Shown here piece after piece: positions 1-57,058 of a stretch of DNA of 57,058 nucleotides. The translations under genes were made by a program, and so were the position numbers. The DNA is from a virus. The stretch lies in IMG/VR virus record IMGVR_UViG_3300032236_000596, positions 1 through 57,058 of that record. One strand, given 5' to 3'. Positions within the stretch are counted from its first letter, which is position 1. Each line of letters starts with the position of its first letter. The notes under the pieces were generated by a model, which ran no database searches, was not told the DNA's origin, and worked only from the letters and a program-made list of their open reading frames with translations.

Positions 1-171
1 ACCACAGAAGCCACACCAATCGAAGCCGAGACAGACGAGGATGCGATGTTTTCGGCTGTCGCCAAGATACTGAACCGTGCTCACGAGAACCCAGAGGGCG
101 TTTGGGGCAAGGGTGAAATCACCCTAAAGGATGAAGCAGGCGACACCGTAGCAGAAATGGCAGGTAAATAA
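1..171 (+). CDS. 3' end of an unidentified gene (5' end outside window)
   Basis: An open frame runs from base 1 to TAA at 169-171, giving the last 56 residues of a protein. The visible part is acidic at first (EAETDEDAM) and then has a short segment around AVAKILNRAHENPEGVWGKG. The next gene starts 1 base after the stop, so the two are probably one operon. I do not recognise the family, and no function is assigned. Confidence 0.6.
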   Translation, partial: TTEATPIEAETDEDAMFSAVAKILNRAHENPEGVWGKGEITLKDEAGDTVAEMAGK

Positions 172-172
172 G

Positions 173-379
173 ATGATTAGAACCTATGACGACATATCAA
201 ACGCCGTAGACCACTGGGCGCTAGAAATCTTCAGGTCATACCCACTTGATAGGCTTGTGAACCTCAAGGCCGTATTCAACAAGCAAAAGCACGAGGCCGA
301 GCGTAATGGGGATGAGAAGGGCGCATTTGGCTCTCTAATCCTCGAACGCCTAGTTATCAGGGTTATTAGCGAACGATAA
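173..379 (+). CDS. Small hypothetical protein (68 aa)
   Basis: This is a 68-residue protein starting MIRTYDDISNAVDHW, probably mostly helical, with a charged middle (NKQKHEAERNGDEKG). It follows the preceding gene by one base, and a hairpin follows its stop, so it looks like the last gene of an operon entering from the left. No domain is recognised. The tight spacing and clean frame are the evidence that it is real. Confidence 0.55.
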   Translation: MIRTYDDISNAVDHWALEIFRSYPLDRLVNLKAVFNKQKHEAERNGDEKGAFGSLILERLVIRVISER

Positions 380-396
380 CTAAAAACCCGCCAGAG

Positions 397-429
397 CGCC
401 TCACAGGGCTTCCTGTGGGGTGTTCTGCT
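397..429 (+). terminator. Probable intrinsic terminator
   Basis: Arms at 397-407 (CGCCTCACAGG) and 412-422 (CCTGTGGGGTG) can pair over 11 positions, counting G-U wobbles, around a 4-nt loop. A T-containing tract follows. It sits just after the 68-aa gene. Confidence 0.5.
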
Positions 430-470
430 TTCTCAGGGAACTGGCAGAAAACTCACAGCAAACTCACAGA
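430..470 (-). promoter_or_regulatory. Array of four 8-bp boxes phased at 11 bp (left of hairpin 1)
   Basis: Four 8-mers start exactly 11 bp apart: TTCTCAGG (430), CTGGCAGA (441), CTCACAGC (452) and CTCACAGA (463). They are reverse complements of the CCTGTGAR boxes found right of the same hairpin. The array ends one base before the hairpin arm. One-turn phasing suggests cooperative protein binding on one DNA face. The binding protein is unknown. Confidence 0.55.
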
Positions 471-471
471 G

Positions 472-557
472 TTGTTGGGTTGGGCTGTTTATAAGTGCTG
501 TTGTGTGCCTACGCAAAAGCAGCTACGGCTACAGCTTTAAACAGCCCAACCCAACAA
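472..557. repeat. Intergenic hairpin element 1 of 5
   Basis: Perfect 20-nt arms lie at 472-491 and 538-557. The stem extends inward with a small bulge to about 27 pairs, leaving a loop of about 29 nt. Outer sequence TTGTTGGGTTGG and its complement CCAACCCAACAA recur in four more elements, whereas the inner stem differs in sequence yet still pairs. The loop carries an A-tract (CGCAAAAGC), so it is oriented opposite to elements 3-5. The 380-697 space holds this hairpin, its flanking boxes and no gene. Confidence 0.85.
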
Positions 558-558
558 A

Positions 559-596
559 CCTGGGAACTGGCTGGGAACCTGTGAGTATCCTGTGAG
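559..596 (+). promoter_or_regulatory. Array of four CCTGKGAR boxes (right of hairpin 1)
   Basis: Boxes CCTGGGAA (559), GCTGGGAA (570), CCTGTGAG (578) and CCTGTGAG (589) have spacings of 11, 8 and 11 bp. The same 11-8-11 pattern recurs at 3912-3949. The array lies about 100 bp upstream of the DUF932 gene and mirrors the boxes left of the hairpin, so it probably controls that gene's promoter. No convincing -35/-10 pair follows it, which suggests that an activator is needed. Confidence 0.55.
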
Positions 597-697
597 TTAT
601 CGAAAATAGGCTTGCCAGACTTGCGAGAGAGAGGGCGGTTTAGTAAGTTTGTCTTATCGGCACAGATGTTGCCGTGTAAGAGATAGGAAAAAACAAG

Positions 698-1699
698 ATG
701 GCCCACGCCCTCGAAATCAACGAAGCAACAGGCGAAACCGCATTTGCGCTACGCGGTGAGCCTGCATGGCACAAACTAGGCACCGTATTCGATGCCAACG
801 CCCACATCACCACCACCGAGATGCTAGAGATGGCACACCTCAATGACTGGGATGTTCGCCTAGAGGAACTGACCGTTCCCGAGGGCTACCGCTCAACAAC
901 CAAGCAACAGATGGTTTTGCGCACAAACCCGTTTGACCAAGGAACCGATGTTCTGGCAATTGTAGGCAACCGCTACAATGTCGTGCAGAACGAACACCTG
1001 TTTGCATTCGCCGACAACATCCTAGACGGTGGCGCAGACTGGGAATCGGCAGGCTCAATCAAGAATGGCAAGGTTGTTTTCGGTAGCCTTGTAGTTCCGC
1101 GAGAGTTCACCCTTGACCCAGAGGGCGCGAACGACAAGACCAAGACTTATCTGGTTGTTCACACCTCTCACGATGGCTCAACCGCGGTGCAGGCCAACAT
1201 CACGCCTGTGCGTGTTGTCTGCCAGAACACCCTGAACATGGCAATTCATGGCTCCAAGCAGTCTTTTAAGATTCGCCACACTGCAACCGTAGACGGCCGA
1301 ATCGATGAAGCGCGCCGAGTCTTGGGCTTGACTTTCGGCCACATGGATAAGTTCGAGGAGATGGCGCGCCAGATGTTCGAGACCGCAATCACCGATGCCC
1401 AGTTTGATAACCTTGTAAAGTCAATTTACGAGGAGCCAGAGCAGGGTTCGGCTAAGAGCGCGTTCACCGTTTGGAACGACAAGGTAGACCTGATTCACGA
1501 ACTCTACTCGAACGGAATCACCAACCAGAACATCACTGGAACCGCGTGGGGCGCGCTCAACGCCCTGACCGAGCGCATCGATTACTACCGAATCGGGCGC
1601 AAGGGTGGGGAAGCCATCGTTGCCGCGGCCTCGGGCTTTGACCCAGTGGTAAACGCCGAAAAGAACCGCATCCTCAACGCGGTTATGGCGATGGTCTAA
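698..1699 (+). CDS. DUF932 (phage/plasmid-like TIGR03299) protein
   Basis: This 333-residue protein begins MAHALEINEATGETAFALRGEPAWHKLGTVF in two adjoining stretches typical of the DUF932/TIGR03299 family. That family is common on actinobacterial and other phages and plasmids, and its biochemical role is unresolved. The conserved AWHKLG near the N-terminus, a central beta-rich part (RVVCQNTLNMA) and a helical C-terminal half match the family, and the length is normal. A purine-rich TAGGAAAAAA precedes the ATG. The gene stands alone between regulatory modules and has its own terminator. A DNA-metabolism role is often guessed, but nothing here proves it. Confidence 0.85.
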   Translation: MAHALEINEATGETAFALRGEPAWHKLGTVFDANAHITTTEMLEMAHLNDWDVRLEELTVPEGYRSTTKQQMVLRTNPFDQGTDVLAIVGNRYNVVQNEHLFAFADNILDGGADWESAGSIKNGKVVFGSLVVPREFTLDPEGANDKTKTYLVVHTSHDGSTAVQANITPVRVVCQNTLNMAIHGSKQSFKIRHTATVDGRIDEARRVLGLTFGHMDKFEEMARQMFETAITDAQFDNLVKSIYEEPEQGSAKSAFTVWNDKVDLIHELYSNGITNQNITGTAWGALNALTERIDYYRIGRKGGEAIVAAASGFDPVVNAEKNRILNAVMAMV

Positions 1700-1710
1700 A
1701 CAACCGCCAG

Positions 1711-1740
1711 AACCCCTCCTAGCCTCGCTAGGGGGGTTTC
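1711..1740 (+). terminator. Intrinsic terminator after DUF932 gene
   Basis: A GC-rich stem, AACCCCTCCTAG (1711-1722) against CTAGGGGGGTT (1728-1738), has a 5-nt loop and one bulge or wobble, and ends in TTTC. It lies 11 bases after the DUF932 stop. Confidence 0.75.
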
Positions 1741-1744
1741 TGCG

Positions 1745-1763
1745 TTCCCAGGGAACTCACAGA
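1745..1763 (-). promoter_or_regulatory. Two 11-bp-phased boxes left of hairpin 2
   Basis: TTCCCAGG (1745) and CTCACAGA (1756) are 11 bp apart. The second ends one base before the hairpin arm, exactly as at hairpin 1. This is the reverse orientation of the boxes right of the hairpin. Confidence 0.5.
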
Positions 1764-1764
1764 T

Positions 1765-1846
1765 TTGCTGGGTTGGATGCCTATTAGCCTAGCGATGCGA
1801 AGCGCGCAAAAAAGGCCCTTAGGCTAATAGGCATCCAACCCAACAA
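1765..1846. repeat. Intergenic hairpin element 2 of 5
   Basis: Arms of 27 nt at 1765-1791 and 1820-1846 pair at 26 of 27 positions around a 28-nt loop. The outer 12 nt are the conserved TTGCTGGGTTGG/CCAACCCAACAA; the inner 15 bp (ATGCCTATTAGCCTA) are unlike the other copies. The loop contains an A-tract (GCGCAAAAAAGGCC), the reverse orientation to copies 3-5. AACAAGCCTATTATC follows and is also conserved. Confidence 0.88.
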
Positions 1847-1871
1847 GCCTATTATCAGCAAACTCCCAGTT

Positions 1872-1933
1872 TCTGTGAGGTTCCTGTGAATAGGGCAGAA
1901 ATGCTTGGTAGGCGTGTCTAACTGCCCTACTAT
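1872..1933 (+). promoter_or_regulatory. Two phased boxes plus sigma70-like promoter
   Basis: Boxes TCTGTGAG (1872) and CCTGTGAA (1883) are 11 bp apart. Downstream lie TTGGTA (1905-1910) and TACTAT (1928-1933), separated by 17 bp, a good -35/-10 pair. The -35 starts 22 bp after the last box, a suitable place for an activator or repressor. The promoter would serve the 146-aa gene at 1971. Confidence 0.5.
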
Positions 1934-1970
1934 GGAGATACATAGGAAACGCAAACAGAAAGGCAAGACT

Positions 1971-2411
1971 ATGTGGGAGAACCAAGAGAACAACGAGAAC
2001 CAGACCGAGGCCGAGGCCGAGGTTATCAAGCCAACTTACGAGCAGTTGGAGGAGGGCTACAAGACCCTCGAACTACAAATCAAGATGTTGACCGAGGGCC
2101 GAGATGGGTGGCGCAACCGCTACACCGAGGCATCGGGCAGGGTTGAGGAACTCAACACCTACCTGACCGACAACTGGGAGGAACTGGGCGACCACGCCGA
2201 GACCATCGCAGACATCTTCGGTCTGGAAACCACGATTACCAAGACCGTTCGCTGGTCTGTGGAAATCGAGATGAACATCTCGGCCAGCCGCAACTTCGAC
2301 TTCGACAGCCTTGACGAGGGCGACTTCTACATCGATGTAAGCAACCGAGGCGGAAACGACATCGAAATCGAAGATGTCGACTGGTCAGGCACGGACATCT
2401 CGGTAGATTAG
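1971..2411 (+). CDS. Acidic coiled-coil hypothetical protein (146 aa)
   Basis: The start at 1971 (MWENQENNENQTEAEA) is preferred over upstream in-frame starts because it has AAAGGCAAG just upstream and lies downstream of the promoter at 1905-1933. The protein is acidic. An N-terminal low-complexity Glu/Asn part leads into a probable coiled coil (about residues 22-60) and a C-terminal part rich in Asp and Ile ending DVDWSGTDISVD. I do not recognise a family. It is a single-gene unit ended by the terminator at 2469-2510. Confidence 0.7.
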   Translation: MWENQENNENQTEAEAEVIKPTYEQLEEGYKTLELQIKMLTEGRDGWRNRYTEASGRVEELNTYLTDNWEELGDHAETIADIFGLETTITKTVRWSVEIEMNISASRNFDFDSLDEGDFYIDVSNRGGNDIEIEDVDWSGTDISVD

Positions 2412-2468
2412 CAAGATTGGTAAGGGGCGGGCCTAGGTCTGTGAGCCTAGCGCCCCTTATCTCCCTTT

Positions 2469-2510
2469 CCCCCGTAGGAGCACCCCCTCGCTCCTACGGG
2501 GGATTTCTTT
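2469..2510 (+). terminator. Strong intrinsic terminator
   Basis: A perfect 12-bp stem, CCCCCGTAGGAG (2469-2480) against CTCCTACGGGGG (2491-2502), has a 10-nt loop, followed by ATTTCTTTT. Confidence 0.85.
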
Positions 2511-2592
2511 TGCTGGGTTGGCTGTCTATTGCTGTAGCGGGCCGTTTTCCGCTCGCATAGCTCTTTACAGCAATAGACAGCCAACCTAACAA
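2510..2592. repeat. Intergenic hairpin element 3 of 5
   Basis: Arms of 27 nt at 2510-2536 and 2566-2592 pair almost fully (one mismatch, one wobble) around a 29-nt loop. The outer arm is TTGCTGGGTTGG; the inner arm CTGTCTATTGCTGTA is unique to this copy. The loop carries GGCCGTTTTCCGCTCGC, in the forward orientation shared with copies 4 and 5. AACAAGTCTGTTATC follows. Confidence 0.88.
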
Positions 2593-2608
2593 GTCTGTTA
2601 TCCCCAAT

Positions 2609-2627
2609 CCTTAGAGTTTCCTGTGAA
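2609..2627 (+). promoter_or_regulatory. Two phased boxes upstream of the 162-aa gene
   Basis: CCTTAGAG (2609, imperfect) and CCTGTGAA (2620) are 11 bp apart, 70-90 bp before the next start codon. The second box runs into ATTGGTC, the same position as ATTGACC after the box at 3201. Confidence 0.45.
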
Positions 2628-2699
2628 TTGGTCTGCGCAGGTGGCTTTTAGAGAGAGGCCGTGTAATGTAGTAATACCACCCACGAGAGAGGAAACCAA

Positions 2700-3188
2700 A
2701 TGGGATTGGACATGTATCTATCGGCACGAAAGTATGTTGCCAAGGTTGATTGGGAACAGACACGCAAAGACCCTGATAGCCCTTATGTAATCACCGAGGA
2801 TTACAAGGCTGTTATGGCACTAGCACCAGAGGGAATTGACGAACTCGCCGATGTATCTGGCGCAAACATAGAGTTCCCTATCGGGTATTGGCGCAAAGCC
2901 AATGCTATCCACGGCTGGATTGTTGAGAACTGCGCTGGTGGCGAGGACAACTGCCAACCAGTTCGCCTGCCTCTTGGCAAGTTGATGGAACTATCTGCCC
3001 TTGTTGATGAGGTCTTGGAGTCAAAGAACGCAGGCCTATTACCTCCTGCCGAGGGCTTTTTCTTCGGCACTTACGAGATTGACGAGTGGTATTTCTCTTA
3101 CTTAGAGAAAACCAAGGCTATTATGGACAAGGCCAAGGTTCTTGCCGACAGCGCACAATACGACATCTACTATCAGGCAAGTTGGTAA
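2700..3188 (+). CDS. Conserved phage protein of the MGLDMYL type (162 aa)
   Basis: The N-terminus MGLDMYLSARKYV and the later WRKANAIHGWIVENC are hallmarks of a widespread small phage and bacterial family without known function. The start is clear, with GAGAGAGGAAACCAAATG giving a strong ribosome site. The protein has aromatic and acidic patches, no membrane segment, and ends YDIYYQASW. It is a one-gene unit between regulatory modules. Its role is unknown. Confidence 0.75.
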   Translation: MGLDMYLSARKYVAKVDWEQTRKDPDSPYVITEDYKAVMALAPEGIDELADVSGANIEFPIGYWRKANAIHGWIVENCAGGEDNCQPVRLPLGKLMELSALVDEVLESKNAGLLPPAEGFFFGTYEIDEWYFSYLEKTKAIMDKAKVLADSAQYDIYYQASW

Positions 3189-3189
3189 T

Positions 3190-3208
3190 CCTGTGAGTTC
3201 CCTGAGAA
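3190..3208 (+). promoter_or_regulatory. Two phased boxes upstream of the HTH gene
   Basis: CCTGTGAG (3190) and CCTGAGAA (3201) lie 11 bp apart between the 162-aa gene and the HTH gene. This is the only such pair without a hairpin element beside it, so boxes and hairpins are separable parts of the module. Confidence 0.5.
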
Positions 3209-3258
3209 TTGACCTCGACACGCTCAAAATGTCGCACCCCACTAATAAGGTAGGAAGT

Positions 3259-3585
3259 ATGAAAACACTAAACAGAAACGGTATCGCCAAGCGATACGGG
3301 GTAGATTACTCAACTGTGTTCGGCTGGACTAAGGACACCTCGTTCCCAGCCTCTATTGGTAAGCGCAAGCACGGGGCGTTGTTTTGGAACGCCAATGAAG
3401 TCTATGCTTGGGTATCAACCAACCGCCCTCATAACAAAATGGTTAAGGTAATCAAGGTGGCAACACCAGTAGAACCTATCCAGCCTGTTATCCAGCCAAG
3501 CACCACCACCTTGGAGGTAATCAACCTCCTGCTCAAAGACGACAAGGCCAAGCAGCGTCTGGTCTTGGACTTGCTACTAGACTAG
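3259..3585 (+). CDS. Helix-turn-helix DNA-binding protein, excisionase/AlpA-like
   Basis: The start at 3259 is preceded by AGGTAGGAAG and is chosen over longer forms that would run back through the regulatory boxes. Residues 1-55 (LNRNGIAKRYGVDYSTVFGW ... FWNANEVYAWV) form a MerR/excisionase-like winged HTH: a helix, a recognition helix after the GVDYSTVFGW turn, and a wing ending in the EVYAWV helix. The remainder is a Pro/Thr/Val linker and a helical tail. It is a candidate regulator of the left-end transcription units, and phased boxes lie directly upstream of it, but binding is only inferred. Confidence 0.7.
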   Translation: MKTLNRNGIAKRYGVDYSTVFGWTKDTSFPASIGKRKHGALFWNANEVYAWVSTNRPHNKMVKVIKVATPVEPIQPVIQPSTTTLEVINLLLKDDKAKQRLVLDLLLD

Positions 3586-3594
3586 GGGGTGAGT

Positions 3595-3672
3595 ATGGCA
3601 ACTCCAAAGACCCCAAAGCCTAAGCAAGGCAACGGCGCAACAATTAGGATTACTGACGGCAGACGAAAGTAA
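3595..3672 (+). CDS. Basic microprotein (25 aa)
   Basis: A short frame, MATPKTPKPKQGNGATIRIT then DGRRK, starts 9 bases after the HTH gene and has GGGGGTGAG upstream of its ATG. It ends just before a terminator. The peptide is Lys/Pro-rich. Position and ribosome site make translation plausible; the function is unknown. Confidence 0.45.
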   Translation: MATPKTPKPKQGNGATIRITDGRRK

Positions 3673-3684
3673 TCTGGCTAAACT

Positions 3685-3726
3685 CCCCGCCCGCCCACTC
3701 GCGAACACGAAAGCGGGCGGGGGTTT
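3685..3726 (+). terminator. Strong intrinsic terminator
   Basis: A 10-bp perfect stem, CCCCGCCCGC (3685-3694) against GCGGGCGGGG (3713-3722), is followed by GTTT. It ends the HTH/microprotein unit. Confidence 0.8.
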
Positions 3727-3730
3727 CCAG

Positions 3731-3798
3731 CCCCCACAGGCTCACAGCGTTGGAGACGCCTCACTTATTGAGGCTTCGATGCGTGAGACCTGTGGGGG
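3731..3798. other. Nested two-level hairpin (possible structured RNA)
   Basis: CCCCCACAGG (3731-3740) pairs perfectly with CCTGTGGGGG (3789-3798). CTCAC (3741-3745) pairs with GTGAG (3783-3787) across a bulged A. A 6-bp apical stem, GCCTCA (3758-3763) against TGAGGC (3769-3774), closes a 5-nt loop. This 68-nt structure directly follows a terminator and precedes hairpin 4, and no gene explains it. It could be a second terminator, a small RNA or a protein-binding site. Confidence 0.6.
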
Positions 3799-3812
3799 TT
3801 CTCCTTATCAGG

Positions 3813-3895
3813 CTTGTTGGGTTGGCTTCTATTCGGCTATAAAGCTGTTTTTGTGGGCATGGCCCTCATAGCCGAATAGAAGCCAACCCAGCAAG
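3813..3895. repeat. Intergenic hairpin element 4 of 5
   Basis: Arms of 28 nt at 3813-3840 and 3868-3895 pair at every position in RNA (one G-U) around a 27-nt loop. The outer arm is CTTGTTGGGTTGG; the inner arm CTTCTATTCGGCTAT is unique. The loop contains AGCTGTTTTTGTGGGC, forward orientation. A single imperfect box, TTATCAGG (3805-3812), sits at the same distance left of the arm as in copies 1 and 2. Confidence 0.9.
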
Positions 3896-3911
3896 TTTAT
3901 TATCATGCTTA

Positions 3912-3949
3912 CCTGGGAGTTCCCTGAGAACCTGGCAGTTTCCTGTGAA
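3912..3949 (+). promoter_or_regulatory. Array of four boxes with 11-8-11 spacing
   Basis: CCTGGGAG (3912), CCTGAGAA (3923), CCTGGCAG (3931) and CCTGTGAA (3942) reproduce the 11-8-11 bp pattern seen at 559-596. The array ends about 86 bp before the first gene of the small-protein operon at 4036 and probably controls it. Confidence 0.6.
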
Positions 3950-4035
3950 TGTGTCGCAAGAGGTGTCGGGAACTGGCATTTGCCTATCTAAGAGAGTAAT
4001 GTCGTATTTGTAATCCCAACAGAGAGGAAACCTAA

Positions 4036-4248
4036 ATGGGAAAGCGGTATGTAATCACCAGCACTATCGAGTTCGGCTACGAAAGCGACCACGGCGAGTT
4101 CGCCAGTATGGAGGAGGCAGAGGCGTTCGCAGGCAACTACGACAACCTTATGTATTACGCCGTAGACAGCCAAGACATTGAGGAAATCGAAACTTGCGAC
4201 GACTGCGAGCAGGACTTGGATGCCTGCGACTGCGAGGAGGAGGAGTAA
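4036..4248 (+). CDS. Small acidic protein with Cys-rich tail, first gene of a nested operon
   Basis: This 70-residue protein has an N-terminal beta strand (RYVITSTIEFGYES), a helix-forming MEEAEAFAG and a tail with four cysteines (CDDCEQDLDACDC) ending in glutamates. The start follows AGAGAGGAAACCTAA. The strand-helix pattern resembles the small DpnD/PcfM-like group, and the Cys tail could hold a metal. It opens an operon whose genes overlap by one base (TAATG). Confidence 0.65.
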   Translation: MGKRYVITSTIEFGYESDHGEFASMEEAEAFAGNYDNLMYYAVDSQDIEEIETCDDCEQDLDACDCEEEE

Positions 4249-4427
4249 TGGCTACCTTTGTAGTTCAGGTAAACGAACTTATTATCCACACAACAGAGGT
4301 GGAGGCCAGCACCGAGGAGGAGGCTCGCCAACTGGGTATCGGCATTATCCTTGACGGGCCAGACACCCTTTACAACACCGACAGCGATGGTATCCAGGCT
4401 ATTTATGTATACGGGGAGAACGACTAA
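4248..4427 (+). CDS. Small beta-alpha protein (59 aa), DpnD/PcfM-like pattern
   Basis: The start is set at the TAATG overlap with the upstream stop, not at the upstream in-frame ATG. The sequence FVVQVNELIIHTTEVEASTE then EEARQLG shows the pattern of a strand pair, 'VEA', and a Glu-rich helix that recurs in the neighbours at 4036, 4856 and 5090. The family's function is unknown. Confidence 0.65.
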   Translation: MATFVVQVNELIIHTTEVEASTEEEARQLGIGIILDGPDTLYNTDSDGIQAIYVYGEND

Positions 4428-4681
4428 TGCGCGATTACTACCCATACTGCGAGAGGTGCTTGGAGAAACCAGCACCAGACGCCAAAGAGTTCTACGACTA
4501 CCGCTTTGATAAGCCTATTTGTCTATCCTGCGTTGAGGAGTATGGCTTAGAGCCAACTTCTTGTGGACACTCTAAGTTGGAATGCCCTAAGCACGGAGGC
4601 GCATTTGATTGTACGCCGTTCTGCCAAGTATGCGAGGGCAATCAGGAATACTGCCCGTTCTGCGATTACAAGGCGGAATAA
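4427..4681 (+). CDS. Cys-rich zinc-ribbon-like protein (84 aa)
   Basis: Paired cysteines occur throughout: CERC near residue 8, CLSC in the middle, then CGH, CPKH, CQVC and CPFC toward the end. Several zinc knuckles are therefore likely in 84 residues. It overlaps both neighbours by one base through TAATG. A nucleic-acid or protein adaptor role is possible; no catalytic motif is seen. Confidence 0.65.
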   Translation: MRDYYPYCERCLEKPAPDAKEFYDYRFDKPICLSCVEEYGLEPTSCGHSKLECPKHGGAFDCTPFCQVCEGNQEYCPFCDYKAE

Positions 4682-4830
4682 TGAATATCAAGCCTAATAA
4701 AGTCAATGTAATCGTCTGCCCAGCCTGTAAGGACACGGCAGAGATAGATACCCGAAACGGCGGTATCAAGATAACGCCCTGTTCCTGTGTAATTGCTGAG
4801 GAACTAGACAACTACACCACCAAGCAGTAA
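4681..4830 (+). CDS. Small zinc-ribbon-like protein (49 aa)
   Basis: The start at the TAATG overlap (4681) is preferred over an upstream in-frame ATG. It has the motifs CPACKDTAEID and CSCVI, so one CxxC and one CxC pair may bind a metal. The tail DNYTTKQ is followed by a new ribosome site for the next gene. Function unknown. Confidence 0.6.
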   Translation: MNIKPNKVNVIVCPACKDTAEIDTRNGGIKITPCSCVIAEELDNYTTKQ

Positions 4831-4855
4831 AGTAATCACAGAGAGGAAACACGAA

Positions 4856-5089
4856 ATGGAATACGAAGTACAGCAAAAGGCCACCGTTTGGTACAAGATT
4901 ACGGTGGAGGCTAATAGCCCTATTGAGGCTATCGAGAAAGTACAAGAAAGCATCCACCTTACTGATGCGGAGAACGCCTCTTGGTGGCTTATCCAAGACA
5001 GCGAGGAGTTCCAAGACGAGTACTGGACAGAGGAAACTGGCCTCTACGATGGCAAGACTGGTACATACGAAAATCAGGCGGATAACTAA
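4856..5089 (+). CDS. Small acidic beta-alpha protein (77 aa), DpnD/PcfM-like pattern
   Basis: A strong AGAGAGGAAACACGAA site precedes the ATG. Residues 1-30 (KATVWYKITVEANSPIEAIE) give the strand, 'VEA' and helix pattern shared with three neighbours. The rest is acidic and aromatic (WWLIQDSEEFQDEYW). Its stop abuts the next start. Function unknown. Confidence 0.65.
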   Translation: MEYEVQQKATVWYKITVEANSPIEAIEKVQESIHLTDAENASWWLIQDSEEFQDEYWTEETGLYDGKTGTYENQADN

Positions 5090-5254
5090 ATGGGTAAGTT
5101 CTTGATACAAAAGCGTGTCTTTGAGGACTACGAGGCAGTCGTTGAGGCGGAAAACGAGGATGAAGTCTATGACCTTGTTGCCAATGACGAAGTTGAGTGG
5201 CAGTTCATAGCCAGCGATGATGACGGGCTTATTATCGAGGAGTACAATGAGTAA
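5090..5254 (+). CDS. Small acidic beta-alpha protein (54 aa), DpnD/PcfM-like pattern
   Basis: The ATG follows the previous TAA directly (TAAATG). The protein reads MGKFLIQKRVFEDYEAVVEA then ENEDEVYDLV, the same strand, 'VEA' and acidic-helix pattern as 4248 and 4856. Codons and position fit a translated gene. Confidence 0.6.
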   Translation: MGKFLIQKRVFEDYEAVVEAENEDEVYDLVANDEVEWQFIASDDDGLIIEEYNE

Positions 5255-5375
5255 GCACAGATACCCAATAAGCCCATTAGAGGTAGTAATTTCGGCCCTT
5301 GGCAGGATTATTATCCGCCTTACAGAGATACACGCAGTCCTATTGACTAGACAGGGTAGAAAGAGTAGGATGTAG
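5247..5375 (+). CDS. Basic microprotein (42 aa)
   Basis: It overlaps the previous gene by 8 bases through ATGAGTAA, a typical translational-coupling arrangement. The peptide (MSKHRYPISPLEVVISALGR ...) has a hydrophobic middle and an Arg/Lys-rich end. It is the last gene of the nested operon. Function unknown. Confidence 0.5.
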   Translation: MSKHRYPISPLEVVISALGRIIIRLTEIHAVLLTRQGRKSRM

Positions 5376-5383
5376 TAAAGACT

Positions 5384-5447
5384 TGCGGTAGCGGACCCCT
5401 TCCCCCTACCGCACCAACGCTGGGCTTCTATCCTTTCTGTGCCCAGC
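5384..5447. other. Two hairpins directly before a terminator
   Basis: TGCGGTAG (5384-5391) pairs with CTACCGCA (5406-5413), and GCTGGGC (5419-5425) pairs with GCCCAGC (5441-5447). With the terminator stem at 5449-5487 this makes three consecutive perfect stems in about 105 nt after the last small gene, perhaps the 3' end of a structured or processed transcript. Confidence 0.55.
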
Positions 5448-5448
5448 C

Positions 5449-5491
5449 GAGAGCCCCCAGGTGCCCCCTATCCGCCTGGGGGCTCTCTTTA
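5449..5491 (+). terminator. Strong intrinsic terminator
   Basis: A perfect 13-bp stem, GAGAGCCCCCAGG (5449-5461) against CCTGGGGGCTCTC (5475-5487), is followed by TTTA. It ends the small-protein operon. Confidence 0.88.
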
Positions 5492-5507
5492 TGTTTCACG
5501 TGAACCA
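5492..5507. promoter_or_regulatory. parS-like 16-mer (ParB binding-site consensus)
   Basis: TGTTTCACGTGAACCA matches the bacterial chromosomal parS consensus TGTTTCACGTGAAACA at 15 of 16 positions, with an intact TTCACGTGAA palindromic core. It lies directly after the terminator and before hairpin 5, in non-coding DNA. No parB or parA gene was recognised in the window, so any ParB would be the host's or encoded elsewhere. Confidence 0.5.
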
Positions 5508-5529
5508 AAACAAGCCTATTACGCCGAAA

Positions 5530-5612
5530 TTGCTGGGTTGGAAGCCTTTATGCCTAAGAGCCGTTTTTGCTCGCTCCGCACCGCATAGGCATAAAGGCTT
5601 CCAACCTAACAA
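5530..5612. repeat. Intergenic hairpin element 5 of 5
   Basis: Arms of 27 nt at 5530-5556 and 5586-5612 pair with one mismatch and one wobble around a 29-nt loop. The outer arm is TTGCTGGGTTGG, the inner arm AAGCCTTTATGCCTA is unique, and the loop has AGCCGTTTTTGCTCGC in forward orientation, close to the loop of copy 3. CAAGCCTATTA precedes and AACAAGTTTATTA follows. Confidence 0.88.
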
Positions 5613-5626
5613 GTTTATTACGGTTT

Positions 5627-5646
5627 CCTGTGAATTCCCTGTGAAT
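5627..5646 (+). promoter_or_regulatory. Two CCTGTGAAT boxes 11 bp apart
   Basis: Two identical 9-mers, CCTGTGAAT, start at 5627 and 5638. No clear coding gene follows for about 500 bp, so they may drive a non-coding transcript or a long leader ahead of the AAA+ gene. Confidence 0.5.
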
Positions 5647-5664
5647 ACGGCGTGTCGGCTTGAC

Positions 5665-5784
5665 CATAGAGAGAGGAGAGAGTAAGCTACGCCGGCCAGG
5701 GGCTCGAATTATAACGATTTGATAACGGGGGTTGCCATTTCCCCATAGAGAGAGTAAGGTATGCCACCCCGCCATAGAGAGAGG
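5665..5784 (+). repeat. Three CATAGAGAGAG repeats in a 500-bp non-coding stretch
   Basis: CATAGAGAGAG occurs at 5665, 5744 and 5773, followed by AGTAAGSTAYGCC-like or GAGATAATAG sequence. The purine-rich core resembles this phage's ribosome sites, yet no long frame starts there; the best is a 9-codon frame from ATG at 5761. From 5647 to 6022 I see these repeats, a palindrome at 5872 and nothing else that I can support. Confidence 0.45.
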
Positions 5785-5871
5785 AGATAATAGGGCTGTT
5801 TAGGCTACTGCCTAGAACTTAATAGGCTTGCGTAGGGATAAGGCCAGATTTACAGCCTGTTTCGGCTGAAA

Positions 5872-5884
5872 CATAGTTGCTATG
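5872..5884. promoter_or_regulatory. Operator-like palindrome CATAGTTGCTATG
   Basis: The 13-mer has 5-bp inverted arms (CATAG/CTATG). Near-identical CATAGTTACTATG occurs at 10625-10637 and 11275-11287. The site lies in the long leader region of the AAA+/VWA operon. The binding protein is unknown. Confidence 0.35.
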
Positions 5885-6022
5885 ACTATTGACTTATCGG
5901 TCTCTATGGTGTAAGTGCTACAACCAATATAAACCCTCTCTCTAGATGTATCTCTATGGACTAGAGGTGGAATTAGTAATGCGCCCTTTCCCTTTCCTGA
6001 TGAGCAGGGCTATGCGAGAGAA

Positions 6023-6041
6023 CCTGAGAGTTTCCTGTGAG
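6023..6041 (+). promoter_or_regulatory. Two phased boxes upstream of the AAA+/VWA operon
   Basis: CCTGAGAG (6023) and CCTGTGAG (6034) are 11 bp apart. TTGTTC follows at 6055, close to the offset seen at 1905, and a TAAAAT lies at 6080-6085, with a long 19-bp spacer. This is a weaker promoter candidate than the one at 1905. Confidence 0.5.
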
Positions 6042-6143
6042 ATACAGAAATGCCTTGTTCTAATACCTGAATAACCCACTAAAATCGAGAGGTGGCAGAA
6101 AGTCTGCCCAGACCGCACACAGAAAGCGAGAGTGAGAGCGATT

Positions 6144-7535
6144 ATGAGCATCGCCCTACTTATCCAAAGCAACACCGATAACGGAGTTCTACAGACTGTT
6201 ATCGTTCCTACTAACCGAGAGGTCCTTACGTTCCACCGCCTCTCTACGGGCTTGCGAGGTCGTGCCTCACGCTGGCAGACCGCAGACCTAGACACCTTGC
6301 CAAGCGCACCTACCACCTACGCACCTGTAAGTGTCGTGCTATCGCCTAAAGATGTCGCAAACGCCGAACTGGGCAACATCACCGCCCTCTCGGTCAAGTT
6401 GCTCGGTATCCCTACCGACAGCGGAATTGACCCTGTGCCTCACAATGAGCAGGTGGCAGAACTTGTTGAGGCGCTATTCTCTGGCGACAGCGACTTGCTA
6501 AACAAGTTTGTTAGCGACAACCGCCGAAAGAACCCAATGGTGTTCGACCCTATCGGCGAACTGACCACCGCCTACTTTCCAGCAATCGCACCCGTAGAGG
6601 AAACCAAGCCTGTTATGGCAGAACCAGCACCAGCGCCAATTCCTGACCCAGCACCAGCCAAGACCTCGGTGGCTATGCCTACCGAACTTGCTAAAGTGCC
6701 AGACAGCAAGTGGGCAGAGACCTACCTCCACCGAGACGTAGTGAGCAAGGTTAGCGAGTTTGCTATCTATGACGTGGCTATGGCGAACCACCAGAACGTC
6801 ATTATCGAGGGTCCAGCAGGTTCGGGCAAGACAATGAGTATCCTCGCCTATGCGAGTGAGCGTGGCTACCGCTACTACAACGTATCGGCGAACGTAGGAC
6901 TAGAACCAAGCCACCTATTCGGCGCTTGGACACCTACCGAGACCGCTGGCGTATTCACTTGGCAAGACGGACCAGTAACCGACCTCGTTCGACACGGAGG
7001 CGTGCTGTTGCTAAACGAAATTGACTTTATGCCCGAGCGAATTACTACAGTCCTATTTGGCTTGCTAGATGACCGCCGAGAAATCCAGTTGCTTGAGCGT
7101 GGTGGCGAGGTAATCAAGGCGCACCCGAACCTCCTAATCGTGGGCGACCACAACCCGAACTACCGAGGCAGTCGCCCGATGAACCAAGCGTGGAAAGACC
7201 GCTTTGCCCACAAGTTGTCGTTTGGATACGACAAGTCAATCGAACGCAAACTTATTAAGTCCAAGACCTTGCTTGAGGTCGCCGACAAGTTGCGCCAGTC
7301 GCACGACAAGGGCGAAATCGACACGCCAGTATCGACCAGAGGTTTAATAGCCTTTGTAAAGAACGTTGAGAACCTCGGTCTCGACTACGCCCTGACCTCC
7401 TACGTCAATGGCTTTGGCGTAGACGAGCGTGAGGGCGTGAAGTTGGTGCTGGACACCTTTAAGGCAGGTCTCGGCAAGGACTTTGGCGTTGAGGTCAAGA
7501 CCAGCACCAAGCAAGCAGACGAGGACCAGAACTAA
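6144..7535 (+). CDS. MoxR/CobS-like AAA+ ATPase
   Basis: Residues from about 195 onward form an AAA+ ATPase of the MoxR/CobS (AAA_5) type. The Walker A motif GPAGSGKT is near residue 223, the Walker B segment VLLLNEIDF near 290, and a sensor-like IVGDHNPNYRG follows. The N-terminal ~190 residues are a separate domain with a Pro/Ala-rich linker, unlike typical 300-residue MoxR proteins. The ATG at 6144 is preferred; a GTG at 6132 is an alternative. The stop overlaps the next gene (TAATG). Such ATPases usually act with a VWA-domain partner, here the next gene, as a chaperone-like or metal-insertion machine. The substrate is unknown. Confidence 0.85.
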   Translation: MSIALLIQSNTDNGVLQTVIVPTNREVLTFHRLSTGLRGRASRWQTADLDTLPSAPTTYAPVSVVLSPKDVANAELGNITALSVKLLGIPTDSGIDPVPHNEQVAELVEALFSGDSDLLNKFVSDNRRKNPMVFDPIGELTTAYFPAIAPVEETKPVMAEPAPAPIPDPAPAKTSVAMPTELAKVPDSKWAETYLHRDVVSKVSEFAIYDVAMANHQNVIIEGPAGSGKTMSILAYASERGYRYYNVSANVGLEPSHLFGAWTPTETAGVFTWQDGPVTDLVRHGGVLLLNEIDFMPERITTVLFGLLDDRREIQLLERGGEVIKAHPNLLIVGDHNPNYRGSRPMNQAWKDRFAHKLSFGYDKSIERKLIKSKTLLEVADKLRQSHDKGEIDTPVSTRGLIAFVKNVENLGLDYALTSYVNGFGVDEREGVKLVLDTFKAGLGKDFGVEVKTSTKQADEDQN

Positions 7536-9631
7536 TGGCTAAGAGCGTTCGACAAGGCGAGGGCGACCAGTTTGATTACTGGAACTCTTGGCAAGCCTAT
7601 ATACAAGAATACGATATCAAGCCTGTTTCGACTGGCGTTCAGGCTGTCGCAGAGCGTATGCGTGAGGCAGGGCTGACCGAGGAACAAGCCCGAAAGGAAC
7701 TAGCGGAGGAATACTACGCCCAGCGTGAGGAGGCGCAGAAGTATGGGCGCACCCTCCAAGCCCGAAAGGACCAAGAGGCGCTCGTTCGCAACAACGAACT
7801 GGACAGCGCTTGTGCGGTCTATCAAAAGGCAGACCGTATCTTGACTGGCAAGCCTATTAACGTGTTCCTTAATGACGTAGATGAACCTACGCCAGCGTGG
7901 AACGACGGCGTTAATATTACGTTTAACGTTAATGCCATTAAGACATTAACCGAGAACCACCTACTCGCTCACCACGGGCTGAACTACCACGAACTAGCGC
8001 ACCTGTTCTACACGCCTCGTATCGGTTCTGCCCTCGGTAAGTGGGTAATGGAAAACAAGACTGTTAAGAACGAGCACGTTCGCCCTACTGTAGCGGTTGA
8101 TGAAAGTGGCGAACTTGTCTATGGCACCGAGACCTACTACACCGAGCAAACGGAACTGGTGGATAATCGCCGACAGACTGCCTTTAACATATTGGAGGAC
8201 AGTCGTGCCGAATATTACCTCATTACGAAGTTTCCAAGCGCTCGCCCGTTCTTGGTCGCTACTATCGGCGATTACATAGCCAGCAATGCTGACGACATAG
8301 TTAATAACTTTATGTTGCTCGTAGGTCGTAAATACTTTGACCTTGACGTGCGAATTATGTCGGCGCAGGGCTATGCCCGTGTCTATGGCGAGGACAATGC
8401 TAAGGCTATTTACAACGTAGTTGCCGAGTATCGCACCCTCGTATTCCCTCGCCAGTTTGACCGAGCGAAAGAACTAATTACCAAGTTAGTTAATCTCTTG
8501 CCAGAGGACTACCAGCCGACCAGCCCTAAGCACCGAGACGGCAAGGGCAACCAGTCCTCGCTTGGACCGACTGGCTGTAGTGGTCGCCCTCTTATGAGGA
8601 ACGGAAAGGTTGAGAGCGAGAAAGCCCAGAACGACCTTATGGACAGCGCCGACAAGACTGACCAACTTGGCGAGGCTATCGATGTCGGCAAGGGCGCAGA
8701 CAACAACACGGGCAACGCCCAGAACCCGAACTGGGAAACTGTTGAGGCTGAACTTACCGAGAAAATTAACCAGTTAGTTGAGCAAGCCAAGCAAGACCCA
8801 GCGGTCAAGCGCAAGGTCGTGGACACTATCAAGGCTATTAACAAGGACACCAGCACCAAGTCTATGCTCGGCAAGGCAACCGCCGAGAGCGTAGAACCGA
8901 CAGCGCAGGACATTACTGCCAGCCGACTGTTCGCCCAAGAACTTGAGCGTATCCGTATCGACAGCGACCCAGCGTGGGAACTTGAGCGACCAACTGGCAA
9001 ACTGAACGTTCGCAGGGCTATTAACGCCGACATTAACGATATCGGCAGACTGTTTGACCGCTGGACAACTGGCAACGACAACCACGAAATCGAGGCGACA
9101 GTCCTCCTCGATAGGTCTGGCAGTATGTCGCACAGTATCGGCGCAGTCTGTCGCTCGGCTTGGATTATCAAGCGTGCTATCGAAAAGATATCAGGGCGAG
9201 TATCTGTTCTCTCGTTTAGTGATGTTAGCCGAGTGCTTTACAGCGCAGACGAGAAAGCAGGGGCAACCGCTAAGGTCGTCAATGCTAACGGAGGCACAGA
9301 CCCGTTCTATTCGCTTAAGGAAAGCGAGAGGGTGCTGACCCAGAGCAAGGCTAAGACCAAGTTGCTGTTCTTGCTGACTGACGGAGGGTTTAGCGAGGCT
9401 GGTAATGACGACATTATCCAGCGCCTCCAGCGTGAGGGCGTGTATGTCGTGGTCGTGTTCTTGTCTTACCCACAATGGCTAGAGCAGATACTAAGCGACC
9501 CTAAGGCAGTCGAGAAATACGGACACGGGGCAGACCTGTTCAGGGCAATCGGCGACCCACTAGACCTCGTTAAAATTGCTAAGAGCGTGGTCAAGGCTAT
9601 GGCTGGTAATAAGAACCGAGCAGTCGCATAA
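7535..9631 (+). CDS. VWA-domain protein with HExxH motif, partner of the AAA+ ATPase
   Basis: This 698-residue protein has a C-terminal VWA domain with a MIDAS motif DRSGS near residue 526 and a later LLTDGG, as in CobT and other MoxR partners. Unusually, the N-terminal half has HELAH (H152, E153, H156) followed by LEDSRAE (E221 or E226 as a possible third ligand), a gluzincin-like zinc-peptidase pattern. A charged linker (about 330-470) separates the halves. It starts at a one-base overlap with the ATPase. Proteolysis gated by an AAA+/VWA pair is an inference; a purely structural zinc site is also possible. Confidence 0.8.
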   Translation: MAKSVRQGEGDQFDYWNSWQAYIQEYDIKPVSTGVQAVAERMREAGLTEEQARKELAEEYYAQREEAQKYGRTLQARKDQEALVRNNELDSACAVYQKADRILTGKPINVFLNDVDEPTPAWNDGVNITFNVNAIKTLTENHLLAHHGLNYHELAHLFYTPRIGSALGKWVMENKTVKNEHVRPTVAVDESGELVYGTETYYTEQTELVDNRRQTAFNILEDSRAEYYLITKFPSARPFLVATIGDYIASNADDIVNNFMLLVGRKYFDLDVRIMSAQGYARVYGEDNAKAIYNVVAEYRTLVFPRQFDRAKELITKLVNLLPEDYQPTSPKHRDGKGNQSSLGPTGCSGRPLMRNGKVESEKAQNDLMDSADKTDQLGEAIDVGKGADNNTGNAQNPNWETVEAELTEKINQLVEQAKQDPAVKRKVVDTIKAINKDTSTKSMLGKATAESVEPTAQDITASRLFAQELERIRIDSDPAWELERPTGKLNVRRAINADINDIGRLFDRWTTGNDNHEIEATVLLDRSGSMSHSIGAVCRSAWIIKRAIEKISGRVSVLSFSDVSRVLYSADEKAGATAKVVNANGGTDPFYSLKESERVLTQSKAKTKLLFLLTDGGFSEAGNDDIIQRLQREGVYVVVVFLSYPQWLEQILSDPKAVEKYGHGADLFRAIGDPLDLVKIAKSVVKAMAGNKNRAVA

Positions 9632-9655
9632 TTTAATACCGCATTAAAGCATTAA

Positions 9656-9681
9656 AGCCAGCCCGAAAGGGCTGGCTTTCT
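9656..9681 (+). terminator. Intrinsic terminator after the VWA gene
   Basis: A perfect 9-bp stem, AGCCAGCCC (9656-9664) against GGGCTGGCT (9669-9677), has a GAAA tetraloop and is followed by TTCTT. Confidence 0.85.
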
Positions 9682-9764
9682 TGCTATCTGCTGAACGTGT
9701 ATGGCAGTCGGGCGGGTGGAGTGCTAACCGGAGTGAGCAGGAGGGCGCAGAACCACCTCTGGCT

Positions 9765-9883
9765 AATACAGAACTGTATTTAAATAAGCCCATAATCCTA
9801 TTCTGTTAATACCTGTATGCCGAAATAATCGTGCCGGCACAGATTAACCGAAGGGCTACGAAGGTGAATTGGCTGCCGGCAGC
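9765..9883. promoter_or_regulatory. Cluster of palindromes in non-coding DNA
   Basis: AATACAG-AA-CTGTATT (9765-9780), GTGCCGGCAC (9831-9840) and GCTGCCGGCAGC (9872-9883) are perfect inverted repeats. The two TGCCGGCA cores are 42 bp apart centre to centre, about four helical turns. The stretch 9682-10005 has no convincing gene. These may be regulator sites; no binding protein is identified. Confidence 0.4.
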
Positions 9884-10005
9884 AAATGAAGGCGACCACA
9901 GAGCGCAGAGCGTTAATACATAAATACATTAAGACGAGGCAAGCCCTAAGCCCTCCTGCTGACCCACCGACATTATTGTTTCTGGCAGAAATATTGCTGG
10001 AGGAC

Positions 10006-10058
10006 TTGACCACTAGATGTAGTGGTGTATGCTCGTTCCTACCACTAGATGTAGTGGT
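10006..10058 (+). promoter_or_regulatory. Promoter with twin 18-bp operators three helical turns apart
   Basis: ACCACTAGATGTAGTGGT occurs identically at 10009-10026 and 10041-10058, start to start 32 bp. Each has 7-bp inverted arms. A likely promoter, TTGACC (10006-10011), 16 bp, TATGCT (10028-10033), is overlapped by the first copy, and the second lies at or just after the expected transcription start. This is classic repressor architecture for the gene at 10077. Confidence 0.65.
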
Positions 10059-10076
10059 CCTGAGAGAGGAACTACT

Positions 10077-10502
10077 ATCCAAACTTTCTTACCTTATGCC
10101 AACCCAGCAAAATCGGCTGAGGCGCTGGACTACAGGCGCTTGGGCAAGCAACGCGTAGAGACATACCAGATACTCAACAGCCTGATAGGGGCGAGCAACG
10201 GGTGGCTGAACCACCCAGCGGTGAAGATGTGGGCAGGATATGAGATAGCCCTAGCCGACTACGGGCTGGCGATGTGCGACGAGTGGATAGCCAGAGGCTA
10301 CAAAGACACAACGAGAGATAAGATACTGGAGATTAAGAGAGGGCTGGTCGCTGGGGGAGAGGGCGGAGAGAACCCCTGGTGGCTGGGAGAGGAGAACCTC
10401 CACCTATCGCACCAGAGCAATCTACTACGCAAAGACCCTATTTACTATGGGCAGTTATTTATAGGAATACCTGACGATATGCCCTACGTCTGGCCCGTTT
10501 AA
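10077..10502 (+). CDS. Conserved protein related to the MSMEG_6728 family, probably starting at ATC
   Basis: The 141 residues (IQTFLPYANPAKSAEALDYR, RLGKQRVE, NHPAVKMW, LSHQSNLLRKDP, PYVWPV) match a conserved actinobacterial and phage family (MSMEG_6728-type) of unknown function that I recall as sometimes loosely annotated as pyrimidine-dimer-glycosylase-like. Family members start MQTFLP; here the Met position is ATC (10077). GAGAGAGGA lies 6 bases upstream, ideal spacing for this codon. The only upstream in-frame ATG (10029) lies inside the predicted promoter and has no ribosome site. Family match is firm; the start is inferred. Confidence 0.7.
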   Translation: MQTFLPYANPAKSAEALDYRRLGKQRVETYQILNSLIGASNGWLNHPAVKMWAGYEIALADYGLAMCDEWIARGYKDTTRDKILEIKRGLVAGGEGGENPWWLGEENLHLSHQSNLLRKDPIYYGQLFIGIPDDMPYVWPV

Positions 10503-10531
10503 ACCCTCCGCAGTGTAGCGCTCAAACTGAG

Positions 10532-10602
10532 GAGAGAACTTTTTGAGAGAGCGTTTTTTGAGAGAGAACTTTTCCAAAGAGAGCACTTTTTGAGAGAGTG
10601 CC
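10532..10602. repeat. Short tandem GAGAGA-ACTTTTT repeats between convergent genes
   Basis: About five units built on GAGAGA(G)ACTTTTT follow one another at 10532, 10545, 10560, 10577 and 10592, with spacings of 13-17 bp. Part can fold (GCACT ... AGTGC). The run lies between the stop of a plus-strand gene and the stop of a minus-strand gene. It may act in transcript ending or simply be slippage-prone DNA. Confidence 0.55.
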
Positions 10603-10621
10603 AAAACAGACCTTTTTTGCC

Positions 10622-10640
10622 ACTCATAGTTACTATGAGT
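10622..10640. promoter_or_regulatory. 19-bp palindrome at the convergent gene junction
   Basis: ACTCATAGT-T-ACTATGAGT is a perfect inverted repeat that overlaps the stop codon of the minus-strand gene. The 17-mer CACTCATAGTTACTATG (10621-10637) recurs at 11271-11287 inside that gene, and a near copy of its core lies at 5872. Confidence 0.4.
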
Positions 10641-12084
10641 TGGGCGGGTCAATCTGCTTAATAACCTCATTAACTTGGCTTTCGTTGAGGCCGCCATTAG
10701 GCAATTCGTTCAGGATTTGCGCCCTATCACCGAACAGCGCAGACATCACGCCAGCACTTCCAGAGCGTTCTACAGTCATTCTAATAGTCTCTTTTGACTG
10801 GTCCATCTTGGCAATTTGCTCAAGCATTTTAAAGAAACGGTCCATCTCCTGACCCACGTTAGGGTCTGGATAACCACCATTTAGGTCCTCGGTAAACTTG
10901 GCAAATGCCACTCGCTGCCCTTGTATTTCAAGGAAAGTGTTAATAAGCGCCTTAAGTTGGTCCTTGGTCTTTACCTCCAGCGGGAGATTAAACGCACACG
11001 CGTTGTCTGGCACAAACGCAGGGCAGTTATCCCTGACGAAACAGGTATTACATTGACGTAGGCTATTGCCAGTAGAGCGAGCAACAGGCACGTCTCTTAA
11101 TACATCAACACCATTTTCGTCGGTCTCGATACTGCGCGAAAAGTCGATACCGATGACCGGCAGCGGGCGAATTTCGTCCGGTTTACGTGCTACAACTTTC
11201 CGCTTCTCGACCCCCCTCATGGTAACATCAACAGGGGTAGTTTCCGCTTTTTCGGGGGGTAGCATATCGTCACTCATAGTTACTATGTCCGTTCGGTTAT
11301 TCCACGCTTCTAACTGCTGGTAGGACCAAACTGCTAGTTTAGATACCTCAATAGCGTCATCGGCTAATATCTTATCAAAGTCCAGCCCTGCCTGCTGATA
11401 TACAGCACGATAACGGCTTCTGGCTTGGTCTTTCATACGCTTCGGGTAACGGGTTAATGTATTAGCCTGCCATACAATCGTCTCGCCCCTCATCATTGGC
11501 GACAGCCACGCAAGGGTGGCGGCCGTAACGAACGGCGACTTACGCAGGCCCTCAAGTTTAGCCATACCTAGCGCGTGGAACTGTGTTCCGTGCTGGCTGC
11601 TGAACTTACGCATCTGGGCTTCCAGCGAAGGGTCTTTCTCTATTAAATCGCCCTGAATACAGACGTTTAAATATCTAGTTGCTAGGCTTTCTAGGTTTCC
11701 ACCATTATAAATAGCGGCGAACTTCTCGTCAGGCACGTCGTCCCAAGCGCCCTGGCGCTGCGCCTGGATGAACTCATCAGAGGCGCTAGGGTGGTTAATC
11801 TCAGTAAATAGGCTAATTCTATTTAGGTTAGTAGCAATAAAGTCCTCGTAGTCCGCTGCGAACTCCTCCAGCTCATCAGCGGTCATCTCCTTCGAGGACG
11901 GGATGCCAGGGTAAACGTGTATATGAACGCCCTCGGTGAAATAGTTTTCTAGCAAATACGTCTTGGTTTTAGGCAATCCACGGCGGACTAGGCCCCAGTA
12001 ACTTACGCCGACGTGGGTGGCGCTCTGCTGCTCAAGGATTAGGCGGTTGCTTGGGACCTCGGCCCCTAGGAATACAATATTCAT
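10633..12084 (-). CDS. Unidentified 483-aa protein with a four-cysteine cluster
   Basis: The protein begins MNIVFLGAEVPSNRLILEQQ. A cluster C345, C348, C354 and C363 (CNTC ... C ... C) could bind zinc or an iron-sulphur centre. The N-terminal 260 residues contain a mixed alpha/beta part (HIHVYPGIPSS), and the C-terminal part is helical. The start overlaps the previous gene's stop (TAATG), so it is coupled to the HAD-like and nucleotidyltransferase-like genes. I do not recognise the family. Confidence 0.7.
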   Translation of the reverse strand: MNIVFLGAEVPSNRLILEQQSATHVGVSYWGLVRRGLPKTKTYLLENYFTEGVHIHVYPGIPSSKEMTADELEEFAADYEDFIATNLNRISLFTEINHPSASDEFIQAQRQGAWDDVPDEKFAAIYNGGNLESLATRYLNVCIQGDLIEKDPSLEAQMRKFSSQHGTQFHALGMAKLEGLRKSPFVTAATLAWLSPMMRGETIVWQANTLTRYPKRMKDQARSRYRAVYQQAGLDFDKILADDAIEVSKLAVWSYQQLEAWNNRTDIVTMSDDMLPPEKAETTPVDVTMRGVEKRKVVARKPDEIRPLPVIGIDFSRSIETDENGVDVLRDVPVARSTGNSLRQCNTCFVRDNCPAFVPDNACAFNLPLEVKTKDQLKALINTFLEIQGQRVAFAKFTEDLNGGYPDPNVGQEMDRFFKMLEQIAKMDQSKETIRMTVERSGSAGVMSALFGDRAQILNELPNGGLNESQVNEVIKQIDPPNS

Positions 12085-12539
12085 TAGAGGCGGTCATCCT
12101 CCATTTTCATAGTAATCTGGCGGTCTAACTCGCCTACCAGCGCATCCCAACTCTTACGGCCTTCGCGCCCATCTGGGCGGAACTTGGCTGACTGGTAAAT
12201 TGGGTGTAGAAATAGCAAAGTCTTTACGCCATTTGCCATTAAGGTAGTTGCGACATCAACGTCGGCTGTAATAACGAAGTGAACTACGCCCTGCGCCTGC
12301 TGGTGCTGGACCTTGAGAAGGGGCTTATCTTCGTATTCGCCAATGGTTTTATCCGAAATAAAGGCATCAACATCATTAAGGTTGTGCTGTTTACACCAGC
12401 GCTGCGCTTCTTCTGCATCGTCGCAGGCTAGGGCTACTGTGCCATTGGCGTTAATGGCTTTATACAGTGAAATGCCCTCATAGATAGGTACTTTACTGTT
12501 ATTACGAATTACGCCGTCCATAAATACGACTATTGCCAC
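12084..12539 (-). CDS. HAD-like protein lacking the nucleophile
   Basis: The N-terminal strand VVFMDGVI matches HAD motif I, but the first Asp of DxDG is Phe (F6-M7-D8-G9). A later ITADVDVATTLMANGVKTLL then FLHPIYQ resembles the region in which short phage HAD-like proteins place motif III/IV and the A..GI.T.L...P.Y signature. At 151 residues it lacks a cap domain. Without the nucleophile, phosphatase activity is unlikely, so it may bind or sense a ligand. It overlaps the next gene by one base. Confidence 0.6.
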   Translation of the reverse strand: MAIVVFMDGVIRNNSKVPIYEGISLYKAINANGTVALACDDAEEAQRWCKQHNLNDVDAFISDKTIGEYEDKPLLKVQHQQAQGVVHFVITADVDVATTLMANGVKTLLFLHPIYQSAKFRPDGREGRKSWDALVGELDRQITMKMEDDRL

Positions 12540-12551
12540 GATGTTGTCTTT

Positions 12552-13445
12552 CTATTGGTTATATGTTGCTGCTCGCCTAATTAGCGTATTAGTATCAGGG
12601 AACTCTGATACACCGTAAGTCTTTTTCAGCGCCTCTGAGTCCCGCTGCTCCATCTCGGCCTTTAGGCTACGAAGGGCCTGAATAGCGCCTGTTCTTTTAC
12701 CAGATTGCCAGCGGTAATTATTAAAGTCCGAGTATCCAGCGCCAGTTGCGCTGAACGCCTGAGAACGGTTCTCATGTACCTCGCGGTACAGGGCGTCGGC
12801 CTGAGCAGCCGAGACTCTCATCTCAGCCGAGGCGTTGGCCTTTAATGCGTCATTGCTTGCTTGTTCGTATTTGTTTCTAGCGGCAATGAACCGAGTAATG
12901 ATGCTGATAGTGTTCTGGCGGTCACGTTCTACTGCTGGTTCCCATTCAGCCACGGTGGTTTGGGCGGTAGGAACTGGCGGAACTACCCACTCATCGGTGG
13001 TCAGCGAGTAAGCAGCGTAAGGCTTAATTTCCAGAATACTCGGGCTTACAATAGCGAAAAAGGTCAGCTCAAACGAGCCGAGGAACAGCTCTGTCTTAGG
13101 GTGCAGCAGCTCTCTGAACCCGTCGTTGAGCATATCTGATATATCTTTATCGCTCAGGCCGCGGAATCTGCTATTTGATTGACGGAAACTGGTGTAGTTA
13201 ATCGCCAGGAGGCAGTCCAGGTCGCCTGGTTCTCTGTGCGCGGCCCACTGGTACGATACGCCAGAGCCAGCCAGGTATGCCGTTGTCCAGGCTTCTGCGC
13301 CTGTGTAGAGGGCGTTTAAATGGTTTAGTAGCAACTGGAGGATAGCAGAGCGCACCGAACTATCTAGTCGGCCATTGCGAAACAGCCGCGGGTCTAGTCC
13401 TGCGGCTGGAACGCTAAAGTATGAAGTCTCTGCTGGTTGTAGCAT
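12552..13445 (-). CDS. Nucleotidyltransferase-like protein
   Basis: GS at 60-61 followed by the DLD at 75-77 in PGDLDCLLAINY fits the GS-x(n)-DxD signature of the polymerase-beta-type nucleotidyltransferase fold. A third acidic residue may come from ILEIKP. Residues 1-240 form the core; a helical, charged tail follows (AEMEQRDSEALKKTYG). Related genes occur in actinobacteriophages without known substrate. It overlaps the upstream gene by one base and precedes the HAD-like gene, suggesting joint action on RNA, nucleotides or protein. Confidence 0.65.
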   Translation of the reverse strand: MLQPAETSYFSVPAAGLDPRLFRNGRLDSSVRSAILQLLLNHLNALYTGAEAWTTAYLAGSGVSYQWAAHREPGDLDCLLAINYTSFRQSNSRFRGLSDKDISDMLNDGFRELLHPKTELFLGSFELTFFAIVSPSILEIKPYAAYSLTTDEWVVPPVPTAQTTVAEWEPAVERDRQNTISIITRFIAARNKYEQASNDALKANASAEMRVSAAQADALYREVHENRSQAFSATGAGYSDFNNYRWQSGKRTGAIQALRSLKAEMEQRDSEALKKTYGVSEFPDTNTLIRRAATYNQ

Positions 13446-13654
13446 TAATCCTCGTCGTCTTCAGTAAAGGCCTTCGGCTTAAACGCCGTGGTGTCTCTGC
13501 GAGTTGACTGCGGTTGGTCCGTATTAACTGGGGTTACAAATCCGCACTGTACGTGAGCCTCTACAAATCGGTTGGTCATCAACATCGTGTAGGTGTCGTT
13601 TAGGCCTTCCAACTGCATCAGGGCTCCGCACTTACATGACATCTCAATAAACAT
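13445..13654 (-). CDS. Small hypothetical protein with CxC (69 aa)
   Basis: It starts MFIEMSCKCGALMQLEG with a CxCG near the N-terminus, a further Cys in VQCGF, and an acidic end (TEDDED). It overlaps the nucleotidyltransferase-like gene by one base. A metal knuckle is possible; the family is not recognised. Confidence 0.6.
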   Translation of the reverse strand: MFIEMSCKCGALMQLEGLNDTYTMLMTNRFVEAHVQCGFVTPVNTDQPQSTRRDTTAFKPKAFTEDDED

Positions 13655-13703
13655 GACAGGCTCCAGAATGCTATTTAGGAAAATATCCTAATACAAGCAT
13701 CCC

Positions 13704-13973
13704 TTATTCTGCGTCAGTTTGTGGGGCATTTGCCGAGAAGTTTTGGGCCAATAGTGTAACTACATTGGCGGCAATGTCCTGCTGGTTGATGATGTTGGTG
13801 ATTTCCTGGCAGCCTAGGCGGATATCCAGTCTGGTTGCGACCTTGGCGACCTGGAACTGGGTGGTTAGGTCTGTAGTTACACGCCATGCGCCGTCGGCCT
13901 CTTGGACCATAAGGAACGCGGTAGGGTAGGTAGGAACTTCTGGGGTCTCTGGGGTAGTGGTTTCGTCTGACAT
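13704..13973 (-). CDS. Small hypothetical protein (89 aa)
   Basis: It begins MSDETTTPETPEVPTYP, a Thr/Pro-rich acidic segment, then a compact alpha/beta part (AFLMVQEADGAWRVTTDL) and a helical end. The N-terminus resembles the Ala/Pro-rich protein at 31117 in style only. No domain is recognised; AGGAATAAATA precedes the start. Confidence 0.6.
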   Translation of the reverse strand: MSDETTTPETPEVPTYPTAFLMVQEADGAWRVTTDLTTQFQVAKVATRLDIRLGCQEITNIINQQDIAANVVTLLAQNFSANAPQTDAE

Positions 13974-14003
13974 TATTTATTCCTTAATTTTTATACTAGA
14001 TTG

Positions 14004-14516
14004 CTATTTATATAGTCCGGAGGCCTCGTTGTGCTTAGCCATGTTGTAGCTCTTAACTGGGCAGAAATCGCACAGGTAAACCTTTGGTCCGTTGCCGATG
14101 CTTGGTAGGCCAGCGGCTCTACGCTCTTGTTCGGTCTTTGGGGATAGCCACTTCTTCTCTGACTTGTAGTCAGCGCACTGGCCCTTAGGACGGTTGTGCA
14201 TCGAGTAGCAGGACATCGCGTCCTCGGCGAACTGGCTCTTGGTCTCGTAGAACTGGGTTCCGAACGAGTTAAGGCCCGAGCCCACCTTGTCGTGGATTTG
14301 CTCGATTACGGCCTTCTTCATCTCTGGGGCCATCCAGATACCCTTAGGCACGTTCCATAGAACGCCGAAGTGGTTGTCGCTGTGACGCTCGGCTGCGATG
14401 GTTAGCAGGACATCCTGCGGGTCCTCGTTAGCGCCAGGCAGCTCCTCAATGGTTGAGCAGGTGCGGCAGACGAGTAGGCGGAAGTGGGGTTCTTGCTCGG
14501 CAAGTGGGTTACTCAT
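14004..14516 (-). CDS. Hypothetical protein with CxxC pairs (170 aa)
   Basis: CRTC near residue 17, CDFCPVKSYNMAKH near the end, and single cysteines between suggest one or two zinc sites. The C-terminal CxxC followed by a later His resembles a zinc finger. AGGAGCATAAT precedes the ATG. It begins a run of small genes (14004-16853, minus) with basic or Cys-containing products. Function unknown. Confidence 0.65.
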   Translation of the reverse strand: MSNPLAEQEPHFRLLVCRTCSTIEELPGANEDPQDVLLTIAAERHSDNHFGVLWNVPKGIWMAPEMKKAVIEQIHDKVGSGLNSFGTQFYETKSQFAEDAMSCYSMHNRPKGQCADYKSEKKWLSPKTEQERRAAGLPSIGNGPKVYLCDFCPVKSYNMAKHNEASGLYK

Positions 14517-14571
14517 ATTATGCTCCTAATGGACAGGCAACAGCCTATCACTATTTGTCAAGTAGTGGTAT

Positions 14572-14787
14572 TTATTTTTCTTCTGTTGGTGCGTTTGGGT
14601 GAATACCCTTTAGTACGTCAGTCTGGCAAGCGCCGCACTCTGGCACGTAAGTGTCGTAGGTGTGGTGCTTGTCGTAATTCCAAGCGCGTCCGTGCTGGCG
14701 ACCGAAGGTAGACTGCGAGTCAGCCTTAGCGGCCGCACGGGCTGCGTCAGCGCTGCCCTTAAACTGGCGTGGCTTCTTTTCGTCCAT
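14572..14787 (-). CDS. Small basic protein with CxxC (71 aa)
   Basis: It starts MDEKKPRQFKGSADAARAAA, has His/Tyr-rich middle (YDKHHTYDTY) and CGAC near residue 52. Two bases separate it from the upstream gene's stop. Possibly a minor virion or DNA-binding protein, but this is a guess. Confidence 0.55.
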   Translation of the reverse strand: MDEKKPRQFKGSADAARAAAKADSQSTFGRQHGRAWNYDKHHTYDTYVPECGACQTDVLKGIHPNAPTEEK

Positions 14788-14789
14788 TA

Positions 14790-14996
14790 CTACTTACCTG
14801 GGTTTACCTTGTTTGGGTCTTCGCTGTTGATGAAACCGTAGTTAAAGTAAGGGTGCAGACCTGCGCGGTTCTGCTGGACTGTCTGGTCTCCCATACCTGC
14901 CTGTACTTCGGTATTTGGGCGACGCTTGCGGTACTTGCCGTCAGTAGCGCCATCGAGCAGCGCCTTGTTCTCTGAACGTGACTTGTTAACTGCCAT
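14790..14996 (-). CDS. Small basic protein (68 aa)
   Basis: It has MAVNKSRSENKALLDGATDG, then an Arg/Lys-rich KYRKRRPNTE and an aromatic end (HPYFNYGFINSEDPNKV). It is packed 2 bases from both neighbours in the same operon. Not recognised. Confidence 0.55.
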   Translation of the reverse strand: MAVNKSRSENKALLDGATDGKYRKRRPNTEVQAGMGDQTVQQNRAGLHPYFNYGFINSEDPNKVNPGK

Positions 14997-14998
14997 GA

Positions 14999-15451
14999 TT
15001 AGACTCCTCGGCCTGTAATCTTTTTGCTTTTGTACTTTGCTTTTGTTTCTTTAGCGGTCTTGATTGCGGTCTTCTTTAGGTTTGGGTCAGCCCCCATCTC
15101 GGTGGCCCACTCAGACGTAGAATAGCCTGGCTCATACGATGGGACAACAAAATGGTTATAATCTTCGCGCAAGTTGTCGACTGCCTGCTTAGTTTCTTTT
15201 TTATTCAGCTTAACTTTTGGCTCTTTGCGGTTATTGGTGGCTGCGGTAGGCTGCTTAAATGCCTTACGAACGGCTGCCTTTGGGCTGCCCGCCTTAAATA
15301 CCTCACCAGTGTAGTAGTTAGTGGCCTCTACGCCGCTATCAGTCTTTGCTACGTTAGACCTTGGGACCCCGTCGTTCCAGCGCATTCCGAGGTCCTTGGA
15401 CTTAAAAGTTCTGCGCGAATCGCCTGAGCGGTCTGGTACTGAATCTGCCAT
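14999..15451 (-). CDS. Basic hypothetical protein (150 aa)
   Basis: It is Lys/Arg-rich in the middle and at the end (KAKYKSKKITGRGV) and probably partly disordered. DYNHFVVPSYEPGYSTSEWA is the most structured-looking part. It abuts the next gene by one base. Function unknown; nucleic-acid contact is suggested only by charge. Confidence 0.6.
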   Translation of the reverse strand: MADSVPDRSGDSRRTFKSKDLGMRWNDGVPRSNVAKTDSGVEATNYYTGEVFKAGSPKAAVRKAFKQPTAATNNRKEPKVKLNKKETKQAVDNLREDYNHFVVPSYEPGYSTSEWATEMGADPNLKKTAIKTAKETKAKYKSKKITGRGV

Positions 15452-15667
15452 TTATGCCATCCTATTTCTTACTTGGTTTGCTGCCTTACGCTTTGAACAG
15501 CCAGGGCATAGGTCTGAACCTAGGGCTATTACTGGTGTCATCAAGACGCCGCACTCATCACAGCCCTTGCTGCCATTGTACACGGTCTTGTCCAGGCCCT
15601 GTGGAAACGGCGCTGGGTACGCGGTACCGTCGCCCGAAGGGTCTACAAAACCTAGTTGAACAGCCAT
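15452..15667 (-). CDS. Zinc-ribbon-like small protein (71 aa)
   Basis: Two pairs, CDEC and CPGC, spaced by about 17 residues, make a zinc ribbon, followed by a basic tail (KRKAANQVRNRMA). It abuts the 150-aa gene. A nucleic-acid-binding role is plausible. Confidence 0.6.
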   Translation of the reverse strand: MAVQLGFVDPSGDGTAYPAPFPQGLDKTVYNGSKGCDECGVLMTPVIALGSDLCPGCSKRKAANQVRNRMA

Positions 15668-15676
15668 TTAATTATC

Positions 15677-16033
15677 TTACACCGTGCCTAGGTCGTTGCG
15701 CGCGGTAGACTGCATCGCATATGGAACCTGGCTAAAGTCGGTTCTTTCATTAGAACGGCCATTAACCTGTACAATTTCGCCAATTGTGTAGGCGTCCTTG
15801 ACGTACCCGAATCGCTTTGGGAACAACTTAACCTGTGGCAGGTTAGGGCGGACATACTCCTGGACCTCGGCTGGGGTCATCTTGGCGACCTCTAGGGCCT
15901 GTGTAAGTAGGCGCTCCTGGTTGCTGGCAAATGGGCCGATGTACGCCTGTGGCGGGTAGGCTGCTTGAGCAGGGGACACAACTGGGTTATCCCATGCTCG
16001 CATACCATACTTGCCATTAGGCGTATTAGGCAT
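15677..16033 (-). CDS. Hypothetical protein (118 aa)
   Basis: It begins MPNTPNGKYGMRAWDNPVVS, with Pro/Tyr-rich N-terminal third and a helical middle (LLTQALEVAKMTPAEVQEYV). It overlaps the 96-aa gene by 8 bases, a sign of translational coupling. No family is recognised. Confidence 0.6.
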   Translation of the reverse strand: MPNTPNGKYGMRAWDNPVVSPAQAAYPPQAYIGPFASNQERLLTQALEVAKMTPAEVQEYVRPNLPQVKLFPKRFGYVKDAYTIGEIVQVNGRSNERTDFSQVPYAMQSTARNDLGTV

Positions 16034-16316
16034 TGTCGTCTTTTCTGCCTAGACCGGCCACGAAGTGGGCGGTACGGCCTACAGCGCCAACAACTGCGTC
16101 CTTGACTACTGGTGCGGCTGTCTTAATGCCCTGTGCGGTAGCATCGTACACTTTACCAACTACCTCGTCGGTCTTGCCCCCGAACGAAGGTACACCGGCG
16201 CCCTTAACAGCAGCCTGGGTGATGTCCTTGCCAGTACCGCCGTTCTTAGCGGCCTTGAGGCCTGCTGTTACTGCGCCTATGGCTGCGGTGTGGGCGCTGA
16301 ATCTAATCTTTCCCAT
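16026..16316 (-). CDS. Ala/Gly-rich small protein (96 aa)
   Basis: The product is Ala/Gly/Val-rich with repeated short hydrophobic stretches (AAIGAVTAGLKAAKNGGTG, VVKDAVVGAVGR). It could be amphipathic or membrane-associated. It overlaps the downstream gene by 8 bases. Function unknown. Confidence 0.55.
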   Translation of the reverse strand: MGKIRFSAHTAAIGAVTAGLKAAKNGGTGKDITQAAVKGAGVPSFGGKTDEVVGKVYDATAQGIKTAAPVVKDAVVGAVGRTAHFVAGLGRKDDNA

Positions 16317-16319
16317 TAT

Positions 16320-16853
16320 TTATCCCCAGGTTGGTTTCATATTACGCAGCTGCGACTGTCGCACCTGGTTCATCTGATAAGGCGAATCTGATTTAGCAAC
16401 TGGGCCGGCCTTACCGTCGTTTGGTAGGTGCGGCGCTGGTGCTAGTTTAATATTTGGCGCGTAACGTGGAACTGGCATACCCTGTCGGGCGGCCGCCATC
16501 TGGCGCTTGATGCCCCGGTCTGCGGTCAGACCAGTAGGCAGGTAGTAATCGTTCTGGTCGATGCGCTCACCACGGTGGACGCCGCGCTGGTATCCGCGCT
16601 GGGTCTGGCGGACCTTCAGGCCCTGCATTACCTGCTCAGATACGCTATTAGGGCGGCCGCGGTCATCGCGGCGGGTGCGGATTGTGCCTAGGTAACCGTC
16701 TGGATATTCTGCAGATGGTTCGCGGCCCACGCCCATACGTAGGTAATCGAGCTCAGAACGAGCAACAGCCGTGCCACCGCCACCGTAGTTGGTATAAGTA
16801 CCGTATAGGCCGTTAGCGCCTAGGGACTGTATATTCTGGTGGGTGGCTGGCAT
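16320..16853 (-). CDS. Arg/Gly-rich hypothetical protein (177 aa)
   Basis: It is rich in Arg, Gly, Tyr and Gln (for example RTRRDDRGRPNSVSEQVMQ and QRGYQRGVHRGERIDQ) and probably has little fixed structure. It lies between the phosphoesterase gene and the small basic genes. Such proteins can be virion-associated or RNA-binding; neither is shown. Confidence 0.6.
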   Translation of the reverse strand: MPATHQNIQSLGANGLYGTYTNYGGGGTAVARSELDYLRMGVGREPSAEYPDGYLGTIRTRRDDRGRPNSVSEQVMQGLKVRQTQRGYQRGVHRGERIDQNDYYLPTGLTADRGIKRQMAAARQGMPVPRYAPNIKLAPAPHLPNDGKAGPVAKSDSPYQMNQVRQSQLRNMKPTWG

Positions 16854-16870
16854 ATCACCAGTTTATTAAC

Positions 16871-17890
16871 TTATTTAGGTAATTGCGCCCTAAACTCACG
16901 GCCCATAAATACGGCCCACTCGTCAATAATTGGCACTGATAGCAGGGTGAATTCGCCGCTGTCTTTGTACCAGGCGAATCCAATACCCTGCTGCCAGTTC
17001 TCCCAGTACTTTACTGGCGTCTCGTTTGGCGTTACGCCGCCCTTAACGCTAGGTACTGAGCCATCTACTCGGCACAGGCATCCAGGGCTGAACGCTGCGT
17101 TTCTAGCGGGGCCCGTGCTCGTATGGTTTGTGTGGTACAGCATCTCAATACGGTGGATGTGCCCGTAAATAACAGACACGTGGTGGTTGGAATTAATGTA
17201 TTTCATCGCCGTGCTACCGCTGGAATTTACGCGGTCGCCGTGGATGCAACGCAGGTTCTCGTTCAGCCAGTACTCGCCCGCTGGGTATCCGCTTGCGTAC
17301 ACGATGTTCAGCTCGTCCATGCGCAGCAGGTGCGGCAGGCTGTTGACTGGGTGTGCATCTGGCGTCTCTCCAGCACGGCGCATGTTGGCTACGGCTGGGG
17401 CGTTCTCCGACAGGTACTTATAAATACGGCAGTCGTGGTTTCCTTCTAGGAATACGATTTCCGCATCTGGCACTGTGGCTCGCTGTTGGGCCAGGTACTC
17501 GTACGCGCGCTGAATGGCGATGTTGGTCGAGTTTTGGAACGCGATTTCCTGGTGGTGTCGGCTCTGCGCTGGCAGGTCTAGGGTGTCCCCTAGGTTTACA
17601 ATTGTGTCCACTCCGAACTGCTCATTTGCGTATGCCACTATTTGCATTGCGATATCAATGGCGCGCTCGTCATGGAACTCTATTACGGAACCGTCTTCGT
17701 AAACACGGTACCCAATCTGTGTGTCTGGCAATAGGGCCGCCAGTTTCCAGCCGTCGTTCTTCTTCGGCTTACTAATGGTTGATGGCTTAATTACCATCTT
17801 CTCAGCCTGCTTTGCAACTGGCTTAGGGTCGTAAGGGTCTTGCTCTAGGGCCTTACGCAGTAGTTCGGCTAGGCTTTGGGACATGCGCAT
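16871..17890 (-). CDS. Calcineurin-like metallophosphoesterase
   Basis: The five metallophosphoesterase motifs appear in order: LLPDTQIG (with Gln in place of the usual His of DxH), NLGDTLD, EGNHDCR, IHGDRVN and YGHIHRIE. These bind a two-metal centre that hydrolyses phosphomono- or diesters. A 45-residue Lys-rich N-terminal extension precedes the domain. Length and motif order resemble phage phosphoesterases rather than SbcD. It overlaps the upstream gene by 22 bases. The substrate is unknown; phosphate removal or DNA end processing are options. Confidence 0.85.
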   Translation of the reverse strand: MRMSQSLAELLRKALEQDPYDPKPVAKQAEKMVIKPSTISKPKKNDGWKLAALLPDTQIGYRVYEDGSVIEFHDERAIDIAMQIVAYANEQFGVDTIVNLGDTLDLPAQSRHHQEIAFQNSTNIAIQRAYEYLAQQRATVPDAEIVFLEGNHDCRIYKYLSENAPAVANMRRAGETPDAHPVNSLPHLLRMDELNIVYASGYPAGEYWLNENLRCIHGDRVNSSGSTAMKYINSNHHVSVIYGHIHRIEMLYHTNHTSTGPARNAAFSPGCLCRVDGSVPSVKGGVTPNETPVKYWENWQQGIGFAWYKDSGEFTLLSVPIIDEWAVFMGREFRAQLPK

Positions 17891-18108
17891 ACGCCTCTCA
17901 TGTGGGCTCTAAACGCAGTCATTTTAAATGGCACGTCAGTGTGCGATGTAATTAGTAGGTATGCGTTCTTTAAATTTAGCGTTGCCTTTTTACGCAACTC
18001 AGTAAACACTTCTTGCAGGTCCGAGTCCTGGGCAAATACCCACTGTCCGACTACGCAGCCTTTGTGGTCTGGCCCACTGGCTAACGCCCGCAGTTCGTCA
18101 ATTAGCAT
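17869..18108 (-). CDS. Small hypothetical protein (79 aa)
   Basis: The ATG at 18108 is chosen because AGGAGAG lies directly upstream; a longer frame exists but has no ribosome site. The protein (MLIDELRALASGPDHKGCVVGQW ...) reads as a small alpha/beta domain with several Cys near the end (GVCACPKA). It overlaps the phosphoesterase gene. Function unknown. Confidence 0.6.
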   Translation of the reverse strand: MLIDELRALASGPDHKGCVVGQWVFAQDSDLQEVFTELRKKATLNLKNAYLLITSHTDVPFKMTAFRAHMRGVCACPKA

Positions 18109-18203
18109 GTCTCTCCTAAGTAATGCTGTTGATGTGTTTACTGTATCACACAGCATCGCGATTGTACACAATATCTCGCGAGTATTTATTTACGCCCAGG
18201 AAG

Positions 18204-18232
18204 CAAAAAACCCGCCATCTCTGGCGGGCTCT
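18204..18232 (-). terminator. Intrinsic terminator (minus strand)
   Basis: Read on the minus strand, CCCGCC and GGCGGG pair around a 6-nt loop and are followed by TTTTTTGC. It ends the unit containing the 104-aa gene and separates it from the phosphoesterase genes. Confidence 0.85.
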
Positions 18233-18246
18233 TTGAAGGGCTATTG

Positions 18247-18561
18247 CTAGTTGTGGTCTACAATACCCGAGTCGAAGTTTGGCTTCGTGCGGTTGACTGC
18301 AGCGGTGAACAGGCGACCGTTACCCTGAACTGGACCGATGTGTGGGTCTTTCCAGGCTGGCATGCTGGTACGGATACCGTACGATGCGCCAGTGCGGTGC
18401 TTTACGTTCTTGGTTGCAGGCTTTGCTTCAGTAGTAGGGTTACCGCTAGCGGTGTTGCCCTTCTTGACTAGCTTATTAGTGGTGCCCTGTGCCGATTCAT
18501 TTACGGCAGTAGTAGCAGCACTGTTTCCCATGGTTGGGAACTTGCTCTTTGGCTTGTCCAT
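18247..18561 (-). CDS. Hypothetical protein (104 aa)
   Basis: It begins MDKPKSKFPTMGNSAATTAV and is rich in Thr, Asn, Ala and Lys, suggesting disorder, with a small ordered part near SYGIRTSMPAWKDPHIG. It ends at the terminator at 18204-18232. Not recognised. Confidence 0.55.
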   Translation of the reverse strand: MDKPKSKFPTMGNSAATTAVNESAQGTTNKLVKKGNTASGNPTTEAKPATKNVKHRTGASYGIRTSMPAWKDPHIGPVQGNGRLFTAAVNRTKPNFDSGIVDHN

Positions 18562-18615
18562 TATTTACCTCTTTGGCCTAAAGGGTGGATACTTCAACAG
18601 TACAGGGTTTTGGAC

Positions 18616-18897
18616 TTATTTTACGGACTTAACAGTAAAAATCATGGCGCTAATCTTGTCGCCTTTACTGTCAATTGAGGCGAAACCTGGGATGCAGACG
18701 ATACTAATGCCTCTAGGGGCGGTGTATCCACTGGCAATTGCAATCGCCTTTACGGTCTGGTTTACCGCTCCAGCGCCAATGGCGCGTAGGTTTACGGTCC
18801 CGTGCTCATAAATAGCGTGGGCAATCGCCGAGGCGACTGAAATCGGGCTGCTGCTTGCGCTGACGCGCAGGACGTTATCTTCTAGTGATTCAGACAT
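18616..18897 (-). CDS. SpoVS-like protein (Alba-fold family)
   Basis: LRVSASSSPISVASAIAHAI, then NLRAIGAGAVNQTVKAIAIA and GISIVCIPGF, match stage V sporulation protein S along its full length of about 90 residues. SpoVS has an Alba-like fold, and family members are thought to bind nucleic acid or act in regulation. Finding one in a phage suggests control of host transcription or development, or RNA binding, but the target is unknown. It has its own upstream spacer. Confidence 0.85.
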   Translation of the reverse strand: MSESLEDNVLRVSASSSPISVASAIAHAIYEHGTVNLRAIGAGAVNQTVKAIAIASGYTAPRGISIVCIPGFASIDSKGDKISAMIFTVKSVK

Positions 18898-18976
18898 TAA
18901 ATACCTTGTTGTTAGTTGATTCTCCCGATACTAACACTATAAAGGTATTCAGGCCCAGGATTTGTGGTAAATGGCC

Positions 18977-19366
18977 TTATTTTTCTGGCCAGTTACCGTC
19001 CAATACCATCAGGCCGATGACCGCATAATTGGCTAGGTCTAGGAAGCTGTCGCGCAGGCTCTCGTTATCTGGGGCCTTGCCGCTGTCTACGAGGTGGTTG
19101 ATGCGGGCCAGCTTGTCCCACATACGTACGCGTAGGCCGTTCAGCGGACTGCCAGGGGCCTGTGCGATGTTCTTTGGTCCGTAGTCTGCGTGCTTGCGTA
19201 GCAGGAGGTCCTTGAGCTCCTGGTACTTGTGCTGTAGGGCGTCCTCAAACTGGGTGTCCTTGCTTCCACGGATGCTGGTCAAGGTTACTGGCGCTACCGA
19301 GTTAAGGTCGCCTAGTGGGCGGGGGTCCTGTGGCTCAGACATTGGGATTGTCCACTCTTCTGACAT
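18977..19366 (-). CDS. DUF1599 (nucleotide-modification-associated) protein
   Basis: LLLRKHADYGPKNIAQAPGS, VRMWDKLARINHLVD and SLRDSFLDLANYAVIGLMVL are the conserved parts of the all-alpha DUF1599 family (also called nucleotide modification associated domain 1). The family is common in phages and linked by genomic context to nucleotide metabolism. The KAD.Y.....D..NY pattern recalls MazG-like helical folds. AAAGGAAAAA precedes the ATG, and the start overlaps the preceding microgene. Confidence 0.75.
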   Translation of the reverse strand: MSEEWTIPMSEPQDPRPLGDLNSVAPVTLTSIRGSKDTQFEDALQHKYQELKDLLLRKHADYGPKNIAQAPGSPLNGLRVRMWDKLARINHLVDSGKAPDNESLRDSFLDLANYAVIGLMVLDGNWPEK

Positions 19367-19521
19367 TAGATTTTTCCTTTTGGTTTTCGTGGTGTTGGTT
19401 TAGTTGGTGTTGATACTTCTCCGCTGTGGCACTCACAGATGCAGGTACGCTCTGGCGCGGTCTGTACTGGACAAGTGGTGTGGTGGCCTGTCAGACACCA
19501 GCCGCTAGGGAGCCTGCTCAT
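19366..19521 (-). CDS. Cys/His-rich microprotein (51 aa)
   Basis: A short frame starts at ATG 19521 and ends in the TAATG overlap with the DUF1599 start. It reads MSRLPSGWCLTGHHTTCPVQ, then CICECH and a Lys/Pro tail (PTKPTPRKPKGKI). Five Cys and several His suggest a metal site. It overlaps the membrane microgene at 19505 by 17 bases. Three such frames tile the space without gaps, which supports all of them. Confidence 0.5.
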   Translation of the reverse strand: MSRLPSGWCLTGHHTTCPVQTAPERTCICECHSGEVSTPTKPTPRKPKGKI

Positions 19522-19654
19522 ACCCGGCAATAAAGAACGGGATACTGGTAACCAGTAGGAGCCCGCCGGCTGGATTAGTTGGGTCTAGAAACAGGCCTAG
19601 TACTCCAGTTAGCACCAGCGCTTTTCCTACTGCTCGTAGCATAAATCTAATCAT
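19505..19654 (-). CDS. Two-segment membrane microprotein (49 aa)
   Basis: It starts at ATG 19654, overlapping the previous stop (ATGATTAG). Two hydrophobic stretches, ALVLTGVLGLFL and GGLLLVTSIPFFIAGY, are separated by DPTNPA, so a small hairpin membrane protein is likely. Function unknown. Confidence 0.5.
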   Translation of the reverse strand: MIRFMLRAVGKALVLTGVLGLFLDPTNPAGGLLLVTSIPFFIAGYEQAP

Positions 19655-19772
19655 CTACATACTCCTCAAACTCTTTGTCTGTTACAGGGCCTAGGAATAC
19701 GCCCAGCAGTAGTACTACAAAAAAGGCAACGGCGGCTATACCCATGAACAATAGCAGTGTCTGGATGGTCAT
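19647..19772 (-). CDS. Single-segment membrane microprotein (41 aa)
   Basis: The ATG is directly adjacent to the stop of the RuvC-like gene, after AGGGAGAAATAA. A hydrophobic stretch (LLLFMGIAAVAFFVVLLLGV) is followed by an acidic tail (DKEFEEYVDD). It overlaps the next microgene by 8 bases. Function unknown. Confidence 0.55.
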   Translation of the reverse strand: MTIQTLLLFMGIAAVAFFVVLLLGVFLGPVTDKEFEEYVDD

Positions 19773-20363
19773 TTATTTCTCCCTGTATTTGGGGTCTTGT
19801 ATATTGTGATATATCTCGCGCTCGTATGTCAAGGCGCCTTTGCCAGCAACTAGGTGCGCTAGTGCGTACGAGTCAGCGGCGTTGTCGTCGTTAAACTCAA
19901 CGCCCCACTTCTTAAATACGTGCAGCAGGATTTGGTTCTTCTGCACGCCCGTGCCCTTGCCGGTCACATACTTCTTTAATACAGTCGGCGGGATAATATA
20001 TGGATACCGGCCGTGGTACTTGTGGAATAGGTCGCGCAGCTGCAGCTTTACGGCTGCTCCCAGTTCGCCGGCCATGTTGGCCATCTGTGAACCGAAGGCG
20101 TATCCTTCCATTGCTACGACTACGTCAGTTGCCCGTGCTGGTACGTGGGCGTCAATCAAGGTGCCCAGTTTCTCCGAAATATCTACCAGTCGGTCTACGC
20201 CGATTCCGTCGCCCTTGAACACGACTGTGCGGTAGGCGCCTGACTCTACGTCCATGAACGTGACGCCGAATCCCGAGTAGGACTGGTCAATGCCAATCGC
20301 TACCTTTTTTACCTTGTCAGTAAACCCTGGGCCGAACGTTTTAACCGTGGACTTCTTTGCCAT
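19773..20363 (-). CDS. RuvC-like Holliday junction resolvase
   Basis: The RNase H-fold acidic motifs are in order: AIGIDQSYSGFG (D26), VVAMEGYAFG (E86) and the DDNAADSYALAHL pair (D159/D160, D164). KKYVTGKGTGVQKNQI matches the resolvase lysine-rich segment. The 196-residue length is normal for phage RuvC-like enzymes, which cut four-way DNA junctions before packaging or during recombination. It overlaps the upstream gene by one base in a recombination operon. Confidence 0.85.
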   Translation of the reverse strand: MAKKSTVKTFGPGFTDKVKKVAIGIDQSYSGFGVTFMDVESGAYRTVVFKGDGIGVDRLVDISEKLGTLIDAHVPARATDVVVAMEGYAFGSQMANMAGELGAAVKLQLRDLFHKYHGRYPYIIPPTVLKKYVTGKGTGVQKNQILLHVFKKWGVEFNDDNAADSYALAHLVAGKGALTYEREIYHNIQDPKYREK

Positions 20364-20866
20364 TAGACATTGAACTTTCTACTACGGGTCTTGAAATTGT
20401 CGCCTGAGGTACGGCGGGTCAACTCACGGCTGCAGACGGCGCTGCTTCGCTCGCAGTTGTTCGCCATGGTCTCTAGCACCTTGCGGTAGGCATACTTGTT
20501 CATGTGCTCTTGCTTTAGGCCTTTGATACTGCTGTCTGAATCTACCATGGCCTTGAGGGCGGTTACGGTTGTCTTTGGATTGTCCGACTGCAAACGCAGC
20601 ATGGCCATCGACTCCTCGTAATCTACCTGGCGCTCCAGTTCTTTCTCGTCTACGATGGCGCACGACAACTGGGTGTTTACGAAGTCGCTGTAGGCCGAAA
20701 ACTGGGTGTACAGAATCATCAACTCTTCGTCTCCGAGGGCGGTGATATCTTCTGGCATGCTAGGGCGTGTCAGTTCGACCTCGCGGTCGATTGGCAGTCC
20801 CTGCTTGTCTAGTGAATCGAGGACGTACTTGCTTACGTCATCCGTGATTAGGGTGCTCTTACTCAT
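20363..20866 (-). CDS. Helical protein, possible recombination mediator (UvsY-like)
   Basis: The start at 20866 gives an ATGAGTAA overlap with the Cas4-like gene, so longer forms are rejected. The protein is acidic N-terminally and helical C-terminally, ending in a basic segment (SRELTRRTSGDNFKTRSRKF). Placement between a Cas4-like nuclease and a resolvase, with RecA close by, would suit a loader of recombinase such as UvsY. Sequence similarity is too weak to claim it. Confidence 0.5.
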   Translation of the reverse strand: MSKSTLITDDVSKYVLDSLDKQGLPIDREVELTRPSMPEDITALGDEELMILYTQFSAYSDFVNTQLSCAIVDEKELERQVDYEESMAMLRLQSDNPKTTVTALKAMVDSDSSIKGLKQEHMNKYAYRKVLETMANNCERSSAVCSRELTRRTSGDNFKTRSRKFNV

Positions 20867-21737
20867 TAAATCCCTCGCATTGCTTGCACTTGTGCGCTCC
20901 ACCGACGTTGCAGTCTGGCGCAATATTCTTACTCAATGACTCTACCACGAGTTTGGCACCATCGATAATATGCTGGATGGCCCAGGTGTCTCGGCGGACG
21001 ATAAACTCCTTGACCGCCTGCGTTGGCTTTGCCTCGTACAGGACGACGGCCTCGTTAGGAACGTCTGTAACTCCCGCTAGGTTTAGCACTTCCATGTACA
21101 ACTGAATCTGGGCGATGTGCGACTCGAACGGCGAGGTTAGGTTCTTCCACGCAGTGTCGAAGTTCTGCTCGTTGGCGAACCACGCGCCCTTGTCTAGCCA
21201 CATAAATGTACCAGCACCCACCGACTTAATCTCAAGCATCAGGTCGTCGCCGAATCCCTTGAGCCAGCCATCCGAGTGACCAGTAATCATCAGCTCGTCT
21301 AGCTGGATTGGCACCTCTCGGTACTTCAGCGCGGTGCTGTCGCACGATGGGCAGTTAGATGGGCTCAGTGCCATCCAGTAGTGCTTACACGCCTTGCACT
21401 GCCAAGCGCCGTACAAGGTACCCATCTCCCAGAACCAGGTCTGCCACGTGTCGTGGATGGCGTGGCCCTGCGCGAAAATCAATTCGCTGCTGAACTTGCG
21501 TGGGGATGGGACTGGGTGATTACCCTTGAGGTGGAAGTACGATGCGCGGTGGCACCAGAACTTACTCACAATGGCCGATGGGTGTAGCCCGTCAAATGAC
21601 CGTGAGTTGTCTACGGGCTTGGACAGAACGTGGCGTTCTACCTTACCTATCACGCGGGTATTTGACTTGCCCGCGTCTACGAAATCCTTTAACTTACCTT
21701 TTTGCAGTTTTTGCAGTGCGCCTGTTTTATTACTCAT
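20859..21737 (-). CDS. Cas4/RecB-like PD-(D/E)XK nuclease with iron-sulphur cysteines
   Basis: Motifs GHAIHD (near 91), GHSDGW (D156), LEIKS (E169, K171) and HIAQIQLYM form a RecB-family nuclease core. One Cys upstream (C62) and three at the end (C276, C284, C287) match the Cas4/AddB layout for a 4Fe-4S cluster. An extra zinc-knuckle insert (C114, C117, C129, C132) is unusual. It probably makes 3' single strands for RecA-driven recombination. Confidence 0.85.
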   Translation of the reverse strand: MSNKTGALQKLQKGKLKDFVDAGKSNTRVIGKVERHVLSKPVDNSRSFDGLHPSAIVSKFWCHRASYFHLKGNHPVPSPRKFSSELIFAQGHAIHDTWQTWFWEMGTLYGAWQCKACKHYWMALSPSNCPSCDSTALKYREVPIQLDELMITGHSDGWLKGFGDDLMLEIKSVGAGTFMWLDKGAWFANEQNFDTAWKNLTSPFESHIAQIQLYMEVLNLAGVTDVPNEAVVLYEAKPTQAVKEFIVRRDTWAIQHIIDGAKLVVESLSKNIAPDCNVGGAHKCKQCEGFNE

Positions 21738-21760
21738 GCCGACGACACTAGCACACTTAT

Positions 21761-22150
21761 CTACGGTTGTCTACTCGCTTTTTTAGCAAGTTCTTCCAAG
21801 GTAGTTTTCTGGCGAATGGCCTTGCGCTTTAGGGCCGCGCGCTCGCGGTGGCTCATGCCGCCCCAGATGCCGTGGACGTAATCGTTCTTATCGGCAAACA
21901 GTAGGCACTGCATACGTACAGGGCACTCGTCGCGACCATCCTTACCAAAGCAGATAGCCTTGGCCTTGTCGGCGATTGGCTTGTATAGGTCTTTATCGCG
22001 GGGAGGGAACCAGAGGTCTGGTGGGTACACATTCTGCGGAGGCTTGGTGCCCTCGACGGTCTCAGCGCATTTACCCTTTGTCATCCAGTCATTAGACTGC
22101 GAGTAAAAGTTGTCGTCTCCGGTGGACGTTGGTTCGTAAGGTGAATGCAA
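21761..22150 (-). CDS. WhiB-family iron-sulphur transcription regulator
   Basis: Four cysteines (C28, C67, C76, C82) and the turn GIWGGMSHRER followed by a basic tail define WhiB. The usual CxxC pair is expanded to C67-x8-C76 by an FGKDGRDE insert, which is uncommon. WhiB proteins are restricted to actinobacteria and their phages and bind the housekeeping sigma factor, so this marks the host and a likely transcription takeover role. The best start is TTG at 22150, with GGAG five bases upstream. Confidence 0.9.
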   Translation of the reverse strand: MHSPYEPTSTGDDNFYSQSNDWMTKGKCAETVEGTKPPQNVYPPDLWFPPRDKDLYKPIADKAKAICFGKDGRDECPVRMQCLLFADKNDYVHGIWGGMSHRERAALKRKAIRQKTTLEELAKKASRQP

Positions 22151-22171
22151 GTAAGCTCCGAAAAGTAGTGG

Positions 22172-22237
22172 TTACTCTTCGCCCGTGTGCTCCTCGATAC
22201 AGTGTAGCAGATGTTCTCTAATAGTCAAGAAGTCGTT
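22172..22237 (-). pseudogene. Stranded original 3' end of the Hjc-like resolvase gene
   Basis: A frame between WhiB and the HNH gene reads NDFLTIREHLLHCIEEHT and ends GEE plus stop. It aligns codon by codon with the present C-terminus of the resolvase at 22718, NDFLTMREFIIECLENHT. It has no start and begins inside the last codons of the HNH gene. It is best read as the ancestral tail left behind when the HNH unit inserted and supplied a new tail. Confidence 0.7.
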
Positions 22238-22692
22238 TCTTCTGCAAACCGGCCACCCCATTGACCGCGCTCTTTTGTCCTAAGTCTGTGGCAATTAGCG
22301 CAAACTACCTCGCACTTGTCAATTTCTGCTTTAATAACTGACTTAGGTCTACGCATATTTACCAAACGAGGGACACCAGCTGACTTTATGTATTCAGGCA
22401 AATGGTCAAAATCCATAACATAAGGCGGGTATTTAACGCCACAGTCCGTGCAGGGAACATCTTTAAACGTATCTACCCAGTCGGCTAATGTGTGCCGTTG
22501 TTTACGCGCACTGTTATTAACTAATTTGGCATTTTTTCTGCCCCAGTCAGTATGAGCTTTAGTCAAACAGGTTCTGCAAGCTACGTGAAGGCCGGACCTG
22601 CCCTGTTTAATTTCTGAAGGGTAGTAAGGCCTAAAAAACTCTTCGGTGTTTGGCTTTTCTTCTTTGCATCGAGTGCATGTTTTTGTATTCAT
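22225..22692 (-). CDS. HNH endonuclease, probable homing-type mobile gene
   Basis: An N-terminal zinc ribbon (CTRCKEEKP ... CRTC) precedes an HNH core: CTDCG, MDFDHLP and KCEVVCANCHRLR. This is the recombination-endonuclease-VII/HNH type common in phage mobile endonucleases. The gene and its upstream flank are richer in A+T than the neighbours. Its stop lies inside the stranded resolvase tail, and the resolvase upstream carries a replaced end. It is therefore a recent insertion that spreads by cutting unoccupied copies. Confidence 0.85.
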   Translation of the reverse strand: MNTKTCTRCKEEKPNTEEFFRPYYPSEIKQGRSGLHVACRTCLTKAHTDWGRKNAKLVNNSARKQRHTLADWVDTFKDVPCTDCGVKYPPYVMDFDHLPEYIKSAGVPRLVNMRRPKSVIKAEIDKCEVVCANCHRLRTKERGQWGGRFAEETTS

Positions 22693-22717
22693 AAATACAT
22701 AATAGTATATTTATAAA

Positions 22718-23065
22718 TTACTTATCACCTAAAGTATGATTTTCTAAACACTCGATTATAAATTCTCGCATAGTCAGGAAATCATTTTCGTCTAAAATAC
22801 AGTAGTTGATGTCATTCAAACTTATGCCCAGAACCGGCGTTCTTCCGTCCAGAATGGCCTCAGTGGTAATCTTTTCCAGCACCTCGGACTTCATGGTAAA
22901 CGACTTTTTGCCGGTCCACTTGTGCTCAATTAGCAGGTCCTTGGACCGCACGTCGCCCTTGCGGTGCCAGAAGGCGCCGGAGGCAGCATTACGCTGACCT
23001 CCGACGGCCTTGGCTAGGCGCTTCTCGTGCTTTAGGGATTGCTTCTGGCCCTCTGATTTAGCCAA
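22718..23065 (-). CDS. Hjc-like Holliday junction resolvase / PD-(D/E)XK nuclease
   Basis: SGAFWHRKGDVRSKDLLIEH then KWT carries the catalytic pattern D38 ... E47-x-K49 of archaeal-type Hjc and phage endonucleases of this fold, and KITTEAILDGRTPVLGI follows. The length of 115 is normal. The last ~18 residues are encoded by A+T-rich DNA and duplicate the stranded tail at 22172-22237, so the 3' end has been exchanged. It is the second resolvase candidate besides the RuvC-like one. Confidence 0.75.
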   Translation of the reverse strand: MAKSEGQKQSLKHEKRLAKAVGGQRNAASGAFWHRKGDVRSKDLLIEHKWTGKKSFTMKSEVLEKITTEAILDGRTPVLGISLNDINYCILDENDFLTMREFIIECLENHTLGDK

Positions 23066-23252
23066 TCTTTAGCTCTTTCTTAACGAAGTTCCAGAAGTCG
23101 TCGTAGTCAAACGGCTCAGGAACTGGGCGTCGGTTCTGGTTAGGGTTGAACTTATCGCGGTTGGCGTGCATATAGCATCGCTTGCAATAGCCTTTCGCAT
23201 AGTGTTCTCCACCGCACTCTTGGCATGCTCTTACCGTACGTGGCCTAGCCAT
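23058..23252 (-). CDS. Small zinc-finger protein (64 aa)
   Basis: CQECGGEHYAKGYCKRCYMH is a compact CxxC-x9-CxxC knuckle, followed by Asn/Pro-rich and acidic-aromatic parts (FDYDDFWNFV). It overlaps the resolvase start by 8 bases and the RecA stop by one base. It probably acts with the recombination proteins, but the role is not shown. Confidence 0.65.
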   Translation of the reverse strand: MARPRTVRACQECGGEHYAKGYCKRCYMHANRDKFNPNQNRRPVPEPFDYDDFWNFVKKELKIG

Positions 23253-24268
23253 TATGCTCCTAGGCGTAGGGTACCCAGCACGTCCTTTTGCAGGACTTCC
23301 TGCAGGTCTACCTCTTCACGGATAGATGCAACCAACGCATCCGCGCCCTGCCACTGGCGGTCAGCGTAGCGGTAGTAGGCACCTGCTCTGGTAATAATCT
23401 TGTTGATAATACCGAGGGCCACAATCTCCTTGGCGTAGTCGTAGTCTCCCTTGTCTACGCCGCCACCGTCGTCAAAGTAGAAGTCGGTGTAGGCTACCTG
23501 GCCTGGAGGGGCCGACTTGTTCTTACGAGTGGTGAACTTGATGGTCTGTCCGACCTTGTGCTTCTCCTGGCCAGTGCCTGCCTCAATCCACTCGTCGCGC
23601 TTAACTTCTACGCGGGTGAAGAAAAAGTAGTTCTTGGCCTCTCCACCTGGGGTGGTGCGAGGGTCGCCGTACATGACGCCAATCTTGGAACGCCACTGGT
23701 TAATAATTAGACCAACGAACGGGCGCTCTCCGCCGATGATGCTGCGCTTACCGGCCTTCTCCATCTTGCGGAAGAACTTGCCCATGAGCATGGCTCCACG
23801 ACCAACGGTGAACTCGTCCATTTCCTTCTCGTCCTCAGCAGTTGGGACTAGGGCAGGCAGCGAGTCGATGACCACGCAGTCTACCTCCTTGGTCTCAATA
23901 AACTCTAGGACGGCGCTTAGGGCGACCTCCATTACGTTAGAAGTAAATACGTGAACGCGCGACGAGTCTACGCCACACATCTCTGCGTACTCTGGTACCC
24001 ACTGCTCAGCAGCAATCCAGATGGTGGTGAAGTTAGGGTCCAACTTCTGGTTAGCGGCAATCGTCTTCAGGGCCAGCGCGGTCTTGCCGTTGCTTGCCTC
24101 ACCGATAATCTCGTGCCACTGGTTAGTTGGCCAGCCTCCGCCCAGAATCATGTCAAGCGACAATGACCCTGAGGTGAAGCGGGTAGGGGCAGCAACCTCC
24201 GAGGCTAGGACAATGGTGTTCTCGCCTAGCTTCTTGTTGATGTTTGCTAGAACCTTCTGAAGTGACAT
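23252..24268 (-). CDS. recA: RecA-like recombinase
   Basis: Walker A G56-x4-GKT63 (GEASNGKT), Walker B DCVVIDSLPALVP, the conserved FFRKMEKAGKRSI region and VGLIINQWRSKIGVMYGDP then TTPGG define a RecA/UvsX-like strand-exchange protein. At 338 residues it is close to bacterial RecA length. It sits in a tightly packed set with Cas4-like nuclease, resolvases and polymerase, and overlaps both neighbours by one base. Confidence 0.92.
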   Translation of the reverse strand: MSLQKVLANINKKLGENTIVLASEVAAPTRFTSGSLSLDMILGGGWPTNQWHEIIGEASNGKTALALKTIAANQKLDPNFTTIWIAAEQWVPEYAEMCGVDSSRVHVFTSNVMEVALSAVLEFIETKEVDCVVIDSLPALVPTAEDEKEMDEFTVGRGAMLMGKFFRKMEKAGKRSIIGGERPFVGLIINQWRSKIGVMYGDPRTTPGGEAKNYFFFTRVEVKRDEWIEAGTGQEKHKVGQTIKFTTRKNKSAPPGQVAYTDFYFDDGGGVDKGDYDYAKEIVALGIINKIITRAGAYYRYADRQWQGADALVASIREEVDLQEVLQKDVLGTLRLGA

Positions 24269-24633
24269 TAGCCAAGCTTTCCGATAATGGTCTGTGGATT
24301 GAAGTTGTTTGCGGTGCTAATCTGCGTGGCCGCTACGGTGTTGCCGTTAGACGGCAGGTGTACGCCCGGCATACCAGTTCCTGACTGGGTAATTGGGTAT
24401 CCACAGTCGTAGCAACGTGGGCGTGACTCAGGCGTTGCACCGCCGTAGTTGCCGCTACCACAGGCTGGACAGCGGGAGGCCGTCATAGCGCTCTGTGGGA
24501 GCACCTGAGGCTGCTGAGGGGCCTGTGGGACCGGCTGAGGCTGGTATACAGGGCGCTGGTAAGGCGCTAACTGCTGGGACTGCTGTGGAGGCTGCTGGCC
24601 GTTTAGTTTATTGGTCCACCATGAATTACTCAT
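24268..24633 (-). CDS. Pro/Gln-rich protein with zinc ribbon (121 aa)
   Basis: Residues 10-50 are Pro/Gln repeats (QPPQQSQQLAPYQRPVYQPQ). A zinc ribbon follows (CPAC ... CYDC) and then a short Thr/Asn tail. It overlaps recA by one base. Proteins of this layout occur beside replication genes in actinobacteriophages; the function is unknown. Confidence 0.65.
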   Translation of the reverse strand: MSNSWWTNKLNGQQPPQQSQQLAPYQRPVYQPQPVPQAPQQPQVLPQSAMTASRCPACGSGNYGGATPESRPRCYDCGYPITQSGTGMPGVHLPSNGNTVAATQISTANNFNPQTIIGKLG

Positions 24634-25063
24634 CTGGGTCTCCTACTCCGGTGAGGGTTCCCTCGCCATGTACTACCCCGAGCTCTATTGCGCCCGAGAA
24701 GGTTGTGATTAGTGCTGCCATTGCAATCTGGCGGTAGAACCGCATGATTTCATCGGCCTCTTTGTCTACCTTGTCCTTGACTAAGTCCGACAATGCGCCA
24801 ATCTCTGACTTCTGCATCTCAAAGATGTATTGTGCAGTCATATTAGCGTATAGGTTCAGGAAAGGCAATAGCCCATCCAGGCGGTCAGTTCTCGTCTCCG
24901 AGTCCTCGCGCTCTTTATCGTCACCCTCGTCGCTGACTGGCGTGAGGTTAAAGATGTCCACGTGCTTGTTTGGCTCGTCTGTGTGCATGTCATACATGAA
25001 CCAGCGGTATAGCGTGCTAAGCGGAACCTTGGTAAGCGCGCCGTCTTCTTCGTCGTGCCTCAC
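24626..25063 (-). CDS. Hypothetical acidic protein (145 aa)
   Basis: It begins MRHDEEDGALTKVPLSTLYR and has an acidic, Arg-containing middle (DEGDDKEREDSETRTDRL) and a helical second half. It overlaps the polymerase gene by 4 bases and the zinc-ribbon gene by 8. Translational coupling suggests a replication accessory role, which is unproven. Confidence 0.6.
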   Translation of the reverse strand: MRHDEEDGALTKVPLSTLYRWFMYDMHTDEPNKHVDIFNLTPVSDEGDDKEREDSETRTDRLDGLLPFLNLYANMTAQYIFEMQKSEIGALSDLVKDKVDKEADEIMRFYRQIAMAALITTFSGAIELGVVHGEGTLTGVGDPDE

Positions 25064-27042
25064 TTGGCCTCACCCCAGCGGTCTACAATCTTTACGTCAG
25101 CAATTAGTGGCACTTTCAGCACCTGAATCTCCTCCATGGCTTGACGCAACTTCTCTGCGGTCTCGTCGGCTATTTCTGCTGGAGTGGTCAGCACCAGTTC
25201 GTCGTGAACTGTAAGGATTATCTTACTACCTTCTGGGAGCATCTTATGCGCACGCACCATAGCTATTTTAATAATGTCGGCGGCGCTTCCCTGAATCTTA
25301 GTGTTAAAGGCTTGACGCTCTGCGCCTGCGCGCAGCCCGTTGTCGCGCGACATAATCTCAGGTAGGTAACGGCGACGACCAGTCAGGGTCTTTACGAATG
25401 CTACGGGCTTACCCTGACGAGTAGCGCCAATCACTTTGGCGCGGTACTTCGAGATGGAACTGAACTCGGCAGCAAAGCGGTCGAGCAGGTCTCGGGCCTC
25501 AGTCTTGGTACAGCCAATCTGGCTTGCAATCTTGTCTGGGCCAACGCCGTACGCCATCGCGAGTACGAGTACCTTACCGGCCTTACGGTTGACGCCCATG
25601 GTGTCACCGACAGTAGTATAGATGTCCTTGCCGTTTAGGTAGTTGTCCATCATAATCGGGTCTTCCGAGAACGAGGCAATAACCCGAGGCTCAATCTGCG
25701 AGTAGTCGGCAACAACCAGCTTGTGCCCTGGCGGGGCTACGAATAGGTTACGGATGGCCTTGCCATGTGGCGTGTGTGGCGCTGGGACGTTCTGCAGGTT
25801 TGGGTTACGGCTTGAGAAGCGGCCGGTCTCTGCACCAATCTGGATAAAGTCTCCGTGGATTTTACCGTTGATAAGGATGCTTTCCTTGGTCTCGGTCTTA
25901 GTCTTTCCACCGACAGTCTTTTCTACGTCACCGCCAAGGTATGGGATTACGTAAGTAGACAGCAACTTGTTGTAGTCGGCGTACTGGAGCAGTGCGGTAA
26001 CTAGCGGGTCCTTGTCGCGGTAAGGCTCTAGGGCCTCGGCTGAGACCGAGTAGTCAGACAACGCCAGCTCCTCGTCTTCCTTGTCCTTTTGGTTACCCTT
26101 TGGGGTAAGGACCTTAGCCTTTAGGCCGCGGCCTCCCTCAGACTTAGGGCCGTACAGAAGCATCTGCTTCTCTTGGTTGGAGTTGATGTTGAACTCACGA
26201 CCAGCGGCTACGTAAATCTGGGCCTTGGTCTCTTCAACCTTTGCCTCTAGGTCTACCTTGAGTTCCTTGAGCGCCTCCATGTCGATGTCTGCTCCTGTAA
26301 GTTTCATGTCGCACAGAACACCGAGGACATCCATCTCCAGCGACATAACGCGGTTGAGGTCAGCGGCCTCTAGCTTTGGCACTAGCGACTTCCAAAGCAG
26401 GAACGTGTACTTAGAGTCTAGGTATGCGTACTTGGCTACAGTGTTGAAGTCATACGCCTCAACCTCTTTACCAACTCCCTTGGCCATCTCGTAACCGAAC
26501 TCTCGCTTGAGGCAGTCAGCCAGACCGCACTTGTTCTTGTTTCGGTTGTCTGAGATGAACGAGGCGACCATGGTGTCGAAGTACGGGGCCGATGGAACTC
26601 GACCGCCGTAGTACTTGGCAATCGAGGTGAGGTCGAACGCGAGGTTGTGTCCGATAGTGAGGATGTTTGGATTAAACATCAATGGCTCCAGCGCCTTAAA
26701 TACCTCGGCAGGGAATAGCTGCTCTGGGGCTGGGCCGAATATCTTGGTGGCTTTCTTGGCGTCACGGCTGTAGTCGCTAGGGCGTAGTGGCAGTCCCTTT
26801 TGCTTGCGTACTTCGCCCTGACCAGTCAGCGGGAAAACTTCTTCGATGAAGTCGCCGTGTGGGTGGCCCATAGGGATTACGTCACAGCGGCCGTGGGTGG
26901 CGAGGGTAATCCAGAGGACTTCGTTAACCGGGGTCAATCCACGGAACGGGCCTACAGTTTCAACGTCGTAGGCAAACGCGTCTTGAGTGAGGTAGAACTC
27001 TACCATCTCGGAAAGTTGTTTCGATGTAGTGATGATATTCAT
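25060..27042 (-). CDS. DNA polymerase I-like (family A) with 3'-5' exonuclease domain
   Basis: The N-terminal DEDD exonuclease has DVETVG (D26, E28), IGHNLAFDL and YAYLDSKYTF. The polymerase part shows TGRFSSRNPNLQNVP, motif A DYSQIEPRV, motif B with the KVLVLAMAYG finger helix, and motif C HDELVL. There is no 5'-3' exonuclease. At 660 residues it is a typical phage replicase. No Tyr is present at the usual finger position (LAMAYGVG reads Ala-Tyr-Gly), so assigning nucleotide selectivity needs an alignment. Confidence 0.93.
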   Translation of the reverse strand: MNIITTSKQLSEMVEFYLTQDAFAYDVETVGPFRGLTPVNEVLWITLATHGRCDVIPMGHPHGDFIEEVFPLTGQGEVRKQKGLPLRPSDYSRDAKKATKIFGPAPEQLFPAEVFKALEPLMFNPNILTIGHNLAFDLTSIAKYYGGRVPSAPYFDTMVASFISDNRNKNKCGLADCLKREFGYEMAKGVGKEVEAYDFNTVAKYAYLDSKYTFLLWKSLVPKLEAADLNRVMSLEMDVLGVLCDMKLTGADIDMEALKELKVDLEAKVEETKAQIYVAAGREFNINSNQEKQMLLYGPKSEGGRGLKAKVLTPKGNQKDKEDEELALSDYSVSAEALEPYRDKDPLVTALLQYADYNKLLSTYVIPYLGGDVEKTVGGKTKTETKESILINGKIHGDFIQIGAETGRFSSRNPNLQNVPAPHTPHGKAIRNLFVAPPGHKLVVADYSQIEPRVIASFSEDPIMMDNYLNGKDIYTTVGDTMGVNRKAGKVLVLAMAYGVGPDKIASQIGCTKTEARDLLDRFAAEFSSISKYRAKVIGATRQGKPVAFVKTLTGRRRYLPEIMSRDNGLRAGAERQAFNTKIQGSAADIIKIAMVRAHKMLPEGSKIILTVHDELVLTTPAEIADETAEKLRQAMEEIQVLKVPLIADVKIVDRWGEAK

Positions 27043-27063
27043 TTTGGCATTCTGGCATTAGTG

Positions 27064-27090
27064 CGAAAGGCGGGGGATTGCTCCCCCGCC
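27064..27090 (-). terminator. Intrinsic terminator (minus strand)
   Basis: On the minus strand GGCGGGGGA and TCCCCCGCC pair perfectly (9 bp) around GCAA, then TTTCG. It lies between the SSB-like gene and the polymerase gene and would lower polymerase expression relative to the SSB-like protein. Confidence 0.8.
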
Positions 27091-27105
27091 AGTCACTTGG
27101 TTGAC

Positions 27106-27765
27106 TTAGAGCAGGTCTTCGGCAATCTCGTCAAGTTCAGCAAGCGAGTGCTCCTTGATGAGGTTGCGCGAGTAGACGTCCGAAGACGATACTACAGATG
27201 CCGCCTTGTCGGCGTCAATCTTCCAGTCGTCCTGGAGGTCGCGCTCCTTGATTGCCTGCACGGTGTACATGGTCTGTGGACCCTTACCGAGACGGACAAT
27301 CGACCAGTAGCCGTTAGTCAAAGGGCCCTGTGGTGAGTAGTGTGCTGCGTGCAGGGCCTGGTAAAGACGTGCACCAGAAATCAACATCTGACGCTGCATT
27401 CCCTGCTCACCGTTAAGGGTGACAACAGTAAAGGCGCGCTTGTTTTCTGGGCGGTCACCGAGCTTGATGCACAGTGGGCAGTCTGCTCCGATGCAGACAT
27501 ACGAGCGCTTACCGCTGGTCTTCTGCTTTAGGAAGTGCTGCTTGTAGATGGCGAATGGGCCATTCTGGTCTAGGAACTTGAAGACCAGGTGCTTTCCCTC
27601 TTCGAACTTTACCTCAGTAGGGAAGTCCGTGTTAGCGGTGAAAGTGTCCGCCGCATCCCAGCCTGAAAGGACTGAGGTTGACGAAGCAGTGGTCTGCTCT
27701 GGGCGGTCGTCAATGTCGTCGGCAACGTAGCTGGCGGCATCTGGGGCATTTTGCTGAATTGGCAT
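27106..27765 (-). CDS. Putative single-stranded DNA-binding protein with zinc site
   Basis: It has a disordered acidic N-terminus, an OB-like beta core (HLVFKFLDQNGPFAIYKQ) with CIGADCPLC as a metal knuckle, and an acidic tail (LAELDEIAEDLL) as in SSB and gp32, where such tails recruit partners. The position directly before DNA polymerase supports an SSB role. The zinc site is reminiscent of gp32. Similarity is structural by eye. Confidence 0.65.
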   Translation of the reverse strand: MPIQQNAPDAASYVADDIDDRPEQTTASSTSVLSGWDAADTFTANTDFPTEVKFEEGKHLVFKFLDQNGPFAIYKQHFLKQKTSGKRSYVCIGADCPLCIKLGDRPENKRAFTVVTLNGEQGMQRQMLISGARLYQALHAAHYSPQGPLTNGYWSIVRLGKGPQTMYTVQAIKERDLQDDWKIDADKAASVVSSSDVYSRNLIKEHSLAELDEIAEDLL

Positions 27766-27772
27766 GTTTTCC

Positions 27773-28237
27773 TTAATTGTCTATTTGCATTTCTTCTGCG
27801 CGGATTGTTTCCCACGCCTCGGCTATCTCTTTAGTGAGGTTCCGGTGTGTAGTCCATTCTACACGGTCTACATCCGAAAGTCTATACCTAGAAAAAATAT
27901 CTACTAGGGCCTCGACCATCGCCTTACTATAAAGACGCCTACCAGCATACACCTGACCGTTTACACCAGTGGTATCTGGCATTCGGTACGGTGATGCTGG
28001 AAGCTTTCCTTGCTCAATCCAAGCTCGTAGGGTCTTGGTCGAGCGGTTTAACGCTTTAGCTACAGAGCCTAGCGTGTACATCTGAACTTGTCTACCATTT
28101 GGTAGAACTTTTGTAAAGAAGCCTGACTCCCATGAGGTGTCCTTTGGCTTAGGCTCTGGGGCTTCTTTACGCTTACGGCGGCTACCTGGATAGTACTTAT
28201 CCAGTTCTGCGAAGGTCTCTTCGAAGAAGTCGCTCAA
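27773..28237 (-). CDS. MerR-like helix-turn-helix DNA-binding protein
   Basis: Residues about 50-110 (MYTLGSVAKALNRSTKTLRA then WIEQGKLP and YSKAMVEALVDIF) make a MerR-type winged HTH. The start is TTG at 28237, overlapping the TGA of the preceding microgene. It precedes the SSB-like gene and may regulate the replication operon. No effector domain is evident. Confidence 0.75.
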   Translation of the reverse strand: MSDFFEETFAELDKYYPGSRRKRKEAPEPKPKDTSWESGFFTKVLPNGRQVQMYTLGSVAKALNRSTKTLRAWIEQGKLPASPYRMPDTTGVNGQVYAGRRLYSKAMVEALVDIFSRYRLSDVDRVEWTTHRNLTKEIAEAWETIRAEEMQIDN

Positions 28238-28389
28238 TTAAAACTCATTCCATTGTTGTGCTTAGGCATATTATCTTTACCACACTTTGTGCAGGTAAGC
28301 AACTGGATGCCTGTTACTGGGCAACTAGCGCCCTTGATTACTTCGTGTCCTCTCAGGGCACACCACTTAGCCTTGAGCCAAGGCTTCAC
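28234..28389 (-). CDS. Microprotein with CTKCG (51 aa)
   Basis: A GTG start at 28389 overlaps the previous TGA (AAGTGA), and the end overlaps the MerR-like TTG start. The peptide VKPWLKAKWCALRGHEVIKG ... CTKCGKDN has Cys/His residues suited to one zinc ion. The AAGGGAGAGGAC site before it is the repeated junction sequence of this gene run. Confidence 0.5.
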   Translation of the reverse strand: MKPWLKAKWCALRGHEVIKGASCPVTGIQLLTCTKCGKDNMPKHNNGMSFN

Positions 28390-28535
28390 TTGTCCTCTCC
28401 CTTAAGCACACGAAAATTGTGTTCGTGGATTTGTGCGACCTCTGCCAGTGTTCTTAGCATTTTTCGGTGTTCACGCAGGGTCAGCGTAATAGTGATAATT
28501 GAGCCTGCTAGAAGCCCAAACCATAACCAGTTCAC
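28386..28535 (-). CDS. Single-segment membrane microprotein (49 aa)
   Basis: A GTG start lies in the AAGTGA junction. The N-terminal VNWLWFGLLAGSIITITLTL segment is hydrophobic, followed by a charged helix ending LKGEDK. The small-phage-spanin-like shape is only superficial. Function unknown. Confidence 0.5.
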   Translation of the reverse strand: MNWLWFGLLAGSIITITLTLREHRKMLRTLAEVAQIHEHNFRVLKGEDK

Positions 28536-28765
28536 TTGTTCTCTCCCTTGATAAGTTCGATAGCGTGTTCAAATCCTGCTTGGTAAGCACGAGAACCATC
28601 CGCTTCTGGGCAGGTTTCATCGTGAACGTGGTATTCAATAGGAACAGGTTTCCATTGCCTAGGCTTTGTAAGCATTGACCAAGCAAGTTTGAAGCCCCAC
28701 TCACGCCAGTTGTATATAAACAAACTGACTTTTCCTGTTGGCACTGTGTAGTTATTTTCGCTCAC
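28532..28765 (-). CDS. Small hypothetical protein ending KGENK (77 aa)
   Basis: A GTG start in the repeated junction gives MSENNYTVPTGKVSLFIYNW ... The middle has YHVHDETCPEADGSRAY and the end FEHAIELIKGENK, matching the end of the 69-aa protein at 28929. No family is recognised. Confidence 0.6.
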   Translation of the reverse strand: MSENNYTVPTGKVSLFIYNWREWGFKLAWSMLTKPRQWKPVPIEYHVHDETCPEADGSRAYQAGFEHAIELIKGENK

Positions 28766-28932
28766 TTGTTCTCTCCCTTGCTGCGGTCAATAGTTTTCTC
28801 AGTTCCGCTGTCAGTGCCGATGTAGTTTTTACCCGACATTTGCTGAGTTTTGGTTTGCGTGCCAAACTTCATAGTTTCCTCGGCGTAGGTCATTGGTTGC
28901 CAAAGACGCTTCCACCAACGAATAAGCCTCAC
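28762..28932 (-). CDS. Small basic protein ending KGENK (56 aa)
   Basis: A GTG start at 28932 in an AAGTGA junction gives VRLIRWWKRLWQPMTYAEET ..., with a basic aromatic N-terminus. It ends DRSKGENK. It fills exactly the space between neighbours with 4-base overlaps, which supports it. Confidence 0.5.
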   Translation of the reverse strand: MRLIRWWKRLWQPMTYAEETMKFGTQTKTQQMSGKNYIGTDSGTEKTIDRSKGENK

Positions 28933-29138
28933 TTGTTTTCTCCCTTGATAAGAGCGATGGCAACGTTAAGAGCATCTACCTTTATGGCTGTATTTTCAGC
29001 CCATGACTCACTGGGAGTGTTTGCCATCTGCAGTACGTGGTCAATTAGCAGATTTCTAATGCGGTCACGCTCGGCTAAGGTAGCCTCACGCTTAATCTCT
29101 TCAATACGACGTAGGTAATCGTCAAACCCCGTGGTCAT
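28929..29138 (-). CDS. Small helical protein ending KGENK (69 aa)
   Basis: MTTGFDDYLRRIEEIKREAT then a helical body and ALNVAIALIKGENK. It overlaps the redoxin gene by 17 bases and the next GTG by 4. It is the first member of the repeated-junction run. Confidence 0.6.
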   Translation of the reverse strand: MTTGFDDYLRRIEEIKREATLAERDRIRNLLIDHVLQMANTPSESWAENTAIKVDALNVAIALIKGENK

Positions 29139-29397
29139 CCTTTGCCTCCAGGCTGTGAATGTATTGGGCCAGGCTCTTAATCTTTTCGTGGCGGTAGCCT
29201 GACCACTTTTTAATGTCTGTTACTACGATTGGTGCAGCCAGCAAACCTTCTTGCTTAAACTGCTCGGTCAACTCTGGGTGTTCCCGCAAGTCTACCTGAG
29301 TGTATTCAATGCCTAGTCTGTCCAACTCGCGTTTCGTCTGGTTGCACTGCACGCATGCAGGGCCAATGTGGTGGACGGTTACTGGGACTTTAGGCAT
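29122..29397 (-). CDS. nrdH: NrdH-type glutaredoxin-like protein
   Basis: A thioredoxin fold of 91 residues with active site CVQC (C15, C18), a following LGIEYTQVDLREHPE segment and the cis-Pro loop APIVV. NrdH proteins are the electron donors of class Ib ribonucleotide reductase in actinobacteria. No reductase gene lies in the window, so it probably feeds the host enzyme or one elsewhere in the phage. It helps deoxynucleotide supply. Confidence 0.85.
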   Translation of the reverse strand: MPKVPVTVHHIGPACVQCNQTKRELDRLGIEYTQVDLREHPELTEQFKQEGLLAAPIVVTDIKKWSGYRHEKIKSLAQYIHSLEAKDDHGV

Positions 29398-29445
29398 GGA
29401 ATTCTCCTTGGTAGACTTGCGGGGTACTCAGTGTACCAAAGAGAT

Positions 29446-29700
29446 TTAGCTAGTTCGCCGAGACGAACTCAACTCCAGTGTGATACGGCTGACGAAAGTG
29501 CTTATTCCTAGAATCTGTGCTGACACAGACAAGGCAAGCAACTGATTACCTTGACGGTCGTGCTCTTCCATGTCTGCCTGCAACTTAGCCATAAGTTCTT
29601 TAGCAACTGATGAGACCATCTCAAGACCATCTGCGCGTCCCTGCTTGTAGGAGTAGAGGTCAGTAACGCCCTCTGCGTGAAGTTCTGCCATCTTGCTCAT
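29446..29700 (-). CDS. Small helical hypothetical protein (84 aa)
   Basis: The start at the TAATG overlap (29700) is preferred over an in-frame ATG 27 bases upstream. It reads MSKMAELHAEGVTDLYSYKQ and ends with an Arg/Ser tail (LELSSSRRTS). Predominantly helical. Function unknown. Confidence 0.6.
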   Translation of the reverse strand: MSKMAELHAEGVTDLYSYKQGRADGLEMVSSVAKELMAKLQADMEEHDRQGNQLLALSVSAQILGISTFVSRITLELSSSRRTS

Positions 29701-30134
29701 TACTTCTTCTCCAATACGAGTGCCCAAGTAACCTTCTCAGGAAACATCTGCTCGATGTCTGAGTCAGTCAACTTGCCCTCATAGTAGGCGCCCATTACTG
29801 CGTCTTCATCGAGAACAGTAATGGTCTTGAGGCACGCCTCAGCGAGGCCGCGGTCTGCGAGGATTTTGTTTGCAGTGTCTTCATCAAACTGCTTGGATAC
29901 ACGGCGCTGCTTTACAACTGCAGTGGTGCCGGTGCGCTCGTCTCCCACAGGTAGCACAAGGCTGCCCTTTTCGTTTGGGGTGCCGAGGTCTTCGGCGTAC
30001 GAGATGAGTCGCTTCTTGATAGTAGTGACTCGGTCATTGATTGACTCCGCCTCGTCTTTCAGCGTGACATACTGCTGAACTTCTCGGCGGATGTTGTCCA
30101 GATTCTGGTCTGGCTCGTCCTTGATAACTGGCAT
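29700..30134 (-). CDS. Coiled-coil hypothetical protein (144 aa)
   Basis: The N-terminal third is a coiled coil (VQQYVTLKDEAESINDRVTT) followed by a beta-rich segment (GSLVLPVGDERTGTTAVVKQ) and helices. This layout recalls phage host-nuclease inhibitors such as Gam, but the similarity is only in outline. AGGAATACATG precedes the start. Confidence 0.6.
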   Translation of the reverse strand: MPVIKDEPDQNLDNIRREVQQYVTLKDEAESINDRVTTIKKRLISYAEDLGTPNEKGSLVLPVGDERTGTTAVVKQRRVSKQFDEDTANKILADRGLAEACLKTITVLDEDAVMGAYYEGKLTDSDIEQMFPEKVTWALVLEKK

Positions 30135-30198
30135 GTATTCCTAAATTAGACTAAACCCTCTTGAGGGTTGCTAACGATTAGCAATACACACAGTAAGC

Positions 30199-30363
30199 CT
30201 ATTCGGCTACGTTGTCAAGTTTCTCGGCAACAAACTTTTCTAGGGCGTCTAGGATGACGCTAGTTACGGTTACACCCAGCGAGGCGGCCTTGGCCTGGGT
30301 GGCGGTCCACAGCTCGTCAGATACTCGAACGGTTCTGGTTGGGGTCTTAGGCGCATTTGGCAT
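30199..30363 (-). CDS. Ribbon-helix-helix (CopG/Arc-like) regulator
   Basis: The 54 residues (MPNAPKTPTRTVRVSDELWT ...) fit the ribbon-helix-helix fold: a beta strand TRTVRVSDE, helix A and helix B (VTSVILDALEKF). The ATG at 30363 is 6 bases after a TATAAT, so the message is probably leaderless. A longer in-frame start would lie inside the promoter. A DNA-binding autoregulator is likely. Confidence 0.75.
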   Translation of the reverse strand: MPNAPKTPTRTVRVSDELWTATQAKAASLGVTVTSVILDALEKFVAEKLDNVAE

Positions 30364-30369
30364 GTCCCA

Positions 30370-30378
30370 ATTATAGCA
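30370..30378 (-). promoter_or_regulatory. Extended -10 promoter fused to a terminator
   Basis: On the minus strand TGCTATAAT (extended -10) directly follows the T-run of the terminator at 30378-30411 and lies 6 bases before the ATG of the RHH gene. Transcription would begin at or near the A of the ATG. Confidence 0.6.
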
Positions 30379-30411
30379 AAAACCCAAGGCGCATCATCGG
30401 TGTACCTTGGG
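30378..30411 (-). terminator. Intrinsic terminator after the Hsp20 gene
   Basis: On the minus strand CCCAAGG and CCTTGGG pair (7 bp), followed by TTTTTGC. It ends the Hsp20 unit and runs straight into the next promoter. Confidence 0.7.
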
Positions 30412-30435
30412 CTTTGCTCTATGGTATCAGGTTAC

Positions 30436-30972
30436 CTACTTGATGTCAATTACCTTAGGCTTCTTTTCCTCAGGCAATTCCTTCTGGAAGGTAACAGTCA
30501 GAAGGCCGTTATTTAGAGCCGCCCCGTTTACCCGCCAATACTCGGCAATAGCCAAGCGGAGGGTGAAATCACGGGCTGCGATTCCCTGGTAGACTACCTC
30601 GCCCTCGGGCTTGTTCTTCTTGCCCTTTTTGCCGGTAATTACTAGGACGCCGTCCTCAACGGTGACGTGCAGCTCCTGCTTAAAGAAGCCGGCCACGGCC
30701 ACGTTAAGCAAGTTGGTCTCCTCGTCAATCTTGACGATATCGTAAGGAGGATAGGCAGGCTTCTCGGCAGTAATCTGCTTGAGGCTGTCTAGGATTGGGG
30801 ACCAGCCAATGGTCATGCGTCCCAGGTGAGGGAACACATCAAAGATGGTGATTGGCTTTGGTTTTACGGTTTCCCACTGGTGCTTCTTCTCCAGAGGAGG
30901 GCTCCAGGGCTCTTCGTGGGGACGGTTTGGGTAGTAGTCGCTGCTGCTGAAATCAGGATGTGATTTTGACAT
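30436..30972 (-). CDS. Small heat-shock protein (Hsp20 / alpha-crystallin family)
   Basis: Residues 75-170 are an alpha-crystallin domain: PPYDIVKIDEETNLLNVAVA, FFKQELHVTVEDGVLVITG and NGLLTVTFQKELP, with the usual GxLT-type end. The N-terminus has the typical VFPHLGRMTIGWSPILDSL. Hsp20 proteins hold unfolding proteins as oligomeric holdases, and some cyanophages carry them. Own promoter and terminator indicate separate control. Confidence 0.9.
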   Translation of the reverse strand: MSKSHPDFSSSDYYPNRPHEEPWSPPLEKKHQWETVKPKPITIFDVFPHLGRMTIGWSPILDSLKQITAEKPAYPPYDIVKIDEETNLLNVAVAGFFKQELHVTVEDGVLVITGKKGKKNKPEGEVVYQGIAARDFTLRLAIAEYWRVNGAALNNGLLTVTFQKELPEEKKPKVIDIK

Positions 30973-31059
30973 GTTATCTCTTTCGACGATAACTGTGCCC
31001 TAGGCATCCCTGCCCGAAGCACAGGTTAATTTATTTGCACCCAATTGGCGTGCAGTAGA

Positions 31060-31068
31060 AGTATAGCA
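31060..31068 (-). promoter_or_regulatory. Extended -10 promoter for Hsp20
   Basis: On the minus strand TGCTATACT lies just after the T-run of the terminator at 31076-31099, the same terminator-then-promoter layout as at 30370. It is about 90 bases upstream of the Hsp20 ATG. Confidence 0.5.
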
Positions 31069-31075
31069 AAAATGC

Positions 31076-31099
31076 AAAAACCCCGCCATATAGACGGGG
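31076..31099 (-). terminator. Intrinsic terminator after the Ala/Pro-rich gene
   Basis: On the minus strand CCCCG and CGGGG pair across a 9-nt loop, then TTTTTGC. Confidence 0.65.
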
Positions 31100-31116
31100 C
31101 TCTTGGCTTTAGATGA

Positions 31117-31497
31117 CTAGCTGAGGTTAGCCTTGAGGTCCTGAAGGCTTGCGATAACTGCGTCGATTGCCGAAGCAGCGTCGAAGTCGGTTGAGTCGTC
31201 AACAGTGTACCAGTCAGCGTCTACTGAGTCGTCAGCTACGGTGTCGTCAGCAACTGGTGCGTCGTCAACAGCTGGGGCAGCGTCAACTACTGGGGCAGCA
31301 TCAGCAACAGGTGCTGGAGCAGCGTCAGCGGTAACAGCAGCTGCAACTGGGTCAGCGGCTGGAGCGGCAACAGGCGCAGTAGCGTCTGCTGCTGGGGCTA
31401 CGGTTGCATCTACCACTGGGGCAGCAACAGAAGCGTCGGTAGCAACAGGTGCAGGAGCTGCAGCGGGTGCGTCTGGGGTTACAGTCTCGTCAGACAT
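31117..31497 (-). CDS. Ala/Pro/Val-rich acidic repeat protein (126 aa)
   Basis: The start at 31497 has AGGA before it; a longer frame has no ribosome site. After MSDETVTPDAPAAAPAPVAT the chain is an irregular repeat of AAP, APVAD and VDA units, ending in an acidic helix (SAIDAVIASLQDLKANLS). It is likely extended and disordered: a linker, decoy or surface protein. Its composition resembles the Pro/Ala tails of the endolysin and holin nearby. Confidence 0.65.
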   Translation of the reverse strand: MSDETVTPDAPAAAPAPVATDASVAAPVVDATVAPAADATAPVAAPAADPVAAAVTADAAPAPVADAAPVVDAAPAVDDAPVADDTVADDSVDADWYTVDDSTDFDAASAIDAVIASLQDLKANLS

Positions 31498-31504
31498 GTT
31501 TATT

Positions 31505-31516
31505 CCTAACGTTAGG
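31505..31516. promoter_or_regulatory. 12-bp palindrome CCTAACGTTAGG
   Basis: A perfect palindrome 8 bases upstream of the Ala/Pro-rich gene start. It could be an operator or overlap the ribosome-site region as a translational control. I see no gene in the remaining 31517-31709. Confidence 0.35.
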
Positions 31517-31709
31517 GGGGATAATAAAACAATAGCAGGCGAGGGACTTATCTGGAAGACATAACGCAAATTAGTCGGATTGTAAATACAAACCAGGTAA
31601 GCTCCCCGCCCGCTAACGTCAAACGAAGAATTCGATATTAAGTTATATTGTTTTCTCTGCGTCTCAGAGGCTTATATTTCACCACGACGCAGGAGCACTT
31701 GTCAAGTCC

Positions 31710-32141
31710 CTACTGGGTATTTTTTATGTGCTCGTTTAGTTCTTTGTGAAGCCTGTGAATCTTCTTAGTTAAGGCATGAGTCTTTCCGGCCAGATTAAGA
31801 ATCTGGTTGTTTACGCCAGAGTTCCTAGTCAGTTCATCGTACTCAATTTGGTAATCGCGCTCTGACTTTAGCTCAGCCATAGCCGCCTGACGGTTCTGCG
31901 CAATCATTACAAACGTTGACAGGAAGATGGCCTCTAGGCTCACCATCATTGTCAAGAAGTTGTAAGGGTAAGGGTCAAGCCCAAATAGACCTGTGGCTGT
32001 CCACACCGCAAAGATAACGATGTGTAGGTACACAAATGCCATTGAGCCAGCAAACGCCGTAATAACCTCGGCGATGCGGTCACTAATCGTGATGCCTTTA
32101 GTTTTCTTTTTTGTTGCTACGTCTGGGAGTTTGGTTTCCAT
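31710..32141 (-). CDS. DUF1003 membrane protein
   Basis: ISDRIAEVITAFAGSMAFVY, HIVIFAVWTATGLFGLDPYP and LTMMVSLEAIFLSTFVMIAQ then NRQA match the DUF1003 family, with two membrane segments and a helical charged tail. The family is widespread in bacteria with unknown role. In a phage it may modify the envelope, for example in exclusion or lysis timing. Confidence 0.85.
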   Translation of the reverse strand: METKLPDVATKKKTKGITISDRIAEVITAFAGSMAFVYLHIVIFAVWTATGLFGLDPYPYNFLTMMVSLEAIFLSTFVMIAQNRQAAMAELKSERDYQIEYDELTRNSGVNNQILNLAGKTHALTKKIHRLHKELNEHIKNTQ

Positions 32142-32161
32142 ATGCCTCCTAACGCAAATAG

Positions 32162-32197
32162 AAAACCCGGAGAGCAGTTTTATGCTGCATCTCCGGG
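32162..32197 (-). terminator. Intrinsic terminator after the NlpC/P60 gene
   Basis: On the minus strand CCCGGAGA pairs with TCTCCGGG, with an inner GCAG/CTGC stem and one bulge, then TTTTC. Confidence 0.8.
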
Positions 32198-32213
32198 CTC
32201 TTGTCTATTTAGT

Positions 32214-32753
32214 TTACAGTGTTTGTACTAAACGCACAAACTTAACGCTGCTTCCTTTAAACGAAGGGTCGTTGAGCGAAATAATTTGTGTAGTGGTTCC
32301 CTTTTGGAAACCAGAGTGAATCACTTTTCCGTTACCAATGTAGATAGCGGCGTGGTAGTAAGACGTGGACTTACCATAAGCCCATACCACGATATCCCCA
32401 GGCACAGGGTCTTTTACACCCTTGTTGAGGTGTCCCAGCTTATTCGCTGAATGCGGGACATTGATTCCTAGTTGTTCGTATGCCCACATGACGAGACCAC
32501 TACAGTCCCACCCTGCGGGAGTGTCGCCTGAGAACACGTACCAGGTTTTGCCGATACGGTGTCTTAGTTGACGGATTACAGTCTGGACCTTCTGACCCTC
32601 AGCCATAAGGCTGATTTTGGTCATCATGTCAGGCTGCGCAGGTTCCACAACCTGCTTAACGGCTACTGCACTAGCCTTCTGGACAGTCCCAATACTTGCG
32701 GAACATCCTGTCATTACCAGTGCTATAGCACCAATTGCAATGAGCTTTTTCAT
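32214..32753 (-). CDS. NlpC/P60 cell-wall peptidase, predicted lipoprotein
   Basis: The N-terminus MKKLIAIGAIALVMTGC is a lipoprotein signal with lipobox MTGC (lipid Cys17). The catalytic domain has WDCSGLVMWAYE (C84), the PVPGDIVVW turn and YYHAAIYIG (H134), the NlpC/P60 Cys-His pair. Such enzymes cut the peptide of peptidoglycan. Export and anchoring outside the membrane differ from an endolysin and suggest wall remodelling or blocking superinfection. It has its own promoter and terminator. Confidence 0.85.
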   Translation of the reverse strand: MKKLIAIGAIALVMTGCSASIGTVQKASAVAVKQVVEPAQPDMMTKISLMAEGQKVQTVIRQLRHRIGKTWYVFSGDTPAGWDCSGLVMWAYEQLGINVPHSANKLGHLNKGVKDPVPGDIVVWAYGKSTSYYHAAIYIGNGKVIHSGFQKGTTTQIISLNDPSFKGSSVKFVRLVQTL

Positions 32754-32775
32754 TTAGCGACCTACCTTTCCTTGT

Positions 32776-32803
32776 TAGTTAGTACTCGGTCGTTTATTGT
32801 CAA
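32776..32803 (-). promoter_or_regulatory. Promoter candidate for the NlpC/P60 lipoprotein
   Basis: On the minus strand a perfect -35 TTGACA (32798-32803) is 16 bases from TAACTA (32776-32781). It lies between the tRNA-Arg gene and the lipoprotein start. Confidence 0.45.
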
Positions 32804-32857
32804 AGTGACATTGTTACCAATATTCAGTTGTAAGAAAAACCTTACCACAGAATACAG

Positions 32858-32930
32858 TGCCCTCGGCTGGAATCGAACCAGCGACTAAGAGATTAGAAGG
32901 CTCCTACTCTATCCACTGAGTTACGAGGGC
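32858..32930 (-). tRNA. tRNA-Arg (anticodon TCT)
   Basis: The minus strand folds as a cloverleaf: acceptor GCCCTCG/CGAGGGC, D arm ACTC/GAGT, anticodon loop CTTCTAA with anticodon TCT (reads AGA), T arm GCTGG-TTCGAAT-CCAGC and discriminator A. CCA is not encoded. The last anticodon-stem pair (C31 with U39) is a mismatch. AGA is typically rare in actinobacteria, so this tRNA would help phage translation. Confidence 0.9.
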
Positions 32931-33156
32931 GTCGTTACAGAAAGTAACGTAACACACCCGCCGGTGTATCGCAACTTTGTAGTTCACCCTGCTAAATCCG
33001 GCGTAATGACGGAGAATAGAGTAGTCCAAGAACTACTGTCGTACACGACTTTCCGCGCCTGCCCGCAAGGGCTCATACATATAACCGCCGCATAATCTGG
33101 GGACTCCAAACACTTAAACCTGTATTGCCGCATCCGCGGTAAGAAAGAAGGAACTC

Positions 33157-33738
33157 ATGGTGGCAATTACTGCTCACGATGCAATCCACAACTTCAAAAC
33201 CTTTGTAGGTAAGCAGCGCGAGGAACTGCCTTGGCTGAACGGTACCGTAAAGGGCTTCCCTAACCGTGTCCACGGCTTCTACGACTGTGCACTGGGCTAC
33301 TCGTACTTCTCGGGTCTCCGTCCAGTAATCGTCTCGTGCCACGTCCTCCGCGACTTCTGCATCCACAACAAGACCTGGACCACTGACCTCCACGAGGTTC
33401 TGCCTGGTGACTGCGTCATCTTTGACTGGGAGTCGAAGAAGGGCCTCGGCAAGAACACCAACACCGACCACGTCGGCATGGTTATCTCTGTTGACCTCAA
33501 GAAGAGCACCGTTACTTACGTATCGGCTGACTCGACTAACCCATGCCCTGGCCTGGTAACTGTAAACACCATCAGCACTCTTTGGATTGCTGGCTTTGGT
33601 CGTCCAGTCAAGTTCCTTGAGACCCCTACCGTTATCCCAGCGGCTCACCCTGACCAGCAGGCACAGCACAACGCGCCTGCTCCAGCAATTCCACCGCACG
33701 ACCTTCCAGCGGGCCCAGAGGCCCCTGTAGCCCTCTAA
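33157..33738 (+). CDS. Endolysin-type CHAP/NlpC-like peptidase
   Basis: A papain-like amidase core: catalytic Cys in FYDCALGYSY (C44), the LPGDCVIFDW turn and TDHVGMVISV (H105). A Pro/Ala-rich tail (AAHPDQQAQHNAPAPAIPPH) replaces an obvious wall-binding domain. No signal peptide is seen, so release would need the holin that follows 9 bases later. Both are plus-strand genes in a minus-strand region, a separate lysis unit. AAGGAACTC precedes the ATG. Confidence 0.8.
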   Translation: MVAITAHDAIHNFKTFVGKQREELPWLNGTVKGFPNRVHGFYDCALGYSYFSGLRPVIVSCHVLRDFCIHNKTWTTDLHEVLPGDCVIFDWESKKGLGKNTNTDHVGMVISVDLKKSTVTYVSADSTNPCPGLVTVNTISTLWIAGFGRPVKFLETPTVIPAAHPDQQAQHNAPAPAIPPHDLPAGPEAPVAL

Positions 33739-33747
33739 GGAGAAATG

Positions 33748-34161
33748 ATGCTAAGCAAATTGAAAAATGTTCTAAAGCGTTCCGTAGGTATTCTTATCTC
33801 GTCGTTCATCCCTGGAATGGCCGCTGGTGCACCAACCGTCGGCTGGTTCCTCGGTGGCGTCACTGGTGTTCTCACCGTATTCTCGTCTGTCCTTATTTAC
33901 TTCGGCGTTCAGCTCGCTTGGGATGCAACCATTAGCGAGGCCGACATCGAAAAGGGCTTCCGCACTGCGGTTGCTAAGCAGGCAGAAAACAACAAGGATA
34001 TCAAGGCTGCTCTCGATGAGACTGAGGATGTTCCTGCCGCTCCTGTTGCAGAGGCTAAGGACTTTACCTTGACCACTCCTGCTGCCCCTGTAGTTGAGGC
34101 TCCAGCTGCTCCAGCACCTGCTGCTCCAGCTACTGGTCTTGCACCAGACCCATTTGCATAA
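33748..34161 (+). CDS. Holin (putative)
   Basis: The ATG at 33748 has AAGGAG at better spacing than the adjacent ATG at 33745. A basic N-terminus (LKNVLKRS) precedes two hydrophobic segments (VGILISSFIPGMAAGAP, and VGWFLGGVTGVLTVFSSVLI) and an Ala/Pro-rich acidic cytoplasmic-type tail. Size, topology and position after the endolysin support a holin. A dual-ATG start could allow two forms, as in some holin/antiholin pairs. Confidence 0.7.
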   Translation: MLSKLKNVLKRSVGILISSFIPGMAAGAPTVGWFLGGVTGVLTVFSSVLIYFGVQLAWDATISEADIEKGFRTAVAKQAENNKDIKAALDETEDVPAAPVAEAKDFTLTTPAAPVVEAPAAPAPAAPATGLAPDPFA

Positions 34162-34178
34162 TTAGCAAATAAAATATT

Positions 34179-34215
34179 AAAAGCCCCATGCAGCTGAACG
34201 TTGCATGGGGCTTTT
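34179..34215. terminator. Bidirectional intrinsic terminator
   Basis: A perfect 14-bp stem, AAAAGCCCCATGCA (34179-34192) against TGCATGGGGCTTTT (34202-34215), with T-runs on both sides. It ends the plus-strand lysis unit and the minus-strand tRNA-Asn transcript. Confidence 0.88.
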
Positions 34216-34225
34216 ATTATTTAAG

Positions 34226-34298
34226 CTGACCGAGCAGGGCTCGAACCTGCGACCTAGAAGTTAACAGCTTCCCGCTCTGCCATCTGAGCTATCGGTCA
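34226..34298 (-). tRNA. tRNA-Asn (anticodon GTT)
   Basis: The minus strand folds as a cloverleaf: acceptor TGACCGA/TCGGTCA, D arm GCTC/GAGC, anticodon loop CTGTTAA (GTT), T arm GCAGG-TTCGAGC-CCTGC and discriminator G as usual for Asn. CCA is not encoded. Confidence 0.93.
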
Positions 34299-34307
34299 AT
34301 GTAACTA

Positions 34308-34436
34308 TTACTTAGTTACAAGTCTGCGCTTGATTGCATCAAAAATCTTAGGGCGCTTCTTAGACGCCTTGCCATTCTTGCGGCCGTCGTTGTCGCTCTT
34401 CTTTGGGGCTGGTGCCCCGCCTTTACCTTTGGCCAT
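34308..34436 (-). CDS. Lys-rich microprotein (42 aa)
   Basis: MAKGKGGAPAPKKSDNDGRK ... KRPKIFDAIKRRLVTK. The ATG at 34436 follows AAGGAGAAAC. Strongly basic, so nucleic-acid binding is likely. It lies between the FmdB-like gene and tRNA-Asn. Confidence 0.55.
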   Translation of the reverse strand: MAKGKGGAPAPKKSDNDGRKNGKASKKRPKIFDAIKRRLVTK

Positions 34437-34444
34437 GTTTCTCC

Positions 34445-34615
34445 TTAGTTGCTGCTTCCCCAGCCGCCACCTTTAAATGATACCCCGCCAACGCGGAATA
34501 CGCGCTGAAGAGGCACCACGCAGTCAGTGCAGGCTGGCTTTGGGTGGTCGGTCATGGAGTGAGTGATAGCAAATGTTTTGTTGCACTTTGGGCAACGATA
34601 CTCGTATGTCGGCAT
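34445..34615 (-). CDS. FmdB-like zinc-ribbon protein (56 aa)
   Basis: MPTYEYRCPKC, then SMTDHPKPACTDC and a RVFRVGGVSFKGGGWG end, match the FmdB regulatory-protein family. Two CxxC pairs bind zinc. These small ribbons are common in actinobacteria and phages. It follows the SNF2 helicase gene in the same direction. Confidence 0.75.
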   Translation of the reverse strand: MPTYEYRCPKCNKTFAITHSMTDHPKPACTDCVVPLQRVFRVGGVSFKGGGWGSSN

Positions 34616-34623
34616 CTCTACTC

Positions 34624-36207
34624 CTAGACTGACGTATCCAATAGGAAAGCACGTAGCGTTCCAATTGTCAAGTCTACTCCGCCCTTATCATTAATGCCCT
34701 CGCCGTCAATTACGGCTGCGGCTACGGCGTTCTTCTGCTGTAGAGCATCGAACTGGCGGACCTCGATTGAGCCGTTAATCAGGAAGTCCTGAATTACAAT
34801 AGTCTTCCACTCTGAGCTAGCTCGGCGAATACGACCATTGCGCTGAGTAGCCAAGCCAGAAGACCACGGTAAATCGTAGTTGATGAGCATGTTTGCTGCC
34901 GGTAGGTCAACACCATACCCGCCAGCGTCGCTAGATACAATAACGCGAGTGTTGGGGTCATTGTTGAGGGCATTCTTGTGCTTCTCCTTGGTCTTAGCGT
35001 CCAGTTGACCAGTGTAGGTAACGGTGATGTCTCGACCAATTCTGTCGGCAATGAGGTCTACCATGTCTACATACGAACAAAATACCACCAGCTTATTCTT
35101 CTCATCTTGCTCCAGAAAGTCTCTCACATAAGCAGCGAAAGTGTCCAGTTTGGTATTAGGTAGTCCGTCTAAGAGTTCCTCTTGGTCCAGCTGGTACGTG
35201 TAGGCCGAGCCCTCGCCATTACCCTCGTAGAACTTCTTGGCGCTGACCTTTAGTAGCTCTGGCGAGCAGGCAAGCATCTTAAGCGCGCCTACCTTGGACA
35301 TGACCTGACCCTGCAGCTCGTCGGCCGGGCCACCCCACGACTTCTCGTAGCCGTAGTGAGCCATAATATTAAACGACTTGCCGAACAGCTGCTGGGCGTT
35401 GTCCAGGTCGAGAAGCAGGTCATCCACGATGCGCTTGTAAAGCTTGGCGGTCTTGCGGTCGAGGTGAACCAGCACTGGGTCCTTGTGGATGGTGGACGGC
35501 AAGAATGGGGCTACGTCTGGGTCTTTCTGAGCCTTACGTACCGAAGCCTCTTTCATCTTCTCGTGGAGGATAGGCAAGTTACGGTAGCGGTCTACGCCGC
35601 CCCAGGTGTTGCGCACGATGAACGTAGAGTCAAACTTGTCAAAGCGCCCCAGTACCTGGTCGTCCACAAACTGCATGATACTGTAAAGCTCTTCTGGCTT
35701 GCCGTTTTCTACTGGCGTTCCAGTCAGGGCGAAGCGGTACTCGCAGGTAGCCAGCTTCTTTACGGCCTTGGCTCGCTTGGACTTGAAGGACTTAATAGCC
35801 GTAGCCTCGTCTAGGACGATAAAGCCGCGGGGCAGTTTGCTGACGTACTCCCAGTCGTTGACTACCTGCTCGTAGTTCATAATGATGTAGTCCACGTTAG
35901 TGGAGCGCCACTTCATCGCGCGGTCGTACTGCTTCTTGCGCTGCTCTGGCGTACCATCGATAACCAGCGGAGTAGAGCCGTTGGTGAACTTCTTGATAGA
36001 CGCGGCCCACTGGTACTTGAGGCTAGACAGGCAGATAACCAAGCCCGGCTCAGTTACCTTCTCCTCGTCCATCAGGCGCTCGACAGCGGCGATGGTAAGA
36101 ACGGTCTTGCCAAGGCCTAGGTCGTAGGCTACCAGCATCTTGCCACGGTCGCACATCTTGTCTACAGCCTCAGGCTGATATGGCAGAAGCGTGCCAACGA
36201 AACTCAT
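34624..36207 (-). CDS. SNF2-family DNA helicase / translocase
   Basis: Walker A YDLGLGKTVLT (motif I), DEAT box (FIVLDEATAIKSFKS), LTGTPVEN (motif III) in the N-terminal half; LVVFCSYVDMVDLI and the motif VI region ATQRNGRIRR in the C-terminal half. The 527-residue length suits phage SNF2-like proteins involved in fork remodelling or origin handling (UvsW-like). It overlaps the primase gene by 4 bases. Confidence 0.9.
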   Translation of the reverse strand: MSFVGTLLPYQPEAVDKMCDRGKMLVAYDLGLGKTVLTIAAVERLMDEEKVTEPGLVICLSSLKYQWAASIKKFTNGSTPLVIDGTPEQRKKQYDRAMKWRSTNVDYIIMNYEQVVNDWEYVSKLPRGFIVLDEATAIKSFKSKRAKAVKKLATCEYRFALTGTPVENGKPEELYSIMQFVDDQVLGRFDKFDSTFIVRNTWGGVDRYRNLPILHEKMKEASVRKAQKDPDVAPFLPSTIHKDPVLVHLDRKTAKLYKRIVDDLLLDLDNAQQLFGKSFNIMAHYGYEKSWGGPADELQGQVMSKVGALKMLACSPELLKVSAKKFYEGNGEGSAYTYQLDQEELLDGLPNTKLDTFAAYVRDFLEQDEKNKLVVFCSYVDMVDLIADRIGRDITVTYTGQLDAKTKEKHKNALNNDPNTRVIVSSDAGGYGVDLPAANMLINYDLPWSSGLATQRNGRIRRASSEWKTIVIQDFLINGSIEVRQFDALQQKNAVAAAVIDGEGINDKGGVDLTIGTLRAFLLDTSV

Positions 36208-37157
36208 GCAAAAATCCTCATACCGTGCACGCTGTGCTTAGCCGTCTCAAGTCCCTTGAGAATCTCGGCCTTGCTCATGCCGCCCACGTCTTTCATGTCG
36301 ATGCCCTCGTAGTTAAAGAACCTAACTTCGTAGCCGTGCTTAATGCTGCTCTCCAAGATTGCCTTGGAGGCGTTAACGCCAGACTCGTCGTTGTCTAGGG
36401 CAAATACAATCTCGTCAGCCTCACGGATGAGGTTTAGCTGAATGTTCGAAATCATCGAGCCGTAGGTGGATACGCCGCCAGTGATTCCCACTGACTCTAG
36501 GCGTACCACGTCCAACGGAGATTCTACTACAATCATGCGTCCGCCGCGATACTGGTTGAGTCCAAACAGGGTGCTGGACTTCTTTACTCCCGCTGGGTAG
36601 TTGTTGAAGTAGCGACGGCTAAATCCCTTTTCCTGCCAACCTAGCAATTTGTTCGTGTGCGGGTCGCGGATGGTAGTAATCCAGTTGGAGTGCTTTGGGT
36701 CCCACAGGAGCTCCTGCTTGTCCGCTGCCTGCACGGTAAACCCACGTGCCTTGAGCGCGTGCTCAGGCGGCAATGTAAACAGGGCTAGGCGCGACTCGCC
36801 AATCTCCGTAACCTCTTTGAACACAGGCTCGTCGTCCTGGTCGTCATCCTGGGATAGCAGGCTAATCCCATCGAATGACAGGTAGAACCAGTCCTTGGCG
36901 TCTGCATAGTCCAGTAGGCCGTTGGCATCCTTGAGCCCCTGCACGGTTGCAATAAGCGACCAGATGTTGCCCTTGAACCCGCAGGAGAAGCAGATGTGTG
37001 CGCCAGTCTCGGCGTTAATCCACCACGACGGCGTGCGGTCCTCGCGGCCAGTCAGTTCCTTGTGGCCAGGGCACAGCGCCAGAATCTCGTCACCGCGCTC
37101 TTGAATCGGCTCAATGTTAAGGCGGGTTAGTACCCGCTCCATCTCGTCTATTCTCAT
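36204..37157 (-). CDS. DnaG-like DNA primase
   Basis: A CHC2 zinc finger (C29, H32, C56, C59) is followed by a TOPRIM domain (MIVVESPLDVVRLES with the catalytic Glu, and IVFALDNDESG with the metal-binding Asp pair). The start at 37157 overlaps the helicase stop (ATGA); a longer frame is less likely. At 317 residues it lacks the helicase-binding C-terminal domain of bacterial DnaG. It makes primers at the phage fork. Confidence 0.9.
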   Translation of the reverse strand: MRIDEMERVLTRLNIEPIQERGDEILALCPGHKELTGREDRTPSWWINAETGAHICFSCGFKGNIWSLIATVQGLKDANGLLDYADAKDWFYLSFDGISLLSQDDDQDDEPVFKEVTEIGESRLALFTLPPEHALKARGFTVQAADKQELLWDPKHSNWITTIRDPHTNKLLGWQEKGFSRRYFNNYPAGVKKSSTLFGLNQYRGGRMIVVESPLDVVRLESVGITGGVSTYGSMISNIQLNLIREADEIVFALDNDESGVNASKAILESSIKHGYEVRFFNYEGIDMKDVGGMSKAEILKGLETAKHSVHGMRIFA

Positions 37158-38380
37158 ACGTCGTCCGTAGTCATTTCGCGGAACGTACCTGAAGCCCAAT
37201 CCCACATAAGCGACGCTTCTACGTTACCGCTGTTACGAGCAGCCATAACCTTTAGGATACGGGTGTCGTCCACAGTCTCATCTTCGCGCTCAAGGCCGAA
37301 TACAACGTCGGCGTCCTGTAGGAACGATGACGAGTAACCAATCGAGTCAGTAGAGACCTTACCCTTTTTGGTTTTCCAGTTCAGGGCCTGAGTAGTGATA
37401 ACGATTGGACGGTTAGTTCTCTGAGCTAGTCGCTTCAGCGAGCGCGTAATGTTAGTCAGCGCCTGCGGGGTATTCGACTCGCCAGTCTGCTCGTCCATCA
37501 TCAGGTAGACACCATCGATGACTACGAGGTCAGGCTGCAGGGTCTGAATCTTGCTTTGGATAGCCGAGACGGTGATTCCGTGAGCCGAGTCCACCAGCCA
37601 GAAGTTGGTGTCCACCTTAGACATCTCGTCCAGGGTCTCCTTGTATCGCTTCTCTTCATCCGAGGTCAGGTTACCTGTGATGAGGCGGTTGTGCGAGACC
37701 TTGGCGCGCATGGAATCGTAGCGGTCTTGCTGCTCACGGTTAGACATCTCAAACGACTGGAACATCGCCGAGAAGCCCTGCTGGTGCACGTTGTCCGAGA
37801 CCTGCATGGCCAAGGTCGACTTACCAGTCTTTGGAGTTGCGACAACCACAATCAGCTGGCCCTTTTGCAAGCCGTTGGTGACGGCATCGATGGTAGGAAA
37901 GCCGGTGGCGATGCCTAGCAGGCCAGGGTTGTTCTTGCGGAATATGTAGTCTTCCCAGCGAGACTCGGTGGTCGTAATCAAGTTCACGTCCGAGGTCTTG
38001 TTTAGGCCCTCGTCCTCGAGCCGTACGATACCGCTCTGCATAATCATCAGAGCCGACTCGTGGTTGTTGTTCTGCTGAATCTCGTCCACGGCGGTGCGCA
38101 GGGTACTTACGATGGAGTTCTTGCGGCGCTTGTCGATTAGGTCATCGAGCAGGAAGTCCAGCGAGTCGGTGATTGGCTGGATGGTGTAGGTGGGGAAGTT
38201 TTCCTTGACTACCTCAGGGCTAGGGCACTCTGCGTACTTCGAGAAGTGATTGCGGAGGAACTTCCAGACGCGCTGGTCCTCGTCGTCCGTAAACCACGCG
38301 TCGGATACGTTGTGCTCGAACAGGGTCGACAGGTCGCGGACCTGTATGACCGTGCTGAGCAGTTTTGATTCAGTACTCAT
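37154..38380 (-). CDS. DnaB-like replicative helicase
   Basis: RecA-fold ATPase with Walker A VATPKTGKST, Walker B DLVVIDGVYLM, and a conserved ITTQALNWKTKKG region. An N-terminal helical domain (about 1-140) is the usual primase-interacting part. The start at 38380 overlaps the upstream stop (ATGA). It sits beside primase and loader genes, as expected for the phage replisome. Confidence 0.9.
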   Translation of the reverse strand: MSTESKLLSTVIQVRDLSTLFEHNVSDAWFTDDEDQRVWKFLRNHFSKYAECPSPEVVKENFPTYTIQPITDSLDFLLDDLIDKRRKNSIVSTLRTAVDEIQQNNNHESALMIMQSGIVRLEDEGLNKTSDVNLITTTESRWEDYIFRKNNPGLLGIATGFPTIDAVTNGLQKGQLIVVVATPKTGKSTLAMQVSDNVHQQGFSAMFQSFEMSNREQQDRYDSMRAKVSHNRLITGNLTSDEEKRYKETLDEMSKVDTNFWLVDSAHGITVSAIQSKIQTLQPDLVVIDGVYLMMDEQTGESNTPQALTNITRSLKRLAQRTNRPIVITTQALNWKTKKGKVSTDSIGYSSSFLQDADVVFGLEREDETVDDTRILKVMAARNSGNVEASLMWDWASGTFREMTTDDV

Positions 38381-38784
38381 AGTGAAGGAAAGTCCAATCC
38401 CCATCGGCCGTATCTCAACTGGCGCGATGGAATATCAATAACACCTAGAACTTCTGGACGGAAAGGTAGTTCTGCAACTAGCTTTTCGACCGACTTGTAG
38501 GACGAGCCGTAACGAAAGGGATTCGTGCCAATCTTGTCCAAGTGAAGCATTAGCTTAGCGACTTCTTCCTCAGAACGAGTGAAGTCGACCAACTCTAAAG
38601 TTACTTCGCGTTTTGTAGTGTACATGTACAGATGACTAAGCACCAAACGGTTGTACTCTAACTTCTTTGCTTTGACCGGAATTACCTTGAGCACTTTCCT
38701 AGTGGACTCGTACTCATCGGTAATAACGTCAGTCGTTACTAGCACTCGCCGAGGCATGGCGTTGCTGATGTCGTTGCCCTGCAT
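38377..38784 (-). CDS. Hypothetical protein in the replication operon (135 aa)
   Basis: A TGATG overlap sets the start at 38784. The chain is mixed alpha/beta and basic (VLKVIPVKAKKLEYNRLVLS), ending with an aromatic SRQLRYGRWGLDFPSL. It is encoded between helicase and SWIM protein, so a replication role is likely. The family is not recognised. Confidence 0.6.
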   Translation of the reverse strand: MQGNDISNAMPRRVLVTTDVITDEYESTRKVLKVIPVKAKKLEYNRLVLSHLYMYTTKREVTLELVDFTRSEEEVAKLMLHLDKIGTNPFRYGSSYKSVEKLVAELPFRPEVLGVIDIPSRQLRYGRWGLDFPSL

Positions 38785-39074
38785 CACACTACCTCGACTT
38801 TGGCATTAGCGACTATGAATGACCGGAAAGCATCTTCGTCTTTCATAGCGGCGTTGAACTCTTTAGGCTCGATGTCCTTAATCCAGTTGAACGGGTACTT
38901 ACCGTCGTGGATGTCCAGCTTGTCGTGCACGTAGGTCGTGTGCTTGCATACCCCGCGTGACACGTAGCCGGGGCAGGTGCAAGTCAGCATCTCTTCGGTG
39001 TCGATGTTGACCTCAAAGATTGATGGGGTGTCTGACTTGTAGCTCATAAACACCTGTAGTAGTCGCTTACCCAT
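38784..39074 (-). CDS. SWIM zinc-finger protein (96 aa)
   Basis: CTCPGYVSRGVCKHTTYVHD has the CxCx(n)CxH SWIM signature. The start at the TAATG overlap (39074) is preferred over an upstream in-frame ATG. SWIM fingers bind DNA or protein, for example with helicases or in Rad51-paralogue partners. Here it lies between a loader and the DnaB-like helicase. Confidence 0.75.
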   Translation of the reverse strand: MGKRLLQVFMSYKSDTPSIFEVNIDTEEMLTCTCPGYVSRGVCKHTTYVHDKLDIHDGKYPFNWIKDIEPKEFNAAMKDEDAFRSFIVANAKVEVV

Positions 39075-39766
39075 TAGGCCCTCAAATCTTTCGCCGAGTT
39101 CATGTTTACCCACAAGAACGCTTCCTGAATAAATGATTCGGTTGCGGCACCGTAGTGAGTGCCCCAATCGTTTAGCGCCACATTTGTGGTAACCACCGTA
39201 GGCAGTCCGTTGTTGTAGCGGGTGCGCAGGACGTGGTGAAGCATGTTCTTCTGCCAGCCTGAGGCGCTTGAGTGCTCCTTGCCAACGTCGTCTAGGACTA
39301 GCAGGCGGACGTTGTAGGCGTCATCGGCTGCCTCGCCCAGAAGGCCGTTGTAAAGCAGCTCGTCGCTAGGGTCGTGGTCCTCCATAATCGACCCCTTTAG
39401 GTCTAGGAGGCCGTTGTAGGTGATGAAGTAAGCTGGGCGTGGAACGGCCTTCCCCGGCCCCATACCGACCACAGACGGGTCTACGAGGCGGATTACGTCC
39501 TGGATGAGGGCGTTGGCCAAGGTGGTCTTACCGCGCCCTGGGAGGCCGTACAGCATCATTCCGAGGCCGCAGGTCTCTTTACCCTCAGCACGGACTATTT
39601 TGCCCGCATAGAGCGTTTTGAGCCATTTGGAGATGATTCCCATAGGCTCTGGGTCCACGTCCTTGCAGTCGTCCAGAGTCCAGCCAATCTTGCCTGGCGG
39701 GACGGCAGCGGTCTTAACCCAGGTCCTGCGGCGCGCAGGGAGTTCGTCAGGCTTAAACATCGTCAT
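39074..39766 (-). CDS. DnaC-like AAA+ helicase loader
   Basis: Walker A LYGLPGRGKTTLA and Walker B LLVLDDVGKEHSSASGWQKN are of the DnaC/IstB type. The N-terminal 65 residues would contact the helicase. The arginine-finger-like LRTRYNNGLPTVVTTN follows. It overlaps the initiator gene by 14 bases and precedes SWIM and helicase genes. Its job is to load the DnaB-like ring at the origin. Confidence 0.88.
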   Translation of the reverse strand: MTMFKPDELPARRRTWVKTAAVPPGKIGWTLDDCKDVDPEPMGIISKWLKTLYAGKIVRAEGKETCGLGMMLYGLPGRGKTTLANALIQDVIRLVDPSVVGMGPGKAVPRPAYFITYNGLLDLKGSIMEDHDPSDELLYNGLLGEAADDAYNVRLLVLDDVGKEHSSASGWQKNMLHHVLRTRYNNGLPTVVTTNVALNDWGTHYGAATESFIQEAFLWVNMNSAKDLRA

Positions 39767-40610
39767 CCTCCAAAAGGGCTAGCTTCTTGGACACACGGGC
39801 GCTGTCTTCAACGATGGCGGTCTGGATGTCCTCTGCCGATACTACCTGCTCGCGCGCAGATTGCAAGAGCATCGGCGCTTTGTACATGAAAGCGTGCCAC
39901 AAGTGGTTGCCGTCCTTGTACTTTTCGGCCTTGAGAGTCGAGAAAAACATCTCAATCATCTTGAGCTCGAGCGCGCCGTTGGTGTCGTGCTGCTTGCGAA
40001 ATACTCCGAGAGACTGCACAAAACGCGACTGGGTCACGCTGAACGGAGCAATGCTCCAGAAGTCTGCCATGCGAGTAGCAAACTCGTAGGCAACGTCCTT
40101 GCTGGTCCAGTGCAGAGGTTCAACCTGTGAGCGGTGAGTGTTGCGCTTGTCGGCGGTCTTAGCCTTTGCCTCTGCGTACTCAGCCTTCTTCTGAGCCATG
40201 TGCTTTTCGCGCTCGCGGATTAGCTCGTCATCACCAGAGGACGTGCTATCAAAGAAATCGTAACCCACGCTTTTGCCTTCCTCTCCGACCTCGTCGGAGA
40301 AATATGTAGCATTTCTGCTAGTACTAGCAATACTGCTATTGTAAATACTGCTTATTGGCTGTACTGCTACTACAGCTATACCAGACGTTACCACTGTGGT
40401 CACGTCGGACGTTACCAGTTTGACATTGGTTCCGCCGCCAACAAGCTTCACAATTTTGATGTGATTGTGCTCTCGTAGCTCCTTTAGGATGGCCAGACTT
40501 TTTCGTCTGCTAACTCCTTTTTCCATCAGGGTACGGTAGTTAATCCGAACGTGCGGATTTTGGGTAAAGTAAACTAGCCAGTCCATAGACTGGCGGCTGA
40601 GTGCCGGCAT
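39753..40610 (-). CDS. Putative replication initiator (winged helix; gene contains iteron-like repeats)
   Basis: Residues 1-60 (WLVYFTQNPHVRINYRTLME, VSRRKSLAILKELREHN) form a winged-helix DNA-binding domain. A low-complexity linker (about 65-110: SSIYNSSIASTSRN) is encoded by A+T-rich repeated DNA. A helical C-terminal part follows (FSVTQSRFVQSLGVFRKQHD). Domain layout and gene order (initiator, DnaC-like loader, helicase) resemble lambda O/P-type initiators. Family membership is not established. Confidence 0.6.
   Translation of the reverse strand: MPALSRQSMDWLVYFTQNPHVRINYRTLMEKGVSRRKSLAILKELREHNHIKIVKLVGGGTNVKLVTSDVTTVVTSGIAVVAVQPISSIYNSSIASTSRNATYFSDEVGEEGKSVGYDFFDSTSSGDDELIREREKHMAQKKAEYAEAKAKTADKRNTHRSQVEPLHWTSKDVAYEFATRMADFWSIAPFSVTQSRFVQSLGVFRKQHDTNGALELKMIEMFFSTLKAEKYKDGNHLWHAFMYKAPMLLQSAREQVVSAEDIQTAIVEDSARVSKKLALLEDDDV
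40313..40417. other. Candidate replication origin inside the initiator gene
   Basis: ACTGCT-like iterons (CTGCT at 40315, 40333, 40348 and 40364) recur every 15-18 bp in A+T-rich DNA, next to two GACGTTACCA copies (40384, 40408) and an ACCAC-T-GTGGT palindrome. The repeats coincide with the protein linker. This is how lambda's origin is placed within gene O. Coding bias could also create such repeats. Confidence 0.35.
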
Positions 40611-40611
40611 T

Positions 40612-41286
40612 TTACTGTAGGCCCTTGAACTTCTCTACGAGTTCCTCAGCGACCTTATTAGCGAAGATGGAAGCCATCTCCTCAATAAGCGCCTTTAGCA
40701 AGTCACCAAGGTCGTCAATAACCTCGGCCGACTCTTCCTCGTATTCCTCGGCTTCGGCCTCTTCATCAGCCGCGAGCGCCTCTTCAATCGTTGCCTCAAG
40801 GTCTTCAAGGCTGATTCGGCGACTGCGTGAGGGCTCTGATACAGGCGGGGTAATAGGCTCATCGCTAACCTGAGTCTCTACCTCAGGGATGTCTGCCACT
40901 ACAGGCTCAGCAATAGGGGCTGAGTTGAGAGCAATCTTCATAAGCCCGTCGGTCAGGTCGTAGGCTAGGATGTTGTTTTCCTGAGCCACCGAGGCCGCCA
41001 ACTGGCAGTCTGGGTCTTCGTCTGACCAGAGCATAAAGAACTTAATCTCGCTGTCTTTGTGCTCTTTGAGAAGGGTCTTGTAGTCGTTGCTATCGTAAGC
41101 GACCCACGGGATGTTCTTTGATTCTGCAAGCTGCTGGGACCATACCTGGCCATCTGAGGGCTTGTCTTTATACACGGAAGCTAGGGCTACGGAGTCCATA
41201 GCCTCTACCATGTCAGTGATTAGGGCCTCTACGTTAGCCCTGGTTGTCTTGCCATTTCCAATAACCGCGATGGTTACTCGTCTCAT
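40612..41286 (-). CDS. Hypothetical protein with Rossmann-like N-terminus (224 aa)
   Basis: AGGAGGAAATC before ATG 41286 fixes the start. Residues 1-115 (RRVTIAVIGNGKTTRANVEA, ..., NILAYDLTDGLMKI) look like an alternating strand-helix domain similar in outline to SLOG or DprA-type nucleotide sensors. The rest is a strongly acidic linker (AADEEAEAEEYEEESAE) and an amphipathic end helix. Function unknown; first gene of the replication operon. Confidence 0.6.
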   Translation of the reverse strand: MRRVTIAVIGNGKTTRANVEALITDMVEAMDSVALASVYKDKPSDGQVWSQQLAESKNIPWVAYDSNDYKTLLKEHKDSEIKFFMLWSDEDPDCQLAASVAQENNILAYDLTDGLMKIALNSAPIAEPVVADIPEVETQVSDEPITPPVSEPSRSRRISLEDLEATIEEALAADEEAEAEEYEEESAEVIDDLGDLLKALIEEMASIFANKVAEELVEKFKGLQ

Positions 41287-41336
41287 GATTTCCTCCTTTG
41301 ACGGAGATTTCATAGTAGGCCTAAGTTAGGGAGTTG

Positions 41337-43370
41337 TCAACTAACCGAGATTCCAACGAACAAAGCGTATGGCGCGCCCAGCGGTAGATAGTCAGGAAGC
41401 ACCGTGCTTAGTCGCTTGGTGACTGTCGTACGGTTGCGGTAGTAGAGGCTACGGCCGTTGGTTGCATCGCCGTTTTCCCAAAGCAGGTCGTCAGTCTGGT
41501 AATAACCTGTAGAGCCGTCAAAGTAGTCCTGAACGTACGAGGCAACCTCAAACAAAACGGCATCCAGGTAGACTAGGTGAGTGTTAGCCGTAGTGTAGGT
41601 AAACTCAATCTTTGCTTTTGTAGCGTTAGAAGGCGCAGTGCTCAGTACAGATACTCGCTCCCAGACGCCCGAGGCTAGAGTAACTGAGGTTCCAGTTGCC
41701 GTAGAAATCAGAGTGTCCGAGGAGTCGTAGTACAAGACCGAAGCGACTACTGAGTCCGTGGCCGGGCCCTGGGCGTACGCGCTTAGAGCGTACGGTGCTC
41801 CACCTACTACTGAGATTAGAGATTCGCTCTGAGATACCACGGCAGAAGTACCCGAGGCGGCTACCTTTAGCGCGGTAGTGCCGACCTGGCTGGTCATGGT
41901 GTTTACAGACAGAGTACCGCCAGTAGCAGCCCAGTTGGTGGTTACGCTAGCAAAGCTAGGATTCTTAGCAAGATTAATACGGTTAGCGCCCATGTAGATA
42001 TCAATACGGCGGGCGTCTACGTAGTTAGTGGCCGACGAGCTCGCCTCAAACTGAGCGGCGTCAAAGTAGTGAATCTCCCCGCTGGCTGCGCTAGTGATGG
42101 TGATGGAAATACCTGCGTAAACAGCGTTAGAAGGCGCGGTGCCTGTAACATACGCCCTAGTCCAAGCGCTAGTCGAGTTGGTGGTTGCGTGCGCCCCAGA
42201 GTCGCTGATAAGACTGCCTGAAGAGTTATACCAAGAAATGTCCAGGCTTACTGAACGCGTAGTAGTTTTAGCGCGAGAATAAATACTGAAGGTGTAGGCC
42301 GTGCCGGCAACTACAGGAATACCGGCGGTAACTGGGTAGTCCATGCCTACACCAAACTTAGTAGTGCCCGAGCCGCCTACAGCCTTAAGAAGACCATTAG
42401 TTCCGTTAGGGTAGTTGGCCGGAGACGTTGACTCTAGGTACGGGGTTACCGCCGGAGATTCTCCAGCGCCGCTGACGGAGGAAATGGTGCCGCTAACTAG
42501 CGTCCCCCAGTTACCTACAGTGTTCTCAAATGACGAGTCCTCTACCGTGAGCATCAGGTTTTTAACTGAGCCAAGATAGGTGTTATAGCCAGAGAACGCA
42601 GAGGCGAAGGTTTTTAGGCCGTCAATAGAGCCGCGCTTCAAGTAAATATTAGCCGCGTTTTGCAAGAGGCGGCGGCCCTGCTGGATGCCCATCTCGGCTT
42701 CATAGGTAAAGCCAAACTCGTTCATTAGAGCAGGTATCAGTCTGCCATTAAGATTGGCAATATCGTATCGGCGCTTAACATTTTCTGCGTCAGTCTTAAA
42801 CGCGTCGTACTCAAAGGCAAACATGGAAATGAAGTTATAGAGGTCTGAGTTAACTTCGGCAATAGGGCTGCCAGCGGCGTCTAGGCCCAGGCTTCTATAA
42901 ATGAACGGCAGATATGAATACATCAAGTCAGCAGTGCCGTAGTTCTTTACAACCGTGCCGATTACAGAAGCGGCGTCAAACCACTTGCCGTCGCTAGTCC
43001 TGCGCACAAAAATACCGTAGTAGTAATAATGACCTTCGACCAAAGGAGAGGCGGTCGAGCCAACATCCCAGTACGAGTTACCGGCAGCTCCGGGCTCCGC
43101 AGACAGAAGAAGAGACCCATCATCTGGAGTTACAGGAAGTCCAAGAGGGTTACGGACAAGGTGAAGCAGGTCCCAGTCTCCGGTAGGCGTTGACCAAGAT
43201 AGGCGTATGGTGGATACCTGAGTAGAGTCAGCAATTTTAGATGGGTATACTAATCCATCTTTAAGAAAACCAGGAGCAGACTTAGCGGTGAAAGGGCGGG
43301 CGTCAAACTCAATAAGAGCATCCGGACCGTATTTAAACAGTCCGTAAAAACCATTGCCGTAGAGCGCCAC
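41337..43370 (-). CDS. Baseplate/tail protein with carbohydrate-binding-like repeats
   Basis: Residues 1-270 include a part like P2 gpI-type tail proteins (LPFIYRSLG, AFEYDAFKTDAENVKRRYD, RGSIDGLKTFASAFSGY). Two jelly-roll-like modules follow (about 280-450 and 460-620), each with a typical NPSF/SSFEN start and YTFSIYSRA or YALSAYAQG strands, resembling CBM_4_9 domains. It probably links baseplate to receptor-binding fibres and may bind surface glycans. 677 residues. Confidence 0.75.
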   Translation of the reverse strand: MALYGNGFYGLFKYGPDALIEFDARPFTAKSAPGFLKDGLVYPSKIADSTQVSTIRLSWSTPTGDWDLLHLVRNPLGLPVTPDDGSLLLSAEPGAAGNSYWDVGSTASPLVEGHYYYYGIFVRRTSDGKWFDAASVIGTVVKNYGTADLMYSYLPFIYRSLGLDAAGSPIAEVNSDLYNFISMFAFEYDAFKTDAENVKRRYDIANLNGRLIPALMNEFGFTYEAEMGIQQGRRLLQNAANIYLKRGSIDGLKTFASAFSGYNTYLGSVKNLMLTVEDSSFENTVGNWGTLVSGTISSVSGAGESPAVTPYLESTSPANYPNGTNGLLKAVGGSGTTKFGVGMDYPVTAGIPVVAGTAYTFSIYSRAKTTTRSVSLDISWYNSSGSLISDSGAHATTNSTSAWTRAYVTGTAPSNAVYAGISITITSAASGEIHYFDAAQFEASSSATNYVDARRIDIYMGANRINLAKNPSFASVTTNWAATGGTLSVNTMTSQVGTTALKVAASGTSAVVSQSESLISVVGGAPYALSAYAQGPATDSVVASVLYYDSSDTLISTATGTSVTLASGVWERVSVLSTAPSNATKAKIEFTYTTANTHLVYLDAVLFEVASYVQDYFDGSTGYYQTDDLLWENGDATNGRSLYYRNRTTVTKRLSTVLPDYLPLGAPYALFVGISVS

Positions 43371-43381
43371 TTAAAGGTCCT

Positions 43382-43852
43382 TTAGCCGAATACGTAGTTG
43401 AGAACGTATAGGTTATTGATGTCGTTGGTAAGCTTGGTGTCAACTAAGCCGCCGGCAGGGGTTACGTAAGCAACTGCTGTGCCAGCAGAGTTTTGCCACT
43501 CCTGTAGGTTAGCAGACTGGCTAGCCGCGCCCTTGATTACGAGGCCCTTAACGCTAGATGCCGACGAGGTAATAGTCTCGCCCCCAGCCTTCTTAATGTA
43601 CTGAGTGTGCGAATCAGCAACGATACCGATTTCAATATTGGCAAGGCGAGCGTTGAGGTCGGTGAACTGGTTAGATAGCGCATTAAATGAGGCGCTAGGA
43701 TTTGGAGTAGTAGACGTAAATGGGTTAAGGCCTAGCGCAGTGCCGATAGCGATAACCTCATTCTGAATAAGATTAGGGTCAGACGCCTGAACAACAGTAG
43801 TGCCGTCTACCTTAGTGGTAAACGTAATTGGTGAGTTAGGATAATTTGCCAT
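43382..43852 (-). CDS. Tail-fibre-like protein (156 aa)
   Basis: The Ser/Ala/Thr/Asn-rich chain with SHTQYIKKAGGETITSS and WQNSAGTAVAYVTPAGG is typical of fibre or tip-attachment proteins of actinobacteriophages (trimeric beta repeats). It is placed between baseplate J and the CBM-bearing protein. Receptor recognition is inferred. Confidence 0.6.
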   Translation of the reverse strand: MANYPNSPITFTTKVDGTTVVQASDPNLIQNEVIAIGTALGLNPFTSTTPNPSASFNALSNQFTDLNARLANIEIGIVADSHTQYIKKAGGETITSSASSVKGLVIKGAASQSANLQEWQNSAGTAVAYVTPAGGLVDTKLTNDINNLYVLNYVFG

Positions 43853-43860
43853 TTTGCTCC

Positions 43861-45573
43861 TTAAGCAATTCCGCCAACAGGGGTAATAACGAAGTTACCG
43901 GCCGTAGGAATCTCATTAACGTTGCAGATGATAGTTTCTACAACGATTGTTACGGCGTTGGCGGCTCCGCTAGGGGTGGTGCTGGTCAAGTCTCCGCCAA
44001 TGCTGGCGTAAGAAATAGTGGTGCTTCCCACCGCAGTTACCACGGCAGACGTAACGTCTACGTTGCTGCTGCCATTTGCTGTGTTAGTAACTCGAATGTT
44101 TTGCCCTACGGTCACATTGTGAGCGGCCGAGGTCGTAATAGTGGCTACGTTAGAGGTTCGCGTGTAGCTGTTCACCGTGAACGACTGCTCTAGGGTTTGC
44201 TTGCGTAGTCGAGTAACCACAGAGTAATCAACTCCAGGTACGGCAGAAATTGCATTTAGAATGTATTGAACAGGAATACGGTCAGCAAAGAATGAGTTAT
44301 CCTGAGAAACCAGGTCCTTTGCCGCGGCCATTGCTGCGGAGGTTACGATGTCCTGTCGATACTGCGGCAGTACGTTAACCGTAACTTCTAGGTCAATTGG
44401 AACGTAAGTTGGCTGGGTGATGGTCAAGGTGACGTTTGGAGCCACTTTGTCCACGAAGTATGCGTAAACGTCATTAGCAATGCTTGTGAAGGCGGCGCTC
44501 GGACCACCTACATTGTCTACACCTGAGTCTCCAAATGGAGCCATGTACAGGGTCACGCTGTTAAAGGTAGAGGCGGTAGCCACTGCTTTAGCAACCCCGC
44601 TAACCTGTAGAGCAAGGTAAGCGTAGTCCTTAAGAGAAACTGCGCGACGAAGGGCGCGCATAGCAAGCGGGGCATTGTTGCGGATAGAGTCAGTAGACTC
44701 CTCATCAGCGCCTCCAGCTGCTGCAACGTTGTTGGATACAAGAACTCCGCCAGTAACGTTACTCAAGAAATAGGTAAGAGAACCAGCAGCTACGTTACCC
44801 GCAGCGCCTGCGCCTACTCTATAAGTGGCAGTAATGGTTCCAGCCACGGGAGGAATACGTCCACCGATGCCGTCTCCAAAGACTACATAGGTATAACCAT
44901 CCGCGTCGTTGACTACGGTAAATACTGGGTCATAGATGTTGTTCTCAATTAGAGAAGAGCTATAGCTGTAAGGAACGCCGTTGACAGATACCTGGATGCT
45001 GTTCCAGATAACCGGAGAATTAAATAGCTTAAATACCTGACTAGGTGCACCAGTAGATACGCCCAAAGGCTCATCAGCAATTGTGTATCCCTGAGTAGCG
45101 TTAACCGATACAGTTCCATTGACGCCCCCGGCCGCCGCAGGTACTGTGGCGTCGGTATCCGTCTCAAAGATAACCTGCGTAGAGATGCCGTCTACAACAG
45201 TAGTGGTTGCAATTTGAGTTCCTGCCGGAACAACAACGTCAGCCCCGGTTGTGTTAGTAAAGGTCAGAGATACTATTGCCGCAGAACTTGGCGTAGGAGT
45301 GTAACCAAGAAGTGACGCCATTTGCAAGACACTCTCGCGCTGGCTGGCCGTAGAAATAAAGCCTTCGTTGGTAGCGCGGTCGATGTAAAAGTTAATAAGG
45401 TCGCCCATGTATGAGAACAGGTCAACCATGGTAATGCCAAAATCGGCAGGGTCTCTGGTAGTCCACGCCGGGTTGAAGGCCGGAATTAGATTTATCAGGT
45501 CCTGGCGAATAGACGTGTAGTCGCGAGAAGTGTAGTCAATCTGCGGAACGTAATTAATCTGGTTATTAGCCAC
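43861..45573 (-). CDS. Baseplate J-like wedge protein (T4 gp6-type)
   Basis: The N-terminus (INYVPQIDYTSRDYTSIRQD, FNPAWTTRDPADFGITMVDL) and central SLKDYAYLALQVSGVAKAVA are typical of Baseplate_J/gp47 proteins. It joins the wedge of the contractile baseplate. C-terminal Val/Thr-rich beta repeats are encoded at 43950-44160. 570 residues, normal length. It overlaps the gp25-like gene by 8 bases. Confidence 0.85.
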   Translation of the reverse strand: MANNQINYVPQIDYTSRDYTSIRQDLINLIPAFNPAWTTRDPADFGITMVDLFSYMGDLINFYIDRATNEGFISTASQRESVLQMASLLGYTPTPSSAAIVSLTFTNTTGADVVVPAGTQIATTTVVDGISTQVIFETDTDATVPAAAGGVNGTVSVNATQGYTIADEPLGVSTGAPSQVFKLFNSPVIWNSIQVSVNGVPYSYSSSLIENNIYDPVFTVVNDADGYTYVVFGDGIGGRIPPVAGTITATYRVGAGAAGNVAAGSLTYFLSNVTGGVLVSNNVAAAGGADEESTDSIRNNAPLAMRALRRAVSLKDYAYLALQVSGVAKAVATASTFNSVTLYMAPFGDSGVDNVGGPSAAFTSIANDVYAYFVDKVAPNVTLTITQPTYVPIDLEVTVNVLPQYRQDIVTSAAMAAAKDLVSQDNSFFADRIPVQYILNAISAVPGVDYSVVTRLRKQTLEQSFTVNSYTRTSNVATITTSAAHNVTVGQNIRVTNTANGSSNVDVTSAVVTAVGSTTISYASIGGDLTSTTPSGAANAVTIVVETIICNVNEIPTAGNFVITPVGGIA

Positions 45574-45973
45574 GGGTCAACTCCAAAATCAGGTCTCCCG
45601 AGCGACTAAAGATAGCGGTGTTAAAAGTCACGGTATCAGTTTCTCCAGAAGGCAGTGTGTACAGCAATGTCACTTCTAGGGTGCCGGTTGTATAGTCATA
45701 TACGGGGGTTATACCCTTTAATTCTAGGGAACTTAGCCACTTATTGAAGGCGATACTGATTGTTTTGGTAGCAATCTCAGAGGCCAAATCAGCGTTTTCA
45801 AACACCGTAGACGCGATATCACTGCCAAAGCTAGGTATCATCAGGCGCTCGCTAAAGCGAGTAAGCAGCACCATCAGCACTCGGTCGCGCCACATGGTCT
45901 TGCTATCGATAGTCGTGTTTACCTGCCCGAACTCGTTAAATTTAAAGGGCAAAGATACTACTGAGCTGTTCAT
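45566..45973 (-). CDS. gp25-like baseplate wedge protein
   Basis: LPFKFNEFGQVNTTIDSKTM, then RFSERLMIPSFGSDI, match the GPW/gp25 family, which links sheath and baseplate and starts sheath assembly. 135 residues, usual length. Next to baseplate J as in most myoviruses. Confidence 0.82.
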   Translation of the reverse strand: MNSSVVSLPFKFNEFGQVNTTIDSKTMWRDRVLMVLLTRFSERLMIPSFGSDIASTVFENADLASEIATKTISIAFNKWLSSLELKGITPVYDYTTGTLEVTLLYTLPSGETDTVTFNTAIFSRSGDLILELTRG

Positions 45974-46004
45974 GCTAGTCCAATCACTAATGGTAAGTTC
46001 ATAA

Positions 46005-46856
46005 TTAAGCCGTCGTGTCTCCCATAATTATCCAGGAATTTGAGGCGATTTTTACTAGAGACGCGGCCGAATACTGGGCGCGCAGCTTGTTTCCTGGGGT
46101 TCCGTAGACGACAGCGGGGCTGGTGGCCGAGATGGTTACCTGACCAGTACCCAGCTGTACAACGTCTACAACGCTACCTACGGAGAATGACACGCTGTCA
46201 GTAGGGACAACCAGCGATATCGCGCTAGAGTTTGTAAGAGTAACTAAGCCGCCTAAATCCGTAGTTGCCAGGGTGTATGAGGTACCCGACTGAGCATTAA
46301 TAGACAAAACAGGGCTTGCTGAAGGGCCCGTAGGACCGGTAGGCCCAGTTGGGCCAGTAACCGTAGAGGCGGCTCCAGTAGGCCCTGTAGGGCCGGTGGC
46401 ACCTGCTGGTCCAGTAGGCCCTGTAGGGCCGGTGGCACCTGCTGGTCCAGTAGGTCCTGTAGGGCCGGTGGCACCTGCTGGTCCAGTAGGTCCTGTAGCG
46501 CCAGCCGGTCCAGTAGGTCCGGTTGTTCCACCACCGCTAGAGCCGGCTGGTCCTGTAGGCCCAGCAGGGCCTGTAGGGCCGGCAGGGCCAGTAGGGCCAG
46601 TAGCCCCGGACCCAGACGAGCCGCTAGATACAGACCCTGTCCACAGGGGGTAGTTAGGGTCTCCGCCTTCAAATGCGGCCCAAATGGAAGTACCGACAGC
46701 AGGATTAGAAGCGCCTTTAAGGATGGGCCAGGCCCAGTCCGTAGTGCTTTGCCCTAGGACCTGAGGAATCATTAGGCGCAATCTGCTAAAGCCTTCAGGG
46801 TCGTGGTTATCTACTACAACGGCCCTATAAAATCCGGAGTACTTAGCCTCGTGCAT
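46005..46856 (-). CDS. Baseplate spike protein (gp5/gpV OB fold) with collagen-like domain
   Basis: The start at 46856 ([20 protein letters not shown]) overlaps the hub gene by 14 bases. Residues 1-78 form a gp5/gpV-type OB domain ([29 protein letters not shown]). Residues about 80-178 are Gly-X-Y repeats ([14 protein letters not shown]), a collagen-like triple helix. The tail is a beta-rich domain. Phage collagen repeats are known, but their place directly after a spike OB domain is unusual. Part of the repeat is a 36-bp tandem DNA repeat. Confidence 0.8.
46375..46518 (-). repeat. 36-bp tandem repeat encoding collagen-like units
   Basis: Four copies of a 36-bp unit begin at 46375, 46411, 46447 and 46483; the last is partly diverged. 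Each encodes 12 residues of Gly-X-Y. Near-identical DNA suggests recent length change by slippage or unequal recombination. Confidence 0.85.
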
Positions 46857-48159
46857 TTTGTGACCCCGCCTTGATAACAGATGCAATAGACCTTCCTACA
46901 GGCGGCTTAGGCGGAGTTAGGTTAGCTACCGTACCCTTCCATATAGCCGCTGATACAGCCTTGTCAGACGGGGCGGCTCTGTTAACGCGCTTAACCAGCT
47001 GGCTAGACTTAGATGGCTTTAGATTAAGTAGCGGAGTCTTCAATGTCGTGCTTGGCTTAATACGTGTATTACGGACGTTAGGGATAATCTGCCGTACTTG
47101 TCTATTACCTGGCGCAGAGTTTGCCGTGGTCCCATTGAGGGCGCCCAGGGAGTCGGTACCAACAGTTACAACGCTGGTGTAGGTTTGGGTGTTTATTGAC
47201 TTCTCCATTACCTGGTGTTCTACGCCTAGAACTGACCAGTACCCAGAGTAAAGGTTTCCGACGCCGGCTAGATATACCGGCATTCCAGGGCGGAGTACGC
47301 CTCTGCCATAGACCTCAGCAGTAGCGGTGTAAGGGAACACGGTGTTGTGCTCTGCGCTAGTTGCCTCGTGGATAGCTGTCGTGTAGCTGTTTGCAACTAC
47401 AGTAGTAGCGTGGCGGTCAAACAACTCAGCGTTTGATAGCTGCCTGGTAGTTGCTGAGCGGTTCTGCTTAGTGTACTTAAAGTACTGCCCTGTGGTCGGG
47501 TCAATACCGGCCACAGAAGTAGCGGCCTTTTCAAAGCCGTTAGTAGATAGACTCTCGCCAACTATAGGCCTAAAGTTATAGATAGGGTTCAGAGGCATAA
47601 AGCCGGCGTCAACCTTGGTGAAAGACAAGGCTTCGCTAATAAGTTCTGTAAAGTCCTGAAGCAATGGCTGGAAATACAGCGCCGTATTCTCAGCGCGGAG
47701 CGAGTAGCCTGCCTGCTTGGCAAGCTTAACCATAAACTCCCAGTCAGTAAGGCCGGCCTGAGCCACCTGCTTATACACGCGAGGGTGCGGGGTAGCCCTA
47801 TACGAGAAACCGTAGCGCTTTGCAATGTCCGTAATAATCTGGTCTGCGGTGGTGTTGTAATAAACCCTCTGGCTGGACTGGCGCATTACGTAAGATGCCC
47901 CAATAAATCCGACCTCAGTTACGTGCATCTGCGCTTCCTGGTAATTCTTAATGTCATGCACGTAGCCGTAGAACTCCTTGCCGTCTACAGTTACGTGCAT
48001 CAAAGAGCCAGGCTTAACCGCGGCGGGACTGACGCCCCAGTCGCGGAAAGTAAAACGACCGTAGTCATGCTCATACATGCGCTGCCTAAAATTAACGCTG
48101 TAAATCCTAGTTAGCTGTATATTGCTATTAGGAAAGGTTACAGAAGCAAAGCTAGACAT
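46843..48159 (-). CDS. Tail hub protein (gpD / gp27-like)
   Basis: The first ~200 residues show the late-control-D pattern: [60 protein letters not shown] and [20 protein letters not shown]. These hubs seat the spike under the tube. A Lys/Pro-rich C-terminal extension of ~110 residues is longer than usual. It overlaps the LysM gene by 8 bases. Confidence 0.82.
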
Positions 48160-48433
48160 TAGGTATCCTAAGCACCTTGCCGGCCGGGATGTTCTGATGG
48201 TCGTCTATCTCAGGATTGTATTCGGCGATAAGCCACCATCTCTCAGGGTTTGAGTAGAAGGTCATAGCAACCTGGTCCAGTCGGTCTCCGTCTTTCCAGG
48301 TGTAGGTCTGGTAGTTAATAAGCCCGATGTCGCTGAACTCGTAAAACACGATAGGCGCGGCATCCTGTGAAGGGGTAAAGGACACGAAGTCCACTACAGA
48401 ATCTTCATATCTAGAACCTAGGTAGATGGTCAT
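48152..48433 (-). CDS. LysM-containing baseplate protein (gpX-like)
   Basis: The C-terminal half TYTWKDGDRLDQVAMTFYSN, PERWWLIAEYNPEIDD and GKVLRIP is a LysM-like fold as in tail protein X and T4 gp53. In tails it holds hub and wedges together. 93 residues, normal. Confidence 0.8.
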   Translation of the reverse strand: MTIYLGSRYEDSVVDFVSFTPSQDAAPIVFYEFSDIGLINYQTYTWKDGDRLDQVAMTFYSNPERWWLIAEYNPEIDDHQNIPAGKVLRIPNV

Positions 48434-48445
48434 TACTTATCCTTT

Positions 48446-49891
48446 CTACTTAACTGGAGTTGTTGCCGTAGAGGTGGTTGAGGCTGAGGTGTCAATAGGA
48501 GCCGCAGTCGTTGCGGTTACCGTGGCCTTCTGAGCCTGGTTCTGAATACCAGCAGTAGCCAGGAGCTGTAGAGACATAGTTACATCCGTGCTGATAGGAA
48601 TCATGTCCACGGTAAACATCTTGTGAGTAACGCTAAGGTTATTTACGTATCCGGCGTACGACAGAGGACCAATGTCAATGTTGACAAGTGTAGGCTGTAG
48701 GAAGCCGATGTCGGCGGTCTTTTGTCCGCGGCCATTTACCCACGCCTGAGTAGTAGAGCCAGCCGGGCCAACTCCGTTAATAGTTCTGTACAGGAACTCA
48801 AGGTCAGCGATGGTTCCGCGCTGGAATAGGTCCACGAGCTTGTCTTGCATGTCAATTCCTCCGACGTTAGTGCTGGAGGTAAATCCAGTTCCCTGGGTGT
48901 AAAAAGGAATAAAGTCTTGGACCTGGTCGCGAGTTACAAAAGGAAGCAGAGTCTTTCCATAGGCAACTTGAGAGTTAGGGTTGTTAGTGTCAGTGTTTGG
49001 AGTACTAAGCTTCGAGGCAGCCGCCGCAAAGTCGTTAGTTCTGTCCAAGTGGATGGTAATAGTAATGCTCTCAGTTCCTGGGAAGAAGCCAGCGCCGCCG
49101 AGGAAACGGTCACCAGCCGACGGTGTAGAGTCCATTTGGACCGATACAGCGGTATTAAAGTCAGTAGGGTTCCATAGGAACTGGAATCCAAACTGAGTGT
49201 TATTTCCGTTCTTAGTGGTAATGTATTTATCGGTAGCTCCGCCGCCAGCGTTCTGAGTCAGCTGGATGCTAGGGTCATTCCACTTCCACCAAATACGGCC
49301 ACGGCGGTACATGTCACTGTGCTGTTTTAGCGGGGCGCTGCTAAAGTCGTTTCCGCTTAGGGTCCTAGGCAGGCTCCACTTGTGCGGAGGAAGATTCCAC
49401 GACCACTTGTTAGGGTCAACAGTTTCTGGAGGAGTGGCCGGAGGGGTAGGAGTGGTGCCCTTCGGGCCCTTGCCTGTTTTTTTACCCGTGCTTGGCGGAA
49501 CAGGGGGCGCAGGAAGCTGGAAGTAGCCCTTGTACCAACTGGCGTTGGGGTCTCCGGCGACCTTTAAACCAATGTTTTGACTGTTGTTAAATGTAGCGCC
49601 CTTTGCAGAATAAGCCTGGCGGGCAGCCTGGCTGTTCTCTACAAAAGTTCCAGTAAACTGGCCCTTAGAATTGAGCACAGGAATCTTAGTAGTGGAGTTA
49701 ATTTCGTAGACAATATTAGGGTCAGTAATAGTAAATATTGTACCGTCAGCTGCGTTCTTGGCTTCCCTATTCAGCTCATTCTGAGCAATAGTCTGGCCAT
49801 CAGAGGTAGTAAACGAAACAGTAGTAGTACCATTACTGTTTTTTCCTGAGCGCCCTGAAGGGTCACTGCTTGTATTACCAGTATCTGCCAT
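48446..49891 (-). CDS. Baseplate protein, contractile-injection tube-initiator-like
   Basis: The C-terminal 250 residues (FGFQFLWNPTDFNTAVSVQM, DLEFLYRTING, NIDIGPLSYAGYVNNLSVTH, FTVDMIPISTDVTMSLQLL) match the XkdP/CIS tube initiator type found with LysM partners. The N-terminal 180 residues are low-complexity and Pro-rich (PPVPPSTGKKTGKGPKG), an extension. It sits between tape measure and LysM protein. Confidence 0.65.
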   Translation of the reverse strand: MADTGNTSSDPSGRSGKNSNGTTTVSFTTSDGQTIAQNELNREAKNAADGTIFTITDPNIVYEINSTTKIPVLNSKGQFTGTFVENSQAARQAYSAKGATFNNSQNIGLKVAGDPNASWYKGYFQLPAPPVPPSTGKKTGKGPKGTTPTPPATPPETVDPNKWSWNLPPHKWSLPRTLSGNDFSSAPLKQHSDMYRRGRIWWKWNDPSIQLTQNAGGGATDKYITTKNGNNTQFGFQFLWNPTDFNTAVSVQMDSTPSAGDRFLGGAGFFPGTESITITIHLDRTNDFAAAASKLSTPNTDTNNPNSQVAYGKTLLPFVTRDQVQDFIPFYTQGTGFTSSTNVGGIDMQDKLVDLFQRGTIADLEFLYRTINGVGPAGSTTQAWVNGRGQKTADIGFLQPTLVNIDIGPLSYAGYVNNLSVTHKMFTVDMIPISTDVTMSLQLLATAGIQNQAQKATVTATTAAPIDTSASTTSTATTPVK

Positions 49892-52308
49892 TATCTAGTC
49901 ACCGCCATATTAATGTGGTCCTGTTCATCTAGAATGCGCTTTACTTCGCGCGCGAGTTTCTGCTCATTTACAACCGAGCCGGTAGGCAGGTTAATATTTA
50001 CAGTTACATTTCCGTAGTTAGCTCCTGAAGAGCTGGCTACTACGCTGCTGTTTCCAGCGCCGCCGCCTGCAGGAGTAGTAGGCACGTTAGAGAACGCCGA
50101 GGCTCCGCTGCCAAACAGGGAGGCGCCTTGAGTCTTAAACAACTGGTGTGTAGCTGATGTGGCTGAAGAAGCAGTAGCAGTAGGTGCTTGTCCGCCTCCA
50201 CCAAATAGCGTCATAGGGTCGTAGACGTTGCCCTTAGGGTCCTCTAGAGCAAGGTGCAAGTGAGCACCAGCAGGGCCGGCAGGATACACTCCACCGCTGT
50301 GGCCGCTAATACCGATAGGGTCTCCAGCGTTTACAGTTTGGCCATCACCAACGAGTTGGTTAGTCAAGTGACCATAAACCGTAAGGCTTCCGTCACCGTG
50401 GTCAATACGGACCATGTTGCCGAGGTCTCCCTCAACACCGGCCTTCTTAACCTTTCCAGGCTTTACTGCATAAACAGTTGTACCGTCTGCCGCACGGAAG
50501 TCCACGCCTCGGTGCCAGCCGCCATGGCGGAAAGCGGCGGCATTGTGGAACTCACCGTTCTTATTAATAATAAGTTTGCCCTGTAGCGGGTCATATACGC
50601 TAGACATTGGCTGGCTAGAGTCACCAACACCAACAGGGGTTCCAGGGCCTGCACCTGAGCCCATACCGTTGCTTCCGCTACTAAGTGGGTATTCCTTTTT
50701 CCACTTAGCCAGCGTTTCTGGATTTCTAAGACCCAATGCGGCTCTAGGAGAAGATGAATAGTCTTTAAGCCATGCCTTGTAGTTGATACCAGCAGCTGTA
50801 AATGCTTTTTGAGTTTCACTACCTACCCACATAGACCCTGCATAAAGTACTGCTGCGCCTCCGGCAAGTACCGCTGCTGGAGCTGCAACAGACGCAACAG
50901 CAGTTGTAGCCGCTACGCTCTCAGCAGCAGTTCCGGCGTCTAGGGCGGCTGAGGTTTCAGCTGAAGCGGCGGAGGCGCTTGCCACCCCTTTAAACAGGCC
51001 ACTTAAAGCACTTCCTACAACACTGCCAAGACCAGAAAGCAATGTGCCTATTGAGTTATTAAATCCAGCCGAGAAAGTTTTAAGGAATGCGAGGTCGTGT
51101 ACAAGACCACCAAATTCTTTAACGTGAGCAGCAAACAGGTTGGCCGCTGCGGTTAGCCCGTTGTTCGCATCGATTACTCCAGAAACGCCGCTCTGGGTAT
51201 AGGCGTTAACAGCGTTGTATTGAGCTGAATATAGGTTGCTGTATGACTGAGCAACTGCAGAGCTTGCGCCTGTAGCAACAAGAGAAGACTTACTTAGTGT
51301 CCCGCCGCTGGCCTTTTGTAGAAGAGCCGCTACAACGCCTTGACGCAGAACAGGGTCGTTACCGAAATACTGGTTAAGCATGCCATCGAGCGAGTTACCA
51401 GGCTGAAGCGAAAACTCGATGTCAGAAGTTTTAATGGCTCCGCCAGGTCCCTTAATCTTATTTAGGTATTCCCAAACCTGGTCGGCAATTTGCTGCGGGC
51501 TGTTCATGGTGCCGTTAGAACCACGAACCTGGATGCCAAGCATACGAAGTTTATTTACAGACTGGGCCTGGTTAAGGGCTACAGTTGCCTGCATACCGCC
51601 CTCAAGGCCTGCTCCAGGCATAAGATTAGAGAACATTTGAGCGCCGGCAGATACGTTATTGTATCCTGGAGCTCCAGGCATCATTCCGCTACTAGCACCC
51701 ATCATTACAGCGCGAGCAGCGTCTAGCGGGTCAGTAGCAGTTCCGCCGTTCATCATGCTTTGGAATAGCTTGCCACCGGCCACAAATCCGGCGTTGCCGC
51801 CCGTGCCCATGTAGAACCCTGCACGGCGGGCGGACATGTCATTCTCAATGTACTGCTCTGGCTGAATAGCCTGAAGAGTGGCCATTGCCCCTGCGCCCAG
51901 CAGTGTTTTTGCGGCTCCCCACAACGCGCTTCCAAAGGTGTTACCGCCGCCACCGTTATTGGAGCCGCCTCCGCCGCTTTCTTTTCTAGCGGCCTGCTGG
52001 ATAAATCCGCTAGGCGAGCGGTCCCCGACAGCAACGGTGCCCTGGTCCATAAAGGTAGCTATGGCCTTAGAGCCAGTAGCTCCCGTAGCAGCGGTTACAG
52101 GGGTTGTAGAGAAGGTGTCCGGGGACATCGGGTTTGCGGCACCGCCGCCGCCCTTGATGCCCTTCATGTTGGTCAGGATTTCGGCAGAGAGCTTCTTAGT
52201 CTTCTCAAGTGAGATATTGAGCTGCTTAACGGCATCGTTAAGGTCGACAATGATGCGCGTGCTCTTGCCGCCCTTGCCCCCCATGTTCATGTCGCTAAGC
52301 GTACTCAT
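49891..52308 (-). CDS. Tape measure protein with M23 peptidase domain
   Basis: N-terminal coiled coil (LNDAVKQLNISLEKTKKLSA), a Gly/Ala-rich central region with a hydrophobic stretch (APAAVLAGGAAVLYAGSMWV), and a C-terminal M23 lysostaphin-like domain with GWHRGVDFRAADG (H, D near 601) and AGAHLHLAL (HxH near 683). The zinc endopeptidase would open the wall during DNA entry. At 805 residues the tail would be about 120 nm by the usual rule of 1.5 angstrom per residue. The start is 2 bases after the frameshift extension stop. Confidence 0.85.
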   Translation of the reverse strand: MSTLSDMNMGGKGGKSTRIIVDLNDAVKQLNISLEKTKKLSAEILTNMKGIKGGGGAANPMSPDTFSTTPVTAATGATGSKAIATFMDQGTVAVGDRSPSGFIQQAARKESGGGGSNNGGGGNTFGSALWGAAKTLLGAGAMATLQAIQPEQYIENDMSARRAGFYMGTGGNAGFVAGGKLFQSMMNGGTATDPLDAARAVMMGASSGMMPGAPGYNNVSAGAQMFSNLMPGAGLEGGMQATVALNQAQSVNKLRMLGIQVRGSNGTMNSPQQIADQVWEYLNKIKGPGGAIKTSDIEFSLQPGNSLDGMLNQYFGNDPVLRQGVVAALLQKASGGTLSKSSLVATGASSAVAQSYSNLYSAQYNAVNAYTQSGVSGVIDANNGLTAAANLFAAHVKEFGGLVHDLAFLKTFSAGFNNSIGTLLSGLGSVVGSALSGLFKGVASASAASAETSAALDAGTAAESVAATTAVASVAAPAAVLAGGAAVLYAGSMWVGSETQKAFTAAGINYKAWLKDYSSSPRAALGLRNPETLAKWKKEYPLSSGSNGMGSGAGPGTPVGVGDSSQPMSSVYDPLQGKLIINKNGEFHNAAAFRHGGWHRGVDFRAADGTTVYAVKPGKVKKAGVEGDLGNMVRIDHGDGSLTVYGHLTNQLVGDGQTVNAGDPIGISGHSGGVYPAGPAGAHLHLALEDPKGNVYDPMTLFGGGGQAPTATASSATSATHQLFKTQGASLFGSGASAFSNVPTTPAGGGAGNSSVVASSSGANYGNVTVNINLPTGSVVNEQKLAREVKRILDEQDHINMAVTR

Positions 52309-52310
52309 AC

Positions 52311-52460
52311 CTAATTACTCCTGTTTCTACCAGCTCTGGCTATCCAATTCATACGTTCTCGCATTGACATGCCGCGGATATCGGCAAGCGTCCATCCAGT
52401 AAATGCGCGAGATAGTATTTCGTATTGGTCCAGTAAGTGCTCGTAGTCTTCTTTTCTATA
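52311..52460 (-). CDS. Out-of-frame extension of the tail assembly chaperone (probable +1 frameshift product)
   Basis: After the chaperone stop codon, the +1 frame stays open for 49 codons: YRKEDYEHLLDQYEIL ... RGMSMRERMNWIAR ... ending two bases before the tape measure ATG. It has no ATG, GTG or TTG near its start. The sequence is protein-like and resembles the C-terminal half of T4 gp26-like proteins. Between tube and tape measure, a G/GT-type frameshift is expected. The likely slip site is TTT-CGT-CTA-TAG. Confidence 0.6.
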   Translation of the reverse strand, partial: YRKEDYEHLLDQYEILSRAFTGWTLADIRGMSMRERMNWIARAGRNRSN

Positions 52461-53256
52461 GACGAAACAAGTCTGACAACGACAGCGGCATAGGAATGTC
52501 CTCGCCGCATGCCTCGCAGGTCGTCTTCACCTCCCCGAGGCGTGGGCCCGGGTTACGCTTAAGAATCTCAGCGACAATCTTTTCACGGTCTGCCATGCCT
52601 AGGCGTAGAACGCTAGACGCTCCTATTGACGGCACGCCATTGATTGACTCAATGCAGCCTGCCAGCAGAATGGTGTTTACCTCAGCAGGGGTCTTGTCGA
52701 GGTTCTCGATAAGCTTCTTCTGAGTTAGGCCGTTAGGTAGTCCGACAACAATGATGCCGCTCTTCTCTGAGGTGTAAGTAAACTTACGTCCAGAGATAGG
52801 GTCATCCAGGCCAATGACAGGTACGTCAGTGCTCAGGTTTACGGATACCGAGAGGTCGCTCTTGCAGTGTGGGCATGGGAACTCAAAGTCCACGTTGTCA
52901 CCAAAGGTGGCTCTGCGGATACCGATAAGGATGGCGTCGCGGTCTCCACTGAGGAGCTTGTCGAAGTCGTCCTTGCCCGGCTTTTCCATGCCGATTGAAA
53001 CAAGCCCGCGCTGCAGCATTACAATGAGGGCTCTACCTGGGGACCCGGCTTTAGAGATGGCTTCTTCGTCCAGCCCGTTTAGCTCGCGTACTTCGGCGTA
53101 TTTCACGAGGCTACCGTCCCCGGCGATAAAACCGCCGGGGAGGGTAACGTCCGTGCTTGATGGAGGAACAGTCTTAATTTCGACTGCCGGCTCCGTGGTA
53201 ATTTCTTTAGTTAGCTTCTCGATGACCGATGGGTCAGTTACCGTATATTCAGACAT
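52456..53256 (-). CDS. Tail assembly chaperone / T4 baseplate-type protein with zinc site
   Basis: The 266 residues match the T4_baseplate group: GGFIAGDGSLVKYAEVRELN, then a helical DRDAILIGIRRATFGDN, and CPHC and CEAC as zinc knuckles near 145 and 250. The chain ends LSDLFRL and the product probably continues by frameshift into 52311-52460. Position between tube and tape measure is that of the G-type chaperone that wraps the tape measure. Confidence 0.7.
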   Translation of the reverse strand: MSEYTVTDPSVIEKLTKEITTEPAVEIKTVPPSSTDVTLPGGFIAGDGSLVKYAEVRELNGLDEEAISKAGSPGRALIVMLQRGLVSIGMEKPGKDDFDKLLSGDRDAILIGIRRATFGDNVDFEFPCPHCKSDLSVSVNLSTDVPVIGLDDPISGRKFTYTSEKSGIIVVGLPNGLTQKKLIENLDKTPAEVNTILLAGCIESINGVPSIGASSVLRLGMADREKIVAEILKRNPGPRLGEVKTTCEACGEDIPMPLSLSDLFRL

Positions 53257-53312
53257 TTAGTACTCCTAGTTAATTATTTAAATAATACCACGAGGTATTA
53301 TCTGCTTATTTG

Positions 53313-53930
53313 CTACTTAGTCAGGTCTACGTTGTCACCAGCAAGGGTGAACGAAAGGCCTTCGTGTGCAAGGGTGATGGTCTCCATCATGACTTCGTTG
53401 CCCTGAGCGTTCAGGTCAGTGAAGTTCAAGGTGGTGATGAACGCGTTGTAGACGTTAATCTGCATCTTGTATGCCGATGGGTCAATCAGGTCGTTGTTTG
53501 CCAGACCAGGGGTTCCGACCAGTGGGTGGTCCAGAACGTAGATGGTGAGGTTGCAGCGGAAGGTCTGACCGGTGGTCAGAGGAACTCCCTCGCCCGATAC
53601 TGCGGCGAAGAGGCTCTTCATCCAGTTGATTGACTGGTCCTGGCCGTAGATAACACCACGGGTCAGGGTGATAGGGCTGAACGAGGTCATACCAGGAATC
53701 TGGTGCAACGTGGTGTTCATGCCGCCTTCACGGTAACCAATAGCGTTGGTCGAGATAGAAAGACCCGACACCGAGGTAAAGCCGCCGCTGAACTTCAGCG
53801 GAGCATCGACGGTGCTGCCTTCAGTAGTGGTGAATTCCACAATGAACCGGAAATTTCTTAGCGGGTCAGTTTGGATAGTAGAGAAGCGCTTTAGAGTGCT
53901 CTTCGCTGTGGTTGAAGGTTGAGTTGCCAT
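53313..53930 (-). CDS. Tail tube protein (T4 gp19-like)
   Basis: DPLRNFRFIVEFTTTEG, GFTSVSGLSISTNAIGYREG and ITLTRGVIYGQDQSINWM are typical of Phage_T4_gp19 tube proteins. The 205-residue length is usual. It is just downstream of the sheath and before the chaperone. AGGAGACCCATA precedes the ATG. Confidence 0.9.
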   Translation of the reverse strand: MATQPSTTAKSTLKRFSTIQTDPLRNFRFIVEFTTTEGSTVDAPLKFSGGFTSVSGLSISTNAIGYREGGMNTTLHQIPGMTSFSPITLTRGVIYGQDQSINWMKSLFAAVSGEGVPLTTGQTFRCNLTIYVLDHPLVGTPGLANNDLIDPSAYKMQINVYNAFITTLNFTDLNAQGNEVMMETITLAHEGLSFTLAGDNVDLTK

Positions 53931-53940
53931 TATGGGTCTC

Positions 53941-55452
53941 CTAGGCGATAGTTACAACAGCGCCGCTGTCGTACTGGCTAATACGGATAACTACGAATTC
54001 AGCAGGGCGCTGTAGGGCGACACCAATTTCGATGTTTACTTCGCCGTTGTCGATAGATGCCGAAGTGTTGTTCTCGGCGTCGCACTTAACGAAGAAGGCT
54101 GCTGATGGGGTAGCGCCACGGAGGCCGCCCTGACTCCAGAAATCAGTCAGGAATGCGTTTACCGAAGCGGTGATTCGACGCCATAGACGGAAGTCGTTTG
54201 GCTCGAAGATTGCGAACTGGGTGAGGTCGCTGAGTGCCTTGTTCAAGTAAATCAGGCTGCGGCTGACCGATACATAGCGGTCTGCGTAGCCAGGCTTAAT
54301 TGTACGAGCGCCCATAATTACGATGCCTGAGCCAGCTACGTAACGGATTGCGTTAACAGGGGCGTAAACGGTGCCGTTGTAGGTTCCACTGTTAAGAGCG
54401 TCCAGGTCAGCGTTGGTCAGCGGAGCTACCGAGACAACACCCGAGATGCGAGTGCCCAAGCCTGCAGGAGACTTGAATACGCCGCGCGAGGCGTCGGTTG
54501 CAACAATCTGGCCAACTACTGCTCCACCAGAAGGTACAACCTTAGTTGCGCCAACTGCCGAAGTGGTAGGGTCTGGAATGGTCAGGCTAGGGTAGTAGAC
54601 CGCTACCTGCGATGAGGTAGTGTAGGCTCCAGCCAGGGTGAGCTGAGCCGATACGGTGTCCACGATAGGGTCAACTACCAGGAAGATATCGTTACGAGCG
54701 TCGATGTAAGTAATAACGCTGTTGATATCAGTCGAGTCGGTTAGGCCAGGGATGTTCAATACCATCGGGGTGTTGATGGTGTCAAACGCGCTCACGCCGG
54801 CTGCAATGTTTGCAGTGGTAAGAGCAGTTCCGTTCGAGCCGCTAGATAGCGACAGGTTGCTAGCAGTAGCAGGGTTGTCGGTCGACTGGTAGCTGTCGCT
54901 TGCGTTTGCGTCTGAAGCAGTCAGGTACGCAGACGAACCATTGATTACGTGGATTGCGTAACGGGTGTCTGCGACGTTCATGCTGATGTCAGTAAAGCGC
55001 TCTACGATGTTGGCCGCGCCGCTGCCGCCGCTGTAAACTACGAGGTCAAAGTAGTCTGCACCGAGGGTCGAGGCAAGGATGCTGACGTTGAGGGCATTGC
55101 CCCAAGCGCCTACGCTCTTTGCGGTCAGGGTCAAAGTAGCTGCTGGCGAACCGTTAGTGTCATTAAAGGTACGGTGAGCTGCTACAGCATCGCTAGCTAC
55201 TACACGGGTAATGTAGCACTGGCTTCCGCCGTTCGAGAAGAACAAGTAAACAGCGGTGGTTACGTCATTGTTGGTGCCCCACGAGCCGAAGAGGCTAGTG
55301 TATTGCGACCACGATGATACTAGGGTAGGAACGGTAGGGCCCTTGTCAGTTGCGCCCATGAAGGCTGCAACAGAGGTAGAGGCTGAACCGGCTACTGGCG
55401 GAATAAGGTTGAGGGATTCCTCAACGTATACGCCTGGACGTAGGTACGTCAT
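53941..55452 (-). CDS. Tail sheath protein
   Basis: LRPGVYVEESLNLIPPVAGS, SVAAFMGATDKGPTVP, and GGSQCYITRVVASDAVAAHR are typical of the N-terminal sheath domain. The C-terminal NAIRYVAGSGIVIMGARTIK, YADRYVSVSRSLIYLNKALS and QRPAEFVVIRISQYDSG carry the contractile domain. 503 residues, normal. AAGGAGAAACCCCA precedes the ATG. Confidence 0.93.
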   Translation of the reverse strand: MTYLRPGVYVEESLNLIPPVAGSASTSVAAFMGATDKGPTVPTLVSSWSQYTSLFGSWGTNNDVTTAVYLFFSNGGSQCYITRVVASDAVAAHRTFNDTNGSPAATLTLTAKSVGAWGNALNVSILASTLGADYFDLVVYSGGSGAANIVERFTDISMNVADTRYAIHVINGSSAYLTASDANASDSYQSTDNPATASNLSLSSGSNGTALTTANIAAGVSAFDTINTPMVLNIPGLTDSTDINSVITYIDARNDIFLVVDPIVDTVSAQLTLAGAYTTSSQVAVYYPSLTIPDPTTSAVGATKVVPSGGAVVGQIVATDASRGVFKSPAGLGTRISGVVSVAPLTNADLDALNSGTYNGTVYAPVNAIRYVAGSGIVIMGARTIKPGYADRYVSVSRSLIYLNKALSDLTQFAIFEPNDFRLWRRITASVNAFLTDFWSQGGLRGATPSAAFFVKCDAENNTSASIDNGEVNIEIGVALQRPAEFVVIRISQYDSGAVVTIA

Positions 55453-55496
55453 TGGGGTTTCTCCTTGTCAATAGGGTTAAGAGGGGGTAACGAATA

Positions 55497-56108
55497 TTAA
55501 ATTGGTTGTAGGTCGATTGGGATATGAGTCGGGTTGTTGTTGATGACGACGGTCTCAGCGACTCCTAGCTGGGCGTAGGCTGCTGCGTTTCCTTCGCTGG
55601 TCACAGAAATCGTGAACACATTGCGGTACAGGCGCTTCTCGTCCTGGACCAGGTCCCGTTTCTGGAACTCTTCCAACATCATGTGACGGTAAGTCACGTT
55701 GGTACCCGCGTCATCTGGGATGGGCAGGTAGCCTTGCTTTGCTGGAAAAATGTTATTAAGAATGTATGCCGAAATCTGGCGGTCGTGGACCGGGTGGCGA
55801 GAGTAGGTAACTACCTGGTACATGATGTCGTAGGAGACAGGAACCGAGTAACGGTATACAACGCCGTCTGCCTCAACCTGGGTGCCCTGCTTGGTGGTGT
55901 CATAGACCACGCCAGACATCTGGCGGTAGTTAGCCCAGTTGACATCCAGCATCTCAATAGTGATAAATGGGAAGGTCTGGGCACGGAGCTCAACGTCAGG
56001 AGTAGCAAACCAAACGCCAACCGAGCGGTTGGAGTTCTTTTCATCGCTGACGGTGATGCCCTGAAGAACTGCCTTGAGGGCCTCATCTTCGCTGAGTAGG
56101 AAACTCAC
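55497..56108 (-). CDS. Putative neck or tail-terminator protein
   Basis: A 203-residue mixed beta/alpha protein upstream of the sheath gene (SDEKNSNRSVGVWFATPDVE, VPVSYDIMYQVVTYSRHPVH). Position and length suit a gp3/gp15-like terminator that caps the tube and sheath. It overlaps the 107-aa gene by 4 bases. Sequence alone does not decide the role. Confidence 0.55.
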   Translation of the reverse strand: MSFLLSEDEALKAVLQGITVSDEKNSNRSVGVWFATPDVELRAQTFPFITIEMLDVNWANYRQMSGVVYDTTKQGTQVEADGVVYRYSVPVSYDIMYQVVTYSRHPVHDRQISAYILNNIFPAKQGYLPIPDDAGTNVTYRHMMLEEFQKRDLVQDEKRLYRNVFTISVTSEGNAAAYAQLGVAETVVINNNPTHIPIDLQPI

Positions 56109-56428
56109 AGTAGACCCCCGTTATCGTCTAGGTAGCTGACTGCCATCTGAGCCAGTGAATCTTCTACAGCGCCCGAATTATTATTAAAGAACTTTCTGAA
56201 CACCGACGCCGCAGGGGTAGAGATTGTGCCGTACTCCAGGTCCTCTACCTCTTTGGTAATTGACTCAGGGTAGGAAATACTAATGGCCGATTCGGTAACT
56301 ACGACGCTGAGCTGAAGAACAATGTTGGCAGGCCAGTCTGCAGCGAGCGCGGCGGCGCGTAGAGCATCAGTCAGAGACTTTTCAATCTCTGCTGCGTTGG
56401 GGATTGTGCCTTTGCCAAAGCCGGTCAT
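56105..56428 (-). CDS. Small virion-type hypothetical protein (107 aa)
   Basis: A helix, beta-hairpin and helix layout (MTGFGKGTIPNAAEIEKSLT, VLQLSVVVTESAISISYPES). This is a common outline for neck or head-tail joining proteins (HK97 gp10-like), as the location suggests. 4-base overlaps with both neighbours. Confidence 0.5.
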   Translation of the reverse strand: MTGFGKGTIPNAAEIEKSLTDALRAAALAADWPANIVLQLSVVVTESAISISYPESITKEVEDLEYGTISTPAASVFRKFFNNNSGAVEDSLAQMAVSYLDDNGGLL

Positions 56429-56592
56429 TTACCAGCCTTGCGCCCAGATGACTTACCCACAATAAAACTGATTGCCAGCCCTGCTAGTAGCGATGCGCCA
56501 TTGGCTTTACCAGCCGCTGATTGCGCGAACCCGCGGATGAAGTCCGCCTCGGTAGGCTTAGAGACCTTACGGTCTTTGTCGTTATTCGACAT
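56425..56592 (-). CDS. Small protein with one hydrophobic segment (55 aa)
   Basis: The start at 56592 has GGAG upstream; a longer frame lacks a ribosome site. MSNNDKDRKVSKPTEADFIR then a Gly/Ala-rich GASLLAGLAISFIVGK segment and a basic end. Function unknown. Confidence 0.55.
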   Translation of the reverse strand: MSNNDKDRKVSKPTEADFIRGFAQSAAGKANGASLLAGLAISFIVGKSSGRKAGK

Positions 56593-56669
56593 TTCAGTCT
56601 CCAGTGGAGTAAGCAGGGTACAGCGCAAGGGTAGAGCAGCCTCCGCATGAGGCTAATACCAGAATAAAG

Positions 56670-56704
56670 AAAAACCCCCGCTATTTATGGCTAAACAGCG
56701 GGGG
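56670..56704 (-). terminator. Intrinsic terminator (minus strand)
   Basis: On the minus strand CCCCCGCT and AGCGGGGG pair (8 bp), then TTTTTC. It ends the Lys-rich gene. Confidence 0.85.
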
Positions 56705-56718
56705 CTTGGGGGCTTTAT

Positions 56719-56928
56719 TTACTTCTTGCCCATGACCTTCTTGGCGAGAGCCTTGTCCTTCTTCTCGTCCTCAGCCTTGGACATCTTCTTGTTCTTGTCC
56801 ATCTTCTTGTCGCCCTTTTCAAAGGCGGCCTTCTGCTTAGGGGTCATGCTCTTCTCAAGCTTCTTGTCGGCCTTCTCGTCAGCCTTTGAGCCAGCCCAGG
56901 CCTTCTTGGTGTCTTTCTTAGTTGCCAT
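56719..56928 (-). CDS. Lys-rich basic protein (69 aa)
   Basis: A histone-tail-like composition: about 26 Lys in 69 residues in a helix-prone heptad-like pattern (MATKKDTKKAWAGSKADEKA ...). It is a good candidate for DNA or RNA binding or condensation. AAGGAGCCAAACA precedes the ATG. It overlaps the Cys-rich microgene by 11 bases. Confidence 0.6.
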   Translation of the reverse strand: MATKKDTKKAWAGSKADEKADKKLEKSMTPKQKAAFEKGDKKMDKNKKMSKAEDEKKDKALAKKVMGKK

Positions 56929-56980
56929 TGTTTGGCTCCTTTTCCTTGTTCTTACCGCAGGTGCAGTTTCCGTTGCACAT
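56918..56980 (-). CDS. Cys-rich microprotein (20 aa)
   Basis: A short frame from ATG 56980, with AGGAGAAGG upstream: MCNGNCTCGKNKEKEPNNGN. Three Cys in seven residues could bind a metal, as in metallothionein fragments. It overlaps the Lys-rich gene start, so it may also be a leader peptide coupling its translation. Confidence 0.4.
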   Translation of the reverse strand: MCNGNCTCGKNKEKEPNNGN

Positions 56981-56988
56981 ACCTTCTC

Positions 56989-57058
56989 CTAGTTGTCGAA
57001 GTCTTCTATTGCTTTTTTGATTACTGCTGAACGGGTGTTCAGGCGCTTATTTGCTGGG
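56989..57058 (-). CDS. 3' end of an unidentified gene (5' end outside window)
   Basis: The minus-strand frame entering from the right edge reads PANKRLNTRSAVIKKAIEDF then DN and a stop at 56989-56991. It is the helical, basic end of a longer protein that I cannot identify. Confidence 0.5.
   Translation of the reverse strand, partial: PANKRLNTRSAVIKKAIEDFDN

Follow-up and report, generated by a model that had tools for sequence, protein, structure and literature searches.

We propose that an HNH gene found in an uncultured phage belongs to a homing element that replaces the 3' end of the gene it enters. In this reading, which we consider likely, the unit would consist of a recoded 3' end of a Holliday-junction resolvase gene and the HNH endonuclease gene that follows it. 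In the window, by which we mean the whole stretch of 57,058 nt that was analyzed, the resolvase gene now is, as far as sequence can tell, a chimera of a resident body and a new tail. The displaced resident tail lies stranded between the HNH gene and a whiB-like gene.

The locus and its two resolvase ends

The features of the locus, in gene order, are as follows.

23252-24268, minus strand: RecA-like gene, the first in the order, followed by a 64-aa ORF and then the resolvase
22718..23065, minus strand: resolvase gene (Holliday-junction resolvase, Hjc-like, 115 aa; identified by PHROG 2002, E=8.9e-24, and by its relatives)
22718..22786, minus strand: new tail, recoded NDFLTMREFIIECLENHTLGDK-stop, the current resolvase end
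22225..22692, minus strand: HNH endonuclease gene (155 aa; PHROG 2255, E=2.2e-28)
22172..22237, minus strand: stranded resident (old) tail, a 66-nt frame, NDFLTIREHLLHCIEEHTGEE-stop, between HNH and whiB
22201..22228, minus strand: promoter-like TTGACT-16-TACACT, within the old tail and upstream of whiB; function inferred
22156..22159, minus strand: GGAG, likely the ribosome-binding site of whiB (from its sequence; conserved in natives, i.e., loci without the HNH gene)
21761..22150, minus strand: whiB-like gene with a TTG start at 22150 (Pfam PF02467, E=2.4e-12), the native downstream neighbor of the resolvase
20859-21737, minus strand: Cas4-like exonuclease gene, after whiB

The HNH protein has zinc-finger-like CxxC pairs and a DFDHLP...KCEVVCANCHRxRT motif, with Cys and His residues that are invariant in A1. 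The catalytic motif (DFDHLP ... CEVVCANCHRxRT) is present and (near-)invariant in A1, and PHROG 2255 and 3106 were matched. The protein had no match in Pfam, its profile found none among solved structures, and the same profile run against genome contigs brought up distant relatives alone, at 37-55% across part of the protein. Hpy99I (beta-beta-alpha-Me), the top Foldseek match for the fold, was set aside (E=2.4, from an AlphaFold model with a pLDDT of 69). Searches of phage GenBank and plasmid DNA gave no near relative of the window locus. The TGA stop of the HNH gene lies inside the stranded frame, resulting in a 13-nt overlap that the two read in different frames. In the sequence TTGA (22225-22228), this stop also shares bases with a TTG codon of the stranded frame, where re-initiation could in principle yield an 18-residue peptide, MTIREHLLHCIEEHTGEE.

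The preliminary description of this DNA, made from its letters alone, took the stranded frame to be homologous to the current resolvase end. Local protein alignment bears this out (score 70, 12 SD above shuffles), and the window is among the highest ranked of about 120 HNH loci under the same test. Since only 34 of 54 nucleotides are identical between the two tails, their likeness is one of codons and protein; the copies are too diverged for a nucleotide repeat of the tail to be detected in the window. The composition of the new tail had also been read as a sign of its arrival. The new tail is indeed A+T-rich (29-30% GC, against 45% in the old one), but this is weak evidence of a foreign origin, because native tails are themselves A+T-richer than the body of the resolvase gene (35-46% GC in the tails). 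The drop in GC begins at codon 80, which precedes the start of the stranded frame by about 13 codons, and the replacement may extend up to 13 codons further upstream than the tail itself (A+T-rich to about 22825).

Relatives without the HNH gene identify the resident end. A search of viral contigs gave 80 close relatives of the window locus, and the HNH gene is absent from all of them. As had been predicted, the old tail is continuous with the resolvase in these relatives and runs directly into whiB where the contig reaches that far. In the window clade, which comprises the 23 distinct, closest HNH-free resolvase sequences, the native tail is typically NDFLTMREFLLQCIEEHTEEK; a short leader containing GGAG separates it from whiB, which mostly has a TTG start. 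The DNA of native tails is on average 79% identical to the stranded tail (best 85%) and 68% identical to the new tail (best 74%). All 23 natives are nearer to the stranded tail. Hence, of the two ends, the stranded frame is resident and the other one the newcomer; HNH-free relatives lack the new tail, whose presence among them would have refuted the early reading. At the protein level, the new tail agrees with same-clade natives at 13-14 of 18 positions, which is about equal to the old tail, and it differs from natives also where a promoter would impose no constraint. When we searched for the donor of the new tail, only same-clade natives were returned; the idea that it arrived with the HNH gene therefore rests on relatives of the locus. 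In two HNH-free contigs (L243 and L244), the resolvase frame enters whiB out of frame, and the overlap of about 35 codons is unusually long.

Other carriers of the HNH gene

The gene recurs at this one junction. Its best protein homologues (L082-L087, L322, and the distant L093) all lie in a resolvase-HNH-whiB arrangement, in eight further viral contigs. An HNH gene is present at 7 of 211 distinct resolvase-whiB junctions, and the window and L093 are two more cases. On a tree of the RecA and Cas4-like proteins (120 rows), its presence changes at least eight times and carriers stand beside HNH-free contigs; the gene thus comes and goes. The count of changes alone cannot separate one gain followed by several losses from several gains, and the mosaics described below show that at least some of the changes were gains. 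Tree, junction counts, and mosaics together give a pattern of patchy presence at one site with recent transfer. In L093 (2452-3665), the gene is packed between its two neighbors, resolvase and whiB, through overlaps of the form TAATG and TAGTG, and the resolvase end there, ALRETHELKSQ, resembles ELRETNGEHIQ, the tail supplied by the L087 element.

Pairs of contigs with and without the gene come close to natural before-and-after records. L084 and the HNH-free L078 are identical over 1540 of 1540 nt, then only 63% identical in the 3' part of the resolvase, after which L084 has the HNH gene and identity is 97% again at whiB. L083 and L073 have the same pattern. The flanks of L087 and the HNH-free L243 are 96-97% identical, and about 520 nt inserted after CGCCAGACT bring a new tail with its stop. 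Two carriers, L085 and L086, are 79.3% (left) and 78.9% (right) identical in their flanks, but a 777-nt tract that begins at offset -54 (about resolvase codon 12) and extends to the whiB start differs between them by just one substitution and one indel. By sequence comparison, the new ends of L084 and L083 are common to other HNH carriers and clearly not copies of the recipient's own end (63% over about 195 nt). The resolvase 3' end moves with the HNH gene, and the mosaics show that the two together are the mobile unit. The early claim that the HNH gene arrived with a replacement 3' end is thereby supported, by the L085/L086 and L084/L078 mosaics and by the recurring stranded tails, except that the donor of the window's own tail was not found.

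Old tails are retained in other carriers too. In L322, DFLELRDKLDRTLSE-stop lies behind the HNH gene and matches the native L187 sequence TDFLEIREKLAKPLSER better than all 2,000 shuffles. L082 is a weaker case than L322 (p=0.008): it has kept EMWRNLASTTTKR-stop, which its own HNH gene partly reads over. In both contigs the stranded tail contains the start codon of whiB. Of the old end, L083-L086 retain no more than a few final bases, which abut the whiB start; L093 has no stranded tail. A hairpin-like sequence, AAAACTATG..CATAGTTTTT, occurs between the new resolvase stop and the HNH start in L322 (2950-3000) and L082 (2947-3000); it is perhaps a terminator or a translation control.

The displaced tail and whiB

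The native tail is under constraint beyond the protein that it encodes. In the window clade, synonymous diversity is 0.16 at codons 101-113, the last 13 of the tail, and 0.48 at codons 1-100 (p=9e-7), and it collapses around a -10-like TANANT element. This element, TA(C/G)A(A/C)T, is found at one position in all 23 natives, mostly 16 nt behind TTGAC(A/T/C). Both TTGACT-16-TACACT and 31 of 39 consensus bases survive in the stranded tail, even at sites of protein change (F to H). The new tail reads CTGACT/TCGAGT, with 21 of 39 consensus bases, and the conserved -10 hexamer is gone. A plain scan with a promoter consensus is unconvincing alone (3 sites against 1.8 expected by chance).

The simplest reading of these patterns is that the native tail is also the promoter region of whiB, and that its duties were split between the two copies after the insertion. 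The old tail is then probably not just debris and would carry signals for the expression of whiB, although the promoter activity itself is inferred. We suggest that old tails are retained because resolvase and whiB share DNA, which is a promoter-like element in the window clade and the start codon in L322 and L082.

Mechanism, alternatives, and known homing elements

These observations could be explained by the following process. The HNH enzyme would break the resident resolvase tail of a co-infecting phage without the element. Repair would then copy the element between the 5' part of the resolvase, as the left homology, and the old tail with whiB, as the right one. The recipient would obtain a full-length chimeric resolvase, whose new tail would no longer be a target, plus the HNH gene. 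A stranded old tail would remain when the break falls upstream of the signals that whiB needs. One two-purpose stretch would thus be turned into two single-purpose copies, the new tail serving as protein end and the old tail as whiB signal. The cleavage, the immunity of the new tail, and the bias in inheritance are inferred, and the mechanism is proposed by analogy with the WHO elements of yeasts (see below). These are uncultured phages, and the tails are single and short (20 codons).

Could the HNH gene be a passenger? Phages recombine freely, and recombination tracts alone do not prove that an HNH enzyme made the break. It is thus conceivable that ordinary homologous recombination between co-infecting phages carried the gene along with the resolvase 3' end, with the nuclease uninvolved in its own transfer and the junctions between genes merely tolerant of insertions. 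We regard this as unlikely. The tracts finish at or near the element in unrelated pairs, HNH presence flickers at one junction across distant hosts, and other HNH genes in these phages occupy other single junctions. Furthermore, according to the accessible parts of two papers (PMC2988022, PMC12724721), HNH genes of this family are known as homing nucleases. Slightly less likely still is a local origin of the second tail, in which the tail was copied in place when the HNH gene inserted (e.g., through a staggered break), after which the upstream copy, no longer bound to carry the whiB signal, diverged by drift, with no foreign tail involved. Such a duplication would fit the failure to find a foreign donor and the 13-14 of 18 protein positions that make the new tail as similar to same-clade natives as the old one. 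However, it does not account for the new ends of L084 and L083, which differ sharply from the recipients' own sequences between flanks that are 97-100% identical and are common to other carriers, nor for the window's new tail departing from natives at positions free of promoter constraint.

Two further explanations have very little left to support them. The old tail of the window is still readable and would restore the native protein if a group I intron or an intein were spliced out, leaving a working resolvase made of the body and the old tail. We consider this very improbable. No Rfam intron family was matched in 21700-23200 at E up to 1, or at the gathering score in eight other HNH loci, and group I/II introns were rejected on these negative searches. 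An intron would also leave unexplained the second homologous tail inside it, and no old tail is left in L084. The resolvase stops before a separate HNH ORF, whose own start and stop are out of the resolvase frame, which excludes an intein. Finally, because the window comes from a metagenomic virus record and its stranded frame is short, an assembly artefact or chance similarity could be suspected. This is hardly credible given that the architecture is repeated in the eight further contigs, that the tail homology far exceeds that of shuffled sequences, and that the synteny with the native tail and the whiB leader is exact.

The preferred reading, an element that carries a spare gene end, has its closest counterpart in the WHO elements at FBA1 in Torulaspora and Lachancea yeasts. 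These consist of a nuclease gene and an upstream 3' end that confers resistance, and the old 3' end serves as right-hand homology (PMC7282813). Common to both are the nuclease gene with its upstream replacement 3' end, the chimeric full-length host gene, and recurrent replacement with discordant histories of the 5' and 3' parts (PMC7282813). The old 3' end left downstream is met here in the window, L322, and L082, and as a few bases in L083-L086. The WHO nuclease, however, is HO-like (intein-derived, LAGLIDADG/zinc-finger), enters the aldolase gene FBA1 on yeast chromosomes, and is found in clusters of decaying fragments (PMC7282813), whereas here an HNH protein (PHROG 2255) enters a resolvase gene of phages, each site has a single element, and the old end is retained and, by inference, serves the gene that follows as regulatory DNA. 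The window element works like a WHO element but is not one. Mobile ORFs of fungal mitochondria, in Glomus atp6, atp9, cox2, and nad3 (PMC3630166) and in Allomyces atp6 (Paquin et al. 1994, known to us only as cited in PMC3630166), also combine an endonuclease ORF with an inserted, mostly synonymously diverged C terminus, and the native C terminus is stranded downstream (PMC3630166). They differ in being mitochondrial and in encoding LAGLIDADG or GIY-YIG enzymes, and the native tail is reported to be unexpressed debris in atp6 and cox2 (PMC3630166).

Among phages, the accessible parts of the literature describe other outcomes. The mobA and mobE genes of T4-like phages are likewise free-standing HNH genes that are transferred among related phages and are packed closely between other genes, but intragenic insertions split the gene into two polypeptides (nrdA, gene 60), and no replacement tail is described in the part of that source available (PMC2988022). 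In ShiLan, a non-splicing HNH insertion is similarly tolerated in an actinophage gene, a methylase; judging from the portion consulted, the solution there is an insert open in the host frame with the HNH gene out of frame, in contrast to the replacement tail found here (PMC11855218). More generally, free-standing insertions within phage genes are presented, in what could be consulted of these sources, as splitting the host gene or as tolerated in frame (PMC2988022, PMC10448857, PMC12724721, PMC11855218). We found no described case of a carried replacement gene end in phages in the open-access literature, part of which was accessible only in extracts, and a description elsewhere is possible. 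Hence, end-replacing homing elements are known in yeast (PMC7282813) and fungal mitochondria (PMC3630166), and the phage case is new as far as we could find.

In general descriptions, homing genes without introns or inteins either land between genes or split the gene they enter. A third solution, the carrying of a spare gene end, has repeatedly been used at the junction studied here. With rather less assurance than for the locus itself, we favor the view that it represents a phage family of 3'-end-replacing homing elements that invade overlapping gene pairs. The overlap would be duplicated, the upstream gene would receive an end borne by the cassette, and the displaced end would persist to provide the downstream gene with its promoter or start region. 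Such a family would be to prokaryotes what WHO elements are to yeasts, and would offer a natural route to the uncoupling of overlapping genes. The present case opens to testing the ways in which selfish nucleases gain access to conserved phage genes that overlap, how the end of a host gene can act as the immunity sequence of an element, and how evolution separates overlapping genes. It is also a warning for annotation, since lateral exchange affects the resolvase C termini of these phages and a small frame downstream of an HNH gene can be a displaced gene end with a regulatory use.

HNH genes of the same type lie at other single junctions in related phages (L334-L337, L388-L399, and L116), where no stranded tail was obvious from reading the ORFs. 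In a scan for tail duplications across about 120 HNH loci, L363 and L132 were trivial self-overlaps and L329 was a tandem HNH pair. Besides the window, only L364 stood out. In this unrelated contig, the HNH gene lies between near-identical copies, about 31 nt long, of an ORF tail ending in PSGNVQDFIG (approximately 2760-2800 and 3345-3380), which is possibly a second tail duplication around an HNH gene.
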